Assembly: GCA_946406435.1 (NCBI GenBank)
Contig: CAMJKP010000003.1
Coordinates: 27,568 to 91,567 of the forward strand
DNA length: 64,000 nucleotides
Source of the DNA: an uncultured Prevotellaceae bacterium
GTDB lineage: Bacteria; Bacteroidota; Bacteroidia; Bacteroidales; Bacteroidaceae
Direction: 5' to 3'
How positions within the stretch are numbered: position 1 is the stretch's first letter; every line of letters begins with the position of its first letter. The notes under the pieces are model-generated. The model was not told where the DNA came from. It ran no database searches and saw nothing but the letters and a program-made list of their open reading frames with translations. Shown here piece by piece: positions 1 to 64,000 of the stretch. The position numbers and the translations under genes were made by a program.

Positions 1-860
1 TTTGTTGTGTGACCGAGTGTCACCATACCTGTATCGTGTGGACGTGGAGAAAGCTCAGAGAACACAACGCCTGTATCTGTGAGGAAGAACTCAACACCCC
101 AGATACCATAGCCAGTCAAAGCCTTTGTCACCTTGTCTGCCATTTGCTGGGCATCCTTCAAGTCCTTCTCAGGAATCTGATATGGCTGCCAAGACTCACG
201 ATAGTCACCACCTTTCTGAACATGTCCGATAGGAGGACAGAAAATCGTTGGAGCATTCTTCTGGGTAACTGTGAGAAGGGTAAACTCTGAAGTGAAGTGG
301 ATGAACTCCTCAATGATAACTTCCTTCACATCACCACGAGCACCTGCCATAGCAGCATCGAACGCAGTCTTCAAATCCTCAAACTTCTCAACTGTGCTCT
401 GACCATGACCAGAAGAAGACATGAGAGGCTTGATTACACATGGGAAACCAATCTCCTTACTTGCCTCTACAAGCTGTTCATATGTCTTGGCATAGTAATA
501 TTTTGCTGTTCTAAGTCCAAGTTCCTTGGCAGCAAGGTCACGTATTGCCTGACGATTCATAGTATAGTTCACCGCACGTGCAGAAGGTACTACCTGAATG
601 CCCTGCTTCTCAAACTCGAAGAGACGCTCTGTACGGATAGCCTCAATCTCTGGCACGATGATATCAGGCTTATGCTTGTTCACTACAGCAGCAAGGGCAT
701 CGCCATCGAGCATGGAGAACACCTCACGCTCGTCTGCCACCTGCATCGCTGGAGCATTATCATATTTGTCACATGCCACAACATAAACGCCCTTACGTTT
801 TGCAGCAATAACGAACTCCTTACCCAGTTCACCAGAACCTAACAGTAAAATCTTTTTCAT
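1..860 (-). CDS. purT: Formate-dependent phosphoribosylglycinamide formyltransferase (ATP-grasp), 3' end cut by window edge
   Basis: Minus-strand reading from ATG at 858-860 gives [56 protein letters not shown]...[14 protein letters not shown]..., typical PurT N-terminus and ATP-grasp; not in the ORF track because it runs off the edge. Confidence 0.92.
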
Positions 861-872
861 TTGTTCAAAGTA

Positions 873-1517
873 TTAATTGTTGTTATTAGCCATTTGTTCT
901 TTTCTTAAAGAGATAACCTCACGCACGAAGCCCGAGATCAGCCTTGCCGTCCCTTCTATTCCCAACAGAGAGGAATTGACACAGAGATCGTAACTCCTTG
1001 AGTCGCCCCACTTCTTTCCTGTGAAGTAGTTGTAGTAGGCCGACCTTTCCTCTTCCTTCCTCTCTATCAGTTTCCTGGCCGTTTCCGCATCACACATCTT
1101 TACCCTCGAAACACACGCTATGCGGTCTTCCAAGTCAGCATGGACAAAGACATTGACAACATTCTTCATATCTCGGAGCACATAGTCAGCCGATCTGCCC
1201 AAGATAACGCACGAACCTTCACTAGCAGCCTTTCTAATGGCATCGCTCTGGAACTTGAACAATGCCTCTGGCGAAAGCCTGTCCTCATAGAAGTCTCCGG
1301 AAGTTGCAGTTCCGCTGAGATGGAACAGATGATTGAAGAACCCTCTGTGCTCATCGTTCTGTTTGAACAACTTTGCGGAAAAACCGCTCTCCTGGGCAGC
1401 CAGGTCAAGAAGCTCCTTATCGAGCAAACGAGCATTAAACTCCCTTGCAAGCAACTTGGCAACTTCACTACCGCTACTGCCAACCTCACGACCTACATTG
1501 ATAATTATCTTTTCCAT
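873..1517 (-). CDS. Cytidylate kinase-like family protein
   Basis: ORF MEKIIINVGREVGSSGSEVAKLLAREFNARLLDKELL..., P-loop-type N-terminus of the cytidylate kinase-like (AAA_26) family. Confidence 0.8.
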   Translation of the reverse strand: MEKIIINVGREVGSSGSEVAKLLAREFNARLLDKELLDLAAQESGFSAKLFKQNDEHRGFFNHLFHLSGTATSGDFYEDRLSPEALFKFQSDAIRKAASEGSCVILGRSADYVLRDMKNVVNVFVHADLEDRIACVSRVKMCDAETARKLIERKEEERSAYYNYFTGKKWGDSRSYDLCVNSSLLGIEGTARLISGFVREVISLRKEQMANNNN

Positions 1518-2869
1518 ACGCTCGATTTTTTCATCATTACCGCTGCCACTATTGAAGCAAGGGCATCAGAAAACGGCATTGCGCTCCATATACCCCAAAG
1601 CCCCCATATCTCCGAGAAGATAGCGAGAGCTGGAACGAGGAACAGCAACTGACGAGAAAGGGAGAGGAACATACTCACCTTTGCCTTGCCGATACTCTGG
1701 AAGAAACTGGTTACAACTATCTGGAATCCCACAATAGGGAACATCATCATCATCATCCTAATGGCTGTACTTGCAAGATTCATCAACGATTCATCCTTGG
1801 TAAACAGCCTTGCACATGGATGGGCTGCGAACATGGCTACAAGGAATCCGAGCGTACAAACCACAGTAGCACAAGATATTGCGAGCTTCACGACCTTGCG
1901 AAGACGATCATAGTTCTGCGCTCCATAATTGTAGCCGGCTATAGGCTGCATTCCCTGATTCACGCCCATTGCCACAATAACAAACACGAAACCTATTCTG
2001 TTTGCTATGCCATACGCACCAACAGCAAGGTCACCTCCATGCTTCATCAGACAGGTGTTGACAAAAATCACCACGAGACAACTACAAGCATTCATCGCAA
2101 ATGGCGAAATACCGATACCTATGATATTCTTCACAATCGGCTTGTCAAGTCTGAAAAGACTATAGTCGAAATGCAGAAGCTCCTCCTTGTTGGAGAACAG
2201 CTTCCATTGCCATGAAAGCGCAAGGAACTGCGAGAGTACCGTAGCAAAAGCTGCACCTCTGATTCCCAAATCAAGCCCATAGATGAAGATCGGGTCGAGA
2301 ATTGTATTGACCACAACCGTGAAAATCGTGGCATACATAGCGTGGCGAGGTTTACTGGCAGAGCGAAGCACGGCATTCAAACCGAAGTACAGATGCGTGA
2401 AGACATTACCCAAAAGAATTATCTGCATATAATCCTTGGCGTATGGGAGTGTATTGTCTGAAGCTCCGAAGAATCTAAGTATTGGGTCAAGGAACAGTAG
2501 ACATATTCCGCCAAAGCAGACTCCCACAACGATATTCAGCATCATGCAATTACCCAATATCTTGTTAGCTATGGCATAGTCACGCTGTCCAAGTTTCATG
2601 CTAATGAATGTGCAGGAGCCCACACCTACCGCAGCACCGAAGGCAGCAGAGAGATTCATGAACGGGAAGGTGATTGCCAATCCTGCAATTGCTAAAGCGC
2701 CAACGCCTTGACCGATAAAGATGCTATCCACCATATTGTAGAGCGAGGCAGCAACCATAGCGACGATTGCCGGTAGCGCATACTGCATCAGCAACATTCC
2801 AACAGGCTTTGTACCCAGCTCCAAAGTGGCTTGCTTATTATCTTCCAAAGCGGTTTGTTTATTATCCAT
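1505..2869 (-). CDS. MATE family efflux transporter
   Basis: 454 aa, about 12 hydrophobic segments, MATE-like N-terminus (LGTKPVGMLLMQYALPAIVAMVAASLYNMVDSIFIGQGVG). Confidence 0.92.
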   Translation of the reverse strand: MDNKQTALEDNKQATLELGTKPVGMLLMQYALPAIVAMVAASLYNMVDSIFIGQGVGALAIAGLAITFPFMNLSAAFGAAVGVGSCTFISMKLGQRDYAIANKILGNCMMLNIVVGVCFGGICLLFLDPILRFFGASDNTLPYAKDYMQIILLGNVFTHLYFGLNAVLRSASKPRHAMYATIFTVVVNTILDPIFIYGLDLGIRGAAFATVLSQFLALSWQWKLFSNKEELLHFDYSLFRLDKPIVKNIIGIGISPFAMNACSCLVVIFVNTCLMKHGGDLAVGAYGIANRIGFVFVIVAMGVNQGMQPIAGYNYGAQNYDRLRKVVKLAISCATVVCTLGFLVAMFAAHPCARLFTKDESLMNLASTAIRMMMMMFPIVGFQIVVTSFFQSIGKAKVSMFLSLSRQLLFLVPALAIFSEIWGLWGIWSAMPFSDALASIVAAVMMKKSSVWKR

Positions 2870-3017
2870 TTACGAACATTATTTATTTAGGGCACAAAGT
2901 TAGTATATTTTTATATCATTTCAAAATAAATTCGCCAATTTGTTTTGCCAAATCAGTTTTTTCTCATATCTTTGCGGAAAATTCAGGTGGGAATTAACAG
3001 AACCTGCCTTCTATGTT

Positions 3018-4301
3018 ATGAACCTCACACTCTACCAACTCAACAATCTCGTCAGACAGGTTATCGACTATTCGCTAAGCGAAACCTACTGGGTTGAAGC
3101 CGAACTTGCGGAATGCCGCGAGTCGGGCGGACATTGCTATATGGATTTGGTACAAAAAGATGAGGACACGCTGGTTGCTCGTGCTCAGGCAAGATGCTGG
3201 AGAAGTACTTGGAGCTATGTCCTGCCAAAGTTCATGAAGGTAACAGGCGAGCGTCCACGTCCGGGAATGAAGGTTCTGCTAATGGTCAAGCCCCAGTTCC
3301 ATGAGGCATACGGCTTTTCATGGATTGTTCAGGATATTGACCCGAACTATACCCTTGGCGATATGGCTCGCCAACGGCAGGAAATCATAAACACCTTGAA
3401 GCGCGAGGGAATCTTCGACCTCAACAAATCCCTATCCATCCCGATATTCGCCCAGAGAATTGCCGTTATCTCTTCTCAAACAGCCGCTGGATATGGGGAT
3501 TTCTGCGACCAACTGCAAAATAACGAGTACGGATTTAAGTTCTATACCCGACTCTTCCCTGCCATTATGCAAGGCGAGCAAGTAGAGCAGACAATCATAG
3601 AGGCACTTAACAAAATCAACGATTCCATCGAGGATTTCGACGTGGTTGTAATAATCAGAGGAGGTGGTGCGACGAGCGATTTCTCAGGTTTCGACACTCT
3701 CGAGCTTGCAGAGAACGTGGCGAACTTCCCTTTACCAATAATAACCGGTATCGGACATGATCGTGACGAATGTATTCTCGACATGATTTCATGCGTAAGA
3801 GTGAAAACCCCAACGGCTGCCGCCACATGGCTCATAGACAATCTCTTAGAGACTCTCGACAGAATCGAGGATGCTTCACGAAGTATAACAGATTACGTCC
3901 GTTCAAGAATGGAGCGTGAACGTCTTCGTCTTGGCAGGATACAGAGTTTCCTACCCGTTGCTTTCTCCTTGAAGAAGACAAAAGAGGACTCAAGGCTTGC
4001 TAATCTTGCCACAAGACTACAGACTTCCGTTATCCAGTCCTTAAATATAGAGCAGAACCGAATAGCGACTATCGAGCAGAGGCTTCCACTCATAGCAAAG
4101 AGCCGCGTTGAGCGAGCCGGCTATCAGCTCGAAATGCTGACACAACGCACTAATGCCGTTGATCCAATCCACGTTCTGAGAAGAGGATACAGCATCGCCC
4201 TTCACGACGGAATGGCGATAAAAGACCCTAAATCGCTCAAGAAAGGCGACGAAGTAACGGTCGTAATGGCTTCTGGCGCTATTGATACTATCGTAAAATA
4301 A
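3018..4301 (+). CDS. xseA: Exodeoxyribonuclease VII large subunit
   Basis: XseA motifs (AVISSQTAAGYGDF, VVIIRGGGATSDFSGFD, PIITGIGHDRDECILDM); start refined to ATG 3018. Confidence 0.95.
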   Translation: MNLTLYQLNNLVRQVIDYSLSETYWVEAELAECRESGGHCYMDLVQKDEDTLVARAQARCWRSTWSYVLPKFMKVTGERPRPGMKVLLMVKPQFHEAYGFSWIVQDIDPNYTLGDMARQRQEIINTLKREGIFDLNKSLSIPIFAQRIAVISSQTAAGYGDFCDQLQNNEYGFKFYTRLFPAIMQGEQVEQTIIEALNKINDSIEDFDVVVIIRGGGATSDFSGFDTLELAENVANFPLPIITGIGHDRDECILDMISCVRVKTPTAAATWLIDNLLETLDRIEDASRSITDYVRSRMERERLRLGRIQSFLPVAFSLKKTKEDSRLANLATRLQTSVIQSLNIEQNRIATIEQRLPLIAKSRVERAGYQLEMLTQRTNAVDPIHVLRRGYSIALHDGMAIKDPKSLKKGDEVTVVMASGAIDTIVK

Positions 4302-4313
4302 AAGAGACAAGAT

Positions 4314-4508
4314 ATGAAAAAGGCACCTAACTATGAAGAGGCAGTCTCTCAACTCGAGGAGATTGTACAGAAAATGGAGAGCGGAGAACTCGACATTGAC
4401 ATTATGAGCACCGAACTGAAGAAAGCGCAGCAGCTCATCAAGCTTTGCAAAGACAAACTCACGAAAACCGACGAGGAAATAAAGAAAATTCTCGAAAGCG
4501 GAAAGTAA
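4314..4508 (+). CDS. xseB: Exodeoxyribonuclease VII small subunit
   Basis: 64 aa, YEEAVSQLEEIVQKMESGELDIDIM; directly after xseA. Confidence 0.93.
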   Translation: MKKAPNYEEAVSQLEEIVQKMESGELDIDIMSTELKKAQQLIKLCKDKLTKTDEEIKKILESGK

Positions 4509-4513
4509 CAATC

Positions 4514-4545
4514 AATAAGGAAGGTTTTGCCTTCCTTATTTTTTT
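4514..4545 (+). terminator. Rho-independent terminator after xseAB
   Basis: AATAAGGAAGG-TTTTG-CCTTCCTTATT followed by T-tract. Confidence 0.8.
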
Positions 4546-4610
4546 GCCCGTCCTCCTCTCTTCCTCTTTTCTTACTCTTCTTTTCCTCCGCTCTAATTCT
4601 GCTCTTCCTC

Positions 4611-4707
4611 CATAGATACTCCATCGCATCTCCATCGATAGTCCATCGATACTCCATCGAAACGATGGACAAGCGATGGAGATGCGATGGAGTAGCGATG
4701 GAGATGC
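4611..4707. repeat. Iterated-word inverted repeat (CTCCATCG words)
   Basis: CTCCATCGCATCTCCATCG (4619-4637) and exact reverse complement (4674-4692) in a tract built of CCATCG/CGATGG words. Confidence 0.85.
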
Positions 4708-4839
4708 TTCGGACTCAAAGCCCAGTTTCTGTTACCTACGAGAAAAGCCCGAAAGGTATCATTTTCAATTCTAAAGCAAGATTTTTCAGCTTAAAATGAA
4801 AAAAAAGCCTACTTTCTTGCAAAATTAAAAGAAAATTTA

Positions 4840-4847
4840 TACTTTTG
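4840..4847 (+). promoter_or_regulatory. Bacteroidetes-type -7 element TACTTTTG for ilvE
   Basis: TAnnTTTG match with TTG about 20 bp upstream (4817-4819). Confidence 0.55.
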
Positions 4848-4887
4848 CATTTTGAAATTTGATTTTTCCGAACTAAAAAGTATCAAT

Positions 4888-5904
4888 ATGAAAGATTTAG
4901 ATTGGTCTAATCTGGGGTTTGGCTACAGACCTACAGACTACAACGTTCGCTGTTACTATCGTGACGGCAAGTGGGGCGAAATCGAGGTTTGCTCCAGTGA
5001 ATACATCAACATGCACATGGCTGCTACGTGTCTGCACTACGGTCAGGAGGCTTTCGAGGGTCTCAAGGCTTATCGTTGTCCAGACGGCAAGGTGCGTGTG
5101 TTCCGTACCGACGAGAATGCTGCTCGTATGCAGTCAACAAGTCGCGGAATTCTCATGCCAGAGGTTCCTACAGAGCTTTTCAATGAGATGGTGGACAAGG
5201 TGGTCCGTCTGAATCAGGATTATATCCCACCATACGAGTCTGGTGCAACTCTCTATGTTCGTCCTCTGCTCGTTGGTACTGGTGCTCAGGTTGGTGTTCA
5301 CCCAGCCAAGGAGTATCTCTTCATGATTTTCGTTACTCCGGTAGGTCCTTACTTCAAGGGCGGTTTCTTCGCAAACCCATACGTTATCGTTCGTGAGTTC
5401 GACCGTAGCGCTCCTCTCGGAACTGGTATATATAAGGTAGGTGGCAACTATGCAGCTTCCCTTCAGGCAAACGACAAGGCCCACAAGCTCGGCTATGCTT
5501 GCGAGTTCTATCTCGATGCAAAGGAGAAGAAGTATATCGACGAGGCAGGTGCTGCTAACTTCTTCGGTATCAAGAACAACACCTACATCACCCCAAAGTC
5601 AACCTCTATCCTCCCTTCTATCACCAACAAGTCTCTCATGCAGTTGGCTGAGGATCTCGGAATGAAGGTTGAGCGTCGTCAGATTCCAGAGGAGGAGCTT
5701 GAGACATTCGAGGAGGCAGGTGCTTGTGGTACAGCAGCCGTTATCTCTCCAATCTCACGTATCGACGACATCGAGACAGGCAAGAGCTATGTCTTTGGCG
5801 AGAAGCCTGGACCTGTTTCTGAGAAGCTCTTCACCAAGCTCCGCAACATTCAGTACGGTATCGAGCCAGACGTTCACAACTGGACTCGCGTCGTTATAGA
5901 ATAA
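4888..5904 (+). CDS. ilvE: Branched-chain amino acid aminotransferase
   Basis: HYGQEAFEGLKAYRCPDGKVRVFR..., PLGTGIYKVGGNYAASL, class IV aminotransferase motifs; start refined to ATG 4888. Confidence 0.93.
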   Translation: MKDLDWSNLGFGYRPTDYNVRCYYRDGKWGEIEVCSSEYINMHMAATCLHYGQEAFEGLKAYRCPDGKVRVFRTDENAARMQSTSRGILMPEVPTELFNEMVDKVVRLNQDYIPPYESGATLYVRPLLVGTGAQVGVHPAKEYLFMIFVTPVGPYFKGGFFANPYVIVREFDRSAPLGTGIYKVGGNYAASLQANDKAHKLGYACEFYLDAKEKKYIDEAGAANFFGIKNNTYITPKSTSILPSITNKSLMQLAEDLGMKVERRQIPEEELETFEEAGACGTAAVISPISRIDDIETGKSYVFGEKPGPVSEKLFTKLRNIQYGIEPDVHNWTRVVIE

Positions 5905-5926
5905 AAACACTCATAAATTTTAATAG

Positions 5927-5990
5927 AACGCTAAGACGCAAAGACGCAGAGGGGACTAAAACCTTGCGACTTTGCGTCTTTACGTTTTTA
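5927..5990 (+). repeat. ACGCAAAGACGCAGAG-type inverted repeat, terminator-like (copy 1 of 3)
   Basis: AACGCTAAGACGCAAAGACGCAGAGG...CCTTGCGACTTTGCGTCTTTACGTTTTTA directly downstream of ilvE. Confidence 0.75.
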
Positions 5991-6191
5991 CCCCAAAACA
6001 CCCAGAATTAAACGCTCTGACAAAATTGAGATTTTTCCGTTCAAAAGCCCAGCATCGGAAGGTCTGTTTTCTTTGACATTTCCCCGCACATAATCACCGA
6101 AAAATTCATAAATTTTCACGTTAAAATACAAAAAAATGTTACTTTTTAGCAAAAAACACACATATTATTTCTCTTTTTAGAAAAAAATTTT

Positions 6192-6199
6192 TAACTTTG
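6192..6199 (+). promoter_or_regulatory. -7 element TAACTTTG, long 5' leader of BspA-like gene
   Basis: TAnnTTTG match about 200 nt upstream of ATG 6401. Confidence 0.5.
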
Positions 6200-6400
6200 T
6201 CCCCAAATTCGTGTTTGCGATAACATAAATAAGAAAAAATAGCGTTTACACCTTGTGAATTGCGGGAGACAGAAGACGAGTCAACTAAAAAAGACGGCTT
6301 GCAACGAAAAAGTGTGTAGAGTACCCAACGACTATAACTATAACTTTTAAACATTGTGCTGATTATTCAGGGATAGCTAAATCAGTAAAAAGTGAAGATT

Positions 6401-8938
6401 ATGAACAAATCTACAAGCAAAATTTTGAGCATTCTTCTGCTCTTAATCGCAAGTGCCTCATGGACAGGCGCAAGAGCCGACGGTGGCTTTTGGGAAACAA
6501 AGGACGGTTGGTCATTTGACAACGGAAACGGTCTGTACTTTTTCATTGACTCGGAAGCAGGAACCGCCGTTTTGACAAACAGCGAAATGAAATCAGAGGG
6601 AAGTACCAAAGGTGCCAACTCATACAGTGGAAACATTGACATTCCTGAAACTGTAACATTCAACGGCAATATATATCCTGTAGTAGGCATACAAGAATAT
6701 GCTTTCTATAATTCTACAGGTTTGAGAACCGTGGCTATCCCTGCATCCATCACATCAATCGGAAGCCAGGCTTTCAGCGGATGTACAGGTCTTGAAGCTA
6801 TCACTGTTGATAATCTGAACCCACAATATGCTTCTATCGGTGGCCTCCTTCTTAGCAAGAATCAGAAAACGCTCCTCTACTGTCCAGGTGGAAAGAGTGG
6901 CGAATGTGTAGTTCCAACAAAAGTAACAACCATTGCAAACAATGCTTTTCTGAATTGTTCTAATTTGACAAGTGTCGTTCTGCCAGATGGAGTTACTTCT
7001 ATTGGCGAAAGTGCTTTTCAGGGCTGCTCATCACTTGCTTCTATCAACATGCCAGCATCTCTCACCACAATTGGCGATAATGCATTTTACGAAGCCCGTG
7101 CTCTCAGTTCAAAAATTGTAATTCCTTCAGGAGTTTTGACAATAGGTGCGTCTGCATTCCAGTATTGTACAAGTCTTAACAATGTTGTATTGTCAGAAGG
7201 TATTAATGAAATAAAGAACAACGCATTTAGAGATTGTACTTCGCTTCAAAGCATACAGTTGCCTAGCACTGTAACTAGCATTGGAACCTATGCATTTGCG
7301 TACACTGGACTCACTTCTATCACAATCCCAGAAAAAATTACAGAAATCAAGTCTGGAACATTCGAGGGTGCAAAGCTTACCTATGTTTCACTTCCAGAAA
7401 ATCTGACCGCAATCAAGAATAAAGCATTCTACAATAACGGAACAACAATAGGCACACTGAACATCCCTGCAAGTGTTACTTCTATTGGCGATCTTGCATT
7501 TGACAAGACAACCATCAACGACATTTACGTAAACAACACACCAAGGCATCTGCAGATAAGTATCTCTGACCCTTTCAATAAGGTATCTGGCATGCATATT
7601 CATGTTTTTACACAGATGGCAGGCATTTTCAGCAACAGCACACATTGGGATTCATACAGCGCATATTTTGTTGGAGATATTGCAATCAAGCATATCTCTA
7701 CCGTCACATTGGATCAGGCAACACTTACATTGCCTACAAATACCATTTTCCAATTAAATGCATCCATCGCTCCTGAAGACGCAGATGTTAAGGATGTTGT
7801 ATTCACAACTAGCAACCCAAATATCGTTGCAATCGTCAACGGGGAGACAGGACAGATCAAGTCTGGTACTCAAAACGGATCTGCAACAATTACTTGTACA
7901 GCAGCTGACGGAACAGGATACTATGCAGAATGTGTCGTTACTGTCAACAACCAGTTCGTGCCAGCAAACAACATCACACTCAACAAGCAAAATTTGAAAA
8001 TGAACGCTGGAACATCATTCCAGTTGAAGGCTACTATATCCCCTGCAAGTGCAACATACAAGTCAGCAACATGGGAGTCTTCTGATGAAACTGTCGCAAC
8101 AGTTGACGCAGACGGATGGGTACACGCTATCAAAGCAGGTAACGTAACCATCACCGCTATGTCTAAAGACGGATATGTAGAGACAACTTGCGAGATTACA
8201 GTCTCACACAGCACATACACCATCACAGATGGTGCGGCATACACAAATACCAAGACTGAAACTGCAACAACACTCAGCTACACACGTACCTTCAACAATA
8301 CTGCATGGCAGGCTCTTTACATTCCATTCAGGATGTCATACGACGACTGGAAAGACAAGTTCTACGTTGCAAAACTGCTCAACGTACATTCACACGACAA
8401 TGATGGTGATGGCAAGGTAGAAGATATGGATGTCGAGATCGTCCGCATTACCGAAGGCACTCTTAAAGAGAATCACCCATATCTCATTAAGGCAATGAAT
8501 ACAGGCACGCAGACAATCACAATCAACGATGCCACAATCTACCCTGCAGAGAGCAACTCTATCCAGTGTGCTTCCACAGAGCACATATGTGACTTCATAG
8601 GTGCATACGAAGTAACAAACGTTCCTTACGAAGGAGGTTACGTATTGAGTGGTGGCGAGTTCAAGAAGACAAACGAAAGCGCAACTATAAATCCTTGCCG
8701 TTTCTATCTGCAGATTACTGCAAAAGACGGTCAGCTTGTTAAGATCAACAATGCAAAGATTATCGAGTTTGACGAATTTGGAAACGAGGAGACAACTGCT
8801 ATCAACTCTGTTGAGTCCGACCAGAACAACGTTACAGAGATTTACAACGTTAATGGTATCAAGCAGGTATCAACAAAGCAGGGCTTGAATATCGTAAAGA
8901 TGGCTGATGGTTCTGCAAAGAAGCTCTTCGTTAAATAA
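6401..8938 (+). CDS. BspA-like leucine-rich repeat (LRR_5) surface protein with Ig-like (Big_2) domains
   Basis: Signal peptide; repeated SIGxxAFxxCxSLxxIxLPxxVTSIG units; ITLNKQNLKMNAGTSFQLKATISPASATYKSATWESSDETVATVDADG Big_2 unit; C-terminus GLNIVKMADGSAKKLFVK. Confidence 0.88.
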   Translation: MNKSTSKILSILLLLIASASWTGARADGGFWETKDGWSFDNGNGLYFFIDSEAGTAVLTNSEMKSEGSTKGANSYSGNIDIPETVTFNGNIYPVVGIQEYAFYNSTGLRTVAIPASITSIGSQAFSGCTGLEAITVDNLNPQYASIGGLLLSKNQKTLLYCPGGKSGECVVPTKVTTIANNAFLNCSNLTSVVLPDGVTSIGESAFQGCSSLASINMPASLTTIGDNAFYEARALSSKIVIPSGVLTIGASAFQYCTSLNNVVLSEGINEIKNNAFRDCTSLQSIQLPSTVTSIGTYAFAYTGLTSITIPEKITEIKSGTFEGAKLTYVSLPENLTAIKNKAFYNNGTTIGTLNIPASVTSIGDLAFDKTTINDIYVNNTPRHLQISISDPFNKVSGMHIHVFTQMAGIFSNSTHWDSYSAYFVGDIAIKHISTVTLDQATLTLPTNTIFQLNASIAPEDADVKDVVFTTSNPNIVAIVNGETGQIKSGTQNGSATITCTAADGTGYYAECVVTVNNQFVPANNITLNKQNLKMNAGTSFQLKATISPASATYKSATWESSDETVATVDADGWVHAIKAGNVTITAMSKDGYVETTCEITVSHSTYTITDGAAYTNTKTETATTLSYTRTFNNTAWQALYIPFRMSYDDWKDKFYVAKLLNVHSHDNDGDGKVEDMDVEIVRITEGTLKENHPYLIKAMNTGTQTITINDATIYPAESNSIQCASTEHICDFIGAYEVTNVPYEGGYVLSGGEFKKTNESATINPCRFYLQITAKDGQLVKINNAKIIEFDEFGNEETTAINSVESDQNNVTEIYNVNGIKQVSTKQGLNIVKMADGSAKKLFVK

Positions 8939-8946
8939 CAGATATT

Positions 8947-9150
8947 ATGAAGAAAAAAATATATATTCAACCAAAAGTCTACACGGAGCGTATGCAAATC
9001 TGTAACATTCTTGCAGGAACCTACGAGAACATTCACATCGATAATGGTGACAATGGCGGTAGCGGTCCTGGCGAAGAAGTAGGAGGAGGCGATGCTAAAA
9101 TGTTTGGCAGCTTCGGCTACTTTGGCGACTGCGAGGATGAAGAATATTAA
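8947..9150 (+). CDS. Small peptide with acidic, Gly-rich C-terminus (MKK-YI-P type)
   Basis: 67 aa MKKKIYIQPKVYTERMQICNILAGTYENI...GEEVGGGDAKMFGSFGYFGDCEDEEY; 9 nt after the surface protein and followed by a terminator; N-terminus matches the ORF at 11137. Confidence 0.65.
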   Translation: MKKKIYIQPKVYTERMQICNILAGTYENIHIDNGDNGGSGPGEEVGGGDAKMFGSFGYFGDCEDEEY

Positions 9151-9172
9151 CATCGTAATTAACAATTAAATA

Positions 9173-9210
9173 AATAAGACTACGCGTGGCGCGTAGTCTT
9201 ATTTTCTTTT
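9173..9210 (+). terminator. Rho-independent terminator
   Basis: AATAAGACTACGCG-TGG-CGCGTAGTCTTATT followed by TTCTTTT. Confidence 0.85.
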
Positions 9211-9301
9211 ATATAGATAGTAAAATCTACACTTATTCTACTTTTTTTGTTAATTTCTTCTTTTTTTCGACAAAAAATTTGGTCATTTCATAGGAAATTG
9301 C

Positions 9302-9309
9302 TAATTTTG
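9302..9309 (+). promoter_or_regulatory. -7 element TAATTTTG
   Basis: TAnnTTTG match upstream of ORF 9391. Confidence 0.5.
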
Positions 9310-9390
9310 TACCGATTTATATAGTATACCCAACTCAAAAGAGGGAAGGAAACACTAATTCTAATGATATAAACAAAAAAACATACAGAT

Positions 9391-11115
9391 ATGAAAAAAA
9401 GACTATTACTTTTAGCTGCAGTTCTTTCTGCAAGTGCAAGTATTACATTTGCACAAGAAAAAACCGTGTATAGTGACGACAACAACATCACTTACACCTA
9501 CTCCGCAAACTCTGATGTTACAATTACAGCGCAAGGTCAAAGTAGTTTAGACAGCGAGAACAACAGGGAGAATATAATATTGGGGTCAACATTATCAATC
9601 GACTATGTAGCCTTCACAAGGGTTGCAAACCGCACCAGAGACATTAAGTTGACTGTATCAGACATCAACGACTATTCTATTCTCCCATCACAATTGCAAA
9701 GTTTTTCACGCGCGGTGGTTTCTGGTGAAGATCTAACAAATGACGATCTGAACACAACTCTTTCTTCTTTTGCAACCGACAACAGACTGAATTTCCCACG
9801 AACTCAACGAAATAATCTGCCTCCATCAGAGATGTACTACAAAATAAGGCAGAACACAAATGCAGAAAAGGCCGCATACGCAACATATCAGAATGCATGC
9901 GAGAAAGCCAGAACAAGAGGTCTATACGTCTACACTGGAGCAGAGCTGCTTGAAGAAGGCGTAGATTTTGACCTTTATCATATGCAAATAAACGAAGGCT
10001 TGTATTATATTGATGCTCCTGATGCGGTTAATGTTATATTAATAAATGCAACAACAGGCAACTGGAAAGAGGGTACAACATACCTGAATTGTACCGACAA
10101 TTTCATTCCTACCTATATTGGTTCTAACATCCCATTGCCAACAACAACCGCATCAGATGAGGACTCAAAAGTTGGTATCGTATCAGGATTGGTAGATTTG
10201 GCAAGATTCAACAATATCGTTGCAGGTAAGGCATTTTTAAACTATGACTTTACTGGTACAACAATTGTTGGTTCTATCAACAGCTCAACTGTAGGTGCAA
10301 ACCGTCTTGCTTATTTTGCCGACGGAATTTCTGCAGAAGGTGTAAACATTATCAATGGAACAAGTTGTGAGAACTATGAACTTGCAGATGATGGTACAGA
10401 AATCAAAGTTTCAAAGGCCTTCAATGCAAAGAACATTGACTACACACGTAACATCACAGCTGGTAACTACTACACAATTACCGTACCATTCAACTTCCAG
10501 AACAAGTCAGACTATTTCAACCGCACATCAACCTTCACTTCTTGTAATAAAGTAGGAGATAAGACACAGGTAAAGTTCACACTTGGTGAATGGGAGGCTA
10601 ATATGCCAATGCTTTGTAAGGCAAACACAAGTACCTCTGTAATGAGCCTTTCAAGCACACAGGGCATTGAGGTTAAGAAGTCTGTTGCAAAGTCATGGAG
10701 TGGTGATGAACAGTCAAGCGAGCCTGCTAAGTTCAATGGCAACTACGAAGCAAAGACCAAGGAAGAACTTGCAGATGCATACATCGTTGGTTTGAGCGGT
10801 ACATTTGGTAAGATGCCAGTAAACAGCACAAGACTCAAGCCAGGTCGCGCTTACATTACTCTTGATAAGAATTCTGCTGCAAAGCTTGAAAATGCTATTG
10901 TTGAGTTCGTTGACGAGGAAGGAACTGTAGAGGTTCTTGAGTTTAACGGAGAGACAACAGGTATCGACGGTGTTACAGATTCTGCTGATGAGGTTATGGA
11001 TTCTCAGTTCGTTTCTATTGATGGTAAGGTTGCAACAACACCAGTAAAGGGTATTAACATCGTTAAGAGTACTCTTAAGAACGGACAGACAACCACAAAG
11101 AAAGTCGTATATTAA
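9391..11115 (+). CDS. Secreted/surface protein of unknown function, C-terminus similar to the BspA-like neighbour
   Basis: Signal peptide MKKRLLLLAAVLSASASITFAQ; C-terminal KGINIVKSTLKNGQTTTKKVVY resembles GLNIVKMADGSAKKLFVK of the upstream protein. Confidence 0.75.
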   Translation: MKKRLLLLAAVLSASASITFAQEKTVYSDDNNITYTYSANSDVTITAQGQSSLDSENNRENIILGSTLSIDYVAFTRVANRTRDIKLTVSDINDYSILPSQLQSFSRAVVSGEDLTNDDLNTTLSSFATDNRLNFPRTQRNNLPPSEMYYKIRQNTNAEKAAYATYQNACEKARTRGLYVYTGAELLEEGVDFDLYHMQINEGLYYIDAPDAVNVILINATTGNWKEGTTYLNCTDNFIPTYIGSNIPLPTTTASDEDSKVGIVSGLVDLARFNNIVAGKAFLNYDFTGTTIVGSINSSTVGANRLAYFADGISAEGVNIINGTSCENYELADDGTEIKVSKAFNAKNIDYTRNITAGNYYTITVPFNFQNKSDYFNRTSTFTSCNKVGDKTQVKFTLGEWEANMPMLCKANTSTSVMSLSSTQGIEVKKSVAKSWSGDEQSSEPAKFNGNYEAKTKEELADAYIVGLSGTFGKMPVNSTRLKPGRAYITLDKNSAAKLENAIVEFVDEEGTVEVLEFNGETTGIDGVTDSADEVMDSQFVSIDGKVATTPVKGINIVKSTLKNGQTTTKKVVY

Positions 11116-11136
11116 TTTAATAAGACAGATACAGTT

Positions 11137-11283
11137 ATGAAAAAAGAATATATCACACCAGAATTCAGACCAAGGAAAATGGCTGTAGAGGAGAGTCTTC
11201 TTGCAGCCATCTCGGAGAACGGAAACACCACAACAGGTTATCTTACAGATGAACCTATTGACGATGATGATTTCGATGATTAA
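11137..11283 (+). CDS. Small acidic-tailed peptide (MKK-YI-P type), below the ORF track cutoff
   Basis: ATG 11137: MKKEYITPEFRPRKMAVEESLLAAISENGNTTTGYLTDEPIDDDDFDD stop; 21 nt after the surface protein gene. Confidence 0.6.
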   Translation: MKKEYITPEFRPRKMAVEESLLAAISENGNTTTGYLTDEPIDDDDFDD

Positions 11284-11332
11284 GTAAAAGATCTACGCAT
11301 ACATAATTTTATGTATGAACATCACAATAAAG

Positions 11333-11370
11333 ATAAAGAGCAGCAACCATTAAGTTGTTGCTCTTTATTA
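11333..11370 (+). terminator. Rho-independent terminator
   Basis: ATAAAGAGCAGCAAC-cattaa-GTTGTTGCTCTTTAT stem. Confidence 0.8.
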
Positions 11371-11438
11371 TTGCATCCAAAATAGAAGTACAACCAGAGA
11401 TTTTCCATATAAGATTTTGAATTCTGAAAATTATTGAT

Positions 11439-11446
11439 TAACTTTG
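11439..11446 (+). promoter_or_regulatory. -7 element TAACTTTG for trmB-topB, followed by leader hairpin at 11466-11490
   Basis: TAnnTTTG match; GGC-AT-CGCTC-CAT-GAGCG-ACAC-GCC hairpin 19 nt downstream. Confidence 0.55.
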
Positions 11447-11532
11447 CATTCATAAACCAGAGACAGGCATCGCTCCATGAGCGACACGCCTTATTTCTTG
11501 AGTACAAGAAAACACTCACAAATCACTAATCA

Positions 11533-12303
11533 ATGGGAAAAGGTAAACTCGCGAAGTTCGCAGACATGGAACGCTATGAGAACGTGTTCCAATATCCATT
11601 CTCTGTAGTGGATAATGTTCCTTTCGAAATGAAAGGTCACTGGAGAGAACAGTACTTCCACAACGACAATCCTATCGTACTCGAATTGGGGTGCGGTAAA
11701 GGAGAATATACGGTGGAACTGGCCCAACTATATCCTAATGTGAACTTTATTGGTGTTGACATAAAGGGAGCGCGTATGTGGACAGGTGCCACCAAGGCTT
11801 TGGAAGCAGGACTGAAGAACGTTGCATTCCTTCGCACTAACATCGAGATAATAGACCGTTTCTTCTCTGAAGATGAGGTACAGGAGATTTGGCTTACCTT
11901 CTCTGACCCTCAGATGAAGAACGTGCACAAGCGTCTTACCTCTACTTTCTTCCTTGAGCGTTACCGTCATTTCCTTGTAGATAACGGAATCATACATCTA
12001 AAGACGGACTCTAACTTCCTGTTCACTTACACCACCTATATGGTGGAGCATAATGAACTGCCAGTTCTTTTCCGCACAACAGATCTCTATCATACCGAAG
12101 GTATTGACGAAGAGACAAAGAAGATTCTGTCTATCCAGACCTATTACGAGTCTATGTGGATTGAGCGTGGACTTAACATCAAATACATGAAGTTCCTTCT
12201 TCCACAAGAAAAACAACTCTCCGAGTCAGAAAAAGAGATTGAATTGGATGATTATCGTTCGTATCACAGAGATAAACGTAGCAGTTTAGATACAGCCAAA
12301 TAA
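11533..12303 (+). CDS. trmB: tRNA (guanine-N7-)-methyltransferase
   Basis: [54 protein letters not shown]. Confidence 0.93.
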
Positions 12304-14513
12304 TGATTGTTTGCATAGCCGAGAAACCGAGCGTAGCTCGTGATATTGCCAATGTACTTGGAGCCACGAATTCTAAGCAAGGGTACATTGAAGGCAATGG
12401 ATATCAGGTAACGTGGACATTCGGTCACTTGTGCGAGCTGAAGGACCCTGGTGAATATACCCCGATGTGGAAGGTATGGTCATTGGGGGCATTACCTATG
12501 ATACCACAGCGTTTCGGAATAAAACTGAAAGACGACCAAGGTATCAAGGCTCAGTTTGCTACAATCGAGAAACTGATGCAAGAGGCAGACTCCATTATCA
12601 ACTGTGGTGATGCCGGCCAAGAGGGAGAGCTTATCCAACGATGGGTAATGCAAAAGGCCGGAGCTAAATGTCCTGTGAAAAGACTCTGGATCTCATCACT
12701 TACAGAAGAGGCCATACGTGAAGGATTTCAGACACTAAAGGATCAGCAAGAATACGAGCCTTTGTATCTTGCCGGACTTTCACGTGCCATAGGCGACTGG
12801 CTCCTTGGCATGAATGCCACCCGTCTCTACACGTTGAAATACCGTCCACAAGGCCGTACAAATCAAGTACTTTCCATTGGAAGGGTACAAACCCCTACCC
12901 TTGCAATGATTGTAAATCGCCAGAAGGAAATCGAAAACTTTGAGCCTCGTCAGTCATGGGTTCTTACAACCATATACAAGGATTCAAAGTTTACCGCCAT
13001 CGCGCACGACGAAGAGGCAGAAGCAGAAGATGCTGCTGAAGTTGCCGAGGCAGCTAAGAATGGCAAGACACAGAAGTCGAAAGGTCCTATTTTCCGTCAG
13101 ATAGAATATACCACCGAGGAAGAAGGAAAGAAGATTCTTGAAGCCATCAAGGATAATGATTTCCACATCGTAGATATAACAAAGAAAAAAGGAACAGAAG
13201 CACCTCCACGTCTTTACGACCTTACCTCGCTCCAGGTAGATTGCAATAAAAAGTTCGGATATTCAGCTGATCAGACACTTCAGCTAATTCAATCACTATA
13301 CGAGAAGAAGTTCACTACCTACCCACGTGTAGATACCACATTCCTTTCTGATGACATCTATCCAAAATGTCCTCAGACAATGAATGGTCTGTTCAAGACG
13401 CAATTCTCAGGCGTGGCTCCTTATGCAGAACTTGTGAAAGCCATTGGTGGCAAACCTCTGAAGAAGAGCAAGAAGGTGTTCGACTCTTCAAAGGTAACAG
13501 ATCACCATGCTATAATCCCTACAGGCGTACCTCCACAGGGATTGTCAGACATGGAGCGTAATGTTTTCGACCTTGTAGCAAGAGCTTTCATTGCTGCTTT
13601 CTATCCTGATTTGAAGTTTGAAACGACCACTATTCTCGGAAGAGTCGCACTTACACAAGAGGCAGAAGTCCTCGAAACAGGAAAAGAGGCACTTAATGAT
13701 GAGAACAGCGTGCTCTTCAGAACCTCTGTACGTATTGTCACGGATGAAGGTTGGAAGGTCGTTTTCAAGAAGGATAATGCGATTGTAGATTCTGACAATG
13801 AGAATGAGGAAGAGGACAACGCATCTTCAAACGTGACATTCTCAAAGGGCGAGAAAGGTCCTCACATCCCTTCTCTTTCAGAGAAATGGACACAGCCTCC
13901 AAAGCCTTACACAGAGGCCACATTGCTTCGTGCTATGGAAACGGCAGGTAAGTTCGTGGATAATGATGAACTGCGAGACGCTATGAAGGAGAACGGCATA
14001 GGTCGCCCTTCTACCCGTGCAGCTATCATAGAAACGCTCTTCAAGCGCCATTACATAAGGAAGGAGCGCAAAACCCTCGTAGCGACTCCTACAGGTATAG
14101 AATTGATAGACCTTATACACGAAGACGTGTTGAAGAGTCCAGAGCTTACTGGTATTTGGGAAAAGAAACTCCGCGACATTGAGCACAGAAAATATGATGC
14201 AGGAATGTTCATTTCCGAACTCAAGGAGCAGATTACAAGCATTGTGAATCAGGTCCTTGCAGACAATACCAACAGAAGAGTCACAGTCGTTGATCCAGAA
14301 GAAGAGCAAAAGAAGAAGGCAACTAAGAAGACTTCAACAAAGAAAAAGACTGTAGATGCCTCTAACACACCTGTATCTTCTCAACGCTCCAATGCCAACG
14401 AAGTTCCTACTATATGCCCTTTATGCGGAAAAGGAACTATCATAAAAGGCAAGACAGCATACGGATGTTCAGAATGGAAAAACGGCTGCACATACAGAAA
14501 ACCATTCGCTTAA
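12303..14513 (+). CDS. topB: DNA topoisomerase III
   Basis: [66 protein letters not shown]-terminal Cys-rich finger CPLCGKGTIIKGKTAYGCSEWKNGC. Confidence 0.95.
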   Translation: MIVCIAEKPSVARDIANVLGATNSKQGYIEGNGYQVTWTFGHLCELKDPGEYTPMWKVWSLGALPMIPQRFGIKLKDDQGIKAQFATIEKLMQEADSIINCGDAGQEGELIQRWVMQKAGAKCPVKRLWISSLTEEAIREGFQTLKDQQEYEPLYLAGLSRAIGDWLLGMNATRLYTLKYRPQGRTNQVLSIGRVQTPTLAMIVNRQKEIENFEPRQSWVLTTIYKDSKFTAIAHDEEAEAEDAAEVAEAAKNGKTQKSKGPIFRQIEYTTEEEGKKILEAIKDNDFHIVDITKKKGTEAPPRLYDLTSLQVDCNKKFGYSADQTLQLIQSLYEKKFTTYPRVDTTFLSDDIYPKCPQTMNGLFKTQFSGVAPYAELVKAIGGKPLKKSKKVFDSSKVTDHHAIIPTGVPPQGLSDMERNVFDLVARAFIAAFYPDLKFETTTILGRVALTQEAEVLETGKEALNDENSVLFRTSVRIVTDEGWKVVFKKDNAIVDSDNENEEEDNASSNVTFSKGEKGPHIPSLSEKWTQPPKPYTEATLLRAMETAGKFVDNDELRDAMKENGIGRPSTRAAIIETLFKRHYIRKERKTLVATPTGIELIDLIHEDVLKSPELTGIWEKKLRDIEHRKYDAGMFISELKEQITSIVNQVLADNTNRRVTVVDPEEEQKKKATKKTSTKKKTVDASNTPVSSQRSNANEVPTICPLCGKGTIIKGKTAYGCSEWKNGCTYRKPFA

Positions 14514-14560
14514 AACAACACATACTACTCCAAAATAAGGAGGCTATTCTTTCGCTTATC

Positions 14561-14634
14561 CAAGGAACCAAACTCGATGAACCTCCGCTCTATGTTCGCT
14601 CTTAGAACGGACCTTCATCGAGTTTGGTTCCTTG
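14561..14634. repeat. Dispersed hairpin element (copy A)
   Basis: CAAGGAACCAAACTCGATGAA (14561-14581) / exact reverse complement (14614-14634); same element in opposite orientation at 26249-26315. Confidence 0.9.
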
Positions 14635-14883
14635 TCATATAGAAAGATCTTATAACCATGAAGGGAAGTGAAAGGGTAACTGAAATTGTAAGATACGCCT
14701 GAAAATTGTGGTTTTTCTTCATTTTTTTGCAGAAAAGTATCACAAAATAAGACAAATTCTGAATTTTCATAGGCTTTTCTGAAAACTTATGATTATACGT
14801 CGGTTTTCTTGACACTTGTCAAAGAAATATTATATACATACATAAATTAACTATAATTATTTGCCTATTATGGATTCTCGGCA

Positions 14884-14891
14884 TAATTTTG
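14884..14891 (+). promoter_or_regulatory. -7 element TAATTTTG, leader with hairpin at 14910-14939
   Basis: TAnnTTTG match; GCC-CACC-AGTC-tctatg-GGCT-GACGAA-GGC hairpin 18 nt downstream. Confidence 0.5.
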
Positions 14892-15061
14892 CACCCACAA
14901 ATCAGAAACGCCCACCAGTCTCTATGGGCTGACGAAGGCAATTTATTTCGCAAAAAAGCACTTACATTCAAAAATAACATAAAACAAAAATGAGGGTAAT
15001 CCGAAAACCTCAGTATTCAGGAACAGAGTAGGAATAAAACAAAATTAAGCAACTAAAAATT

Positions 15062-15610
15062 ATGAAGAAATTTTTTGCAATCGCTGCTCTCGCAGTAGCA
15101 TCTCTTACAGCAAACGCACAGGCTTGGCTTGGTGGTTCTTTCAATTTCAACTGGGAAAAAGGCAAGTGGGATGGTGCCAAGGCAACAACTTCATGGAAAA
15201 TTGCTCCAGAGATTGGCTACAACATCAACGAGAACTGGGCAATAGCAGGTAAAATTGCTGTAGGTGGCGAATCACGCTACAAAGAAGAACATGGAGCTCT
15301 AGTAGAAAAATCAGTAACAACATTTACTGTTAGCCCATATGCTCGCTACACATTCGCTCAGATAGACGACCTCTCATTCTTCGTTGATGGTGGTATTCAC
15401 TTCACATCTTACGGCAAGGACAATGGTAGCTCATTCGGTATTGGCATTCAGCCTGGTCTTGCATACAAGGTTGCAGATGGTGTAACCCTCGCTGCTAAAT
15501 TCGGTTACTTCGGTTGGAAAACATACGACAAGGAAGCTGGTAACAAAGATCAGTTTGGTCTTGGTGTAGATGGCAACAATCTTGAGTTCGGTATTTATTT
15601 CGACCTCTAA
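15062..15610 (+). CDS. Outer membrane beta-barrel protein
   Basis: Signal peptide MKKFFAIAALAVASLTANAQ; alternating hydrophobic strands; terminal aromatic FGIYFDL. Confidence 0.8.
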   Translation: MKKFFAIAALAVASLTANAQAWLGGSFNFNWEKGKWDGAKATTSWKIAPEIGYNINENWAIAGKIAVGGESRYKEEHGALVEKSVTTFTVSPYARYTFAQIDDLSFFVDGGIHFTSYGKDNGSSFGIGIQPGLAYKVADGVTLAAKFGYFGWKTYDKEAGNKDQFGLGVDGNNLEFGIYFDL

Positions 15611-15638
15611 GAATCAGAACATAATAAAAAAACTATAC

Positions 15639-15670
15639 AAGGCTTGCAACTTCTGTTGCAGGCCTTTTTT
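15639..15670 (+). terminator. Rho-independent terminator
   Basis: AAGGCTTGCAAC-TTCT-GTTGCAGGCCTT followed by TTTT. Confidence 0.85.
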
Positions 15671-15723
15671 CGTGCTTTAATCTCTTTTCACTAATAAGAT
15701 TTGGAAATCTCCATTTTTATCAC

Positions 15724-15731
15724 TATCTTTG
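15724..15731 (+). promoter_or_regulatory. -7 element TATCTTTG for mrp
   Basis: TAnnTTTG match 40 nt upstream of ATG 15771. Confidence 0.55.
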
Positions 15732-15770
15732 CATTCTAAAAGAAAATCATTTTTGAATAAAAAAACAGCA

Positions 15771-16868
15771 ATGAACTTATATCCGAAACTCATAACAGAC
15801 GCACTTGCAACCGTCATCTATGCCGGTACGAAAAAGAACATTATCGAGTCAGAAATGCTTGCTGACACTCCAAGCATAAATGGCAATAGTGTGACGATTG
15901 TCCTGATATTCCCACGCGAGACTGACCCATTCCTGAAATCAACGGTAAAGGCAGCAGAAGCAGCCATACACTATCACGTAGGTAAGGATGTAGAAGTAAA
16001 TATCAAATTAGAGTATAAGTCAGCCCCACGTCCAGAGGTTGAGGATTTACTTCCCGGAGTTAAGAATATCATTGCAGTAAGCTCTGGTAAGGGTGGCGTT
16101 GGTAAGAGCACAGTATCTGCCAATCTCGCCATAGCACTTGCACGTCTCGGTTATAAGGTCGGACTTCTTGATACAGATATCTTTGGACCAAGTATGCCAA
16201 AGATGTTCGATGTAGAGAACGAGCGTCCGTATGCCATAGAGAAAGACGGTCGTCAACTTATTGTTCCTGTTGAGAAATACGGAGTTAAGCTTCTCTCTAT
16301 CGGTTTCTTCGTAGGAAAAGACACAGCCACTCTCTGGAGAGGTGGTATGGCTTGCTCAGCCTTGAAGCAGTTGATTGCAGATGCTGACTGGGGCGAACTC
16401 GACTATTTCATTCTCGACACGCCTCCTGGCACAAGTGACATTCACCTCACCCTACTCCAGACACTCGCTATCACAGGTGCTATTATTGTAAGTACCCCAC
16501 AGCAAGTGGCTCTTGCTGATGCGCGTAAGGGAATTGACATGTACACCAACGACAAGGTTAATGTTCCTATCCTTGGCCTCATCGAGAATATGGCATGGTT
16601 TACTCCAGCAGAACTTCCAGAGAACAAGTACTATATCTTTGGCAAGGAAGGTTGCAAGAATCTTGCTCAGGAGATGAACGTTCCATTGCTTGCCCAGATT
16701 CCACTTGTTCAGGGGATCTGCGAAAAGGGCGATGCAGGGACTCCAGCAGCTCTCGACGAGAACACCATAACAGGTCAGGCATTCCTTGCACTCGCTCAGA
16801 GCGTTGTAACTGTTGTGAACAGGCGAAACAAGGAACAGGAGAAGACCAAGATTGTGAAGACAAAATAA
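15771..16868 (+). CDS. mrp: Mrp/NBP35-type ATP-binding iron-sulfur cluster carrier
   Basis: IIAVSSGKGGVGKSTVSANLAIALARLGYKVGLLDTDIFGPSMP; start refined to ATG 15771. Confidence 0.93.
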   Translation: MNLYPKLITDALATVIYAGTKKNIIESEMLADTPSINGNSVTIVLIFPRETDPFLKSTVKAAEAAIHYHVGKDVEVNIKLEYKSAPRPEVEDLLPGVKNIIAVSSGKGGVGKSTVSANLAIALARLGYKVGLLDTDIFGPSMPKMFDVENERPYAIEKDGRQLIVPVEKYGVKLLSIGFFVGKDTATLWRGGMACSALKQLIADADWGELDYFILDTPPGTSDIHLTLLQTLAITGAIIVSTPQQVALADARKGIDMYTNDKVNVPILGLIENMAWFTPAELPENKYYIFGKEGCKNLAQEMNVPLLAQIPLVQGICEKGDAGTPAALDENTITGQAFLALAQSVVTVVNRRNKEQEKTKIVKTK

Positions 16869-19800
16869 ATGAAAAAAATATTGACCATATTGCTATTCTC
16901 TATGCTGACATTAGGATTGTCAGCACAAGGAGACTATGCCTCTCTCTGGAAGATTGTAGAGAAAGCACAAGAGAAAGATCAGCCCAAGACAGCTCTATCT
17001 GCAGCAAAGAAGATAGAAGCAAAGGCAGAAAAAGAAAAGCATTATGGTCATCTGTTCGCTGCACTCTTTACAGAAAAAAATCTCCTTCAAGAGATTTCCC
17101 GAGATTCCATTGCCCCTATGGAAAAACGCATGGAGGCAAAATATCAGGAGCTTACGAAGAAAGATCCGTTGGCAGCATGTCTTTATCAAGTTGCAGTCAA
17201 CAAAGCCAAGAAAGGACTTGTTGATAGCCTTCTCTATCATACAAATCCAGAGACAGTCAAGGAACTCACGAAAGAGAACGGCTCACTGAAGTACATACCT
17301 TTTATTACAAAAGGCATTGATAGCAAGTATTTTAATCACAGTTTAATAGGTCTCATAGCCTACTCACTTGGAGATTATGCTTCATTAGCACGATACTATT
17401 CAGACAAGGGGAACAGAAAAGCCGCCTGCATTGCCTATGCACTTCAACTTAGAAGTCATTTTTCATACAACGAAAAGAAAACATATCTTAATAAAGCAGA
17501 CTCTCTGATAAACATCTATAAGGACTTACCAGAATGTGGTGCTTTGGCAGTTGCTAAGGCAGACTTACTTCCATGCACATATCCTAAAGAAAAGGAGAAA
17601 GTCTTAGAATGGATTGATGAATCTCTTACACGCTGGTCTAAATGGCAAGAGATGAATGAGCTAAGAAACAAGAAAAATGACCTTACGCAACCATCCATTA
17701 GCTTAGAATGCAACAACGATATCATCAGCAGTAAGGCAGAAGCAAGATTTTATCTAAATAAAATCAGGAACGTATCAAGTGTTACCATAACGGCAACACC
17801 AATCATCGGTTTATCATCAAAGGAAATCAGCGAAATAGACCTTTATTCCCCTAATACGCTCAAGGCATTAAAGCCTCATCTTCAAACTGGTAAAAAAATA
17901 TCTATATCAAAGCGTCTCAAAGAGCACAAGCACTACGAAATCTTCAAAGACACACTTTCTATCGGAAAACTTCCACTTGGAGCATACCTCATACAATTAA
18001 TTACAGATGAAGAAGAGTGGGGGTACAACAAAGCAATATTAATTGTTAGCGACTTGGAGATAATATCATTACGTCAAGGAGAAAAGCAAACAAGATATGT
18101 TGTAGTTGACAAAACAAGCGGTCAACCGGTTACTGATGCGAAATTACATTTCCTTGACTCAAAAGCCAAGGAAATCGCCGTCATGCCAGTAAATGAACAA
18201 GGAGAATACATTTATAATTTCGATGAAGACAAGAAGTATCTTGTTTATGCTACCACAGACGAAGACAAAGCACAATATGCAAGAGAGGTGTCCACATATT
18301 ACAATAAGGACACAAGAGACTCTATTGAAAATAGAATAGAAATATGTACTGATCGCACTATTTATCGTCCAGGTCAGACAGTTCATGTATCCGTACTCGC
18401 ACACGATATCATAAATGGAACTGTCAGAAAAGTGGCTACAGACAAAAAAATATCCATAATTCTAAACAATGCGGATGGCGATGAAATTGATACGACAGAA
18501 GTCACAACAGACGAGTTTGGCACTGCAACAACAGACTTCATCTTGCCTGCAATAACTAAAAATGGAGAATTCAGTATTGAAGCAGAAGAAAAAGATGGAG
18601 ACAGAGAAAATTATCGAGAATTTATAGTAGAAGAATACAAGCGTCCAACATTCGACATAACAATAAACAAACCAGAGATAGAATACAAGGACGGTGATAC
18701 CATAACCGTTACTGGAATAGCTCGCACATATAGTGGGGTTGGAGTAAGTAATGCTAATGTTGCATATTCAGTTTACAGACGTCAAGCATGGTGGTGGAGC
18801 GATTCATCATATGACAGTTCCCACTTCGATTTCAAAGATACCGTGCAGACAGATTTTTCCGGAAACTTCAAGATGAGAGTACCAATGATTCTGCCAGAAA
18901 GAAACAGAGTCAAAAAGGATTCTCCATACAGATGGTGTCCTTCTGCCTTCTACGACATCAACATTGAAGTGGAAATCACAGACAATGCAGGTGAGACACA
19001 CAATGCGCAATTATCCTTGCCTTTGAGCAATCGTTCCTCAATGCTTTCAAGCAACATCAAAGACAAATATCTCAATGGCGAAAAGCCCATTGAGGTTATC
19101 TTTACACGTAGGAATAACGCAGGTACAGAGATTGCAGGAGAGGCAACTATCGAAATTGATGGTAAGGTACAAGAAAAGGCAATCTGTGGAAAGCCTTATA
19201 TAATCCCCAAGTCACTCCCTTCTGGTCCCCATTCTATAAGGGCTATATGTGATAATGACACCGTAGAAGGAAAATTTGTTTTGTTTAGCCTTGAAGATAA
19301 AGCTCCTATTGCTGGAACTCACGACTGGTGGTATCAAACCTCAAATAAATTCCCAGTCACCATACAATATGGAACCGTGGATAGAAATGTTCATGTTGTC
19401 TATGCTATTTTCAGTGGTGACAAACTCATAGAATCTGGCACAGAAAAGTTGGATTCATCACTTATCACCAAGAAATTTGAATATAAGGAAGAGTATGGCA
19501 ATTCTATTTGCTATACTATTGCATGGGTAAAGAATGGGAAGACAAATAAGAGAGAAACAATCATTGAGCGTCCACTTCCTAACGGTAACCTGAAGACAAG
19601 TTGGAAATCATTCCGTAACAAACTTGAGCCAGGGCAAAAAGAAGAATGGCAACTTTGCATTACAGACACAAACAATAAGCCTGTAAAAGCAAATGTCATG
19701 GCTGTACTTTATGATATGTCGCTTGATGCTCTCTCTCATGATATTGGCACTCCAAATATGTTTTTATATGATCCAAGACATATCTATCAACGTTTTTTCC

Positions 19801-22322
19801 GCTGGACATCTTCTTATACAAGACGTATCAACAGATATCTTGCAAAGCCACAGGAATACCTCAATCAGCAGGAGTTTGACTTTTCGCATTTTACATACGG
19901 ATTAATTCCTTCTGGACGAGCATATCTTACTCGAAGCAACTTTGTATCAAAGGCATTAAATAGTAAAGCTGCCGGTATCACAGCAAAACAAATGCAAGCA
20001 AAAGGCAATACACTAGAAGAAGTAAACGTTCTTGGGTATGCAACACACAAAAAAGCAAATTTAACAGGTTCTGTCTCTGTCAGAAACATAGAATCCGATT
20101 ATGCAAAAGACTCAGAAGACGATGTATTACACGAGGTGGTTTTTATCAAGAGAGATTACGATCACAATGAAGATCCTGAAGCTATCAATATTAGAACAAA
20201 CCTCAACGAACTGGCTTTCTTCATGCCGCAGTTGAGAACTGACGACAAGGGTATTGCAACATTAGCGTTCACTCTTCCAGAGAGCGTAACTACCTGGAAG
20301 TTCATGGCTCTTGCACATGACAAGGAACTCAGGTCTGTAACAAGAATCGACAAAGTAATTGCTCAGAAGAAACTTATGATTCAGCCTCGTCTACCACGCT
20401 TCTTGCGTGAGGGTGACGTTACTGATATTCCAGCATCAGTATCTAATCTGACAGAAAAGGATATTACAGCAACTGTTAAGTTCACAATTCTGGATGCAAA
20501 GACAGAAAAAGTACTTTCTACCCAAAGCAAGAAGATAACCGTAAAGGGTGGCGAAACAGAGGCCGTGTCTTTTGCTTACGACACAAAGAATCAGGAGGAC
20601 AAGAGCATAATTGTGCGCTACACCGTTTCTGGCAAGAGCGAGGAAGGTTCTTTCTCTGACGGCGAGCAGAAGGATCTGCCTATTCTCTCACAGAAAGAAC
20701 TGATGGTGAATACCCAGACATTCATTCTGACAGAGGCTGGTGAAAAGCAATTTGACCTGAATAAGATCATGCCATCTGTCAACGAGAAGAAACTCACAGT
20801 TGAATACACTGACTCTCCAGAGTGGCTGATGATTAAGGCTTTGCCTTATATCTCAAAGGCGAATGACGAGAACGCTATTTGTCTTTCTTCAGCATACTAT
20901 GCAAACTCTATAGCGTCAGGCATTACACGCACAAATCCAGAGATAAGGAAAGCCGTAAGTGAATGGAAATCTGAGGAGCTGAACCAACTTTTTGATTCAA
21001 TATCCTTGAACTACCACAATACGGATGCACTTGATCGACTTTCAAAACTCCAGAACAGTAACGGCTCTTGGAGTTGGTGGAAGGGTATGGAAGGAAGTAC
21101 ATATATGACCGTCAGCGTTCTAAAAACTCTTCTCCGCCTTAATCTCATGCTGAATGCCGAGAAGGTAAGAAAAGAGAACGAGCAGATGGTTAAGCGTGCT
21201 TTCAACTACCTTGACAAAGAGACAGACAAGCGAGTGGCAGAGATGAAGAAGGAAAAATACAAGTACCTTCCTTCATACGCCCTTGACTATCTTTATTGTC
21301 GTGCTATCGCCAAGGCTTCAGGAACCAAGATAAACAGCAACAGTAGTGCAGATTATCTGCTAAAGCTCGTTCCAGAAGAGACACGCTATGACGATATGCA
21401 GACGAAGGCACAGGCTGCTATCATCCTCGCATTTGCTGGGAACAAGAGCAAGGCTTCTGAGTTCATAAAGAGTATCGCAGAGCATACCGTATATCGCGAG
21501 GATCTTGGCAGATACTTTGATTCTGAACGTGCACGCTATTCTTGGTGCGACTATAAGATTCCGACACAGGTTTCTGTGATTGAGGCTCTGAAACTTATTG
21601 ACGGCAAGAACTCTGCAAAGGAGATTGCAGACATGAAGCGCTGGCTATTGCAGAGTAAGAGGACACAGTCTTGGGACACTCCTATCAACGCGATAAATGC
21701 TATCTATGCCTTCCTCTGCCCATCACAAGGCACAACATCTTCACTTAGGAAAGGCGTTCCTGCCGATATAGTATTGGGCAAGACAAGAATGCCGGCTCAG
21801 GAATACACCTCTGCACTTGGCCATGTTAAGACTTCAAAGGATATTACATCTAAGGACAATACCCTTACTGTCAAGAAACATACAGATGGCGAGTCATGGA
21901 CAAATGTATTTATTGAATACAAACAGGCTGCAACAGAAAGCGAAGCCTCTTCAACAGGACTTTCGATAACAAGAAAGGTTGAGACAAATGGCAAGAACTT
22001 GAAGGTTGGTGACAAGGTTGAAATTACAATTACAATTACAGCAGATCGTGACTACGACTTTGTTACAGTAACAGATAACCGACCTGCTTGCCTAGAGCCT
22101 GTTGAACAGCTATCTGGCTACAGAAATGGCAGCTATAGGATTGTTCGTGACACAAAAACAGAATACTGCTATAATATGATGAGCAAAGGCACACATGTGA
22201 TCAAGACATCATACTATGTAGCAAGAAGCGGTAACTACACTTCAGGCACGGCAACTGCAACCTGTACATATTCTCCTGTATTCACAGGAAGAACCCCAGG
22301 CTCTAACTATGTGGTAAAATAA
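16869..22322 (+). CDS. Alpha-2-macroglobulin family protein (MG domains), thioester motif not apparent
   Basis: 1817 aa; DRTIYRPGQTVHVSVLAHD, VEEYKRPTFDI, LAFFMPQLRTDDKGIATLAFTLPESVTTWKFMALAHDKE; C-terminal ladder domains. Confidence 0.9.
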   Translation: MKKILTILLFSMLTLGLSAQGDYASLWKIVEKAQEKDQPKTALSAAKKIEAKAEKEKHYGHLFAALFTEKNLLQEISRDSIAPMEKRMEAKYQELTKKDPLAACLYQVAVNKAKKGLVDSLLYHTNPETVKELTKENGSLKYIPFITKGIDSKYFNHSLIGLIAYSLGDYASLARYYSDKGNRKAACIAYALQLRSHFSYNEKKTYLNKADSLINIYKDLPECGALAVAKADLLPCTYPKEKEKVLEWIDESLTRWSKWQEMNELRNKKNDLTQPSISLECNNDIISSKAEARFYLNKIRNVSSVTITATPIIGLSSKEISEIDLYSPNTLKALKPHLQTGKKISISKRLKEHKHYEIFKDTLSIGKLPLGAYLIQLITDEEEWGYNKAILIVSDLEIISLRQGEKQTRYVVVDKTSGQPVTDAKLHFLDSKAKEIAVMPVNEQGEYIYNFDEDKKYLVYATTDEDKAQYAREVSTYYNKDTRDSIENRIEICTDRTIYRPGQTVHVSVLAHDIINGTVRKVATDKKISIILNNADGDEIDTTEVTTDEFGTATTDFILPAITKNGEFSIEAEEKDGDRENYREFIVEEYKRPTFDITINKPEIEYKDGDTITVTGIARTYSGVGVSNANVAYSVYRRQAWWWSDSSYDSSHFDFKDTVQTDFSGNFKMRVPMILPERNRVKKDSPYRWCPSAFYDINIEVEITDNAGETHNAQLSLPLSNRSSMLSSNIKDKYLNGEKPIEVIFTRRNNAGTEIAGEATIEIDGKVQEKAICGKPYIIPKSLPSGPHSIRAICDNDTVEGKFVLFSLEDKAPIAGTHDWWYQTSNKFPVTIQYGTVDRNVHVVYAIFSGDKLIESGTEKLDSSLITKKFEYKEEYGNSICYTIAWVKNGKTNKRETIIERPLPNGNLKTSWKSFRNKLEPGQKEEWQLCITDTNNKPVKANVMAVLYDMSLDALSHDIGTPNMFLYDPRHIYQRFFRWTSSYTRRINRYLAKPQEYLNQQEFDFSHFTYGLIPSGRAYLTRSNFVSKALNSKAAGITAKQMQAKGNTLEEVNVLGYATHKKANLTGSVSVRNIESDYAKDSEDDVLHEVVFIKRDYDHNEDPEAINIRTNLNELAFFMPQLRTDDKGIATLAFTLPESVTTWKFMALAHDKELRSVTRIDKVIAQKKLMIQPRLPRFLREGDVTDIPASVSNLTEKDITATVKFTILDAKTEKVLSTQSKKITVKGGETEAVSFAYDTKNQEDKSIIVRYTVSGKSEEGSFSDGEQKDLPILSQKELMVNTQTFILTEAGEKQFDLNKIMPSVNEKKLTVEYTDSPEWLMIKALPYISKANDENAICLSSAYYANSIASGITRTNPEIRKAVSEWKSEELNQLFDSISLNYHNTDALDRLSKLQNSNGSWSWWKGMEGSTYMTVSVLKTLLRLNLMLNAEKVRKENEQMVKRAFNYLDKETDKRVAEMKKEKYKYLPSYALDYLYCRAIAKASGTKINSNSSADYLLKLVPEETRYDDMQTKAQAAIILAFAGNKSKASEFIKSIAEHTVYREDLGRYFDSERARYSWCDYKIPTQVSVIEALKLIDGKNSAKEIADMKRWLLQSKRTQSWDTPINAINAIYAFLCPSQGTTSSLRKGVPADIVLGKTRMPAQEYTSALGHVKTSKDITSKDNTLTVKKHTDGESWTNVFIEYKQAATESEASSTGLSITRKVETNGKNLKVGDKVEITITITADRDYDFVTVTDNRPACLEPVEQLSGYRNGSYRIVRDTKTEYCYNMMSKGTHVIKTSYYVARSGNYTSGTATATCTYSPVFTGRTPGSNYVVK

Positions 22323-22342
22323 AATTGAAATTATTGAAATAA

Positions 22343-23395
22343 ATGAAGAAACTATCTCTATCACTTCTACTCGCATTCCCGCTCTTTGCCTCGGCACAGA
22401 CATTGCAAGTAAGAAATAACATCATCGACTTAGGACAGGTTCAGTTCATGCAACCTGTCACGGCAACATTTGACGTAAAGAACATATCAAATGCACCTAT
22501 CGAGATATCAAGCTTGTATTCTGGCTGCAACTGCACTCAGGTCGGCTTTCCTGTTGGTATCATACCAGCAGGTACAGATTTCAAGGTTAGTGCAACGTAT
22601 GACTCCAAGCAACTTGGACACTTCCAACGTGATGTTGCCATATATGTCAAGAACCAGAAAGAACCAACATACGTCACAGTCAAGGGTATTGTTGTACCAA
22701 AGGTTGAAAACTTTGTAGGCAACTACCCCTACTCTATCGGAGGTCTGTTGACAGACGTAAACATCATTGAGTTTGACGACGTAAACCGTGGAGAGCGCCC
22801 TGTTCAGGACATCCACATCTTTAATCCCAACAACCAGTTTGTTGAGCCTGTGCTAATGCACCTTCCGAACTATCTCCGTGCTGAGATTTCACCAAAGCGG
22901 CTTGGTCCTAAGCAAGAAGGCGTTATTCATATCATGCTCAACTCAAGCAAGATGAAATCGCTCGGCCTTTCTCAGGCAAGCATCTACCTGTCAAAGGGTA
23001 TGGGCGACAAGGTATCTGAGGATAAGGAAATCATGGTATCTTCAGTCCTTCTTCCTCCAGAGCCAAGACTTGATGAAGCAAGTCTGTATCGCAGTCCCCG
23101 CATTCAACTGTCTTCTACAACCGTTGATCTCTCAAACATAAAGGGGACAAAAAAGAAAGCCGAAATCATAATAACAAACAAGGGAAAGTCTCCACTTGAG
23201 ATTCGCTCTATGCAGTTATTCACGCCAGGCATAGAAATCACTCTCGCAAAGCAGAAACTTAATGCAGGCGAGAGCACAAAGATGAAGATTACCGGTTATA
23301 CACAAGACCTGTCAAGGGTAAAGACACGTCCTCGTATCCTCATGATTACGAACGACCCAAGGCAGCAGAAGGTGATAATTGAGATTAAGAAATAA
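22343..23395 (+). CDS. DUF1573 domain-containing secreted protein
   Basis: IDLGQVQFMQPVTATFDVKNISNAPIEISSLYSGCNCT typical DUF1573 repeat. Confidence 0.85.
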   Translation: MKKLSLSLLLAFPLFASAQTLQVRNNIIDLGQVQFMQPVTATFDVKNISNAPIEISSLYSGCNCTQVGFPVGIIPAGTDFKVSATYDSKQLGHFQRDVAIYVKNQKEPTYVTVKGIVVPKVENFVGNYPYSIGGLLTDVNIIEFDDVNRGERPVQDIHIFNPNNQFVEPVLMHLPNYLRAEISPKRLGPKQEGVIHIMLNSSKMKSLGLSQASIYLSKGMGDKVSEDKEIMVSSVLLPPEPRLDEASLYRSPRIQLSSTTVDLSNIKGTKKKAEIIITNKGKSPLEIRSMQLFTPGIEITLAKQKLNAGESTKMKITGYTQDLSRVKTRPRILMITNDPRQQKVIIEIKK

Positions 23396-23400
23396 CATCA

Positions 23401-23483
23401 TGTACAATTTACCATTTACAATGTACAATTATGTTAATCACGGTAAATGGTAAATGGTAAATGGTACATGGTAAATGGTACAT
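23401..23483. repeat. Iterated-word tract (GTAAATGGTACAT / TGTACAATTTACCAT)
   Basis: GGTAAATGGTAAATGGTAAATGGTACATGGTAAATGGTACATG with TGTACAATTTACCATTTACAATGTACAATT in inverse; related words at 57656-57726 and 58371-58403. Confidence 0.75.
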
Positions 23484-23489
23484 GACATT

Positions 23490-24587
23490 ATGGAACATCC
23501 AGAAAACAGTAGCGAATATAAAGGCTTGACCGTAAATAGCGGTGTGGCACAGCCTTCTATCGTCAACCCTTACCTGAAACGCGGACGCTTTCGTCATAGG
23601 GAGTATAGCGTTGACGAAATGGTTGAGGGACTATTGCGTGGTGATGTGACGATACTCTCACAGGCTGTCACACTTGTGGAGTCTGTCAATCCCGAGCATC
23701 AGGCAAAAGCGCAGGAGGTGATAGAAAAGTGTCTTCCATATAGCGGAAAGTCTGTAAGGATTGGCATAAGTGGTGTTCCAGGTGCAGGAAAGAGTACCTC
23801 TATTGATGTCTTTGGCACACACGTGCTTGATACCTACGGAGGAAAACTTGCTGTTCTTGCCATTGACCCTTCTTCAGAAAGGAGCAAAGGCAGTATTCTT
23901 GGCGATAAGACAAGAATGGAGAAGCTATCTACCAGAAAAGAAACATTCATACGCCCTTCGCCATCAGCAGGTTCTCTTGGAGGAGTTGCGAGAAAGACAC
24001 GCGAGACAATAATCCTTTGCGAGGCTGCAGGCTATGACAAGATTTTCATAGAAACCGTAGGTGTAGGACAAAGCGAGACAGCATGTCACTCTATGGTGGA
24101 TTTCTTCCTGCTTATTCAAGTTGCAGGCACAGGTGACGAACTTCAGGGCATCAAACGAGGCATTATGGAGATTGCAGATGGTATTGTCGTAAACAAATGT
24201 GATGGCGACAACGTGGACAAATGCCAGATGGCAGCAACTCATTTCCGCAACGCACTTCACTTCTTCCCAATGTCTGAAAGCGGTTGGTTGCCCAAGGTTC
24301 TTTGTTATTCTGGTTTCTACGGATATGGAGTAAAGGAAGTATGGGACATGATTTTCGAATATGTGGACTTCGTAAAGAAGAACGGCTATTTCGAGACACG
24401 TCGCCACAGGCAGAACAAATACTGGATGTATGAAACCATAGACGCAAGTCTGAGAAATAGATTCTACAACGATCCTGTCATAGCCCAGAAACTTGCAGAA
24501 GCAGAAAAGAGCGTTCAGAATGGAGAAAAGACAAGCTTTACTGCAGCTTACGGTCTTCTGGATGAATTTTATAGACAATTGAAATAA
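23490..24587 (+). CDS. meaB: Methylmalonyl-CoA mutase-associated GTPase
   Basis: VRIGISGVPGAGKSTSIDVFGTHVLD, AVLAIDPSSERSKGSILGDKTRMEKLS, FIETVGVGQSETACHSMVDFFLLIQVAGTGDELQGIKRGIMEIADGIVVNKCDGDN. Confidence 0.95.
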   Translation: MEHPENSSEYKGLTVNSGVAQPSIVNPYLKRGRFRHREYSVDEMVEGLLRGDVTILSQAVTLVESVNPEHQAKAQEVIEKCLPYSGKSVRIGISGVPGAGKSTSIDVFGTHVLDTYGGKLAVLAIDPSSERSKGSILGDKTRMEKLSTRKETFIRPSPSAGSLGGVARKTRETIILCEAAGYDKIFIETVGVGQSETACHSMVDFFLLIQVAGTGDELQGIKRGIMEIADGIVVNKCDGDNVDKCQMAATHFRNALHFFPMSESGWLPKVLCYSGFYGYGVKEVWDMIFEYVDFVKKNGYFETRRHRQNKYWMYETIDASLRNRFYNDPVIAQKLAEAEKSVQNGEKTSFTAAYGLLDEFYRQLK

Positions 24588-24602
24588 ATTGTACATGATA
24601 TT

Positions 24603-25472
24603 ATGTTAATAGAAATAGACTCATCATCAGGATTCTGTTTTGGTGTGACAACAGCAATCAACAAGGCAGAAGAAGAATTGGCAAAAGGCTCTACACTCTA
24701 TTGCCTTGGAGATATTGTACACAACGGTATGGAGTGTGAAAGACTTCGCGAGATGGGACTTATCACCATAGATCATGCGCAGTTTGCAGAGCTTCACAAT
24801 GCCAAGGTTCTGCTAAGAGCACATGGCGAACCACCTGAGACCTACAAGATTGCAGAGCAGAATAATATTGAGATTATTGATGCAACCTGTCCTGTAGTAC
24901 TTCAGTTGCAGAAGCGTATCAAGAAACAATTCACGGCAAATCCTGATGCGCAAATTGTCATTTTCGGCAAGAATGGTCATGCGGAGGTATTAGGTCTCGT
25001 TGGTCAGACAAGACAACGTGCTATCGTAATTGAGCATGCAGATGAGGTCACAAGACTTGATTTCACCCATGACATCTATCTCTATTCCCAGACGACAAAG
25101 TCGCTTGATGAATTTCACGCCATCATAGATTATATTCAGGCCCACATGGCAGAAGGTGCTAACTTCCAATGGTTTGATACTATTTGCAGACAGGTAGCCA
25201 ACAGAATGCCTAACATCTGTTCATTTGCCACAAAGCATGATTTGATACTTTTTGTTTCAGGCAGAAAGAGCAGTAACGGTAAGGTGCTCTACAACGCCTG
25301 TAAAGAACAGAACCCACATACATATCTTGTAGAAGGTCCTGATGAGATAGACCCAAAGTGGATATCTAACGTGAATAGTATTGGCATCTGTGGAGCTACA
25401 TCCACCCCTAAGTGGCTTATGGAACAAGTTGCAGACAGAATCAAGAATAATTACAATATAGAAAAGAAATGA
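24603..25472 (+). CDS. ispH: 4-hydroxy-3-methylbut-2-enyl diphosphate reductase
   Basis: [52 protein letters not shown]. Confidence 0.95.
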
Positions 25473-26158
25473 AAAAGATAACAATAGCAATAGACGGACA
25501 CTCTTCTTGTGGAAAGAGCACAATGGCTAAGGAACTTGCCCGCAAGTTAGGGTATATATATGTCGATACAGGTGCTATGTATCGTACCGTTACACTTTAT
25601 GCCATGCGCAACAACCTGTTCGATTCAGAGGGAGAAGTCCTGGCAGATGAACTTCAAAAACAGATGAACAATATTAAGGTCTCTTTCTGTATCAATAAAG
25701 AAACGGGAAGACCAGATGCCTGTCTTAACGACGAATGTGTAGAGAACATCATCCGCTCTATTGAAGTCAGCAATCACGTTTCTAAGATTGCAGCTATCCC
25801 ATTTGTACGCGAGGCTATGGTTGACCAACAGAGAAGGATGGGAGCAGAGAAAGGTATTGTCATGGACGGAAGAGACATCGGCACAACGGTCTTCCCAGAT
25901 GCCGAACTCAAGATTTTTGTAACAGCAAGTGCCAAGGTACGTGCTCAGAGACGTTATGACGAACTTCAGCAAAAAGGTATGCCGGCCGACTTTGACGAGA
26001 TTCTGAAGAACGTAGAGGAACGTGACTATATCGACTCTCATAGAGAAGTTTCACCTTTACGTCAGGCAGAAGACGCAATTCTACTCGACAATAGCGATAT
26101 GACCATTCCACAACAGAACGAATGGCTGATGCAGCAAGTAGAGAAGGCTTTACAATAA
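25469..26158 (+). CDS. cmk: (d)CMP kinase
   Basis: [63 protein letters not shown]. Confidence 0.95.
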
Positions 26159-26248
26159 CGTTAAGCCTTCCTACCTCAACCCAAGTACAAGTCCGCTATA
26201 GGTCCGTTGTAAGTCCGTACCAAAGTCGGTGCAAGTCCCATTTTCGGA

Positions 26249-26315
26249 GGAACCAAACTCGATGAAAGTCCGTTCTAAGAGCGAACAAAGAGCGGAGGTT
26301 CATCGAGTTTGGTTC
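26249..26315. repeat. Dispersed hairpin element (copy B, reverse orientation relative to 14561)
   Basis: GGAACCAAACTCGATGAA...TTCATCGAGTTTGGTTC; loop is the reverse complement of copy A with about 2 differences. Confidence 0.9.
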
Positions 26316-26353
26316 GGAAGGAGAACGAATACAAGGCGATTCATTAAGAATCC

Positions 26354-28420
26354 TTGTTCCTATTCAAGGCCATCGAATTCACATTATATCTAATACACGT
26401 GCGCGCATACATTATTATATTAATATCACTATTTCCAGTTCTTTCCATGGCACAAGAAAAAGTATGGGAAGATTATTTCCATGAGATATATGCCATGGAA
26501 GAGATTGACGAGACTTCAATTGAAAATGATTACGAGCACCTATGCGAACTGGAATCCTCCCCTCTGAACATTAATACGTTGAATCCTGAAGACCTGTATC
26601 TAATCCCTGGAATAAACAGAGACCAGATTGATGATATAATAAAATACCGTGACCGATATGGGGAAATCAGAACTATTGAAGAACTTGCACTTATTGAATC
26701 AATAGACAGACCTCTCCGACTTTTCCTCAGCAACTTTATTGTTGCAGAACCAAGAGTAAAGGATAAATGGTACACAAGACCAACACTTGATTCTATAATG
26801 AGAAAGGGACACGGAGAAATCCTTTCATATATCAACATACCATTATATGACAGAGCGGGCGACAAAAATGGCTATCTTGGATATAAATACAAATATAATA
26901 TAAAGTTAACTGGAAAATTCTCTGACAACATCAGATATGGATTTTGCGGAGCACAAGATGCTGGAGAGCCTCTGTTTGCCAACAAAAACAAATGGGGAAC
27001 GGATTATTATTCCTTCTATGTAAAAGTAAACAATATCGGAAGGCTTAAAACTATTGTGCTTGGACAATATAAGATAAAATTCGGAATGGGATTAATTCAA
27101 AATAACTGTTTCGGATATGGAAAACAGATAATGCTATCTTCCATGAACAACTACGATGCAACAATAACAGGTCATTCGTCAAGATCAGACGGAGAGCATT
27201 TCTGCGGACTTGCAAACACATTCGATATAGGCAAGAAAGGCTCCATCAACAAATGTACCTTAACCTCATTCTGGTCTTATAGGAAAATAGATGCCACATT
27301 AAACAAAGACGGAAGCATTTCCACGATCTCAACAACAGGTTATCATAGAACACCAACCGAGATGGAGAAAAAGAATAATTCCTCATCACTAGCCACAGGT
27401 GCCCATATCAACTATAAAAGAAATGGACTTTACCTAGGAGCATCAATGGTATATAATTGGTTTGACAGACCTTTGAACCCAAATCCAAGTAACAATCCAA
27501 ATTCATACAGAACTTACTATGCAAAGGGCTATGACTTCTGGAATGCAAGTATAAACTACGGATATATTTCCGGGAAATTCACTTTTTCCGGAGAGACAGC
27601 AACTGGTTCATGCAATTCTATTGCAACAATAAATAGCCTTGAAGCAAAAGTACACAAGGACATAACGGTTAATGCCGTTCAGCGTTTTTACTCATACAAA
27701 TATAATGCAATAAATGCAAAAGCATTCAACGATGGAGGATATACACAAAATGAAAGCGGAATATATGCAGGAATGATATGGAATGCGACTAAAAATATAA
27801 CAGTAAATGCCTATTCCGACCTTTCTTATTTTCCATGGATTAAATATTACACAAATGCTTCTTCATATTCATTCGACAACAATATATCATTAAAATATAG
27901 CAAGAACAAATGGAATGTTCAAGCTAAATACAAATTCAAAATCAGACAAAGAAACAACGATGAAAAAACTAAAATCATTAACAGATATAGCAACAAACTC
28001 AGATTTACAATTCAAAGGACATCTGACAATATATCAACATCTACAATTATTGACCTATCAAAACTCACTTACACAGGATATAAATCGCAGGGTTATTCCA
28101 TAACACAAAACTTAAGCATTCAATCAAACAAAAAAAACATTATTTATGCATTTATCTCATATTTTAATACGGACGATACGAACTCAAGTGTATATCTTTC
28201 CGAAAGGACAATTCCCGGATCATATTCCCCTTCGAATTTTTACGGAGAGGGCTTAAGATTTTCTGCAATTATCAAACAGCAGCTAACTTCCATTGTTATA
28301 GCCAATTTCAAAGTTGGTTTCACGAAATACTTTAACAAAAACTCCATTTCGTCAGGATTAAGAATGATTGAACATTCGTATCAAACAGACATAGATTTGA
28401 GCATAAAATGCAAATTTTAA
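26354..28420 (+). CDS. Helix-hairpin-helix domain protein with C-terminal outer-membrane-like beta region; start uncertain
   Basis: SSPLNINTLNPEDLYLIPGINRDQIDDIIKYRDRYGEIRTIEELALIESIDR (HhH/ComEA-like) then long Tyr/Asn-rich beta-strand region. Confidence 0.75.
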   Translation: MFLFKAIEFTLYLIHVRAYIIILISLFPVLSMAQEKVWEDYFHEIYAMEEIDETSIENDYEHLCELESSPLNINTLNPEDLYLIPGINRDQIDDIIKYRDRYGEIRTIEELALIESIDRPLRLFLSNFIVAEPRVKDKWYTRPTLDSIMRKGHGEILSYINIPLYDRAGDKNGYLGYKYKYNIKLTGKFSDNIRYGFCGAQDAGEPLFANKNKWGTDYYSFYVKVNNIGRLKTIVLGQYKIKFGMGLIQNNCFGYGKQIMLSSMNNYDATITGHSSRSDGEHFCGLANTFDIGKKGSINKCTLTSFWSYRKIDATLNKDGSISTISTTGYHRTPTEMEKKNNSSSLATGAHINYKRNGLYLGASMVYNWFDRPLNPNPSNNPNSYRTYYAKGYDFWNASINYGYISGKFTFSGETATGSCNSIATINSLEAKVHKDITVNAVQRFYSYKYNAINAKAFNDGGYTQNESGIYAGMIWNATKNITVNAYSDLSYFPWIKYYTNASSYSFDNNISLKYSKNKWNVQAKYKFKIRQRNNDEKTKIINRYSNKLRFTIQRTSDNISTSTIIDLSKLTYTGYKSQGYSITQNLSIQSNKKNIIYAFISYFNTDDTNSSVYLSERTIPGSYSPSNFYGEGLRFSAIIKQQLTSIVIANFKVGFTKYFNKNSISSGLRMIEHSYQTDIDLSIKCKF

Positions 28421-28525
28421 CATAAAAAAAGGGCATTTTTGAGGAAAAATATGATAAAAGTCACTTTTTTTGCGCTTTTTTGACGAAAAAATGCAAGAAT
28501 ATTTTGTTGTTTAGCAAAAATATAT

Positions 28526-28533
28526 TACTTTTG
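28526..28533 (+). promoter_or_regulatory. -7 element TACTTTTG for ompA-like gene
   Basis: TAnnTTTG match about 75 nt upstream of ATG 28608. Confidence 0.55.
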
Positions 28534-28607
28534 CAACAAATATCTAGATGATGGAAACAGCACTCTAGAGCTAATTGCATGATATAAACATTAAAATCAT
28601 AAACGAA

Positions 28608-29771
28608 ATGAAAAAGTTTTTCTTAATGCTTGCTGTTGCAGCATCAGCTATGTCTGCATCAGCGCAGGAACCAAAGAGCGGCTTTGCTGACGCTAAGTTC
28701 TGGGACAACTGGTACCTTGGTGCTAACCTCGGTGTTATGTCCAAGGCTACAGATCAGGCTGTTTTGAAGAATCTGAACCCTGAGTTCGGTATCCGCTTCG
28801 GTAAATGGTTCACTCCAAGTGTAGGTCTCTCTGCAGAGGGTAATTTCCTTTTCGGAAACAAAACACGTGGTCAACAGTTTACCGATCCATCACTCTTCCA
28901 TGCAGCTAAGGTTCATCTGCTCGGTACTATCAACTTCTCAAATGCATTTGGCGGCTACACAGGTTCACCTCGTCCATTTGAAGTTATCGGTCTTGCAGGT
29001 ATCGGTTTCATCCACAATTTCGGAACAAAGACAGAAAATTGGACATCTATTGACCTTAACATGCTGAGTTCAAAGTTCGGTCTTGACTTCGCTTGGAATT
29101 TCGGTAGTGAAAAGGAATGGCAGTTCTATGTTGAGCCTGCTCTTACATACGCACTTGGTGGCGCAGCCCCAAAGCAGAAGATTCAGTACAATTCCAACTT
29201 TGCAAATCTTGAGTTGAATGTTGGTATCAACTACTACTTCAAGACAAGCAATGGAACTCACCACTTCCTCAACATCACAGAGTGTGACCAGCGTGAGATT
29301 GATGCTCTGAACAACACAATCAACGACCTCCGCAATAAGAATGCTGCAGATCAGGCTAAGATTGCTCAGCTTCAGGCAGAGATTGCACGTCTCACAAAGG
29401 CTCTCAGAGACTGCGAGAACAAGCCAGTTCCAGAACCACCATTCGAGGCTCCTACAATCCCATCTGTATTCTACAATGTTAACAAGTCTCTCATCACAAA
29501 GCAGCAGGCTGAGAACGTTGCAGTTGCAGCACAGATTCTTAAGAACCACCCAGAGCTCAAGCTCAACATCAAGGGTTATGCTTCACCAGAGGGTAATGCT
29601 AAGAAGAATCAGGCACTCTCTGTTCGCCGTGCTAACGCAGTTAAGGATCTCCTCGTTAAGAAGTATGGTATTGACGAGAGCCGTATCACAGCTGAGGGTT
29701 GCGGTACTACAAAGGACAAGTATGAGACTTACGAGAACAACCGCGTAGCTATGCTGTTCTTCGAGAAGTAA
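28608..29771 (+). CDS. OmpA family outer membrane protein
   Basis: N-terminal beta-barrel, coiled coil, C-terminal NIKGYASPEGNAKKNQALSVRRANAVKDLLVKKYGIDESRITAEGCG. Confidence 0.92.
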   Translation: MKKFFLMLAVAASAMSASAQEPKSGFADAKFWDNWYLGANLGVMSKATDQAVLKNLNPEFGIRFGKWFTPSVGLSAEGNFLFGNKTRGQQFTDPSLFHAAKVHLLGTINFSNAFGGYTGSPRPFEVIGLAGIGFIHNFGTKTENWTSIDLNMLSSKFGLDFAWNFGSEKEWQFYVEPALTYALGGAAPKQKIQYNSNFANLELNVGINYYFKTSNGTHHFLNITECDQREIDALNNTINDLRNKNAADQAKIAQLQAEIARLTKALRDCENKPVPEPPFEAPTIPSVFYNVNKSLITKQQAENVAVAAQILKNHPELKLNIKGYASPEGNAKKNQALSVRRANAVKDLLVKKYGIDESRITAEGCGTTKDKYETYENNRVAMLFFEK

Positions 29772-29790
29772 TTAAAACTCAACTAAATAG

Positions 29791-29828
29791 AAAAAGCTCC
29801 ATCCTTATATAGGGTGGAGCTTTTTTTT
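29791..29828 (+). terminator. Rho-independent terminator
   Basis: AAAAAGCTCCAtCC-TTATAT-AGGgTGGAGCTTTTTTTT. Confidence 0.85.
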
Positions 29829-29892
29829 CGTGCTCTTCTGTAATAAAACATACACATTTGTAATAAAAAAAGATATTTATCGTTATATTAAA

Positions 29893-30837
29893 GTGAAAAC
29901 AAAAAGAATAGTGATAATTATCCTCATAGCCTTGGCGCTGGTCCCAACAAAAGTCAGAGCCCAATATGACGTATATTTTTCTCACTATTTCGACATGCAG
30001 ACATCTTTCAATCCTGCTGCATCAGGATTGTTTGACAAGCTGAACATCAACGCATCATATGCGATGAGTATGGTAGGTTTTGAAAACAGCCCGAAAACAG
30101 CATACGTGTCAGCAGATATGCCGTTCAACGCTTTTAACACGAGGAATGGCGTAGGTGTCAGTTTCATGAACGACAAGAAAGGTCTGTTTTCAAGACAGCA
30201 GATAAACGCTCAATACAGCTACCAGAGGAAGTTCTGGGACGGACGTCTGGCAATAGGAGTTCAGGCAGGACTATTAAGCGAATCTTTTGACGGGTCAAAG
30301 GTTGACATAGAGGACACCACAGACCCAGCATTCAGTAAGAGCGACGTAAAAGGCAACTCCATAGATTTTGGTTTCGGGCTTCATTACAGCAACGACCAAT
30401 GGTATGTGGGAGTATCTGCACAACACCTGACATCCCCCACGGTGGAACTTGGCGAGACGAATGAAATAAACATAGATCCAACGCTATATGCTACTGGCGG
30501 ATATACCTTCAAAATGAACAATCCGCTTTTCTCTGTAGCAACTTCAGCATTTGTCGCAACAGACCTTGTTGGATACAAAGGAGAACTTTCTGCACGTCTG
30601 ATTTACATATACGAAGGCAGAACTATGAGTGCAGGATTAGGATATAGTCCCAAGAACTCCACCACAATATATCTTGCAGGAAGTTTCCACGGTATAATGT
30701 TAGGCTATAGTTACGACATCTACACAAGCGGTATCAATTTCGAGAACGGTTCCCACGAACTTTTCATCGGATACCAGACTGATATAAACTTCATGCCAAA
30801 AGGAAAGAACAGGCATCAAAGTGTAAGACATCTCTAA
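29893..30837 (+). CDS. porP: PorP/SprF family type IX secretion system membrane protein
   Basis: QYDVYFSHYFDMQTSFNPAASG...; first gene of the porPKLMN order; GTG start 29893 proposed. Confidence 0.9.
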   Translation: MKTKRIVIIILIALALVPTKVRAQYDVYFSHYFDMQTSFNPAASGLFDKLNINASYAMSMVGFENSPKTAYVSADMPFNAFNTRNGVGVSFMNDKKGLFSRQQINAQYSYQRKFWDGRLAIGVQAGLLSESFDGSKVDIEDTTDPAFSKSDVKGNSIDFGFGLHYSNDQWYVGVSAQHLTSPTVELGETNEINIDPTLYATGGYTFKMNNPLFSVATSAFVATDLVGYKGELSARLIYIYEGRTMSAGLGYSPKNSTTIYLAGSFHGIMLGYSYDIYTSGINFENGSHELFIGYQTDINFMPKGKNRHQSVRHL

Positions 30838-30840
30838 TAA

Positions 30841-32304
30841 ATGAATATGAAGATAAAAAACATTATATTCACTCTTGCGATAACCAATGCGGTTTTCCTT
30901 CTTTCATCTTGCTTCGGAGGTAAGATGACATCCTCTATGTCTGGAGGAGAGGTGACAGGTGTTGGCAACGGACGAGGATTTACCGAGCCTACTCCTTACG
31001 GAATGACCATGGTAAATCGCGGTTCCTTGAGGATGGGTATCGACAGCAACGATTCTCTATGGGGTAATGTTGCTCCGGTAAAAGATATAAGTGTTGACGG
31101 ATTCTGGATGGACGAGACTGAGGTCACCAATTCAAAATACCGTCAGTTTGTGATGTGGGTACGCGACAGTATTCTCCGTACTCGTCTTGCAGATCCTGCA
31201 TATGGTGGTGATGAAACCTACCTTATTACAGAAGACCAGAACCACGACCCTATTCCTCCAAGAATCAATTGGAAGAAGCCGTTGCCTCGCAAGCCAAATG
31301 AGGATCAGCAACGCGCATACGAGAGCCTCTACATCACAAATCCTGTAACAGGAGAAAAACTCATAGATGCCTCACAGCTCATATATCGTTATGAGATCTA
31401 CGACTATACGACAGCTGCCCTTCGTCGCAATCGTATTAAGCCAGAAGAAAGAAACCTCAATACTGATATAACCGTAAATCCTGACGAAATCGTAATGATC
31501 ACAAAGGATACAGCATATATCAACGATGAAGGAAAGATAATTAGAGAATCCATCAATCGTCCTCTATCCGGACCTTGGGACTTCCTTAACACGTACATCG
31601 TCAACATCTATCCTGATACGACATGCTGGGTGAACGATTTTCCGAACTCAGACAACGAGATGTATCTTCGCAATTACTTCAGTAACCCAACATACAACGA
31701 CTATCCTGTTGTCGGCGTAACATGGGAACAAGCAAATGCTTTCTGCGCTTGGCGTACAGACTTCCTCCTCAAAGGACTTTCCGGACAGGCAAAATACATC
31801 CAGCGCTATCGTCTTCCTTCTGAAGCCGAATGGGAATATGCAGCACGTGGAAAGGATGGAACGGAGTTCCCTTGGGAAAATCCTGACGTAAAGAACGGAG
31901 ATGGCTGTTTCTACGCGAATTTCAAGCCTGACAGAGGAAACTACACCAAGGATGGTAATCTGATCACATCCAAGACTGGTATATACTCTCCTAACAGCCA
32001 CGGCCTTTATGATATGGCTGGAAATGTTGCAGAATGGACTTCTACCATATATACAGAAGCAGGTGTAGAGGCGATGAACGACCTCAACCCTAAGTTGGAA
32101 TATAATGCTGCAACCGAAGACCCATACAGGCTAAAGAAAAAAAGTGTCAGAGGCGGCTCATGGAAAGACCCTGAGAGTTTCATCCGCTCAGCATGGCGTT
32201 CTTGGGAATATCAGAATCAGCCAAGGGCATATATCGGATTCCGTTGTGTTCGCTCATTAGCAAGTCCTGCAAGTCAGAATGGCAAAGGCAAAAAGAAAAG
32301 ATAA
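30841..32304 (+). CDS. porK: T9SS ring lipoprotein PorK/GldK (SUMF1-like)
   Basis: Lipoprotein signal FLLSSCFGG, FGE-sulfatase fold motifs (DGFWMDETEVTNSKYRQFV, YRLPSEAEWEYAARG, VRGGSWKDPESFIRSAWR). Confidence 0.92.
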   Translation: MNMKIKNIIFTLAITNAVFLLSSCFGGKMTSSMSGGEVTGVGNGRGFTEPTPYGMTMVNRGSLRMGIDSNDSLWGNVAPVKDISVDGFWMDETEVTNSKYRQFVMWVRDSILRTRLADPAYGGDETYLITEDQNHDPIPPRINWKKPLPRKPNEDQQRAYESLYITNPVTGEKLIDASQLIYRYEIYDYTTAALRRNRIKPEERNLNTDITVNPDEIVMITKDTAYINDEGKIIRESINRPLSGPWDFLNTYIVNIYPDTTCWVNDFPNSDNEMYLRNYFSNPTYNDYPVVGVTWEQANAFCAWRTDFLLKGLSGQAKYIQRYRLPSEAEWEYAARGKDGTEFPWENPDVKNGDGCFYANFKPDRGNYTKDGNLITSKTGIYSPNSHGLYDMAGNVAEWTSTIYTEAGVEAMNDLNPKLEYNAATEDPYRLKKKSVRGGSWKDPESFIRSAWRSWEYQNQPRAYIGFRCVRSLASPASQNGKGKKKR

Positions 32305-32315
32305 ACAAACTCATT

Positions 32316-33245
32316 ATGACAAAATATAGCAAATATAACATAGTATATAGGCTTCAGAAATGGATGGATAGCGTTTCTGGTCAAACCTTTATGAACTACG
32401 CATATTCATGGGGTGCAGCCATCGTTATCCTCGGAACCCTATTCAAGCTCACACACCTTCCAGGCGCAAACGCCATGCTTTTCATAGGTATGGGAACTGA
32501 GGTGTTCGTATTCTTCATTTCTGCCTTTGACCGTCCATTTGACAAGACTCAAGAAGGCCGCAACCTTGCAACAGATACAGAACTTGCTGCTGCACTTGCA
32601 GCTCAAGAGGCATTAGAAAACGGTATTGAGCCAACCTCTGGAAATGCTGTCCCCGAGAATATTGCGGCTATTGCAGCCACATCAGGTAATACAGGCACAT
32701 CTCCTGCTTCACAAATATCTGGTGGAACTATCATTATCGGAGGTGGTACAATCGGAGGAGGTACAGTTTCACCATACGCACCTAAGCAAACCTCTGTCGC
32801 TCAACAAACATCTGACTCTCAGCCATCTTCTGAGGCAATATCATTTGCTCCAAGCGGTTCAGAAAAACAGCCAGAAACAGAAGCTTCTGCTCCTCAGATT
32901 GGAACACCTGCACCTGCTGTTACTCCTGAGACAGCTCAGGCTATGGAACAGGCTACCTCAACATACGTTGACCGCCTCAACGAGCTTAACGAACTCCTTC
33001 TCAAGATTGGAGCTGTTAGCGAGCGCCTCTCTATCGACTCTCAGGAAATGGAAAACCTCAACCGTACCCTTACAGGTATTGCACGTGTCTATGAGATGCA
33101 GCTCAAGGCTGCTTCTCAGCAGATTACAACCCAAGACGAGATTAATGCGGAGACACGCAAGATGGCAGATGAGATCAAGGAGCTTAATGCTGTATATGCT
33201 CGCATGATCGACGCTATGACTGTAAATATCCCAAAGCAGCAATAA
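32316..33245 (+). CDS. porL: T9SS motor protein PorL/GldL
   Basis: Two N-terminal TM helices (WGAAIVILGTLFKLTHLPGANAMLFIGMGTEVFVFFISAFDRP) and C-terminal coiled coil; start refined to ATG 32316. Confidence 0.93.
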   Translation: MTKYSKYNIVYRLQKWMDSVSGQTFMNYAYSWGAAIVILGTLFKLTHLPGANAMLFIGMGTEVFVFFISAFDRPFDKTQEGRNLATDTELAAALAAQEALENGIEPTSGNAVPENIAAIAATSGNTGTSPASQISGGTIIIGGGTIGGGTVSPYAPKQTSVAQQTSDSQPSSEAISFAPSGSEKQPETEASAPQIGTPAPAVTPETAQAMEQATSTYVDRLNELNELLLKIGAVSERLSIDSQEMENLNRTLTGIARVYEMQLKAASQQITTQDEINAETRKMADEIKELNAVYARMIDAMTVNIPKQQ

Positions 33246-33277
33246 AAGAACAAAAATAGTCAAATACAAATTAGACT

Positions 33278-34828
33278 GTGGCAATAAAGAAGAAACCGGT
33301 TTCTCCACGCCAGAAGATGATCAACCTGATGTATGTGGTCCTTATGGCTATGCTGGCGATGAATATCTCCAGCGAGGTGCTTGATGGCTTCAGCATCGTA
33401 GATGCAAGTCTGATGCAATCAACGGCAAATACGGAGAAACAGAACACCACAATATACGACGACTTTGAGACACAACTCAAGGCTAACCCTCAGAAAGTAC
33501 GTGAATGGTTTGATAAGGCAACCCTCGTCAAGCGAATGAGTGATTCCCTATATAACTACGCACAACAGCTGAAGGTTGCAATCGTCAAGGATGCTGACGG
33601 CTCAGATGGTGATGTCAACAATATCGAAAGAGTTGACGACCTCGAAGCTGCAAACCACGTAATGCTTGCCCCAGGTACAGGACAGGGTGCAAAGCTTCGC
33701 AAGGCAATAGACAACTATCGTGAGCAGATGCTAACTATGATAACCGACGAAGATAAGCGTAAAGTCATAGCAAGCAATCTCACGACAAAGATAACAGGAC
33801 GCAGAAACCCTCTCTACAAGAACTGGGAGGAGTATATGTTTGAAGGTATGCCTGTTGCAGCAGCCATCACTATGCTATCTAAGCTCCAGAGTGATATCCG
33901 ATATGCCGAGGGTGAGGTACTTCACAATCTCGTAAGCAATATCGACGTTAAGGATATCCGCGTAAACAAGCTCTCTGCTTTCGTCATCCCTAATGCACAG
34001 ACAGTCGTAAGAGGCGATAAGTTCTCCGCAAAGATTGTAATGGCGGCTGTAGATACGACCCAGCAGCCTCAGATATTCATAGGCGGTAAAGAGGTAAACC
34101 TTACCAATAGCACATACGAGTTTGTTGCAGGCAAGACAGGTGATTTCACCCTTTCCGGTTATATGACCGTACAGAATGGCGGAGGCGAGATTATCCGTCG
34201 CGACTTTGAGCAGAAATATACAGTCGTAGATCCATCTGCAACCGTATCTGCCACTATGATGAACGTACTCTATGCAGGTTACTCAAACCCTGTAAGTGTC
34301 TCAATACCAGGAGTACCACTTAACAAGGTGAGCGCAACCATGACAGGTGGTTCATTCACTCCAGTAGGTCCGGGTAAGTATATCGCCCGTCCTTCTGCTG
34401 TAGGAAAGGACGTAACAATCTCAGTTTCAAGCTTGCAGACAGGGAAGCCAGTTCACATGGGTAACTTCACTTTCCGCGTCCGTAAGCTTCCTGACCCAAC
34501 GCCATATATCCTCGTAGGCGACAACCGCTTCAAAGGTGGTGGTCTTGCAAAGGCTTCACTCCTTGGCGCAACAGGCATCAAGGCTGCTATTGACGACGGA
34601 CTTCTCGACATAGAATTCAAGGTGTCAGGTTTTGAGGCTGTCTTCTTCGATAATATGGGTAATGCTGTTCCTATCGTGAGCGAGGGAGCTTCATTCTCAG
34701 GCCGACAGATGGACACATTCCGCAAGCTGTCACGCTCAAAGCGCTTCTACATCTCAAAGGTAAAAGCGACAGGTCCTGACGGAATTTTACGCACACTACC
34801 AACCTCTATGGAGGTAATAATCAAATAA
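33278..34828 (+). CDS. porM: T9SS motor protein PorM/GldM
   Basis: SPRQKMINLMYVVLMAMLAMNISSEVLDGFSIVDASL. Confidence 0.94.
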   Translation: MAIKKKPVSPRQKMINLMYVVLMAMLAMNISSEVLDGFSIVDASLMQSTANTEKQNTTIYDDFETQLKANPQKVREWFDKATLVKRMSDSLYNYAQQLKVAIVKDADGSDGDVNNIERVDDLEAANHVMLAPGTGQGAKLRKAIDNYREQMLTMITDEDKRKVIASNLTTKITGRRNPLYKNWEEYMFEGMPVAAAITMLSKLQSDIRYAEGEVLHNLVSNIDVKDIRVNKLSAFVIPNAQTVVRGDKFSAKIVMAAVDTTQQPQIFIGGKEVNLTNSTYEFVAGKTGDFTLSGYMTVQNGGGEIIRRDFEQKYTVVDPSATVSATMMNVLYAGYSNPVSVSIPGVPLNKVSATMTGGSFTPVGPGKYIARPSAVGKDVTISVSSLQTGKPVHMGNFTFRVRKLPDPTPYILVGDNRFKGGGLAKASLLGATGIKAAIDDGLLDIEFKVSGFEAVFFDNMGNAVPIVSEGASFSGRQMDTFRKLSRSKRFYISKVKATGPDGILRTLPTSMEVIIK

Positions 34829-35919
34829 TGTGTATGAAAAAGAATATGACATATAGGAGATTATGGGCAGCAACACTTCTTGTTGTCCTCTCTCTCATTA
34901 CTTCTACCACCTTTGCCCAACCAGCAGCACGACGCGCTCAGCAGGCTCAGAAAGCACAGGCGAAGAGTAATGCCAACAATATGACAGAACGCGCGAAAAT
35001 CGCATTTCCTACCCAGCAGAAGATGCCAGAGGATGTGGTTTGGCGTCGCGACCTATATCGTCTGCTCGACCTTACAAAAGACGAGAATGGAGGACTGTAC
35101 TATCCTGTTGAGCCTGTAGGTTCGCAGATGAATCTCTTCACATACCTCTTCAAGCTCATGCTTTCCGGCCAGATAACTGCATATAAGTATAACCTGAACG
35201 GAAATGAGTCTTTCACTCCTGATGCAAAAATTAAGCCTTTGGAGTTCCTCGACAACTACAGCATCTATTACGAGAAGAAAGACGGCAGACTCAAAATCGA
35301 CAATTCCGACATCCCAAGTGCTGAGGTGAAGTCTTACTACATCAAGGAGTCATCCTACTACGACCAATATACGGCGACCTACCATACAAAGGTAGTAGCC
35401 CTCTGCCCAATCATGACTCGCGAGGATGATTTCGGAGGTCAGGCAAACACCTACCCTCTCTTCTGGGTAAAGTATGATGACATCGCCCCATTCCTCTCAA
35501 AGCAGATGATTATGACGAGCAATATCAATAATGCTGCTATGATGAGTATTGACGACTTCTTTGTAAAGACCAAATACAAGGGAGAAATCTACAAGACAAA
35601 CAACATGCTGGGCCAGACTCTCGATCAAATCGTTGCTTCTGCAGACTCCACAAATCAGGAAGCAGCAAAAAAGAAAGAGCAGCAAAAAATAGAATCCCAG
35701 ATGAAGACATTTGAGAAGAGCATCTGGGGTAATCAGGCTCGAAAGGACTCACTCGACAGCATAGCAAAAGTCGATAAAAACGGAAAGAAGAAGGCTAAAA
35801 AGACAACTCGCCGCTCATCTACCTCATCTTCAGAGGTTAAGAGTACAAAGACGAAATCAAAGTCTTCTGCCGTTTCTGCAGGTTCTGCACGAGTAAGCGT
35901 TCGTCGTCAACGTCACTAA
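34828..35919 (+). CDS. porN: T9SS ring protein PorN/GldN
   Basis: MPEDVVWRRDLYRLLDLTKDENGGLYYPVEP..., follows porM. Confidence 0.92.
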   Translation: MCMKKNMTYRRLWAATLLVVLSLITSTTFAQPAARRAQQAQKAQAKSNANNMTERAKIAFPTQQKMPEDVVWRRDLYRLLDLTKDENGGLYYPVEPVGSQMNLFTYLFKLMLSGQITAYKYNLNGNESFTPDAKIKPLEFLDNYSIYYEKKDGRLKIDNSDIPSAEVKSYYIKESSYYDQYTATYHTKVVALCPIMTREDDFGGQANTYPLFWVKYDDIAPFLSKQMIMTSNINNAAMMSIDDFFVKTKYKGEIYKTNNMLGQTLDQIVASADSTNQEAAKKKEQQKIESQMKTFEKSIWGNQARKDSLDSIAKVDKNGKKKAKKTTRRSSTSSSEVKSTKTKSKSSAVSAGSARVSVRRQRH

Positions 35920-35927
35920 ATATCCTT

Positions 35928-35990
35928 AACGCAAAGTCGCAGAGTCGCAAGGTTTTATCCTCTCTGCGTCTTTGCGACTTTGCGTTTTTA
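35928..35990 (+). repeat. ACGCAAAGTCGCAGAG-type inverted repeat, terminator-like (copy 2 of 3)
   Basis: AACGCAAAGTCGCAGAGTCGCAAGG...TCTGCGTCTTTGCGACTTTGCGTTTTTA after porN. Confidence 0.75.
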
Positions 35991-36017
35991 TTAATAAGAT
36001 TACCAACAATTACAATT

Positions 36018-36614
36018 ATGAAAAGAACATTACTTGCAATATTAGCCACGATTCTGCTCGCGCTTCCTTCAAGTGCGCAGATAAAATTCGGTATTCAGGG
36101 TGGCTTGAACATTAACAAATTCAGCATGGATACCAAGGTCATAGAGTCTGGAAATCAGGCTGGTTTCTATATCGGGCCAACATTCCTTATAGGCTTACCA
36201 ATCTTCGATGCTGAGGTAGCCGGCATCTACGATGTACGTAGGGGTGAGGTTGATGGTGAGAGCATAACCGAACAGAACGCCAACGTTCAAATAAATATCC
36301 GCAAGGGATTTGACATCAACGACAACAGTCAGATTTTCGTATTTGCCGGTCCACAATACTCTTTCAATATTGATGCTGATGGTATCGACGAGGTATCTGA
36401 TTGCGTAAAAGACTGGCGTTGGAAGAATAGCGACTTCAGCATTAACTTTGGTGGAGGTGTCAAAATCAACCATGTCGAGATAAGGGTAAACTATAACTCT
36501 GCTCTCGGAAAGACTGCCGAGGCAGAATTCAATCCAACGATTGACTCCGAAGGTGTTCACATTCTTGAGCCAAAGTCAAACGCTTGGCAGATTGGTTTGA
36601 CTTACTATTTCTAA
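36018..36614 (+). CDS. PorT family outer membrane beta-barrel protein
   Basis: IKFGIQGGLNINKFSMDTKVIESGNQAGFYIGPTFLIGLPIFDAEVAGIYDVR...GLTYYF. Confidence 0.85.
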   Translation: MKRTLLAILATILLALPSSAQIKFGIQGGLNINKFSMDTKVIESGNQAGFYIGPTFLIGLPIFDAEVAGIYDVRRGEVDGESITEQNANVQINIRKGFDINDNSQIFVFAGPQYSFNIDADGIDEVSDCVKDWRWKNSDFSINFGGGVKINHVEIRVNYNSALGKTAEAEFNPTIDSEGVHILEPKSNAWQIGLTYYF

Positions 36615-36639
36615 AATACAACAAACATACAAATAAACA

Positions 36640-36765
36640 GCCCCTAACCCCAACCCTTCCCCCGCTCGGGGGAAGGGAGTAATTACCTTTTGTCGCTATG
36701 GACTTTGAGGATTAATTCTATATTACTCCCTTCCCCCGAGCGGGGGAAGGGCCGGGGTTAGGGGC
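36640..36765. repeat. GC-rich inverted repeat, CCCCTAACCCCAACCCTTCCCCCG-type
   Basis: Arms 36640-36683 and 36722-36765, each with an internal CCCTTCCCCCG-CGGGGGAAGGG palindrome. Confidence 0.85.
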
Positions 36766-36773
36766 TTTTTGCT

Positions 36774-39077
36774 ATGAAATACGTAAACGTAATCCTCCCC
36801 CTCGGAATAGATGGCCTATATACTTACTCCGTACCTGAAAGTATGGAGAAAGATGTCGTGCCATTCATCCGCGTGAAGGTGCCGTTGGGTATTTCAAAGA
36901 CATATACAGGACTTGTCGTAAACGCCCCGACCGAGGAGATCTCAATAAAAGAGGGAGTACAGATACGCGAGATTATCGCTATTATTGATACAACTCCAAT
37001 ACTTCTCCCTCAGCAATACAAGCTCTGGACATGGATTTCCGAATACTATATGTCGCCCCTTGGTGATGTGTTTCGTGCTGCCCTGCCATCTGGCATGAAG
37101 GCAGAAGGCACTTACCGCCCAAAGACCGAGACATACATAGGCCTAACCGAGCAATATCAGAATGAGGATTCCCTTCATATAGCTCTCAATATGCTTGTTA
37201 GGGCTACCCGTCAGCTTGAGGCATTCAACTCATACCTATCCCTATCCCATTGGGACTCTATAGAGGGCGACAGCACTCGCGAGGAGGTAATAGAGGTCAC
37301 ACGCGAAGAGCTGATGAACGAGTCCCACGCAAATGCCGCTACCATTAAGAACCTATGCGATAGAGGTCTGCTGTATATCTACGACAAGGAGGTTAGCCGA
37401 CTGATGCGCGACACGTCACTCTCCCCTACCCCTAAAGCCTCAACACTAAACGAAGCCCAGCAACAGGCATACGACAGCATCTACAAGGAGTGGGAAGAGC
37501 ATAACGTGTGCCTTCTTCATGGAGTAACCTCAAGCGGAAAGACAGAGATCTACATCAAGATGATCCAACGTGCCATAGACGAAGGCAAGCAGGTGTTGTA
37601 TCTCCTTCCTGAGATAGCTCTTACCGTACAGATTACCGAGCGTCTTCATCGTGTCTTTGGCAACAGACTCGGCATATACCATTCAAAATATTCTGATGCC
37701 GAGCGTGTGGAAATATGGCAAAAGCAGCTCTCCGACCAGCCATACGACGTTATCCTCGGAGCACGTTCTGCCGTCTTCCTTCCTTTCAAGAACTTAGGAA
37801 TGGTGATTATTGACGAGGAGCACGAAAGCTCGTTCAAGCAGCAAGACCCAGCCCCTCGCTATCATGGTCGCTCAGCAGCCATCGTACTTGCTCAGATGTA
37901 TGGTGCAAAGACTCTCCTCGGAACAGCCACGCCAAGTGCTGAGACCTATTATAACGCAAATCAGAAGAAGTACGGCTACGTAACCCTCACAAAGAGGTAT
38001 CAGGACATCAAACTACCACAGATTAAGGTGGTAAACGTAAAGGACCTCCGTCATCGCAAGATAATGAGAGGTGTATTGTCACCAGACCTTAGAATGGCGA
38101 TTGGCGAGGCTTTGCATAATGGCGAACAGGTCATTCTTTTCCAGAACAGAAGAGGCTTTTCTCCCGTAATAGAATGCCACCAATGCGGCTGGGTACCTCG
38201 TTGCACAAACTGCGACGTGTCCCTAACCTACCATAAGAACCTCAACTCGCTCACCTGCCACTATTGTGGCTATACCTATCGTATGCCTACCGAGTGCCCG
38301 GATTGCCACAATCCGGAACTCAAGGACAGAGGATATGGTACGGAGAAAATTGAGGATATAATACGTGAGGAGTTTCCAGAGGCACGTATCGGTCGAATGG
38401 ACCTCGACACCACAAGAACCCGAAACGCCTACGAGCGTATCATAAGCGATTTCTCTTCCCAGAAGACAAACCTGCTTATCGGTACTCAGATGGTTACTAA
38501 GGGACTTGACTTCGACCACGTTAGCGTTGTCGGCATTCTCTCGGCTGACTCCATGCTCAACTATCCCGACTTCCGCGCTTGGGAAACCGCCTATATGATG
38601 ATAACCCAGGTGGCTGGTCGTGCAGGAAGAAAGGGCAAGCAAGGCAAGGTTATTCTCCAGACAAACAATCCCGAACTACCTATCATCAAGCAGATTGTGG
38701 GGAACGATTTTGCCGGTTACTTCCGCGACCTGGTACAGGAACGTCGTGCCTTCTTCTATCCTCCTTTCACACGCCTCATCTACATCTACCTAAAGCATCG
38801 TGACAACCAGATTGTAAACAACGCAGGCATAGAACTTGCCAACCGTCTTCGTCAGGCTCCAGCCTTGAAGGGCAAGAAAGGCACTATGATATTAGGTCCC
38901 GACAAACCAGCCGTTGCGCGTATCAAGACTCTCTGCATCCGCAAGATAGTATTGAAACTCGACCTATCCCTTCCTCTCAAAACCGTTAGGGAGAATATTA
39001 AATTCTGCGTACAACAGATGATGACAGATGCCAACTACAAATCCCTGCTCGTGCATTATGATGTAGATCCGGGATAA
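36774..39077 (+). CDS. priA: Primosomal protein N' (replication restart helicase)
   Basis: LLHGVTSSGKTEIYIKMI, LPEIALTVQITERLHRVFG, DEEHESSFKQ, zinc-binding CHQCGWVPRCTNCDVSLTYH...CHYCGYTYRMPTECPDC. Confidence 0.96.
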   Translation: MKYVNVILPLGIDGLYTYSVPESMEKDVVPFIRVKVPLGISKTYTGLVVNAPTEEISIKEGVQIREIIAIIDTTPILLPQQYKLWTWISEYYMSPLGDVFRAALPSGMKAEGTYRPKTETYIGLTEQYQNEDSLHIALNMLVRATRQLEAFNSYLSLSHWDSIEGDSTREEVIEVTREELMNESHANAATIKNLCDRGLLYIYDKEVSRLMRDTSLSPTPKASTLNEAQQQAYDSIYKEWEEHNVCLLHGVTSSGKTEIYIKMIQRAIDEGKQVLYLLPEIALTVQITERLHRVFGNRLGIYHSKYSDAERVEIWQKQLSDQPYDVILGARSAVFLPFKNLGMVIIDEEHESSFKQQDPAPRYHGRSAAIVLAQMYGAKTLLGTATPSAETYYNANQKKYGYVTLTKRYQDIKLPQIKVVNVKDLRHRKIMRGVLSPDLRMAIGEALHNGEQVILFQNRRGFSPVIECHQCGWVPRCTNCDVSLTYHKNLNSLTCHYCGYTYRMPTECPDCHNPELKDRGYGTEKIEDIIREEFPEARIGRMDLDTTRTRNAYERIISDFSSQKTNLLIGTQMVTKGLDFDHVSVVGILSADSMLNYPDFRAWETAYMMITQVAGRAGRKGKQGKVILQTNNPELPIIKQIVGNDFAGYFRDLVQERRAFFYPPFTRLIYIYLKHRDNQIVNNAGIELANRLRQAPALKGKKGTMILGPDKPAVARIKTLCIRKIVLKLDLSLPLKTVRENIKFCVQQMMTDANYKSLLVHYDVDPG

Positions 39078-39096
39078 ACAATATGAAATCGTGTTG

Positions 39097-39121
39097 GTAA
39101 CAAGTAACAGGTAACAATAAG
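39097..39121 (+). repeat. GTAACAAGTAACAGGTAACAATAAG repeat, copy 1 (forward)
   Basis: 25-nt identical to the inverse at 39223-39247. Confidence 0.85.
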
Positions 39122-39212
39122 AAAAATAGTGTAAACAGATAGCCTATTTTATATATATATATAATAAGGTATATAAACTCCTTAGAAATATTCTGTAAAA
39201 TTTTTGGCCATG

Positions 39213-39249
39213 CACTAAAATCCTTATTGTTACCTGTTACTTGTTACTG
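39213..39249 (-). repeat. 37-nt repeat, inverse copy
   Basis: CACTAAAATCCTTATTGTTACCTGTTACTTGTTACTG, exact reverse complement of 39725-39761. Confidence 0.9.
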
Positions 39250-39724
39250 GCCGGGATTTTGCTCGTCTGTTGAGCAAGATCACATTATAGTCTAAAGACA
39301 TTTAAACTAAAGATAATGAGGCTGTTATAGATATTTAAAAGACAGAGTGTAGGCGACTGATAGTCTCAATAACATAACAATAAGCATTAATTCGTGGCTG
39401 ATTCAACTTGTTCGGTATGCTTGAAAAACGCGAAAAAAAGCTCTGGTAACAATAATTCCGTTATTTTCAATGTCAATCACAATATTCACATTATCCTTCA
39501 AAAAGGGTGTGAAAACCATTCCAAAACAACATCCCCCAAATTAATACAGGCTTCACTGAGATTTGGCGAGAACTTCTCTCTCCGATGTGGTTCCGTTGTA
39601 AATCCGTTGTAAGTCCGTTGTAAATCCCATCTGCCTCCGTTTCCTACGAACGGTTTAGAAGCGGATTAGAAGCGGACTTGGAACGAAGGCATAGCTAAGA
39701 CACAACTGTGCAATTCTACCCCTA

Positions 39725-39761
39725 CAGTAACAAGTAACAGGTAACAATAAGGATTTTAGTG
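39725..39761 (+). repeat. 37-nt repeat, forward copy
   Basis: CAGTAACAAGTAACAGGTAACAATAAGGATTTTAGTG. Confidence 0.9.
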
Positions 39762-39767
39762 TCGATT

Positions 39768-42137
39768 CTACTGATTCCTGCTCTGATGACGATAGTCGAG
39801 AGGCGAGATGCCTGTTTCTGCCTTGAATACGCGGGAGAAATGCCCGGAAGTGTTGAAACCACATTCTACCTCTATCTCGCCAATAGTATGGTCCGTAGTC
39901 TCAAGCAGACGTTTCGCCATAAGCATCCTTCGGTTACGGATGTATGTAGTAGCCGTCAGTCCGCTCATGTTCTTCAATCGCCTGTTGAGGGTGGAAACAG
40001 AGGTACACAGTCTTTCTGCAAGGAATGACGTAGAGACATCGCCAGAAACAAGATTCGCATCAATCAGCTTGTTAATATCGTTGAAGAACTCGACATCCAC
40101 TTCCGGAAGCTGCTTGCTGGTCTCATCGTCCGACTTACTATTGGTGAACATCCTAATCAGGCGCCTGCGCTGTTCAAGCAGTTTGTTCACGATAAGCAAC
40201 AGTTCCTCGTTAATAAACGGCTTTGCAAGATATACCTCCGCTCCTGCACTAATGCCATCCAGACGCTCATGATCCTCTACACGGGCAGAGACAACAACGA
40301 TAGGCAGACAGCACATCGTTTCGTCCGCACGCACGCTTCGCATCAGTTCCAGACCATCCATTCTCGGCATGGCAATATCCGTGATAAGCATATCAGGCAG
40401 TTCCTCGCGAAGCATCTCCAATGCCTCCTGCCCGTCAACCGCACGACTGACACTATATCCCTCGTCACGCAGCATATTGCAGATAAGCATAGCCACATCG
40501 TCGTTGTCTTCGGCGATGAGGATAGAGGCGAACTCGGCCTCTCCCCCCGCCCTCCCCCGTAGGGAGGGAGCCGGAGTGCTATGGGCGGATTCATTTGAGG
40601 GAGTATCCATGATGGCGTTAGCGGCCCCCTCCCTACGGGGGAGGGCGGGGGGAGAGGCCGTAGTTGCCGTATCACTCAACTCCACCATCTCTCCTTCCTT
40701 TGAAGCTGCGATAAGCTTCTTTATCAATTCAAGGAGATTATCACTCTGCCTATGGGCAGCCTCAAGACTCTCGTGCCCTACAACATCATTTTCGGGGATA
40801 TGCTGTTTCAATTGCTCCACCATACCGAGGACAACGGTCATAGGCGTACGCAACTGATGTGTAACGTTTCTATAGAACAGCTCTCTCTCCTCCATAGCCT
40901 TTCTCTTATAGCGAGAAGAACGGCGGCGTACAAAGAATACAGCTCCCAAAGCGATGATGATGATAACAAGCACCAACGCAACGATGACAGAAGCTGTCAT
41001 CATACGCTGATTGGCAAGTTTCAGTTCATCAGCCTCAATCCTCAGACGGCTGTTACCCAGTCGTGCCTCCATCTCATTCAAGTCATCGGTCTGCATCGCC
41101 GACCTCACAGAGTCGTTCAGCTCACCAATCCTCGACTTTGTCTCAAAGGCCTTCTTATAGTCACCCTTGCGGAGATAGACAGTAAACAGCTCGCTAAGCC
41201 TCTCATCCTCATAGTCAATCTTCGAAGCTATAGCCTCAGCCTTATCCCATTCCTTCTGGCATACGGCAAGACGAGCCTGAAGCCCCTCCTGCATGTGTAT
41301 CGGCAAAACATCATCCACATTCTCGGCCCAGATAGAGGAAGCCTGATATTCCTTGACAAATTCAGCCTCCCTACCCGATTCAAACAGGGATGTGAGATAA
41401 GTATATTCACCAAAAACCTTATAAATCTTATTCTTGGCGAAAGCACGACAACGACGCGCCATAGCAAGCGCATCATCATATTTCTTTATTGCCTGATAGC
41501 ACACGGAAAGCTCTCTCGACACAAGCGACACATGCATACTATCATTCTTAGCATAGTCCTCAGCCTTCTTCAGATAAGGAATAGCCATGGAATAATCTCC
41601 ACGATGCTGATAGATACAGCCCATCAGATAGTTACACAGATACAATCCCTCAGAATACTCAGATGTCTCCGCCTTTCTCATCAGATCCCTTACTATCTCC
41701 TGAGCCGAGATATACCTTTTCAAGTCAATAAGATACTCAACCTTGGCATACGTACCATCATACAGCTCCTGCTGATACTCAGGACTCGACGAGGCAATCT
41801 TCAGATACTCATCCATAGCCTTAAAGAACTCCTTTTCCTTCGAAGGGTCTGCCACATACACATAATACTTCAGCTCCAACGCCCTGAGCTTGCACCAGTC
41901 GGAATTAAGTCTGTCAGCCTCCCTGTAGATAGAATCGGCAATAGGGATGTTAGCCGTATCATAAGTATGCTCGTAGAGCAGCTTCATGCGTGTTTCATAG
42001 ACATAGTTCTTGAAGTCTTTCAGTTCCACACTATCCACATCCGACAACGTGGCCTTGTCACCACCCTTGCCACATGCGAACAGCATACAGACAAACACAG
42101 CAATAATAAATATTAATTTGCAAGATTTATGAGACAT
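39768..42137 (-). CDS. TPR / TM / HisKA / REC / AraC-HTH hybrid regulator, HATPase_c domain not apparent
   Basis: TPR-like N-half, TM ASVIVALVLVIIIIALGAVFFV, HisKA ELFYRNVTHQLRTPMTVVLGMVEQL, REC ILIAEDNDDVAMLI...LITDIAMPRMDG...YLAKPF, AraC HTH FLAERLCTSVSTLNRRLKNMSG...HFSRVFKAETGISPLDYR. Confidence 0.88.
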   Translation of the reverse strand: MSHKSCKLIFIIAVFVCMLFACGKGGDKATLSDVDSVELKDFKNYVYETRMKLLYEHTYDTANIPIADSIYREADRLNSDWCKLRALELKYYVYVADPSKEKEFFKAMDEYLKIASSSPEYQQELYDGTYAKVEYLIDLKRYISAQEIVRDLMRKAETSEYSEGLYLCNYLMGCIYQHRGDYSMAIPYLKKAEDYAKNDSMHVSLVSRELSVCYQAIKKYDDALAMARRCRAFAKNKIYKVFGEYTYLTSLFESGREAEFVKEYQASSIWAENVDDVLPIHMQEGLQARLAVCQKEWDKAEAIASKIDYEDERLSELFTVYLRKGDYKKAFETKSRIGELNDSVRSAMQTDDLNEMEARLGNSRLRIEADELKLANQRMMTASVIVALVLVIIIIALGAVFFVRRRSSRYKRKAMEERELFYRNVTHQLRTPMTVVLGMVEQLKQHIPENDVVGHESLEAAHRQSDNLLELIKKLIAASKEGEMVELSDTATTASPPALPRREGAANAIMDTPSNESAHSTPAPSLRGRAGGEAEFASILIAEDNDDVAMLICNMLRDEGYSVSRAVDGQEALEMLREELPDMLITDIAMPRMDGLELMRSVRADETMCCLPIVVVSARVEDHERLDGISAGAEVYLAKPFINEELLLIVNKLLEQRRRLIRMFTNSKSDDETSKQLPEVDVEFFNDINKLIDANLVSGDVSTSFLAERLCTSVSTLNRRLKNMSGLTATTYIRNRRMLMAKRLLETTDHTIGEIEVECGFNTSGHFSRVFKAETGISPLDYRHQSRNQ
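40536..40659. repeat. GC-rich 124-bp inverted repeat inside the hybrid regulator ORF
   Basis: Arms 40536-40572 and 40623-40659, 36/37 complementary; translated in frame as ASPPALPRREGAA...PAPSLRGRAGGEA. Confidence 0.92.
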
Positions 42138-42290
42138 CAGTAGAACAGCGATTAAGGTGTTTAATTCGGTTGCGAAGATACAAAATTTTTTCCACTATTC
42201 CAAACAAATTGTGAAAATATTTTAACATAATAAGTAAAAACGTCAATTCCATGAATGATAATGAAAAACTACATATTGCTTTTAACTGAC

Positions 42291-42577
42291 ACTTGCTTTA
42301 GTTTGTTGAGCTTTAGCGAAAAATAATTACCAATCTTTATCCAATAAAAAATATCAAGAATTAGAGAATTAGAGATTTTTTCTTTGAATTTAAAAGAATT
42401 TGAGAAGGGGCGCTTACGCTCCTACAATCATGCCCATTCTCAATGCTACGCAAGTAGCAAGAATTCTCTCTTTCGCATTAATTCATTTTCTCTAATTCTC
42501 AAATTCTTGATAAAAATAAAAGATTGAAAAGATTGGTAAGATTGGGAACTTGCTTTAGCTTGATGAGTTTCTGCGAA
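42291..42577. repeat. Composite intergenic repeat: two direct ACTTGCTTTAG...GCGAA units around a TTAGAGAATTAGAG inverted repeat
   Basis: Units 42291-42320 and 42548-42577; inner arms 42353-42375 / 42489-42511 (22/23 complementary). Confidence 0.75.
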
Positions 42578-43154
42578 TAATTATTGTCAGTTCAAGCACC
42601 AAAGGTGCGCATTCATATTTAATTGATCGAACCCACATAAAAAATTTATGAGGTAGCTGCCTCTTGCAAGCAGCCCCTCATAAACGAAATTGGGTAATTA
42701 TATATGTATTTAAGTAAAGTGAATTTTAATCTAGGTTATAACCCCTTCCCTGCCCCACGAGCATCCATTTCACATATTATCCCGAAAGGGACAAGGATGA
42801 GGCCACACACATTTGCGATTATTCTAACGATATAAAAGTACTAACTTTTCACTTATCCCTTCGCAGGGAACTGATGTCTCTATTAACTAAGAGTGAAGAG
42901 TGAAGAGATAAGAGTGAAGAATTTGAGTTTCACTTTTCACTTGAGAGATATGGCTTTAGTGACGCTAACACCCATCACCCAACACCTATCACCAGTTCTG
43001 AATGCAAAGACACAATAATTGTTCGGTTTTTCTGTTTTTCTTTCTATTTTTCTTAATTTATAACTTTTTTTAAACCTTAAAGACCATATTATGGAAGTTT
43101 TTATCTACAAACAATAGAAGAACAGAGGTTTATCATAGTCAAATACACAAAAAA

Positions 43155-43199
43155 CTTCCCGAAAACAGCAAGGGAAAACTCCTTGCCATCTTCGGGAAG
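43155..43199 (-). terminator. Rho-independent terminator for the minus-strand gene at 43240
   Basis: CTTCCCGAA...GCAAGG..CCTTGC...TTCGGGAAG, T-tract on minus strand. Confidence 0.75.
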
Positions 43200-43239
43200 A
43201 ATCTGCTTTAGTTTAATGAGCTACTGGGAATAGATCAAC

Positions 43240-44337
43240 TTATTGCTCTAATTCTTTCGCAACCTTTTCTACCAGCTCCTGCATCTTGTTAGTTATATCC
43301 TTCGCGGACTTATGAAGACTGGAAAGGCGTTTCTTCACATCTGAATAATCAGGTGCATCTTCCGGAACGCTTCTGAGCTCTCGAATCTGCTCATTAATCG
43401 ACTTCAGCATTAAACTGTAATTCTTCAGGGTCTCATCCGTTTTTTCCATTCTCTGCTTGTCCCCTGAGTTTTCGTCATCGGTGTAGTCGGTTTCAATTCT
43501 ATCTATATCATAACTGTCTTTGTGGAAATTCACATATAAAGTCGTGCCAGGAGTAGCTCTTATCGTCTGCCAATCTGAGCTCTTTCCGTTTGTGAATTCA
43601 TAGCAGATTTGAATATCCATAGGCTTGCCGAGCTGTTTGCTAAACACAAAGCGATCAAATAGCACAGACTCACGGCGACTACCATAATTCACACCACCTT
43701 TGGCATCTGCACCTCTCAACGTTACCATTTTTACTTTGTAGACAAACTCAGGATCAAGTTTTCCCACCAAAATAAACTTCTTATATTTTGGAGTCTCTAA
43801 CACCTCATCTTCCTTATAGTCAGGTCTTGGAGAATAGATATGGAAAAGAGTACCCTCGTACATTTCCTTCTTACCCTCTTTTTTCTTGACATAAGAGATG
43901 GTGTACATATCCCTATAACGCGGGTTGTCATAATTCTTTGCACAAAGCATATAGAATTCCTCATTCTTGCTCTTACGGGTTATTTCCCTTCTGCTGCTTT
44001 TACTGTCCAGACTTACGGAATACAGCATGCCTGATCCTGGAACTTCGTGAACATACTGATAGCTATTCTTCTCGTCTGTGACAAAAGCATCCATAACCGC
44101 CAGAAGCACGCTATCCTTTGCATCACAGCAGAAAGGAATGTTCGTAACCTCTGAATAACTACCTGTTCGTGGCCACCCATATGACATTTTATTCATCCAC
44201 CTATTATTACCAACGTGAGCATCAATAAAGGCGCGGAAAGCAGCCTGTAAGGCTTCCGGCTGAGGGGCTGGTGGCAACTCAGCAGCATATATGTTAAGAC
44301 TGCATATAAATATCAGCAGCGAAATATATTTTCTCAT
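43240..44337 (-). CDS. Secreted protein of unknown function with C-terminal coiled coil
   Basis: Signal peptide MRKYISLLIFICSLNIYAAE; tail LKSINEQIRELRSVPEDAPDYSDVKKRLSSLHKSAKDITNKMQELVEKVAKELEQ. Confidence 0.7.
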   Translation of the reverse strand: MRKYISLLIFICSLNIYAAELPPAPQPEALQAAFRAFIDAHVGNNRWMNKMSYGWPRTGSYSEVTNIPFCCDAKDSVLLAVMDAFVTDEKNSYQYVHEVPGSGMLYSVSLDSKSSRREITRKSKNEEFYMLCAKNYDNPRYRDMYTISYVKKKEGKKEMYEGTLFHIYSPRPDYKEDEVLETPKYKKFILVGKLDPEFVYKVKMVTLRGADAKGGVNYGSRRESVLFDRFVFSKQLGKPMDIQICYEFTNGKSSDWQTIRATPGTTLYVNFHKDSYDIDRIETDYTDDENSGDKQRMEKTDETLKNYSLMLKSINEQIRELRSVPEDAPDYSDVKKRLSSLHKSAKDITNKMQELVEKVAKELEQ

Positions 44338-44397
44338 AGTTGTATTTTTTTAGGGCTAAAGTCAAAAGTCAAGTGACTAAGGGCTTTGCCTTTTTAT

Positions 44398-44991
44398 TTA
44401 ATTTTCTTCGATTAGCGTTTCATGAATAAGCTCAGCCTTGGCAATTTCAACCTGCTCACGAATCCTGCTGATGAAAGCCTGTTTCTCAAGTCTTGCAATC
44501 TGGGCAAGATCCTCAGGCGTATCAATCAGGTTCTCAGGTCGGGTGATGGGAACGTCATACTCTGAAAGCATTATCTCCTCATCATATTGCTCTTGAACCT
44601 GTGGCTTTATTCGCCTTGGTTGCGGCTCTTGTACTTGAGGCTCTTCAGTCTCTACATTCTTGACAGAAGACTTCACTTGCTGTTTCTTATCAACAACCGC
44701 CACAGAAGGTTCTGGCGTGGTTTCTACAGACCTTACACTTTCTGTCTTAGGACTAACGTTTTCAACCTTACTCATTATCTTCTCTTCCGACTGCTCAGGA
44801 GGCATAAGGAACAATCCTATGATGCCAGCCACACAGGCAGCGGCGAGCCATGGCAACAGACGCACCTTGCGAGGACGGACTTCAGCCTTTGCCTTGGCTA
44901 TGACCTCGTCCTTCAGCTTATCAGAAGCGTGAAACTCACATTGTGGCTTCAGCAACTGCTCAAGATCTTCCATGTCGTTAAACTCTTTCAT
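44398..44991 (-). CDS. Single-TM protein, candidate anti-sigma factor
   Basis: Short N-terminal cytoplasmic region, TM LPWLAAACVAGIIGLFLMP, periplasmic tail; directly follows the ECF sigma gene. Confidence 0.6.
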   Translation of the reverse strand: MKEFNDMEDLEQLLKPQCEFHASDKLKDEVIAKAKAEVRPRKVRLLPWLAAACVAGIIGLFLMPPEQSEEKIMSKVENVSPKTESVRSVETTPEPSVAVVDKKQQVKSSVKNVETEEPQVQEPQPRRIKPQVQEQYDEEIMLSEYDVPITRPENLIDTPEDLAQIARLEKQAFISRIREQVEIAKAELIHETLIEEN

Positions 44992-44995
44992 ATTA

Positions 44996-45496
44996 TTACT
45001 CCTTTTGCTTTTCTAATTTTGCCTTGAGAGCCGTTATTGCGTATCGATAACGCGATTTAACCGTTGCCTCAGGTATTTCCTGTAACTCACCAATCTGCTT
45101 GAACGTCAGACCATCGTAGCATTTCAGCCGTAAGGTCTCTGCCTGTTCCGGAGGAAGGTCGTCAAGCATCTTGTTTATCCTCATGAACTCCTCGTGAATC
45201 TGCCTGTCACTCTCATCTACCGAGACTTGCAAGGCATCATCAATCGGAATCGTCGTTTGTCGTTTTCGTCGGAAATGGTCTTGACACGCATTACTTATGC
45301 TTCTTATCAGATACCGCTCAACATCATCTACACCACCCGACTTCTGCATCGCCTTGAACAGTTTCAGCAGCACCTCCTGTACCAAGTCCTCGGCATCTTC
45401 ACGCCGACCGATGCGCATATAAGCGAAACGGAACAGCCAGTCTTGTCGCTCCGCAACAATCCTTTCAAGTTCTAATATGTTCTGTTCCGTCTTCAA
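44996..45496 (-). CDS. ECF-type RNA polymerase sigma factor
   Basis: YMRIGRREDAEDLVQEVLLKLFKAM (region 2), LPPEQAETLRLKCYDGLTFKQIGELQEIPEATVKSRYRYAITALK (region 4); TTG start. Confidence 0.92.
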   Translation of the reverse strand: MKTEQNILELERIVAERQDWLFRFAYMRIGRREDAEDLVQEVLLKLFKAMQKSGGVDDVERYLIRSISNACQDHFRRKRQTTIPIDDALQVSVDESDRQIHEEFMRINKMLDDLPPEQAETLRLKCYDGLTFKQIGELQEIPEATVKSRYRYAITALKAKLEKQKE

Positions 45497-45668
45497 AAAA
45501 TCAATATATTAATTGAGCCTCCTTTGGAGAGGTCTTTTTTCCTTCCTATGGGGAGGAAACCTGTCAAGATATAGGGGCGTATAGCAAAGTGAATAAAAGT
45601 ACGTTGATTAAACTTATAATGTAAAAAGCCCTGCACTCAAATGGTTCCCTCCCCATGGGGAGTGTTCT

Positions 45669-46841
45669 CTATTTCAGAAATGCGAAATGCTTCTCCGCCT
45701 TGTCCATCAAATCATCAGAATTACCGAAACCTATTATCTCATCATCTGGTGAGATAAACACGTAGCGGAACAAGGTGGAGTATTCCATCATTACAGCAAT
45801 ACTGTTTTTATAGTCGTTCCATTCATTCCACTTATCACGTGGGAGCTTACCACTCTTCCAAGCATCCTTGGAATCGCAGTTCACAGTCACAATATCAAGA
45901 TTGTTAGAATATTTATCATATAGCTCGTTGAGCAAGCCCTCCGGACGTGATTTCATCAAGTCCTTGTCTTCCTTACAGCAGAACTCAAGCAGCAGATACT
46001 TACCATTATGGCTAAACTCGTTTAGGTGATGCTCCTTACCTTTACGATCATAAAGCGTAAAATCTATCATGAAATCACCGACATCCAGCACTTTGTCTGT
46101 ATACAGGTTCTGGAATTCACCCAGCTTACCAAAAGGAACCTTAACACACAATTCACTAATCATATTCCGATATTCCCTCTCCCCAGAGCATCGCTTTCTA
46201 TATTCAATCACACGATTATTCTTTGTTGGACGATTCCAGGCATTTATTGCCATACTCGGACGCATGGATGTAGCCAAACCGACAAGGTTCCTCAATTCAT
46301 CCATATAAAACCTATTGTAAGACCTTTTCTTCATAAACTCGCACATAGATTTTATATAGAAATGCTCACTTGCATATATATCTGGATTATGTGCTTCGTT
46401 AAGCTTTTCCTTCTTTTCGTATTCTTCCCTAATAAACTTCCTACGGTCTCGGTATGCATTCTCCTCTACAACCACCGGATTATCATTCTCCACCCTCCAA
46501 TGGCTACAGTCGGCATTATCGCCCGTAATCGTTGTTGTTCCCGATGCAGTACGCAACACAAGCTCTTCCTTGGCATCTCCCAAGGTTATAATATATTTTG
46601 TATAATCATTAATCTTCTTCTTGAAACTGAACTTCCCCTTTGTGACTTTCGCAACAGCCTCTCCTATATAGTCACCATTCTCAGGCATCCAGAAATTCAC
46701 GACGGTACCGTCAGGCACGCCCCTTACATCGCCTTTGAAAACAGCGACACCAGTATTCTCGCTGTCTGGAGCAGTTAGACTCTGAGCTTCGGAGCTCATT
46801 GCGCAAAGCATTATTAATATGGATGATACTATTTTTATCAT
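45669..46841 (-). CDS. DUF4369 / thioredoxin-like fold protein without CxxC
   Basis: VAVFKGDVRGVPDGTVVNFWMPENGDYIGEAVAKVTKGKFSFK (DUF4369-like), C-terminal thioredoxin-like region with YLLLEFCCKEDKDLMK. Confidence 0.7.
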   Translation of the reverse strand: MIKIVSSILIMLCAMSSEAQSLTAPDSENTGVAVFKGDVRGVPDGTVVNFWMPENGDYIGEAVAKVTKGKFSFKKKINDYTKYIITLGDAKEELVLRTASGTTTITGDNADCSHWRVENDNPVVVEENAYRDRRKFIREEYEKKEKLNEAHNPDIYASEHFYIKSMCEFMKKRSYNRFYMDELRNLVGLATSMRPSMAINAWNRPTKNNRVIEYRKRCSGEREYRNMISELCVKVPFGKLGEFQNLYTDKVLDVGDFMIDFTLYDRKGKEHHLNEFSHNGKYLLLEFCCKEDKDLMKSRPEGLLNELYDKYSNNLDIVTVNCDSKDAWKSGKLPRDKWNEWNDYKNSIAVMMEYSTLFRYVFISPDDEIIGFGNSDDLMDKAEKHFAFLK

Positions 46842-47069
46842 AAGATCTTTTTTGTAATTAATTACACGTTTCTATAAGTAAAGACGAAAAATCTCGAAAA
46901 AAGATTTAAAGTTTTCGATTTTTTTTCATTTTTTTCTGATGCAGGCAAAAATCAAGGGGGGAACCCTCCTCTATTGCCCGCCAGTTTCATACATATAGTC
47001 GCACTCGGAATTTCATTTTTTGATTGTTAATAATTTAAAGTTAATTAAATCATAAGCTTGAATCCATTC

Positions 47070-47186
47070 AAGTCCCCCTATGCAGGGGGATTAGGGGGTC
47101 CATAGGGAGCGGATTTGCAACGGACTTGAAGCGAAGGAGAAGCGGACCTGAGAAGACCCTCTAAATCTCCCTGTGTAGGGAGACTT
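47070..47186. repeat. Composite repeat: GTCCCCCTATGCAGGGGGAT arms enclosing GGATTTGCAACGGACTTGAAGCG words
   Basis: AAGTCCCCCTATGCAGGGGGATTAGGGGGTC / GACCCTCTAAATCTCCCTGTGTAGGGAGACTT. Confidence 0.7.
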
Positions 47187-47400
47187 TTTTCGCCCCCCGG
47201 AGTGACCACCAACACCCATCACCTAACACCCAACACCAGATTGACAAGTGCAAAGTTACGTAGATATCTTGTCACGACCAAATATTTTTCGAGAATTCGT
47301 ATATAAAAAATTCCCAAAAATCCCGTAACTAATTGTATATCTAACGCTTACCTGACTTTTATATACAACCTTTAGCTGACTATAACGAAGTTTCAATGTC

Positions 47401-47442
47401 TACACAATCTACATAATCTACATATTTTTTAGTAACACCCCC
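47401..47442 (+). repeat. 42-nt direct repeat, left copy
   Basis: TACACAATCTACATAATCTACATATTTTTTAGTAACACCCCC, identical to 50468-50509. Confidence 0.92.
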
Positions 47443-47568
47443 TTTCCCCTAGCATTATAGTCTATAATAATTAATTATTAATTAATTATTATAGAAGTTG
47501 GAAGCTGAAAAAAGGGTATTGTTTATAAATATGTAGATTATGTAGTAAATGTTACATTTAGGTTTTTA

Positions 47569-47599
47569 ATGAAAACTTGGCTATACGCAATTAAAATGC
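47569..47599 (+). repeat. 31-nt direct repeat, left copy (overlaps 3' end of Nudix gene)
   Basis: ATGAAAACTTGGCTATACGCAATTAAAATGC, 29/31 to 50995-51025. Confidence 0.85.
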
Positions 47600-48268
47600 A
47601 CTTCTGTTTTCTATCTGTTCACGATACTTGTTTTCATCAAACGTGAAAAGAGTTCCGGGGCGACCATTATTACGGACTTGCTGATTTGTAGGTATAATAT
47701 AGCCAAGTGCCATCATCTTCTTGTGGAAATTACGGCGGTCGAATGTCTGCCCAAGTACGACTTCATAGATTGTCTGCAACTGGGTCATGGTAAATGTCTT
47801 GTTCAGAAGACGGAAAGCCAAAGGCTCGTATGTGATTTTCCAACGTAGCTTCTCTAATGCCACACGAATAATCTCCTTATGATCAAAAGCGAGTTCTGGC
47901 AGTTCAGACACAGGAAACCATTGTGCCTTTGCTGCATCATCACCAGCTATAACCTCGTATTTCTCCTGACGAACAAATGCCAGAAAAGCGATAGTCATCA
48001 CTCTTTCACGAGGATCACGATTAACTCCCGTGAATGCCTGAAGCTGCTCTATGTAGATGTCCTTTACTCCCGTTTCTTCCTGAAGCTCGCGCAAAGCACC
48101 TTGTTCGGCTGTTTCATCCATATTCATGAAACCACCAGGCAAAGCCCATGCTCCCTTAAAAGGATCTATTCCCCTTTCAATCAAAAGGAGGTTGAGGGCA
48201 TTTCCGTCAAAACCAAATACTACACAGTCGGTAGTAACCGCAGGATGTGGATATTTGTATGTGTACAT
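47591..48268 (-). CDS. Nudix hydrolase-domain transcriptional regulator, NrtR/AraR-like (Nudix + C-terminal winged helix)
   Basis: Intact Nudix box GFMNMDETAEQGALRELQEETGV; C-terminal FTMTQLQTIYEVVLGQTFDRRNFHKKMMALGYIIPTNQQVRNNGRPGTLFTF winged-helix pattern. Confidence 0.88.
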   Translation of the reverse strand: MYTYKYPHPAVTTDCVVFGFDGNALNLLLIERGIDPFKGAWALPGGFMNMDETAEQGALRELQEETGVKDIYIEQLQAFTGVNRDPRERVMTIAFLAFVRQEKYEVIAGDDAAKAQWFPVSELPELAFDHKEIIRVALEKLRWKITYEPLAFRLLNKTFTMTQLQTIYEVVLGQTFDRRNFHKKMMALGYIIPTNQQVRNNGRPGTLFTFDENKYREQIENRSAF

Positions 48269-48309
48269 TACAAATTACGTGATTGGCTTTAGTTTCCTAA
48301 TCACGCTGC

Positions 48310-48317
48310 AAAATTAC
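48310..48317 (-). promoter_or_regulatory. -7 element TAATTTTG for Nudix regulator gene (minus strand)
   Basis: CAAAATTA on plus strand with CAA at 48337-48339 (19-bp spacing). Confidence 0.5.
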
Positions 48318-48345
48318 TACTTTTTTCCCGAAAAACAACACAAAT

Positions 48346-48362
48346 GCGTAGTTTTTACGCAA
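48346..48362. promoter_or_regulatory. Candidate operator site 1
   Basis: TGCGTA-GTTTT-TACGCA, perfect 6-5-6 inverted repeat. Confidence 0.6.
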
Positions 48363-48388
48363 TCAAATGTTAAAAAAATAGCAAGTTT

Positions 48389-48405
48389 GTGTATTTTTCA
48401 CGCAA
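48389..48405. promoter_or_regulatory. Candidate operator site 2
   Basis: TGTGTA-TTTTT-CACGCA, same 6-5-6 architecture. Confidence 0.5.
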
Positions 48406-48433
48406 TTTATTTGGCGGATTCATGAGAAATTAT

Positions 48434-48441
48434 TACTTTTG
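48434..48441 (+). promoter_or_regulatory. -7 element TACTTTTG for the vWA gene
   Basis: TAnnTTTG match about 60 nt upstream of ATG 48501. Confidence 0.55.
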
Positions 48442-48456
48442 CGTCAGAATTACACA
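48440..48456. promoter_or_regulatory. Candidate operator site 3, overlapping -7 element and predicted start of transcription
   Basis: TGCGTC-AGAAT-TACACA, fits TGYGT-N7-ACRCA. Confidence 0.5.
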
Positions 48457-48500
48457 AACGAAGTTTTTAACCTCTTAAGCAAAAGGAAAGGAATAAGGAA

Positions 48501-64000: not shown

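Follow-up and report, generated by a model that had tools for sequence, protein, structure and literature searches.

A hybrid two-component regulator without an ATPase domain in a rumen Prevotella-type bacterium belongs to a recurrent class and may be controlled through dephosphorylation

In Bacteroidales of the gut and rumen, much of carbohydrate metabolism is governed by hybrid two-component regulators, and the general assumption is that these are self-phosphorylating kinases. In a stretch of 64,000 nucleotides from an uncultured Prevotellaceae bacterium (hereafter the window), one gene for such a protein had been predicted, from its letters alone, to lack the HATPase_c domain and to leave no room for one between its HisKA and receiver (REC) domains. 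How could a regulator of this kind work, and is it a damaged gene or one of a wider group?

The gene is an intact open reading frame from a rumen Prevotella-type bacterium, and the domains of its product follow in the order TPR, membrane helix, HisKA, 58-aa linker, REC and AraC-type HTH:

39768..42137, minus strand: HATPase-less hybrid regulator (TPR-TM-HisKA-REC-HTH_AraC) of 789 aa, from the ORF and Pfam
42072..42137, minus strand: N-terminal signal or lipobox-like segment (MLFAC, Cys22), probably lipoprotein-type judging from its sequence, with Cys22 invariant among orthologs
41004..42050, minus strand: all-helical sensor resembling TPRs, with a predicted periplasmic position, about residues 30-378, from Pfam TPR and AlphaFold helical repeats
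40923..41003, minus strand: transmembrane helix with the adjoining juxtamembrane segment, about residues 379-405, a hydrophobic stretch and a continuous helix in the model
40698..40886, minus strand: HisKA (DHp) domain, residues 418-480, from Pfam, with low dN/dS
40845..40859, minus strand: H-box core His427-Gln428-Leu-Arg-Thr431, from sequence and class comparison (PMC3510030)
40530..40691, minus strand: variable linker where HATPase_c would sit, residues 483-536, from the alignment, with low pLDDT
40188..40523, minus strand: REC domain, residues 539-650, with Asp587 and Lys639, from Pfam, with an invariant active site
39786..40022, minus strand: AraC-type HTH, residues 706-784, from Pfam

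Pfam matched HisKA (418-480, E 1.7e-10), REC (539-650, E 6e-27) and HTH_18 (706-784, E 6e-23), with weak TPR matches N-terminal to HisKA. A hidden or divergent HATPase was rejected, as the Pfam scan gave no HATPase_c up to E=10, a HATPase profile built from 58 relatives and run with filters off had no match in the protein, and the AlphaFold model contained no further domain between HisKA and REC. The gap between these domains measured 58 residues (about 60 had been predicted), too short for a HATPase domain, and the phospho-acceptor His427, REC Asp587 with Lys639, and the HTH were all present; the original prediction was thus accurate on each of these points. In the model, which was computed from an alignment of 6 sequences, the helical-repeat sensor is confident (mostly pLDDT 80-94), one long helix crosses the membrane and enters the HisKA hairpin, the linker is disordered (pLDDT 22-30 over most of its length), the HTH is moderately confident, and REC is poorly modelled (pLDDT about 25-50) because the alignment is shallow.

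With the Bacteroidetes HTCS proteins (BT1754, BT3334, BT4663; PMC11253607) the regulator shares the union of sensor, HisKA, REC and AraC-type HTH in one membrane protein, including a TPR sensor that the likely topology places in the periplasm, a hydrophobic membrane helix, the acceptor His and the REC Asp/Lys active site. It differs from them in having the 58-aa linker where HATPase_c is expected and Gln in place of the kinase-specific H-box acid. As the HATPase is missing, the protein is an HTCS-derived variant and not a canonical HTCS.

A search among 398 same-genus genomes, with RUG14400 added by a contig scan, yielded orthologs in seven other genomes, all rumen-type (RUG) and UBA Prevotellaceae/Bacteroidales MAGs, with identities of 43-90% over the part searched. 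Full-length orthologs were found in G234 (90%, first 480 aa), G135 (81%), G095 (78%) and G365 (69%); the orthologs in G307 (45%) and G324 (43%, broken by Ns) are more distant, and their matches lie around HisKA. Alignment of orthologs had been proposed as a check, and every one of them lacks the HATPase, an absence confirmed by Pfam in six aligned members of the group; the motif FYRN[VI]THQLRTP is common to all. The HisKA domain has the lowest dN/dS of all domains against G234, G135 and G365 (0.011, 0.016 and 0.029, vs 0.07-0.08 for TPR, 0.04-0.06 for REC and 0.27-0.47 for the linker), and against the distant G307 its value of 0.15 is slightly over that of REC (0.12); the comparison covers these four genomes, the G095 value not being computable. 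HisKA is therefore not decaying, and a mere spacer would look different. A partner kinase next door was rejected, since in 7 genomes the contig with the regulator gene carries no gene for a HATPase. In the window (36018-42137) an outer-membrane barrel gene, priA and the regulator stand in the same order as in G135 and G365, and in G307 the three are likewise neighbours.

The regulator is not alone in its architecture. With a class profile made of the gap-free HisKA-REC block, and counting full-span matches, HATPase-less proteins were detected in 140 of the 398 same-genus genomes (about a third), and the few clear full-span matches outside the genus, among 393 genomes sampled across the order, include at least G723 (two), G608 and G690. 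The premise that HTCS proteins normally carry HATPase_c holds for the order at large, but within the genus about one genome in three has at least one that lacks it. HisKA and REC are 191-257 aa apart in 63 HATPase-containing relatives (a range that leaves out two mis-split rows, L149 and L167) vs 29-73 aa in the HATPase-less ORFs, where nothing was found between the two domains and our own HATPase profile, which matched the HATPase-containing relatives at E<1e-34, gave no meaningful match. Three sensor types occur in the class, namely TPR, a periplasmic sugar-binding protein and a Reg_prop/Y_Y_Y propeller. One member with a sugar-binding-protein sensor (L203:3-5730) adjoins GH32, MFS and PfkB genes in a fructan-type cluster; HATPase-less proteins therefore occupy normal regulator positions.

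The REC-HTH tree requires seven changes of HATPase state, at least five of them on well-supported branches. It nests the TPR HATPase-less group within the HATPase-containing TPR regulators, so that this subgroup clusters with ordinary TPR HTCS proteins, and separates it from the sugar-binding-protein group; a separate origin of these two groups is likely from the sequences but not proven, as a single clade was not rejected by the AU test (p 0.097). Judged by sequence conservation, HATPase-less hybrid regulators are a conserved and recurrent class, and the suggestion of a pseudokinase-type one-protein regulator has gained support. We found no description of such regulators in Bacteroidales in the literature searched, to which subscription journals were mostly external.

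What the class has kept and lost is most evident in the H-box. In CrdS, HK853 and others, kinase activity requires the acid directly after the His (+1) and phosphatase activity does not; the Thr/Asn at +4, conversely, is required for phosphatase activity and dispensable for kinase activity (PMC3510030). The regulator has Gln428 at +1 instead of Glu or Asp, as have all seven orthologs, and Thr431 at +4; the original prediction mentioned neither this Gln nor the in-frame palindromic element that fills much of the linker. Among 80 HATPase-less proteins the His and the Thr(+4) are present in all 80, and the +1 acid is lost in 67 (Q47 K14 E12 N3 R2 S1 D1), vs 62 of 62 acidic residues (E56 D6) in HATPase-containing relatives; the members of these two sets are not independent, many sugar-binding-protein proteins being close kin, but +1 was still the most divergent HisKA column between the sets after near-copies were removed. 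Only five HisKA columns are invariant, including His, Thr+4, Pro+5 and Thr+7; in REC, the active-site Asp and Lys do not vary among the proteins compared. The replacement varies with lineage: the propeller (Reg_prop) members (L206-L226, e.g. L207 and L219) have mostly Lys (SHKLRTP), else Arg, Asn, Gln or Asp, and outside the genus Ser is found in G608 and Lys in G690. Such differing replacements point to repeated release from one constraint, with His and Thr(+4) still constrained. In independent pairs the +1 acid was lost together with the HATPase 4-5 times and the reverse was seen 0 times, numbers too few for p<0.05.

We propose, giving the idea about an even chance, that the 789-aa protein is a kinase-dead hybrid regulator in which HisKA would act as a sensor-gated phosphatase of the tethered REC, with phosphate supplied from elsewhere. 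Self-phosphorylation would be impossible because the protein has no ATP-binding domain and has Gln in place of the acid that prepares the His for phosphorylation. HisKA would be retained as a dimeric, signal-controlled phosphatase of REC, possibly also as a reversible phosphate sink, with the flexible linker tethering REC to it. REC would receive phosphate from acetyl phosphate or an unlinked kinase, the TPR sensor would set output through control of dephosphorylation, and the AraC-type HTH would be switched by regulated removal of phosphate, not by its regulated addition. Whereas the architecture, its conservation and recurrence and the residue pattern are observed, we infer the phosphatase activity, the phosphate source and the direction of control from sequence comparison. 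The genome has genes for acetate kinase and phosphotransacetylase, side by side, which makes acetyl phosphate a plausible donor. Zhu and colleagues are said to have observed, in 2000, phosphatase activity of EnvZ without its catalytic domain (cited in PMC7005713).

Engineered and natural proteins offer partial precedents. Myxococcus CrdS E372Q is kinase-dead with full phosphatase activity, and this and similar kinase-minus/phosphatase-plus HisKA mutants have the identical Glu-to-Gln change with +4 kept, although they are laboratory-made and their HATPase is present (PMC3510030). The phytochrome DrBphP, naturally non-acidic at +1, has phosphatase activity without kinase activity, and shares with our regulator the absence of expected kinase activity and a putative net phosphatase role; it differs in keeping its HATPase, being soluble, acting on a separate regulator and having Glu at +4 (PMC8292422). 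The nucleotide-bound ATPase domain stimulates the phosphatase activity of EnvZ and HK853 (PMC7005713) and the phosphatase activity of DrBphP needed ATP (PMC8292422), so a HATPase-less HisKA might be a weak phosphatase. The His itself matters little for phosphatase activity in CrdS (PMC3510030), and as it is nevertheless found in all 80 proteins, phosphotransfer through it could matter. The 13 of 80 proteins that retain the acid (12 Glu, one Asp) count against the kinase-dead reading. In Archaeoglobus fulgidus, histidine-kinase-like proteins without HATPase share this aspect of the architecture, but they are archaeal and, in the census passage that lists them, are noted as truncated sequences with no mention of REC, HTH or H-box (PMC1183210).

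The HATPase was lost repeatedly, with the His and the phosphatase residue always kept and the kinase residue usually lost, a pattern that suggests switches operated by turning them off under control. We consider it possible, at somewhat under an even chance, that these proteins embody a distinct, repeatedly evolved mode of regulation, common in Prevotella, in which sensing would govern nothing but dephosphorylation of the receiver covalently attached to the sensor, and which would have arisen separately for each of the three sensor types, TPR, sugar-binding protein and propeller. Of the genomes sampled in the genus, about a third carry hybrid regulators that should be incapable of self-phosphorylation. 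By repeatedly losing exactly the kinase-only residue with the phosphatase residue kept, these proteins parallel in nature the separation-of-function mutants made in the laboratory, and the pattern opens the role of phosphatase control in one-protein regulators to direct tests.

Use of the DHp fold without autokinase activity has parallels in Spo0B, ChpT, DivL and RcsD, but these either keep a degenerate ATPase-like domain or are separate relay proteins, whereas the 789-aa regulator carries REC and HTH in the same chain. An unlikely alternative is that HisKA is a phosphorelay intermediate, which like Spo0B, ChpT or HPt domains would receive phosphate from another hybrid protein's REC and hand it to its own. 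It would account for the invariant His without ATP chemistry, and reverse phosphotransfer from REC to kinase-minus EnvZ has reportedly been seen (cited in PMC5727384); yet no donor REC or kinase is found on the contig, the invariant Thr(+4) is left unexplained without a phosphatase role, and Spo0B and ChpT keep the acid at +1. The original prediction also raised dimerisation driven by the TPRs; in such proteins it is usually HisKA that dimerises. A phosphorylation-independent one-component regulator would use HisKA as a mere dimerisation hairpin relaying sensor movement to the HTH. The modelled continuity of TPR sensor and single membrane helix with the long helix speaks for such a relay, as does the argument that the geometry of a dimer can activate AraC-type domains tethered to it (PMC11253607), but we regard it as rather improbable: His, Thr(+4), REC Asp and Lys are invariant across separately arisen losses, and pure scaffolding would have left His and Thr free to change.

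Phosphorylation in trans, as the original prediction suggested, would have the HATPase of another kinase (perhaps through a heterodimer) phosphorylate His427 from ATP, the phosphate then passing to the tethered REC. The His is invariant and about a dozen HisKA-type kinases are encoded in the genome, so that an unlinked kinase is conceivable. However, the acid needed at +1 for His phosphorylation (PMC3510030) should be needed in this case too, and it is Gln here and in the seven orthologs and non-acidic in 67 of the 80 class members; with no HATPase on the regulator's contig in 7 genomes either, we hold this route to be quite improbable. The weakest alternative, that the HATPase was recently lost by decay or by assembly collapse at the palindromic repeat located exactly in the linker, is refuted by strong purifying selection and by repeat-free orthologs in other assemblies with the same architecture, and its probability is close to nil.

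This repeat makes up much of the linker, is coding and in-frame, and has arms of 39 nt:

40535..40573, no strand assigned: left arm of the palindromic element, in-frame in the linker, from a repeat search, with more copies genome-wide
40622..40660, no strand assigned: right arm of the palindromic element, from the repeat search

With the linker region as query, 107 blast matches were obtained in the genome, many being the two arms of one copy, which corresponds to about 50 copies or more. The element is absent from the linker in G095, G365 and G307, all equally devoid of HATPase; loss of the HATPase was therefore earlier than the insertion and independent of it, and the sequence comparison marks the repeat as a later, dispensable insertion. 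The G135 ortholog (L126) has the same element in its linker as the window gene, and G234 (L125) and RUG14400 have a different palindrome at that site, which apparently replaces the core of the element, its 3' edge being still present. Between the window gene and G135, dS is 0.20 in the element and 1.1-1.8 in the rest of the gene. The site may thus have undergone gene conversion or been hit by insertions more than once. The element, which resembles the palindromic elements that interrupt protein genes in Rickettsia, also lies in-frame within other protein genes (L024, encoding TsaD, L017, L012, L020, L010, L029 and L030), where it occupies the N-terminal part of TsaD, signal-sequence regions and linkers.

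What the first reader, a model, noticed from the sequence alone, without database searches (positions are those of the whole stretch)
48346..48456. Three sites fitting TGYGT-N7-ACRCA in the divergent promoter of the ADP-ribose locus
Seen: TGCGTA-GTTTT-TACGCA (48346-48362, perfect palindrome), TGTGTA-TTTTT-CACGCA (48389-48405) and TGCGTC-AGAAT-TACACA (48440-48456) share one 6-5-6 layout. Site 3 overlaps the TACTTTTG -7 element of the vWA gene, and site 1 lies just upstream of the predicted -33 of the Nudix gene. Inference: these are operators of the adjacent Nudix regulator and give coordinated autoregulation plus repression of the vWA/ARH operon.
Basis: partly seen in the sequence, partly recalled or inferred. 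Interest (0 to 1): 0.8.

Follow-up and report, generated by a model that had tools for sequence, protein, structure and literature searches.

The report
Operator sites of an ADP-ribose-linked repressor
Three copies of one short DNA sign between two back-to-back genes are almost certainly the docking sites of the Nudix-type gene switch encoded next door, which probably keeps a set of ADP-ribose-removing genes off until ADP-ribose appears; the same sign, in the same place on the promoter, recurs beside relatives of this switch in many gut bacteria.

Summary
The three sites are real: TGYGT-N7-ACRCA occurs exactly at 48345-48361, 48388-48404 and 48440-48456 (two given coordinates were off by one). 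They are the only matches in the window and three of six in the 3.37-Mb genome; the other three are in coding DNA or a simple repeat. Footprinting supports the operator reading strongly. Upstream of 78 orthologues of the adjacent Nudix/NrtR-winged-helix gene the exact motif occurs 63 times (0.1 expected), essentially only at spacing 7. Operators usually sit at -46 and +6 or +9 from the start of the TAnnTTTG element; the window's vWA promoter has -46/+6 exactly, its Nudix promoter only a -45 copy. Nudix homologues without the winged helix lack the motif. The layout equals the crystallised BtAraR operator (GTGT-N7-ACAC), and the motif differs between regulators with R or K at one recognition-helix residue. 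Best explanation: an NrtR-family repressor that autoregulates and represses vWA-A1S_2505/ADP-ribosylglycohydrolase genes, induced by ADP-ribose or a derivative (effector inferred). Nudix-regulated ARH/vWA systems were predicted in 2022 (PMC9503650). New here: the operator, the promoter geometry, and a regulator clade with a largely intact Nudix catalytic box, possibly a repressor that destroys its own inducer.

The parts
48345..48361 (.). Site 1, TGCGTAGTTTTTACGCA: operator 45 bp upstream of the -7 element of the Nudix gene
   Evidence: exact match; same -45/-46 position in orthologues; conserved in the divergent promoters of G090 and G373
48388..48404 (.). Site 2, TGTGTATTTTTCACGCA: upstream operator of the vWA promoter, 46 bp upstream of the start of the -7 element
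   Evidence: exact match; conserved in G031, G001 and G090, G373
48440..48456 (.). Site 3, TGCGTCAGAATTACACA: downstream operator of the vWA promoter, overlapping the last two bases of the -7 element
   Evidence: exact match; conserved base for base in G001 and with one change in G031, a different genus
48410..48413 (+). -33 element TTTG of the vWA promoter
   Evidence: TTTG-N20-TACTTTTG found by pattern
48434..48441 (+). -7 element TACTTTTG of the vWA promoter
48309..48316 (-). -7 element TAATTTTG of the Nudix promoter
47591..48268 (-). Nudix + NrtR winged-helix regulator (225 aa), proposed reader of the three sites
   Evidence: Pfam NUDIX 1.6e-22 and NrtR_WHD 7.2e-20; best PDB relative BtAraR 5bs6 by sequence and by fold of the model, TM-score 0.80
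48065..48133 (-). intact Nudix box GX5EX7REUXEEXGU of the regulator (residues 46-68)
   Evidence: sequence and alignment; broken in all 25 AraR-type paralogues tested
47717..47740 (-). recognition helix DRRNFHKK (residues 177-184), aligned with BtAraR D178-R185
   Evidence: alignment with 5bs6 and with orthologues; BtAraR contacts from PMC4666351 Table 2
48501..49526 (+). vWA + A1S_2505-domain protein (341 aa), first gene of the repressed operon
   Evidence: Pfam VWA 3.6e-09; NCBIfam NF049995 2e-36
49582..50373 (+). ADP-ribosylglycohydrolase (ARH/DraG-like, 263 aa), second gene of the operon
   Evidence: Pfam ADP_ribosyl_GH 7.4e-33; PDB relatives ARH3-type

Best explanation
The three sites are operators for homodimers of the adjacent Nudix/NrtR-winged-helix protein. 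Shown: the sites are there, conserved, at fixed places on Bacteroidota-type promoters, and they go with this regulator clade. Inferred: with no ligand, a dimer on site 2 (just upstream of -33) and one on site 3 (over the end of -7 and the start region) clamp the vWA-A1S_2505/ARH promoter and block RNA polymerase, while a dimer on site 1 damps the regulator's own divergent promoter. When ADP-ribose or a derivative builds up (from NAD cleavage or from removed ADP-ribosyl groups) it binds the Nudix domain, the winged helices move out of register as in AraR with arabinose, and both transcripts rise. The ARH and the vWA/A1S_2505 protein then deal with ADP-ribosylated targets. Because the Nudix box is intact the regulator may also hydrolyse the inducer and reset the switch.
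For: Three sites against 0.15 expected in the window; 6 in the genome. Orthologue footprint: 63 exact sites in 78 upstream regions, 43 regions hit, shuffles mean 0.1, reversed pattern 0, other half-site spacings 0-2; after thinning to under 75% protein identity, 12 of 25 exact and 17 of 25 with at most one mismatch. In several orthologues without a proximal site, good sites lie 0.6-3.2 kb further upstream. Geometry: operators at -45 to -48 and/or +6 or +9 from TAnnTTTG. Trans case: G001 and G031 carry the vWA operon away from the Nudix gene, yet both promoters keep the sites. Nudix homologues under 200 aa without the winged helix: 0 of 15 have it. BtAraR crystal operator GTGT-N7-ACAC has the same geometry and its contact residues N181 and K184 are invariant here. 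DRRNF helices go with TGYGT, DKRNF helices with AGTGT/ACACT: C at position 3 in 162 of 282 half-sites against 2 of 48. Neighbour genes: 49 of 78 orthologues have an ARH, A1S_2505 or vWA relative within the fetched flank.
Against: No binding, expression or ligand data. About a quarter of orthologues have no site with at most one mismatch within 400 bp, some of them with the standard helix and no site found anywhere in the fetched DNA (L048, L064, L061). The R/K difference rests on 3 changes on the tree, with 2 well-supported independent pairs, both concordant, which cannot reach significance. In sites at +6 the first two bases are shared with the -7 element, so their conservation is partly that of the promoter. 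The Nudix promoter of the window has only the upstream operator, so strong autorepression there is less certain than repression of the vWA operon.
Confidence: 0.85

Rival explanations
1. The sites are read mainly by another NrtR-family paralogue in the same cell (AraR/XylR type), because BtAraR reads GTGT-N7-ACAC, nearly the same core; the locus would then answer to a pentose.
For: The BtAraR crystal operator has the same half-site and spacing; the genome holds a second NrtR-type gene with a DKRNF helix at a contig end, C60.
Against: K-type helices go with T at position 3 and A outside the core, whereas these sites have C and outer T; the sites track this Nudix clade across genera and sit at its own promoter; no pentose genes are linked; 0 of 25 AraR-type genes have the full motif upstream.
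Confidence: 0.05
2. The sites serve a different global factor (for example a Crp/Fnr-like protein whose boxes also begin TGTG), and proximity to the Nudix gene is incidental.
For: The half-site resembles Crp-like boxes (general knowledge).
Against: The motif is not spread through the genome (6 matches in 3.37 Mb) and is specific to spacing 7; it is absent beside Nudix homologues that lack the winged helix.
Confidence: 0.03
3. The regulator binds the sites but activates rather than represses, at least at its own promoter, where only the upstream (-45) operator is present.
For: A site just upstream of -33 is a usual activator position; the Nudix promoter of the window, G090, G373, G001 and G031 has only this site.
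Against: The downstream operator overlaps the -7/start region in most promoters, including vWA; studied relatives are repressors (PMC4666351, PMC6800001).
Confidence: 0.07

Closest known systems
BtAraR (BT0354, PDB 5bs6/5dd4/5deq), NrtR-family arabinose repressor of Bacteroides
   Same: Same two-domain fold (TM-score 0.80); same operator core and spacing, GTGT-N7-ACAC; recognition-helix residues D178, R180, N181 and K184 kept; tandem operators
   Different: Nudix box intact here, broken in AraR; R in place of K179; operator TGYGT with C preferred at position 3; linked to ADP-ribose genes, not arabinose genes
SoNrtR (PDB 3gz5/3gz6/3gz8), MsNrtR and other NAD-metabolism NrtR repressors
   Same: Nudix domain plus NrtR winged helix, autoregulation, DNA binding antagonised by ADP-ribose in several studied members (PMC6800001, PMC4666351)
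   Different: Those control NAD synthesis or salvage and have an impaired Nudix motif; their operators differ (for example GTTTTCGA-N7-TCGAAAAC in Mycobacterium)
ARG-centred systems with Nudix- or WYL-type transcription factors (Iyer et al. 2022, PMC9503650, section 3.8)
   Same: ADP-ribosylglycohydrolase, Nudix-HTH negative regulator and vWA protein in one neighbourhood; proposed to be off by default and induced by ADP-ribose
   Different: That section names actinobacteria, planctomycetes and proteobacteria and describes no operator or promoter layout; here the vWA is fused to an A1S_2505 domain and the system is in Bacteroidota

Membership tests
[quoted passage not shown]
   Pfam PF00293 and PF21906 above cut-off; model matches AraR and NrtR structures over the full length
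[quoted passage not shown]
[quoted passage not shown]
   needs EMSA or ITC
NAD-metabolism NrtR subgroup | impaired Nudix catalytic box (feature stated in PMC4666351) | tested here: not met
   the window protein has a complete GX5EX7REUXEEXGU; 74 of 78 orthologues keep RE..EE
NAD-metabolism NrtR subgroup | controls NAD synthesis or salvage genes | tested here: not met
   linked genes are vWA-A1S_2505 and ARH; in relatives ARH, A1S_2505, DUF1810, NADAR, DSP phosphatases
Bacteroidetes AraR | linkage to arabinose genes, DKRNF helix, broken Nudix box | tested here: not met
ARG-centred ADP-ribosylation-reversal systems | ADP-ribosylglycohydrolase next to a Nudix-HTH regulator | tested here: met
ARG-centred ADP-ribosylation-reversal systems | linked vWA or other predicted chaperone | tested here: met
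   VWA domain, first gene of the operon
ARG-centred ADP-ribosylation-reversal systems | no linked ADP-ribosyltransferase | tested here: inconclusive
   none among six neighbouring proteins scanned with Pfam; not scanned wider
ARG-centred ADP-ribosylation-reversal systems | acts against phage-directed ADP-ribosylation | not testable with these tools
   needs phage challenge

The most novel reading that the evidence does not exclude
The regulator is both a repressor and an active ADP-ribose (or ADP-ribose-derivative) pyrophosphatase: it senses the inducer that the operon's glycohydrolase releases and destroys it, giving a self-resetting switch, with a two-operator promoter clamp carried as a portable module through Bacteroidota. 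A change of one recognition-helix residue (K to R) changes the operator from AGTGT to TGYGT.
Probability: 0.4. Interest if true: 0.75.

Novelty: new variant of a known kind. Interest (0 to 1): 0.58.

Why it matters
It gives a testable operator and promoter layout for a widespread, so far only predicted, class of ADP-ribosylation-reversal (possibly anti-phage) operons. The operator can be used to find their regulons in genomes where regulator and targets are unlinked, and makes the inducer question directly testable with one DNA fragment and one protein. The largely intact catalytic box separates this clade from the NrtR and AraR regulators described in the papers read here and raises the question of an enzyme that is its own reset.

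Tried and rejected
Chance: rejected. Genome-wide regulon in the own genome: other exact matches are in ORFs or a simple repeat, and the A1S_2505 paralogue on contig C96 has no site on its contig, so no regulon beyond this promoter was found; the genome is 81% complete, so members may be missing. One-mismatch genome search (208 matches, reversed control 278) is uninformative. AraR-type upstream regions as control: 0 of 25, but araR often sits inside its operon, so this is a weak control; the Nudix homologues without a winged helix are the better one. One-clade AU test of DRRNF rows was ill-posed because rows without sites were on the other side; not used. Identity of the A1S_2505 domain: no PDB match by profile, and the fold search of the whole protein is dominated by vWA hits; only a weak TIGR02452 hit (E 0.0092) hints at a macro/PARG-like fold, so this stays open. 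The founding NrtR paper (doi 10.1093/nar/gkn047) is not held, so its motif tables could not be checked.

Full report
Observation. The pattern TGYGT-N7-ACRCA matches the window at exactly three places, 48345-48361, 48388-48404 and 48440-48456; the first two coordinates in the finding are one too high. Shuffles of the window give 0.15 matches on average and never three. In the whole 3.37-Mb assembly the pattern occurs six times; two of the other three copies lie inside long ORFs and one in an ACACATAC simple repeat.

Setting. The site-bearing region separates a - strand gene for a 225-aa Nudix protein with an NrtR winged helix (47591-48268) from a + strand pair: a vWA protein with a C-terminal A1S_2505 domain (48501-49526) and an ADP-ribosylglycohydrolase (49582-50373). 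The + strand promoter is TTTG at 48410, 20 bp, TACTTTTG at 48434-48441, the Bacteroidota type; the - strand promoter has TAATTTTG at 48316-48309. Site 3 begins on the last two bases of the vWA -7 element and site 2 begins 46 bp before that element; site 1 begins 45 bp before the Nudix -7 element.

Footprinting. Relatives of the Nudix protein were sought in 400 genomes of the family and their loci fetched. In 78 distinct orthologues the 400 bp upstream hold 63 exact sites in 43 regions (59 regions with at most one mismatch); dinucleotide shuffles give 0.1, the reversed pattern 0, and half-site spacings of 3-6 and 8-11 give 0 to 2 each. After thinning to proteins under 75% identical, 12 of 25 keep an exact site and 17 of 25 a site with at most one mismatch. 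In five orthologues without a proximal site of full quality (L083, L089, L093, L095, L113) sites of the right kind lie 0.6-3.2 kb further upstream, as expected if the Nudix gene is inside an operon; this operon reading is an inference. Named genomes extend the pattern to Prevotella, Bacteroides, Parabacteroides, Alistipes, Muribaculaceae and a Chitinophagales MAG.

Geometry. Among 60 orthologous promoters with a site, 45 have one starting exactly 6 (25) or 9 (20) bases after the start of a TAnnTTTG element, and its partner mostly 52 or 55 bp upstream; seen from the -7 element the commonest layouts are -46/+6 (14) and -46/+9 (10). The vWA promoter of the window is a textbook -46/+6 case. A promoter clasped by two operators, one over the start region, reads most simply as repression. 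The Nudix promoter of the window and of its nearest relatives (G090, G373), and of G001/G031, has only the upstream operator.

Who reads the sites. (i) Nudix homologues of the same group that lack the winged helix carry no full motif (0 of 15), and neither do 25 AraR-type paralogues. (ii) In G001 and G031 the vWA operon is not next to the Nudix gene, yet site 3 and its partner are conserved at the vWA promoter while surrounding bases have drifted, and the distant Nudix gene has its own copy. (iii) The BtAraR-DNA crystal (PMC4666351, Table 2) shows GTGT-N7-ACAC contacted by K179 (first G), R180 (intercalating between the second and third pair), N181 (A) and K184 (T). The aligned helix here is D-R-R-N-F-H-K-K; D177, R178, N180 and K184 are invariant in the alignment of 45. 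The motif of this clade is the same core, with C or T allowed at the base that AraR touches only by van der Waals contact. (iv) Proteins with DRRNF go with TGYGT (C at position 3 in 162 of 282 half-sites, outer T in 233 of 282); proteins with DKRNF and an intact Nudix box, from many phyla, go with AGTGT (C in 2 of 48, outer A in 38 of 48). On a tree of 178 proteins the R/K state changes at least three times; the two well-supported independent pairs both agree in direction, which is suggestive but not significant. The Chitinophagales row (L238) and a gammaproteobacterial row (L232) are the cases outside the main clade; L238 is a long branch.

Function. The proteins in operons with these regulators are most often ADP-ribosylglycohydrolases (24 of 110 scanned) and A1S_2505-domain proteins (18), then DUF1810, DSP-type phosphatases, Gp30.3-like and NADAR proteins. 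That is the content of the ARG-centred systems predicted by Iyer et al. 2022 (PMC9503650, section 3.8), where a Nudix-HTH factor was proposed to repress the operon until ADP-ribose is released. The loci here look like members of that kind in Bacteroidota; the operator and promoter layout are not described in that section. ADP-ribose as the effector is inferred from NrtR relatives (PMC6800001; PMC4666351) and from the gene content; it was not tested.

Catalytic box. NrtR regulators of NAD metabolism and AraR have a degenerate Nudix motif (PMC4666351; PMC6800001). Here the motif is complete in the window protein; RE..EE is kept in 74 of 78 orthologues, and all 25 AraR-type paralogues fail the strict motif that 62 of 78 orthologues pass. 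The AlphaFold model (mean pLDDT 87) is closest to BtAraR (TM-score 0.80), then an Enterococcus Nudix protein and SoNrtR. An intact box does not prove activity, but a repressor that can hydrolyse its inducer is an open and testable possibility.

Limits. No experiment was possible. Roughly a quarter of orthologues show no site with at most one mismatch within 400 bp. The first two bases of +6 sites are shared with the -7 element; the -46 sites, which are free of that overlap, still show T1 in 40 of 50 and A17 in 40 of 50. The own genome is 81% complete and in 127 contigs, so unlinked regulon members may be missing.

Noticed in passing
window 47397-47442 and 50464-50509: A 46-nt direct repeat (98% identical) flanks the whole Nudix/vWA/ARH locus; its 38-nt core occurs nowhere else in the genome with up to 3 mismatches. 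It looks like the boundary of a mobile or duplicated cassette.
   Followed up: partly
window 47563-47599 and 50989-51025: A second direct repeat (37 nt, 89%) spans the end of the Nudix gene and a place about 600 bp beyond the ARH gene.
   Followed up: no
window 47409-47445 and 47509-47545: Imperfect inverted repeat (37-nt arms, 81%) downstream of the Nudix gene, built from the flanking direct-repeat sequence.
   Followed up: no
L070, L080, L084, L125, L126 (DRSNF helix), L102 (DRANF): Orthologues in which the residue matching the intercalating Arg180 of BtAraR is S or A have sites with the core kept on one side but an altered outer half on the other (for example GGTGTAAAATTTACCAA), hinting at a further link between helix and operator.
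   Followed up: partly
L115 and L116 (G090, G373): The nearest relatives of the regulator (84-87% identical) lie in other genera of the family, and in G090 the divergent operon starts with the ARH rather than the vWA gene, which suggests lateral spread.
   Followed up: partly
L247-L250 and L261, L263, L269, L270 (IMG/VR contigs): Contigs classed as viral carry the Nudix regulator with its sites, or a Nudix protein without winged helix beside ARH, vWA and A1S_2505 genes, so parts of these modules may travel on prophages.
   Followed up: no
L077 and L109 (G082, single-contig genome): This genome has two paralogues of the regulator; each has an exact AT-cored site 50-120 bp upstream, and the other exact matches in the genome have GC-richer cores.
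   Followed up: partly
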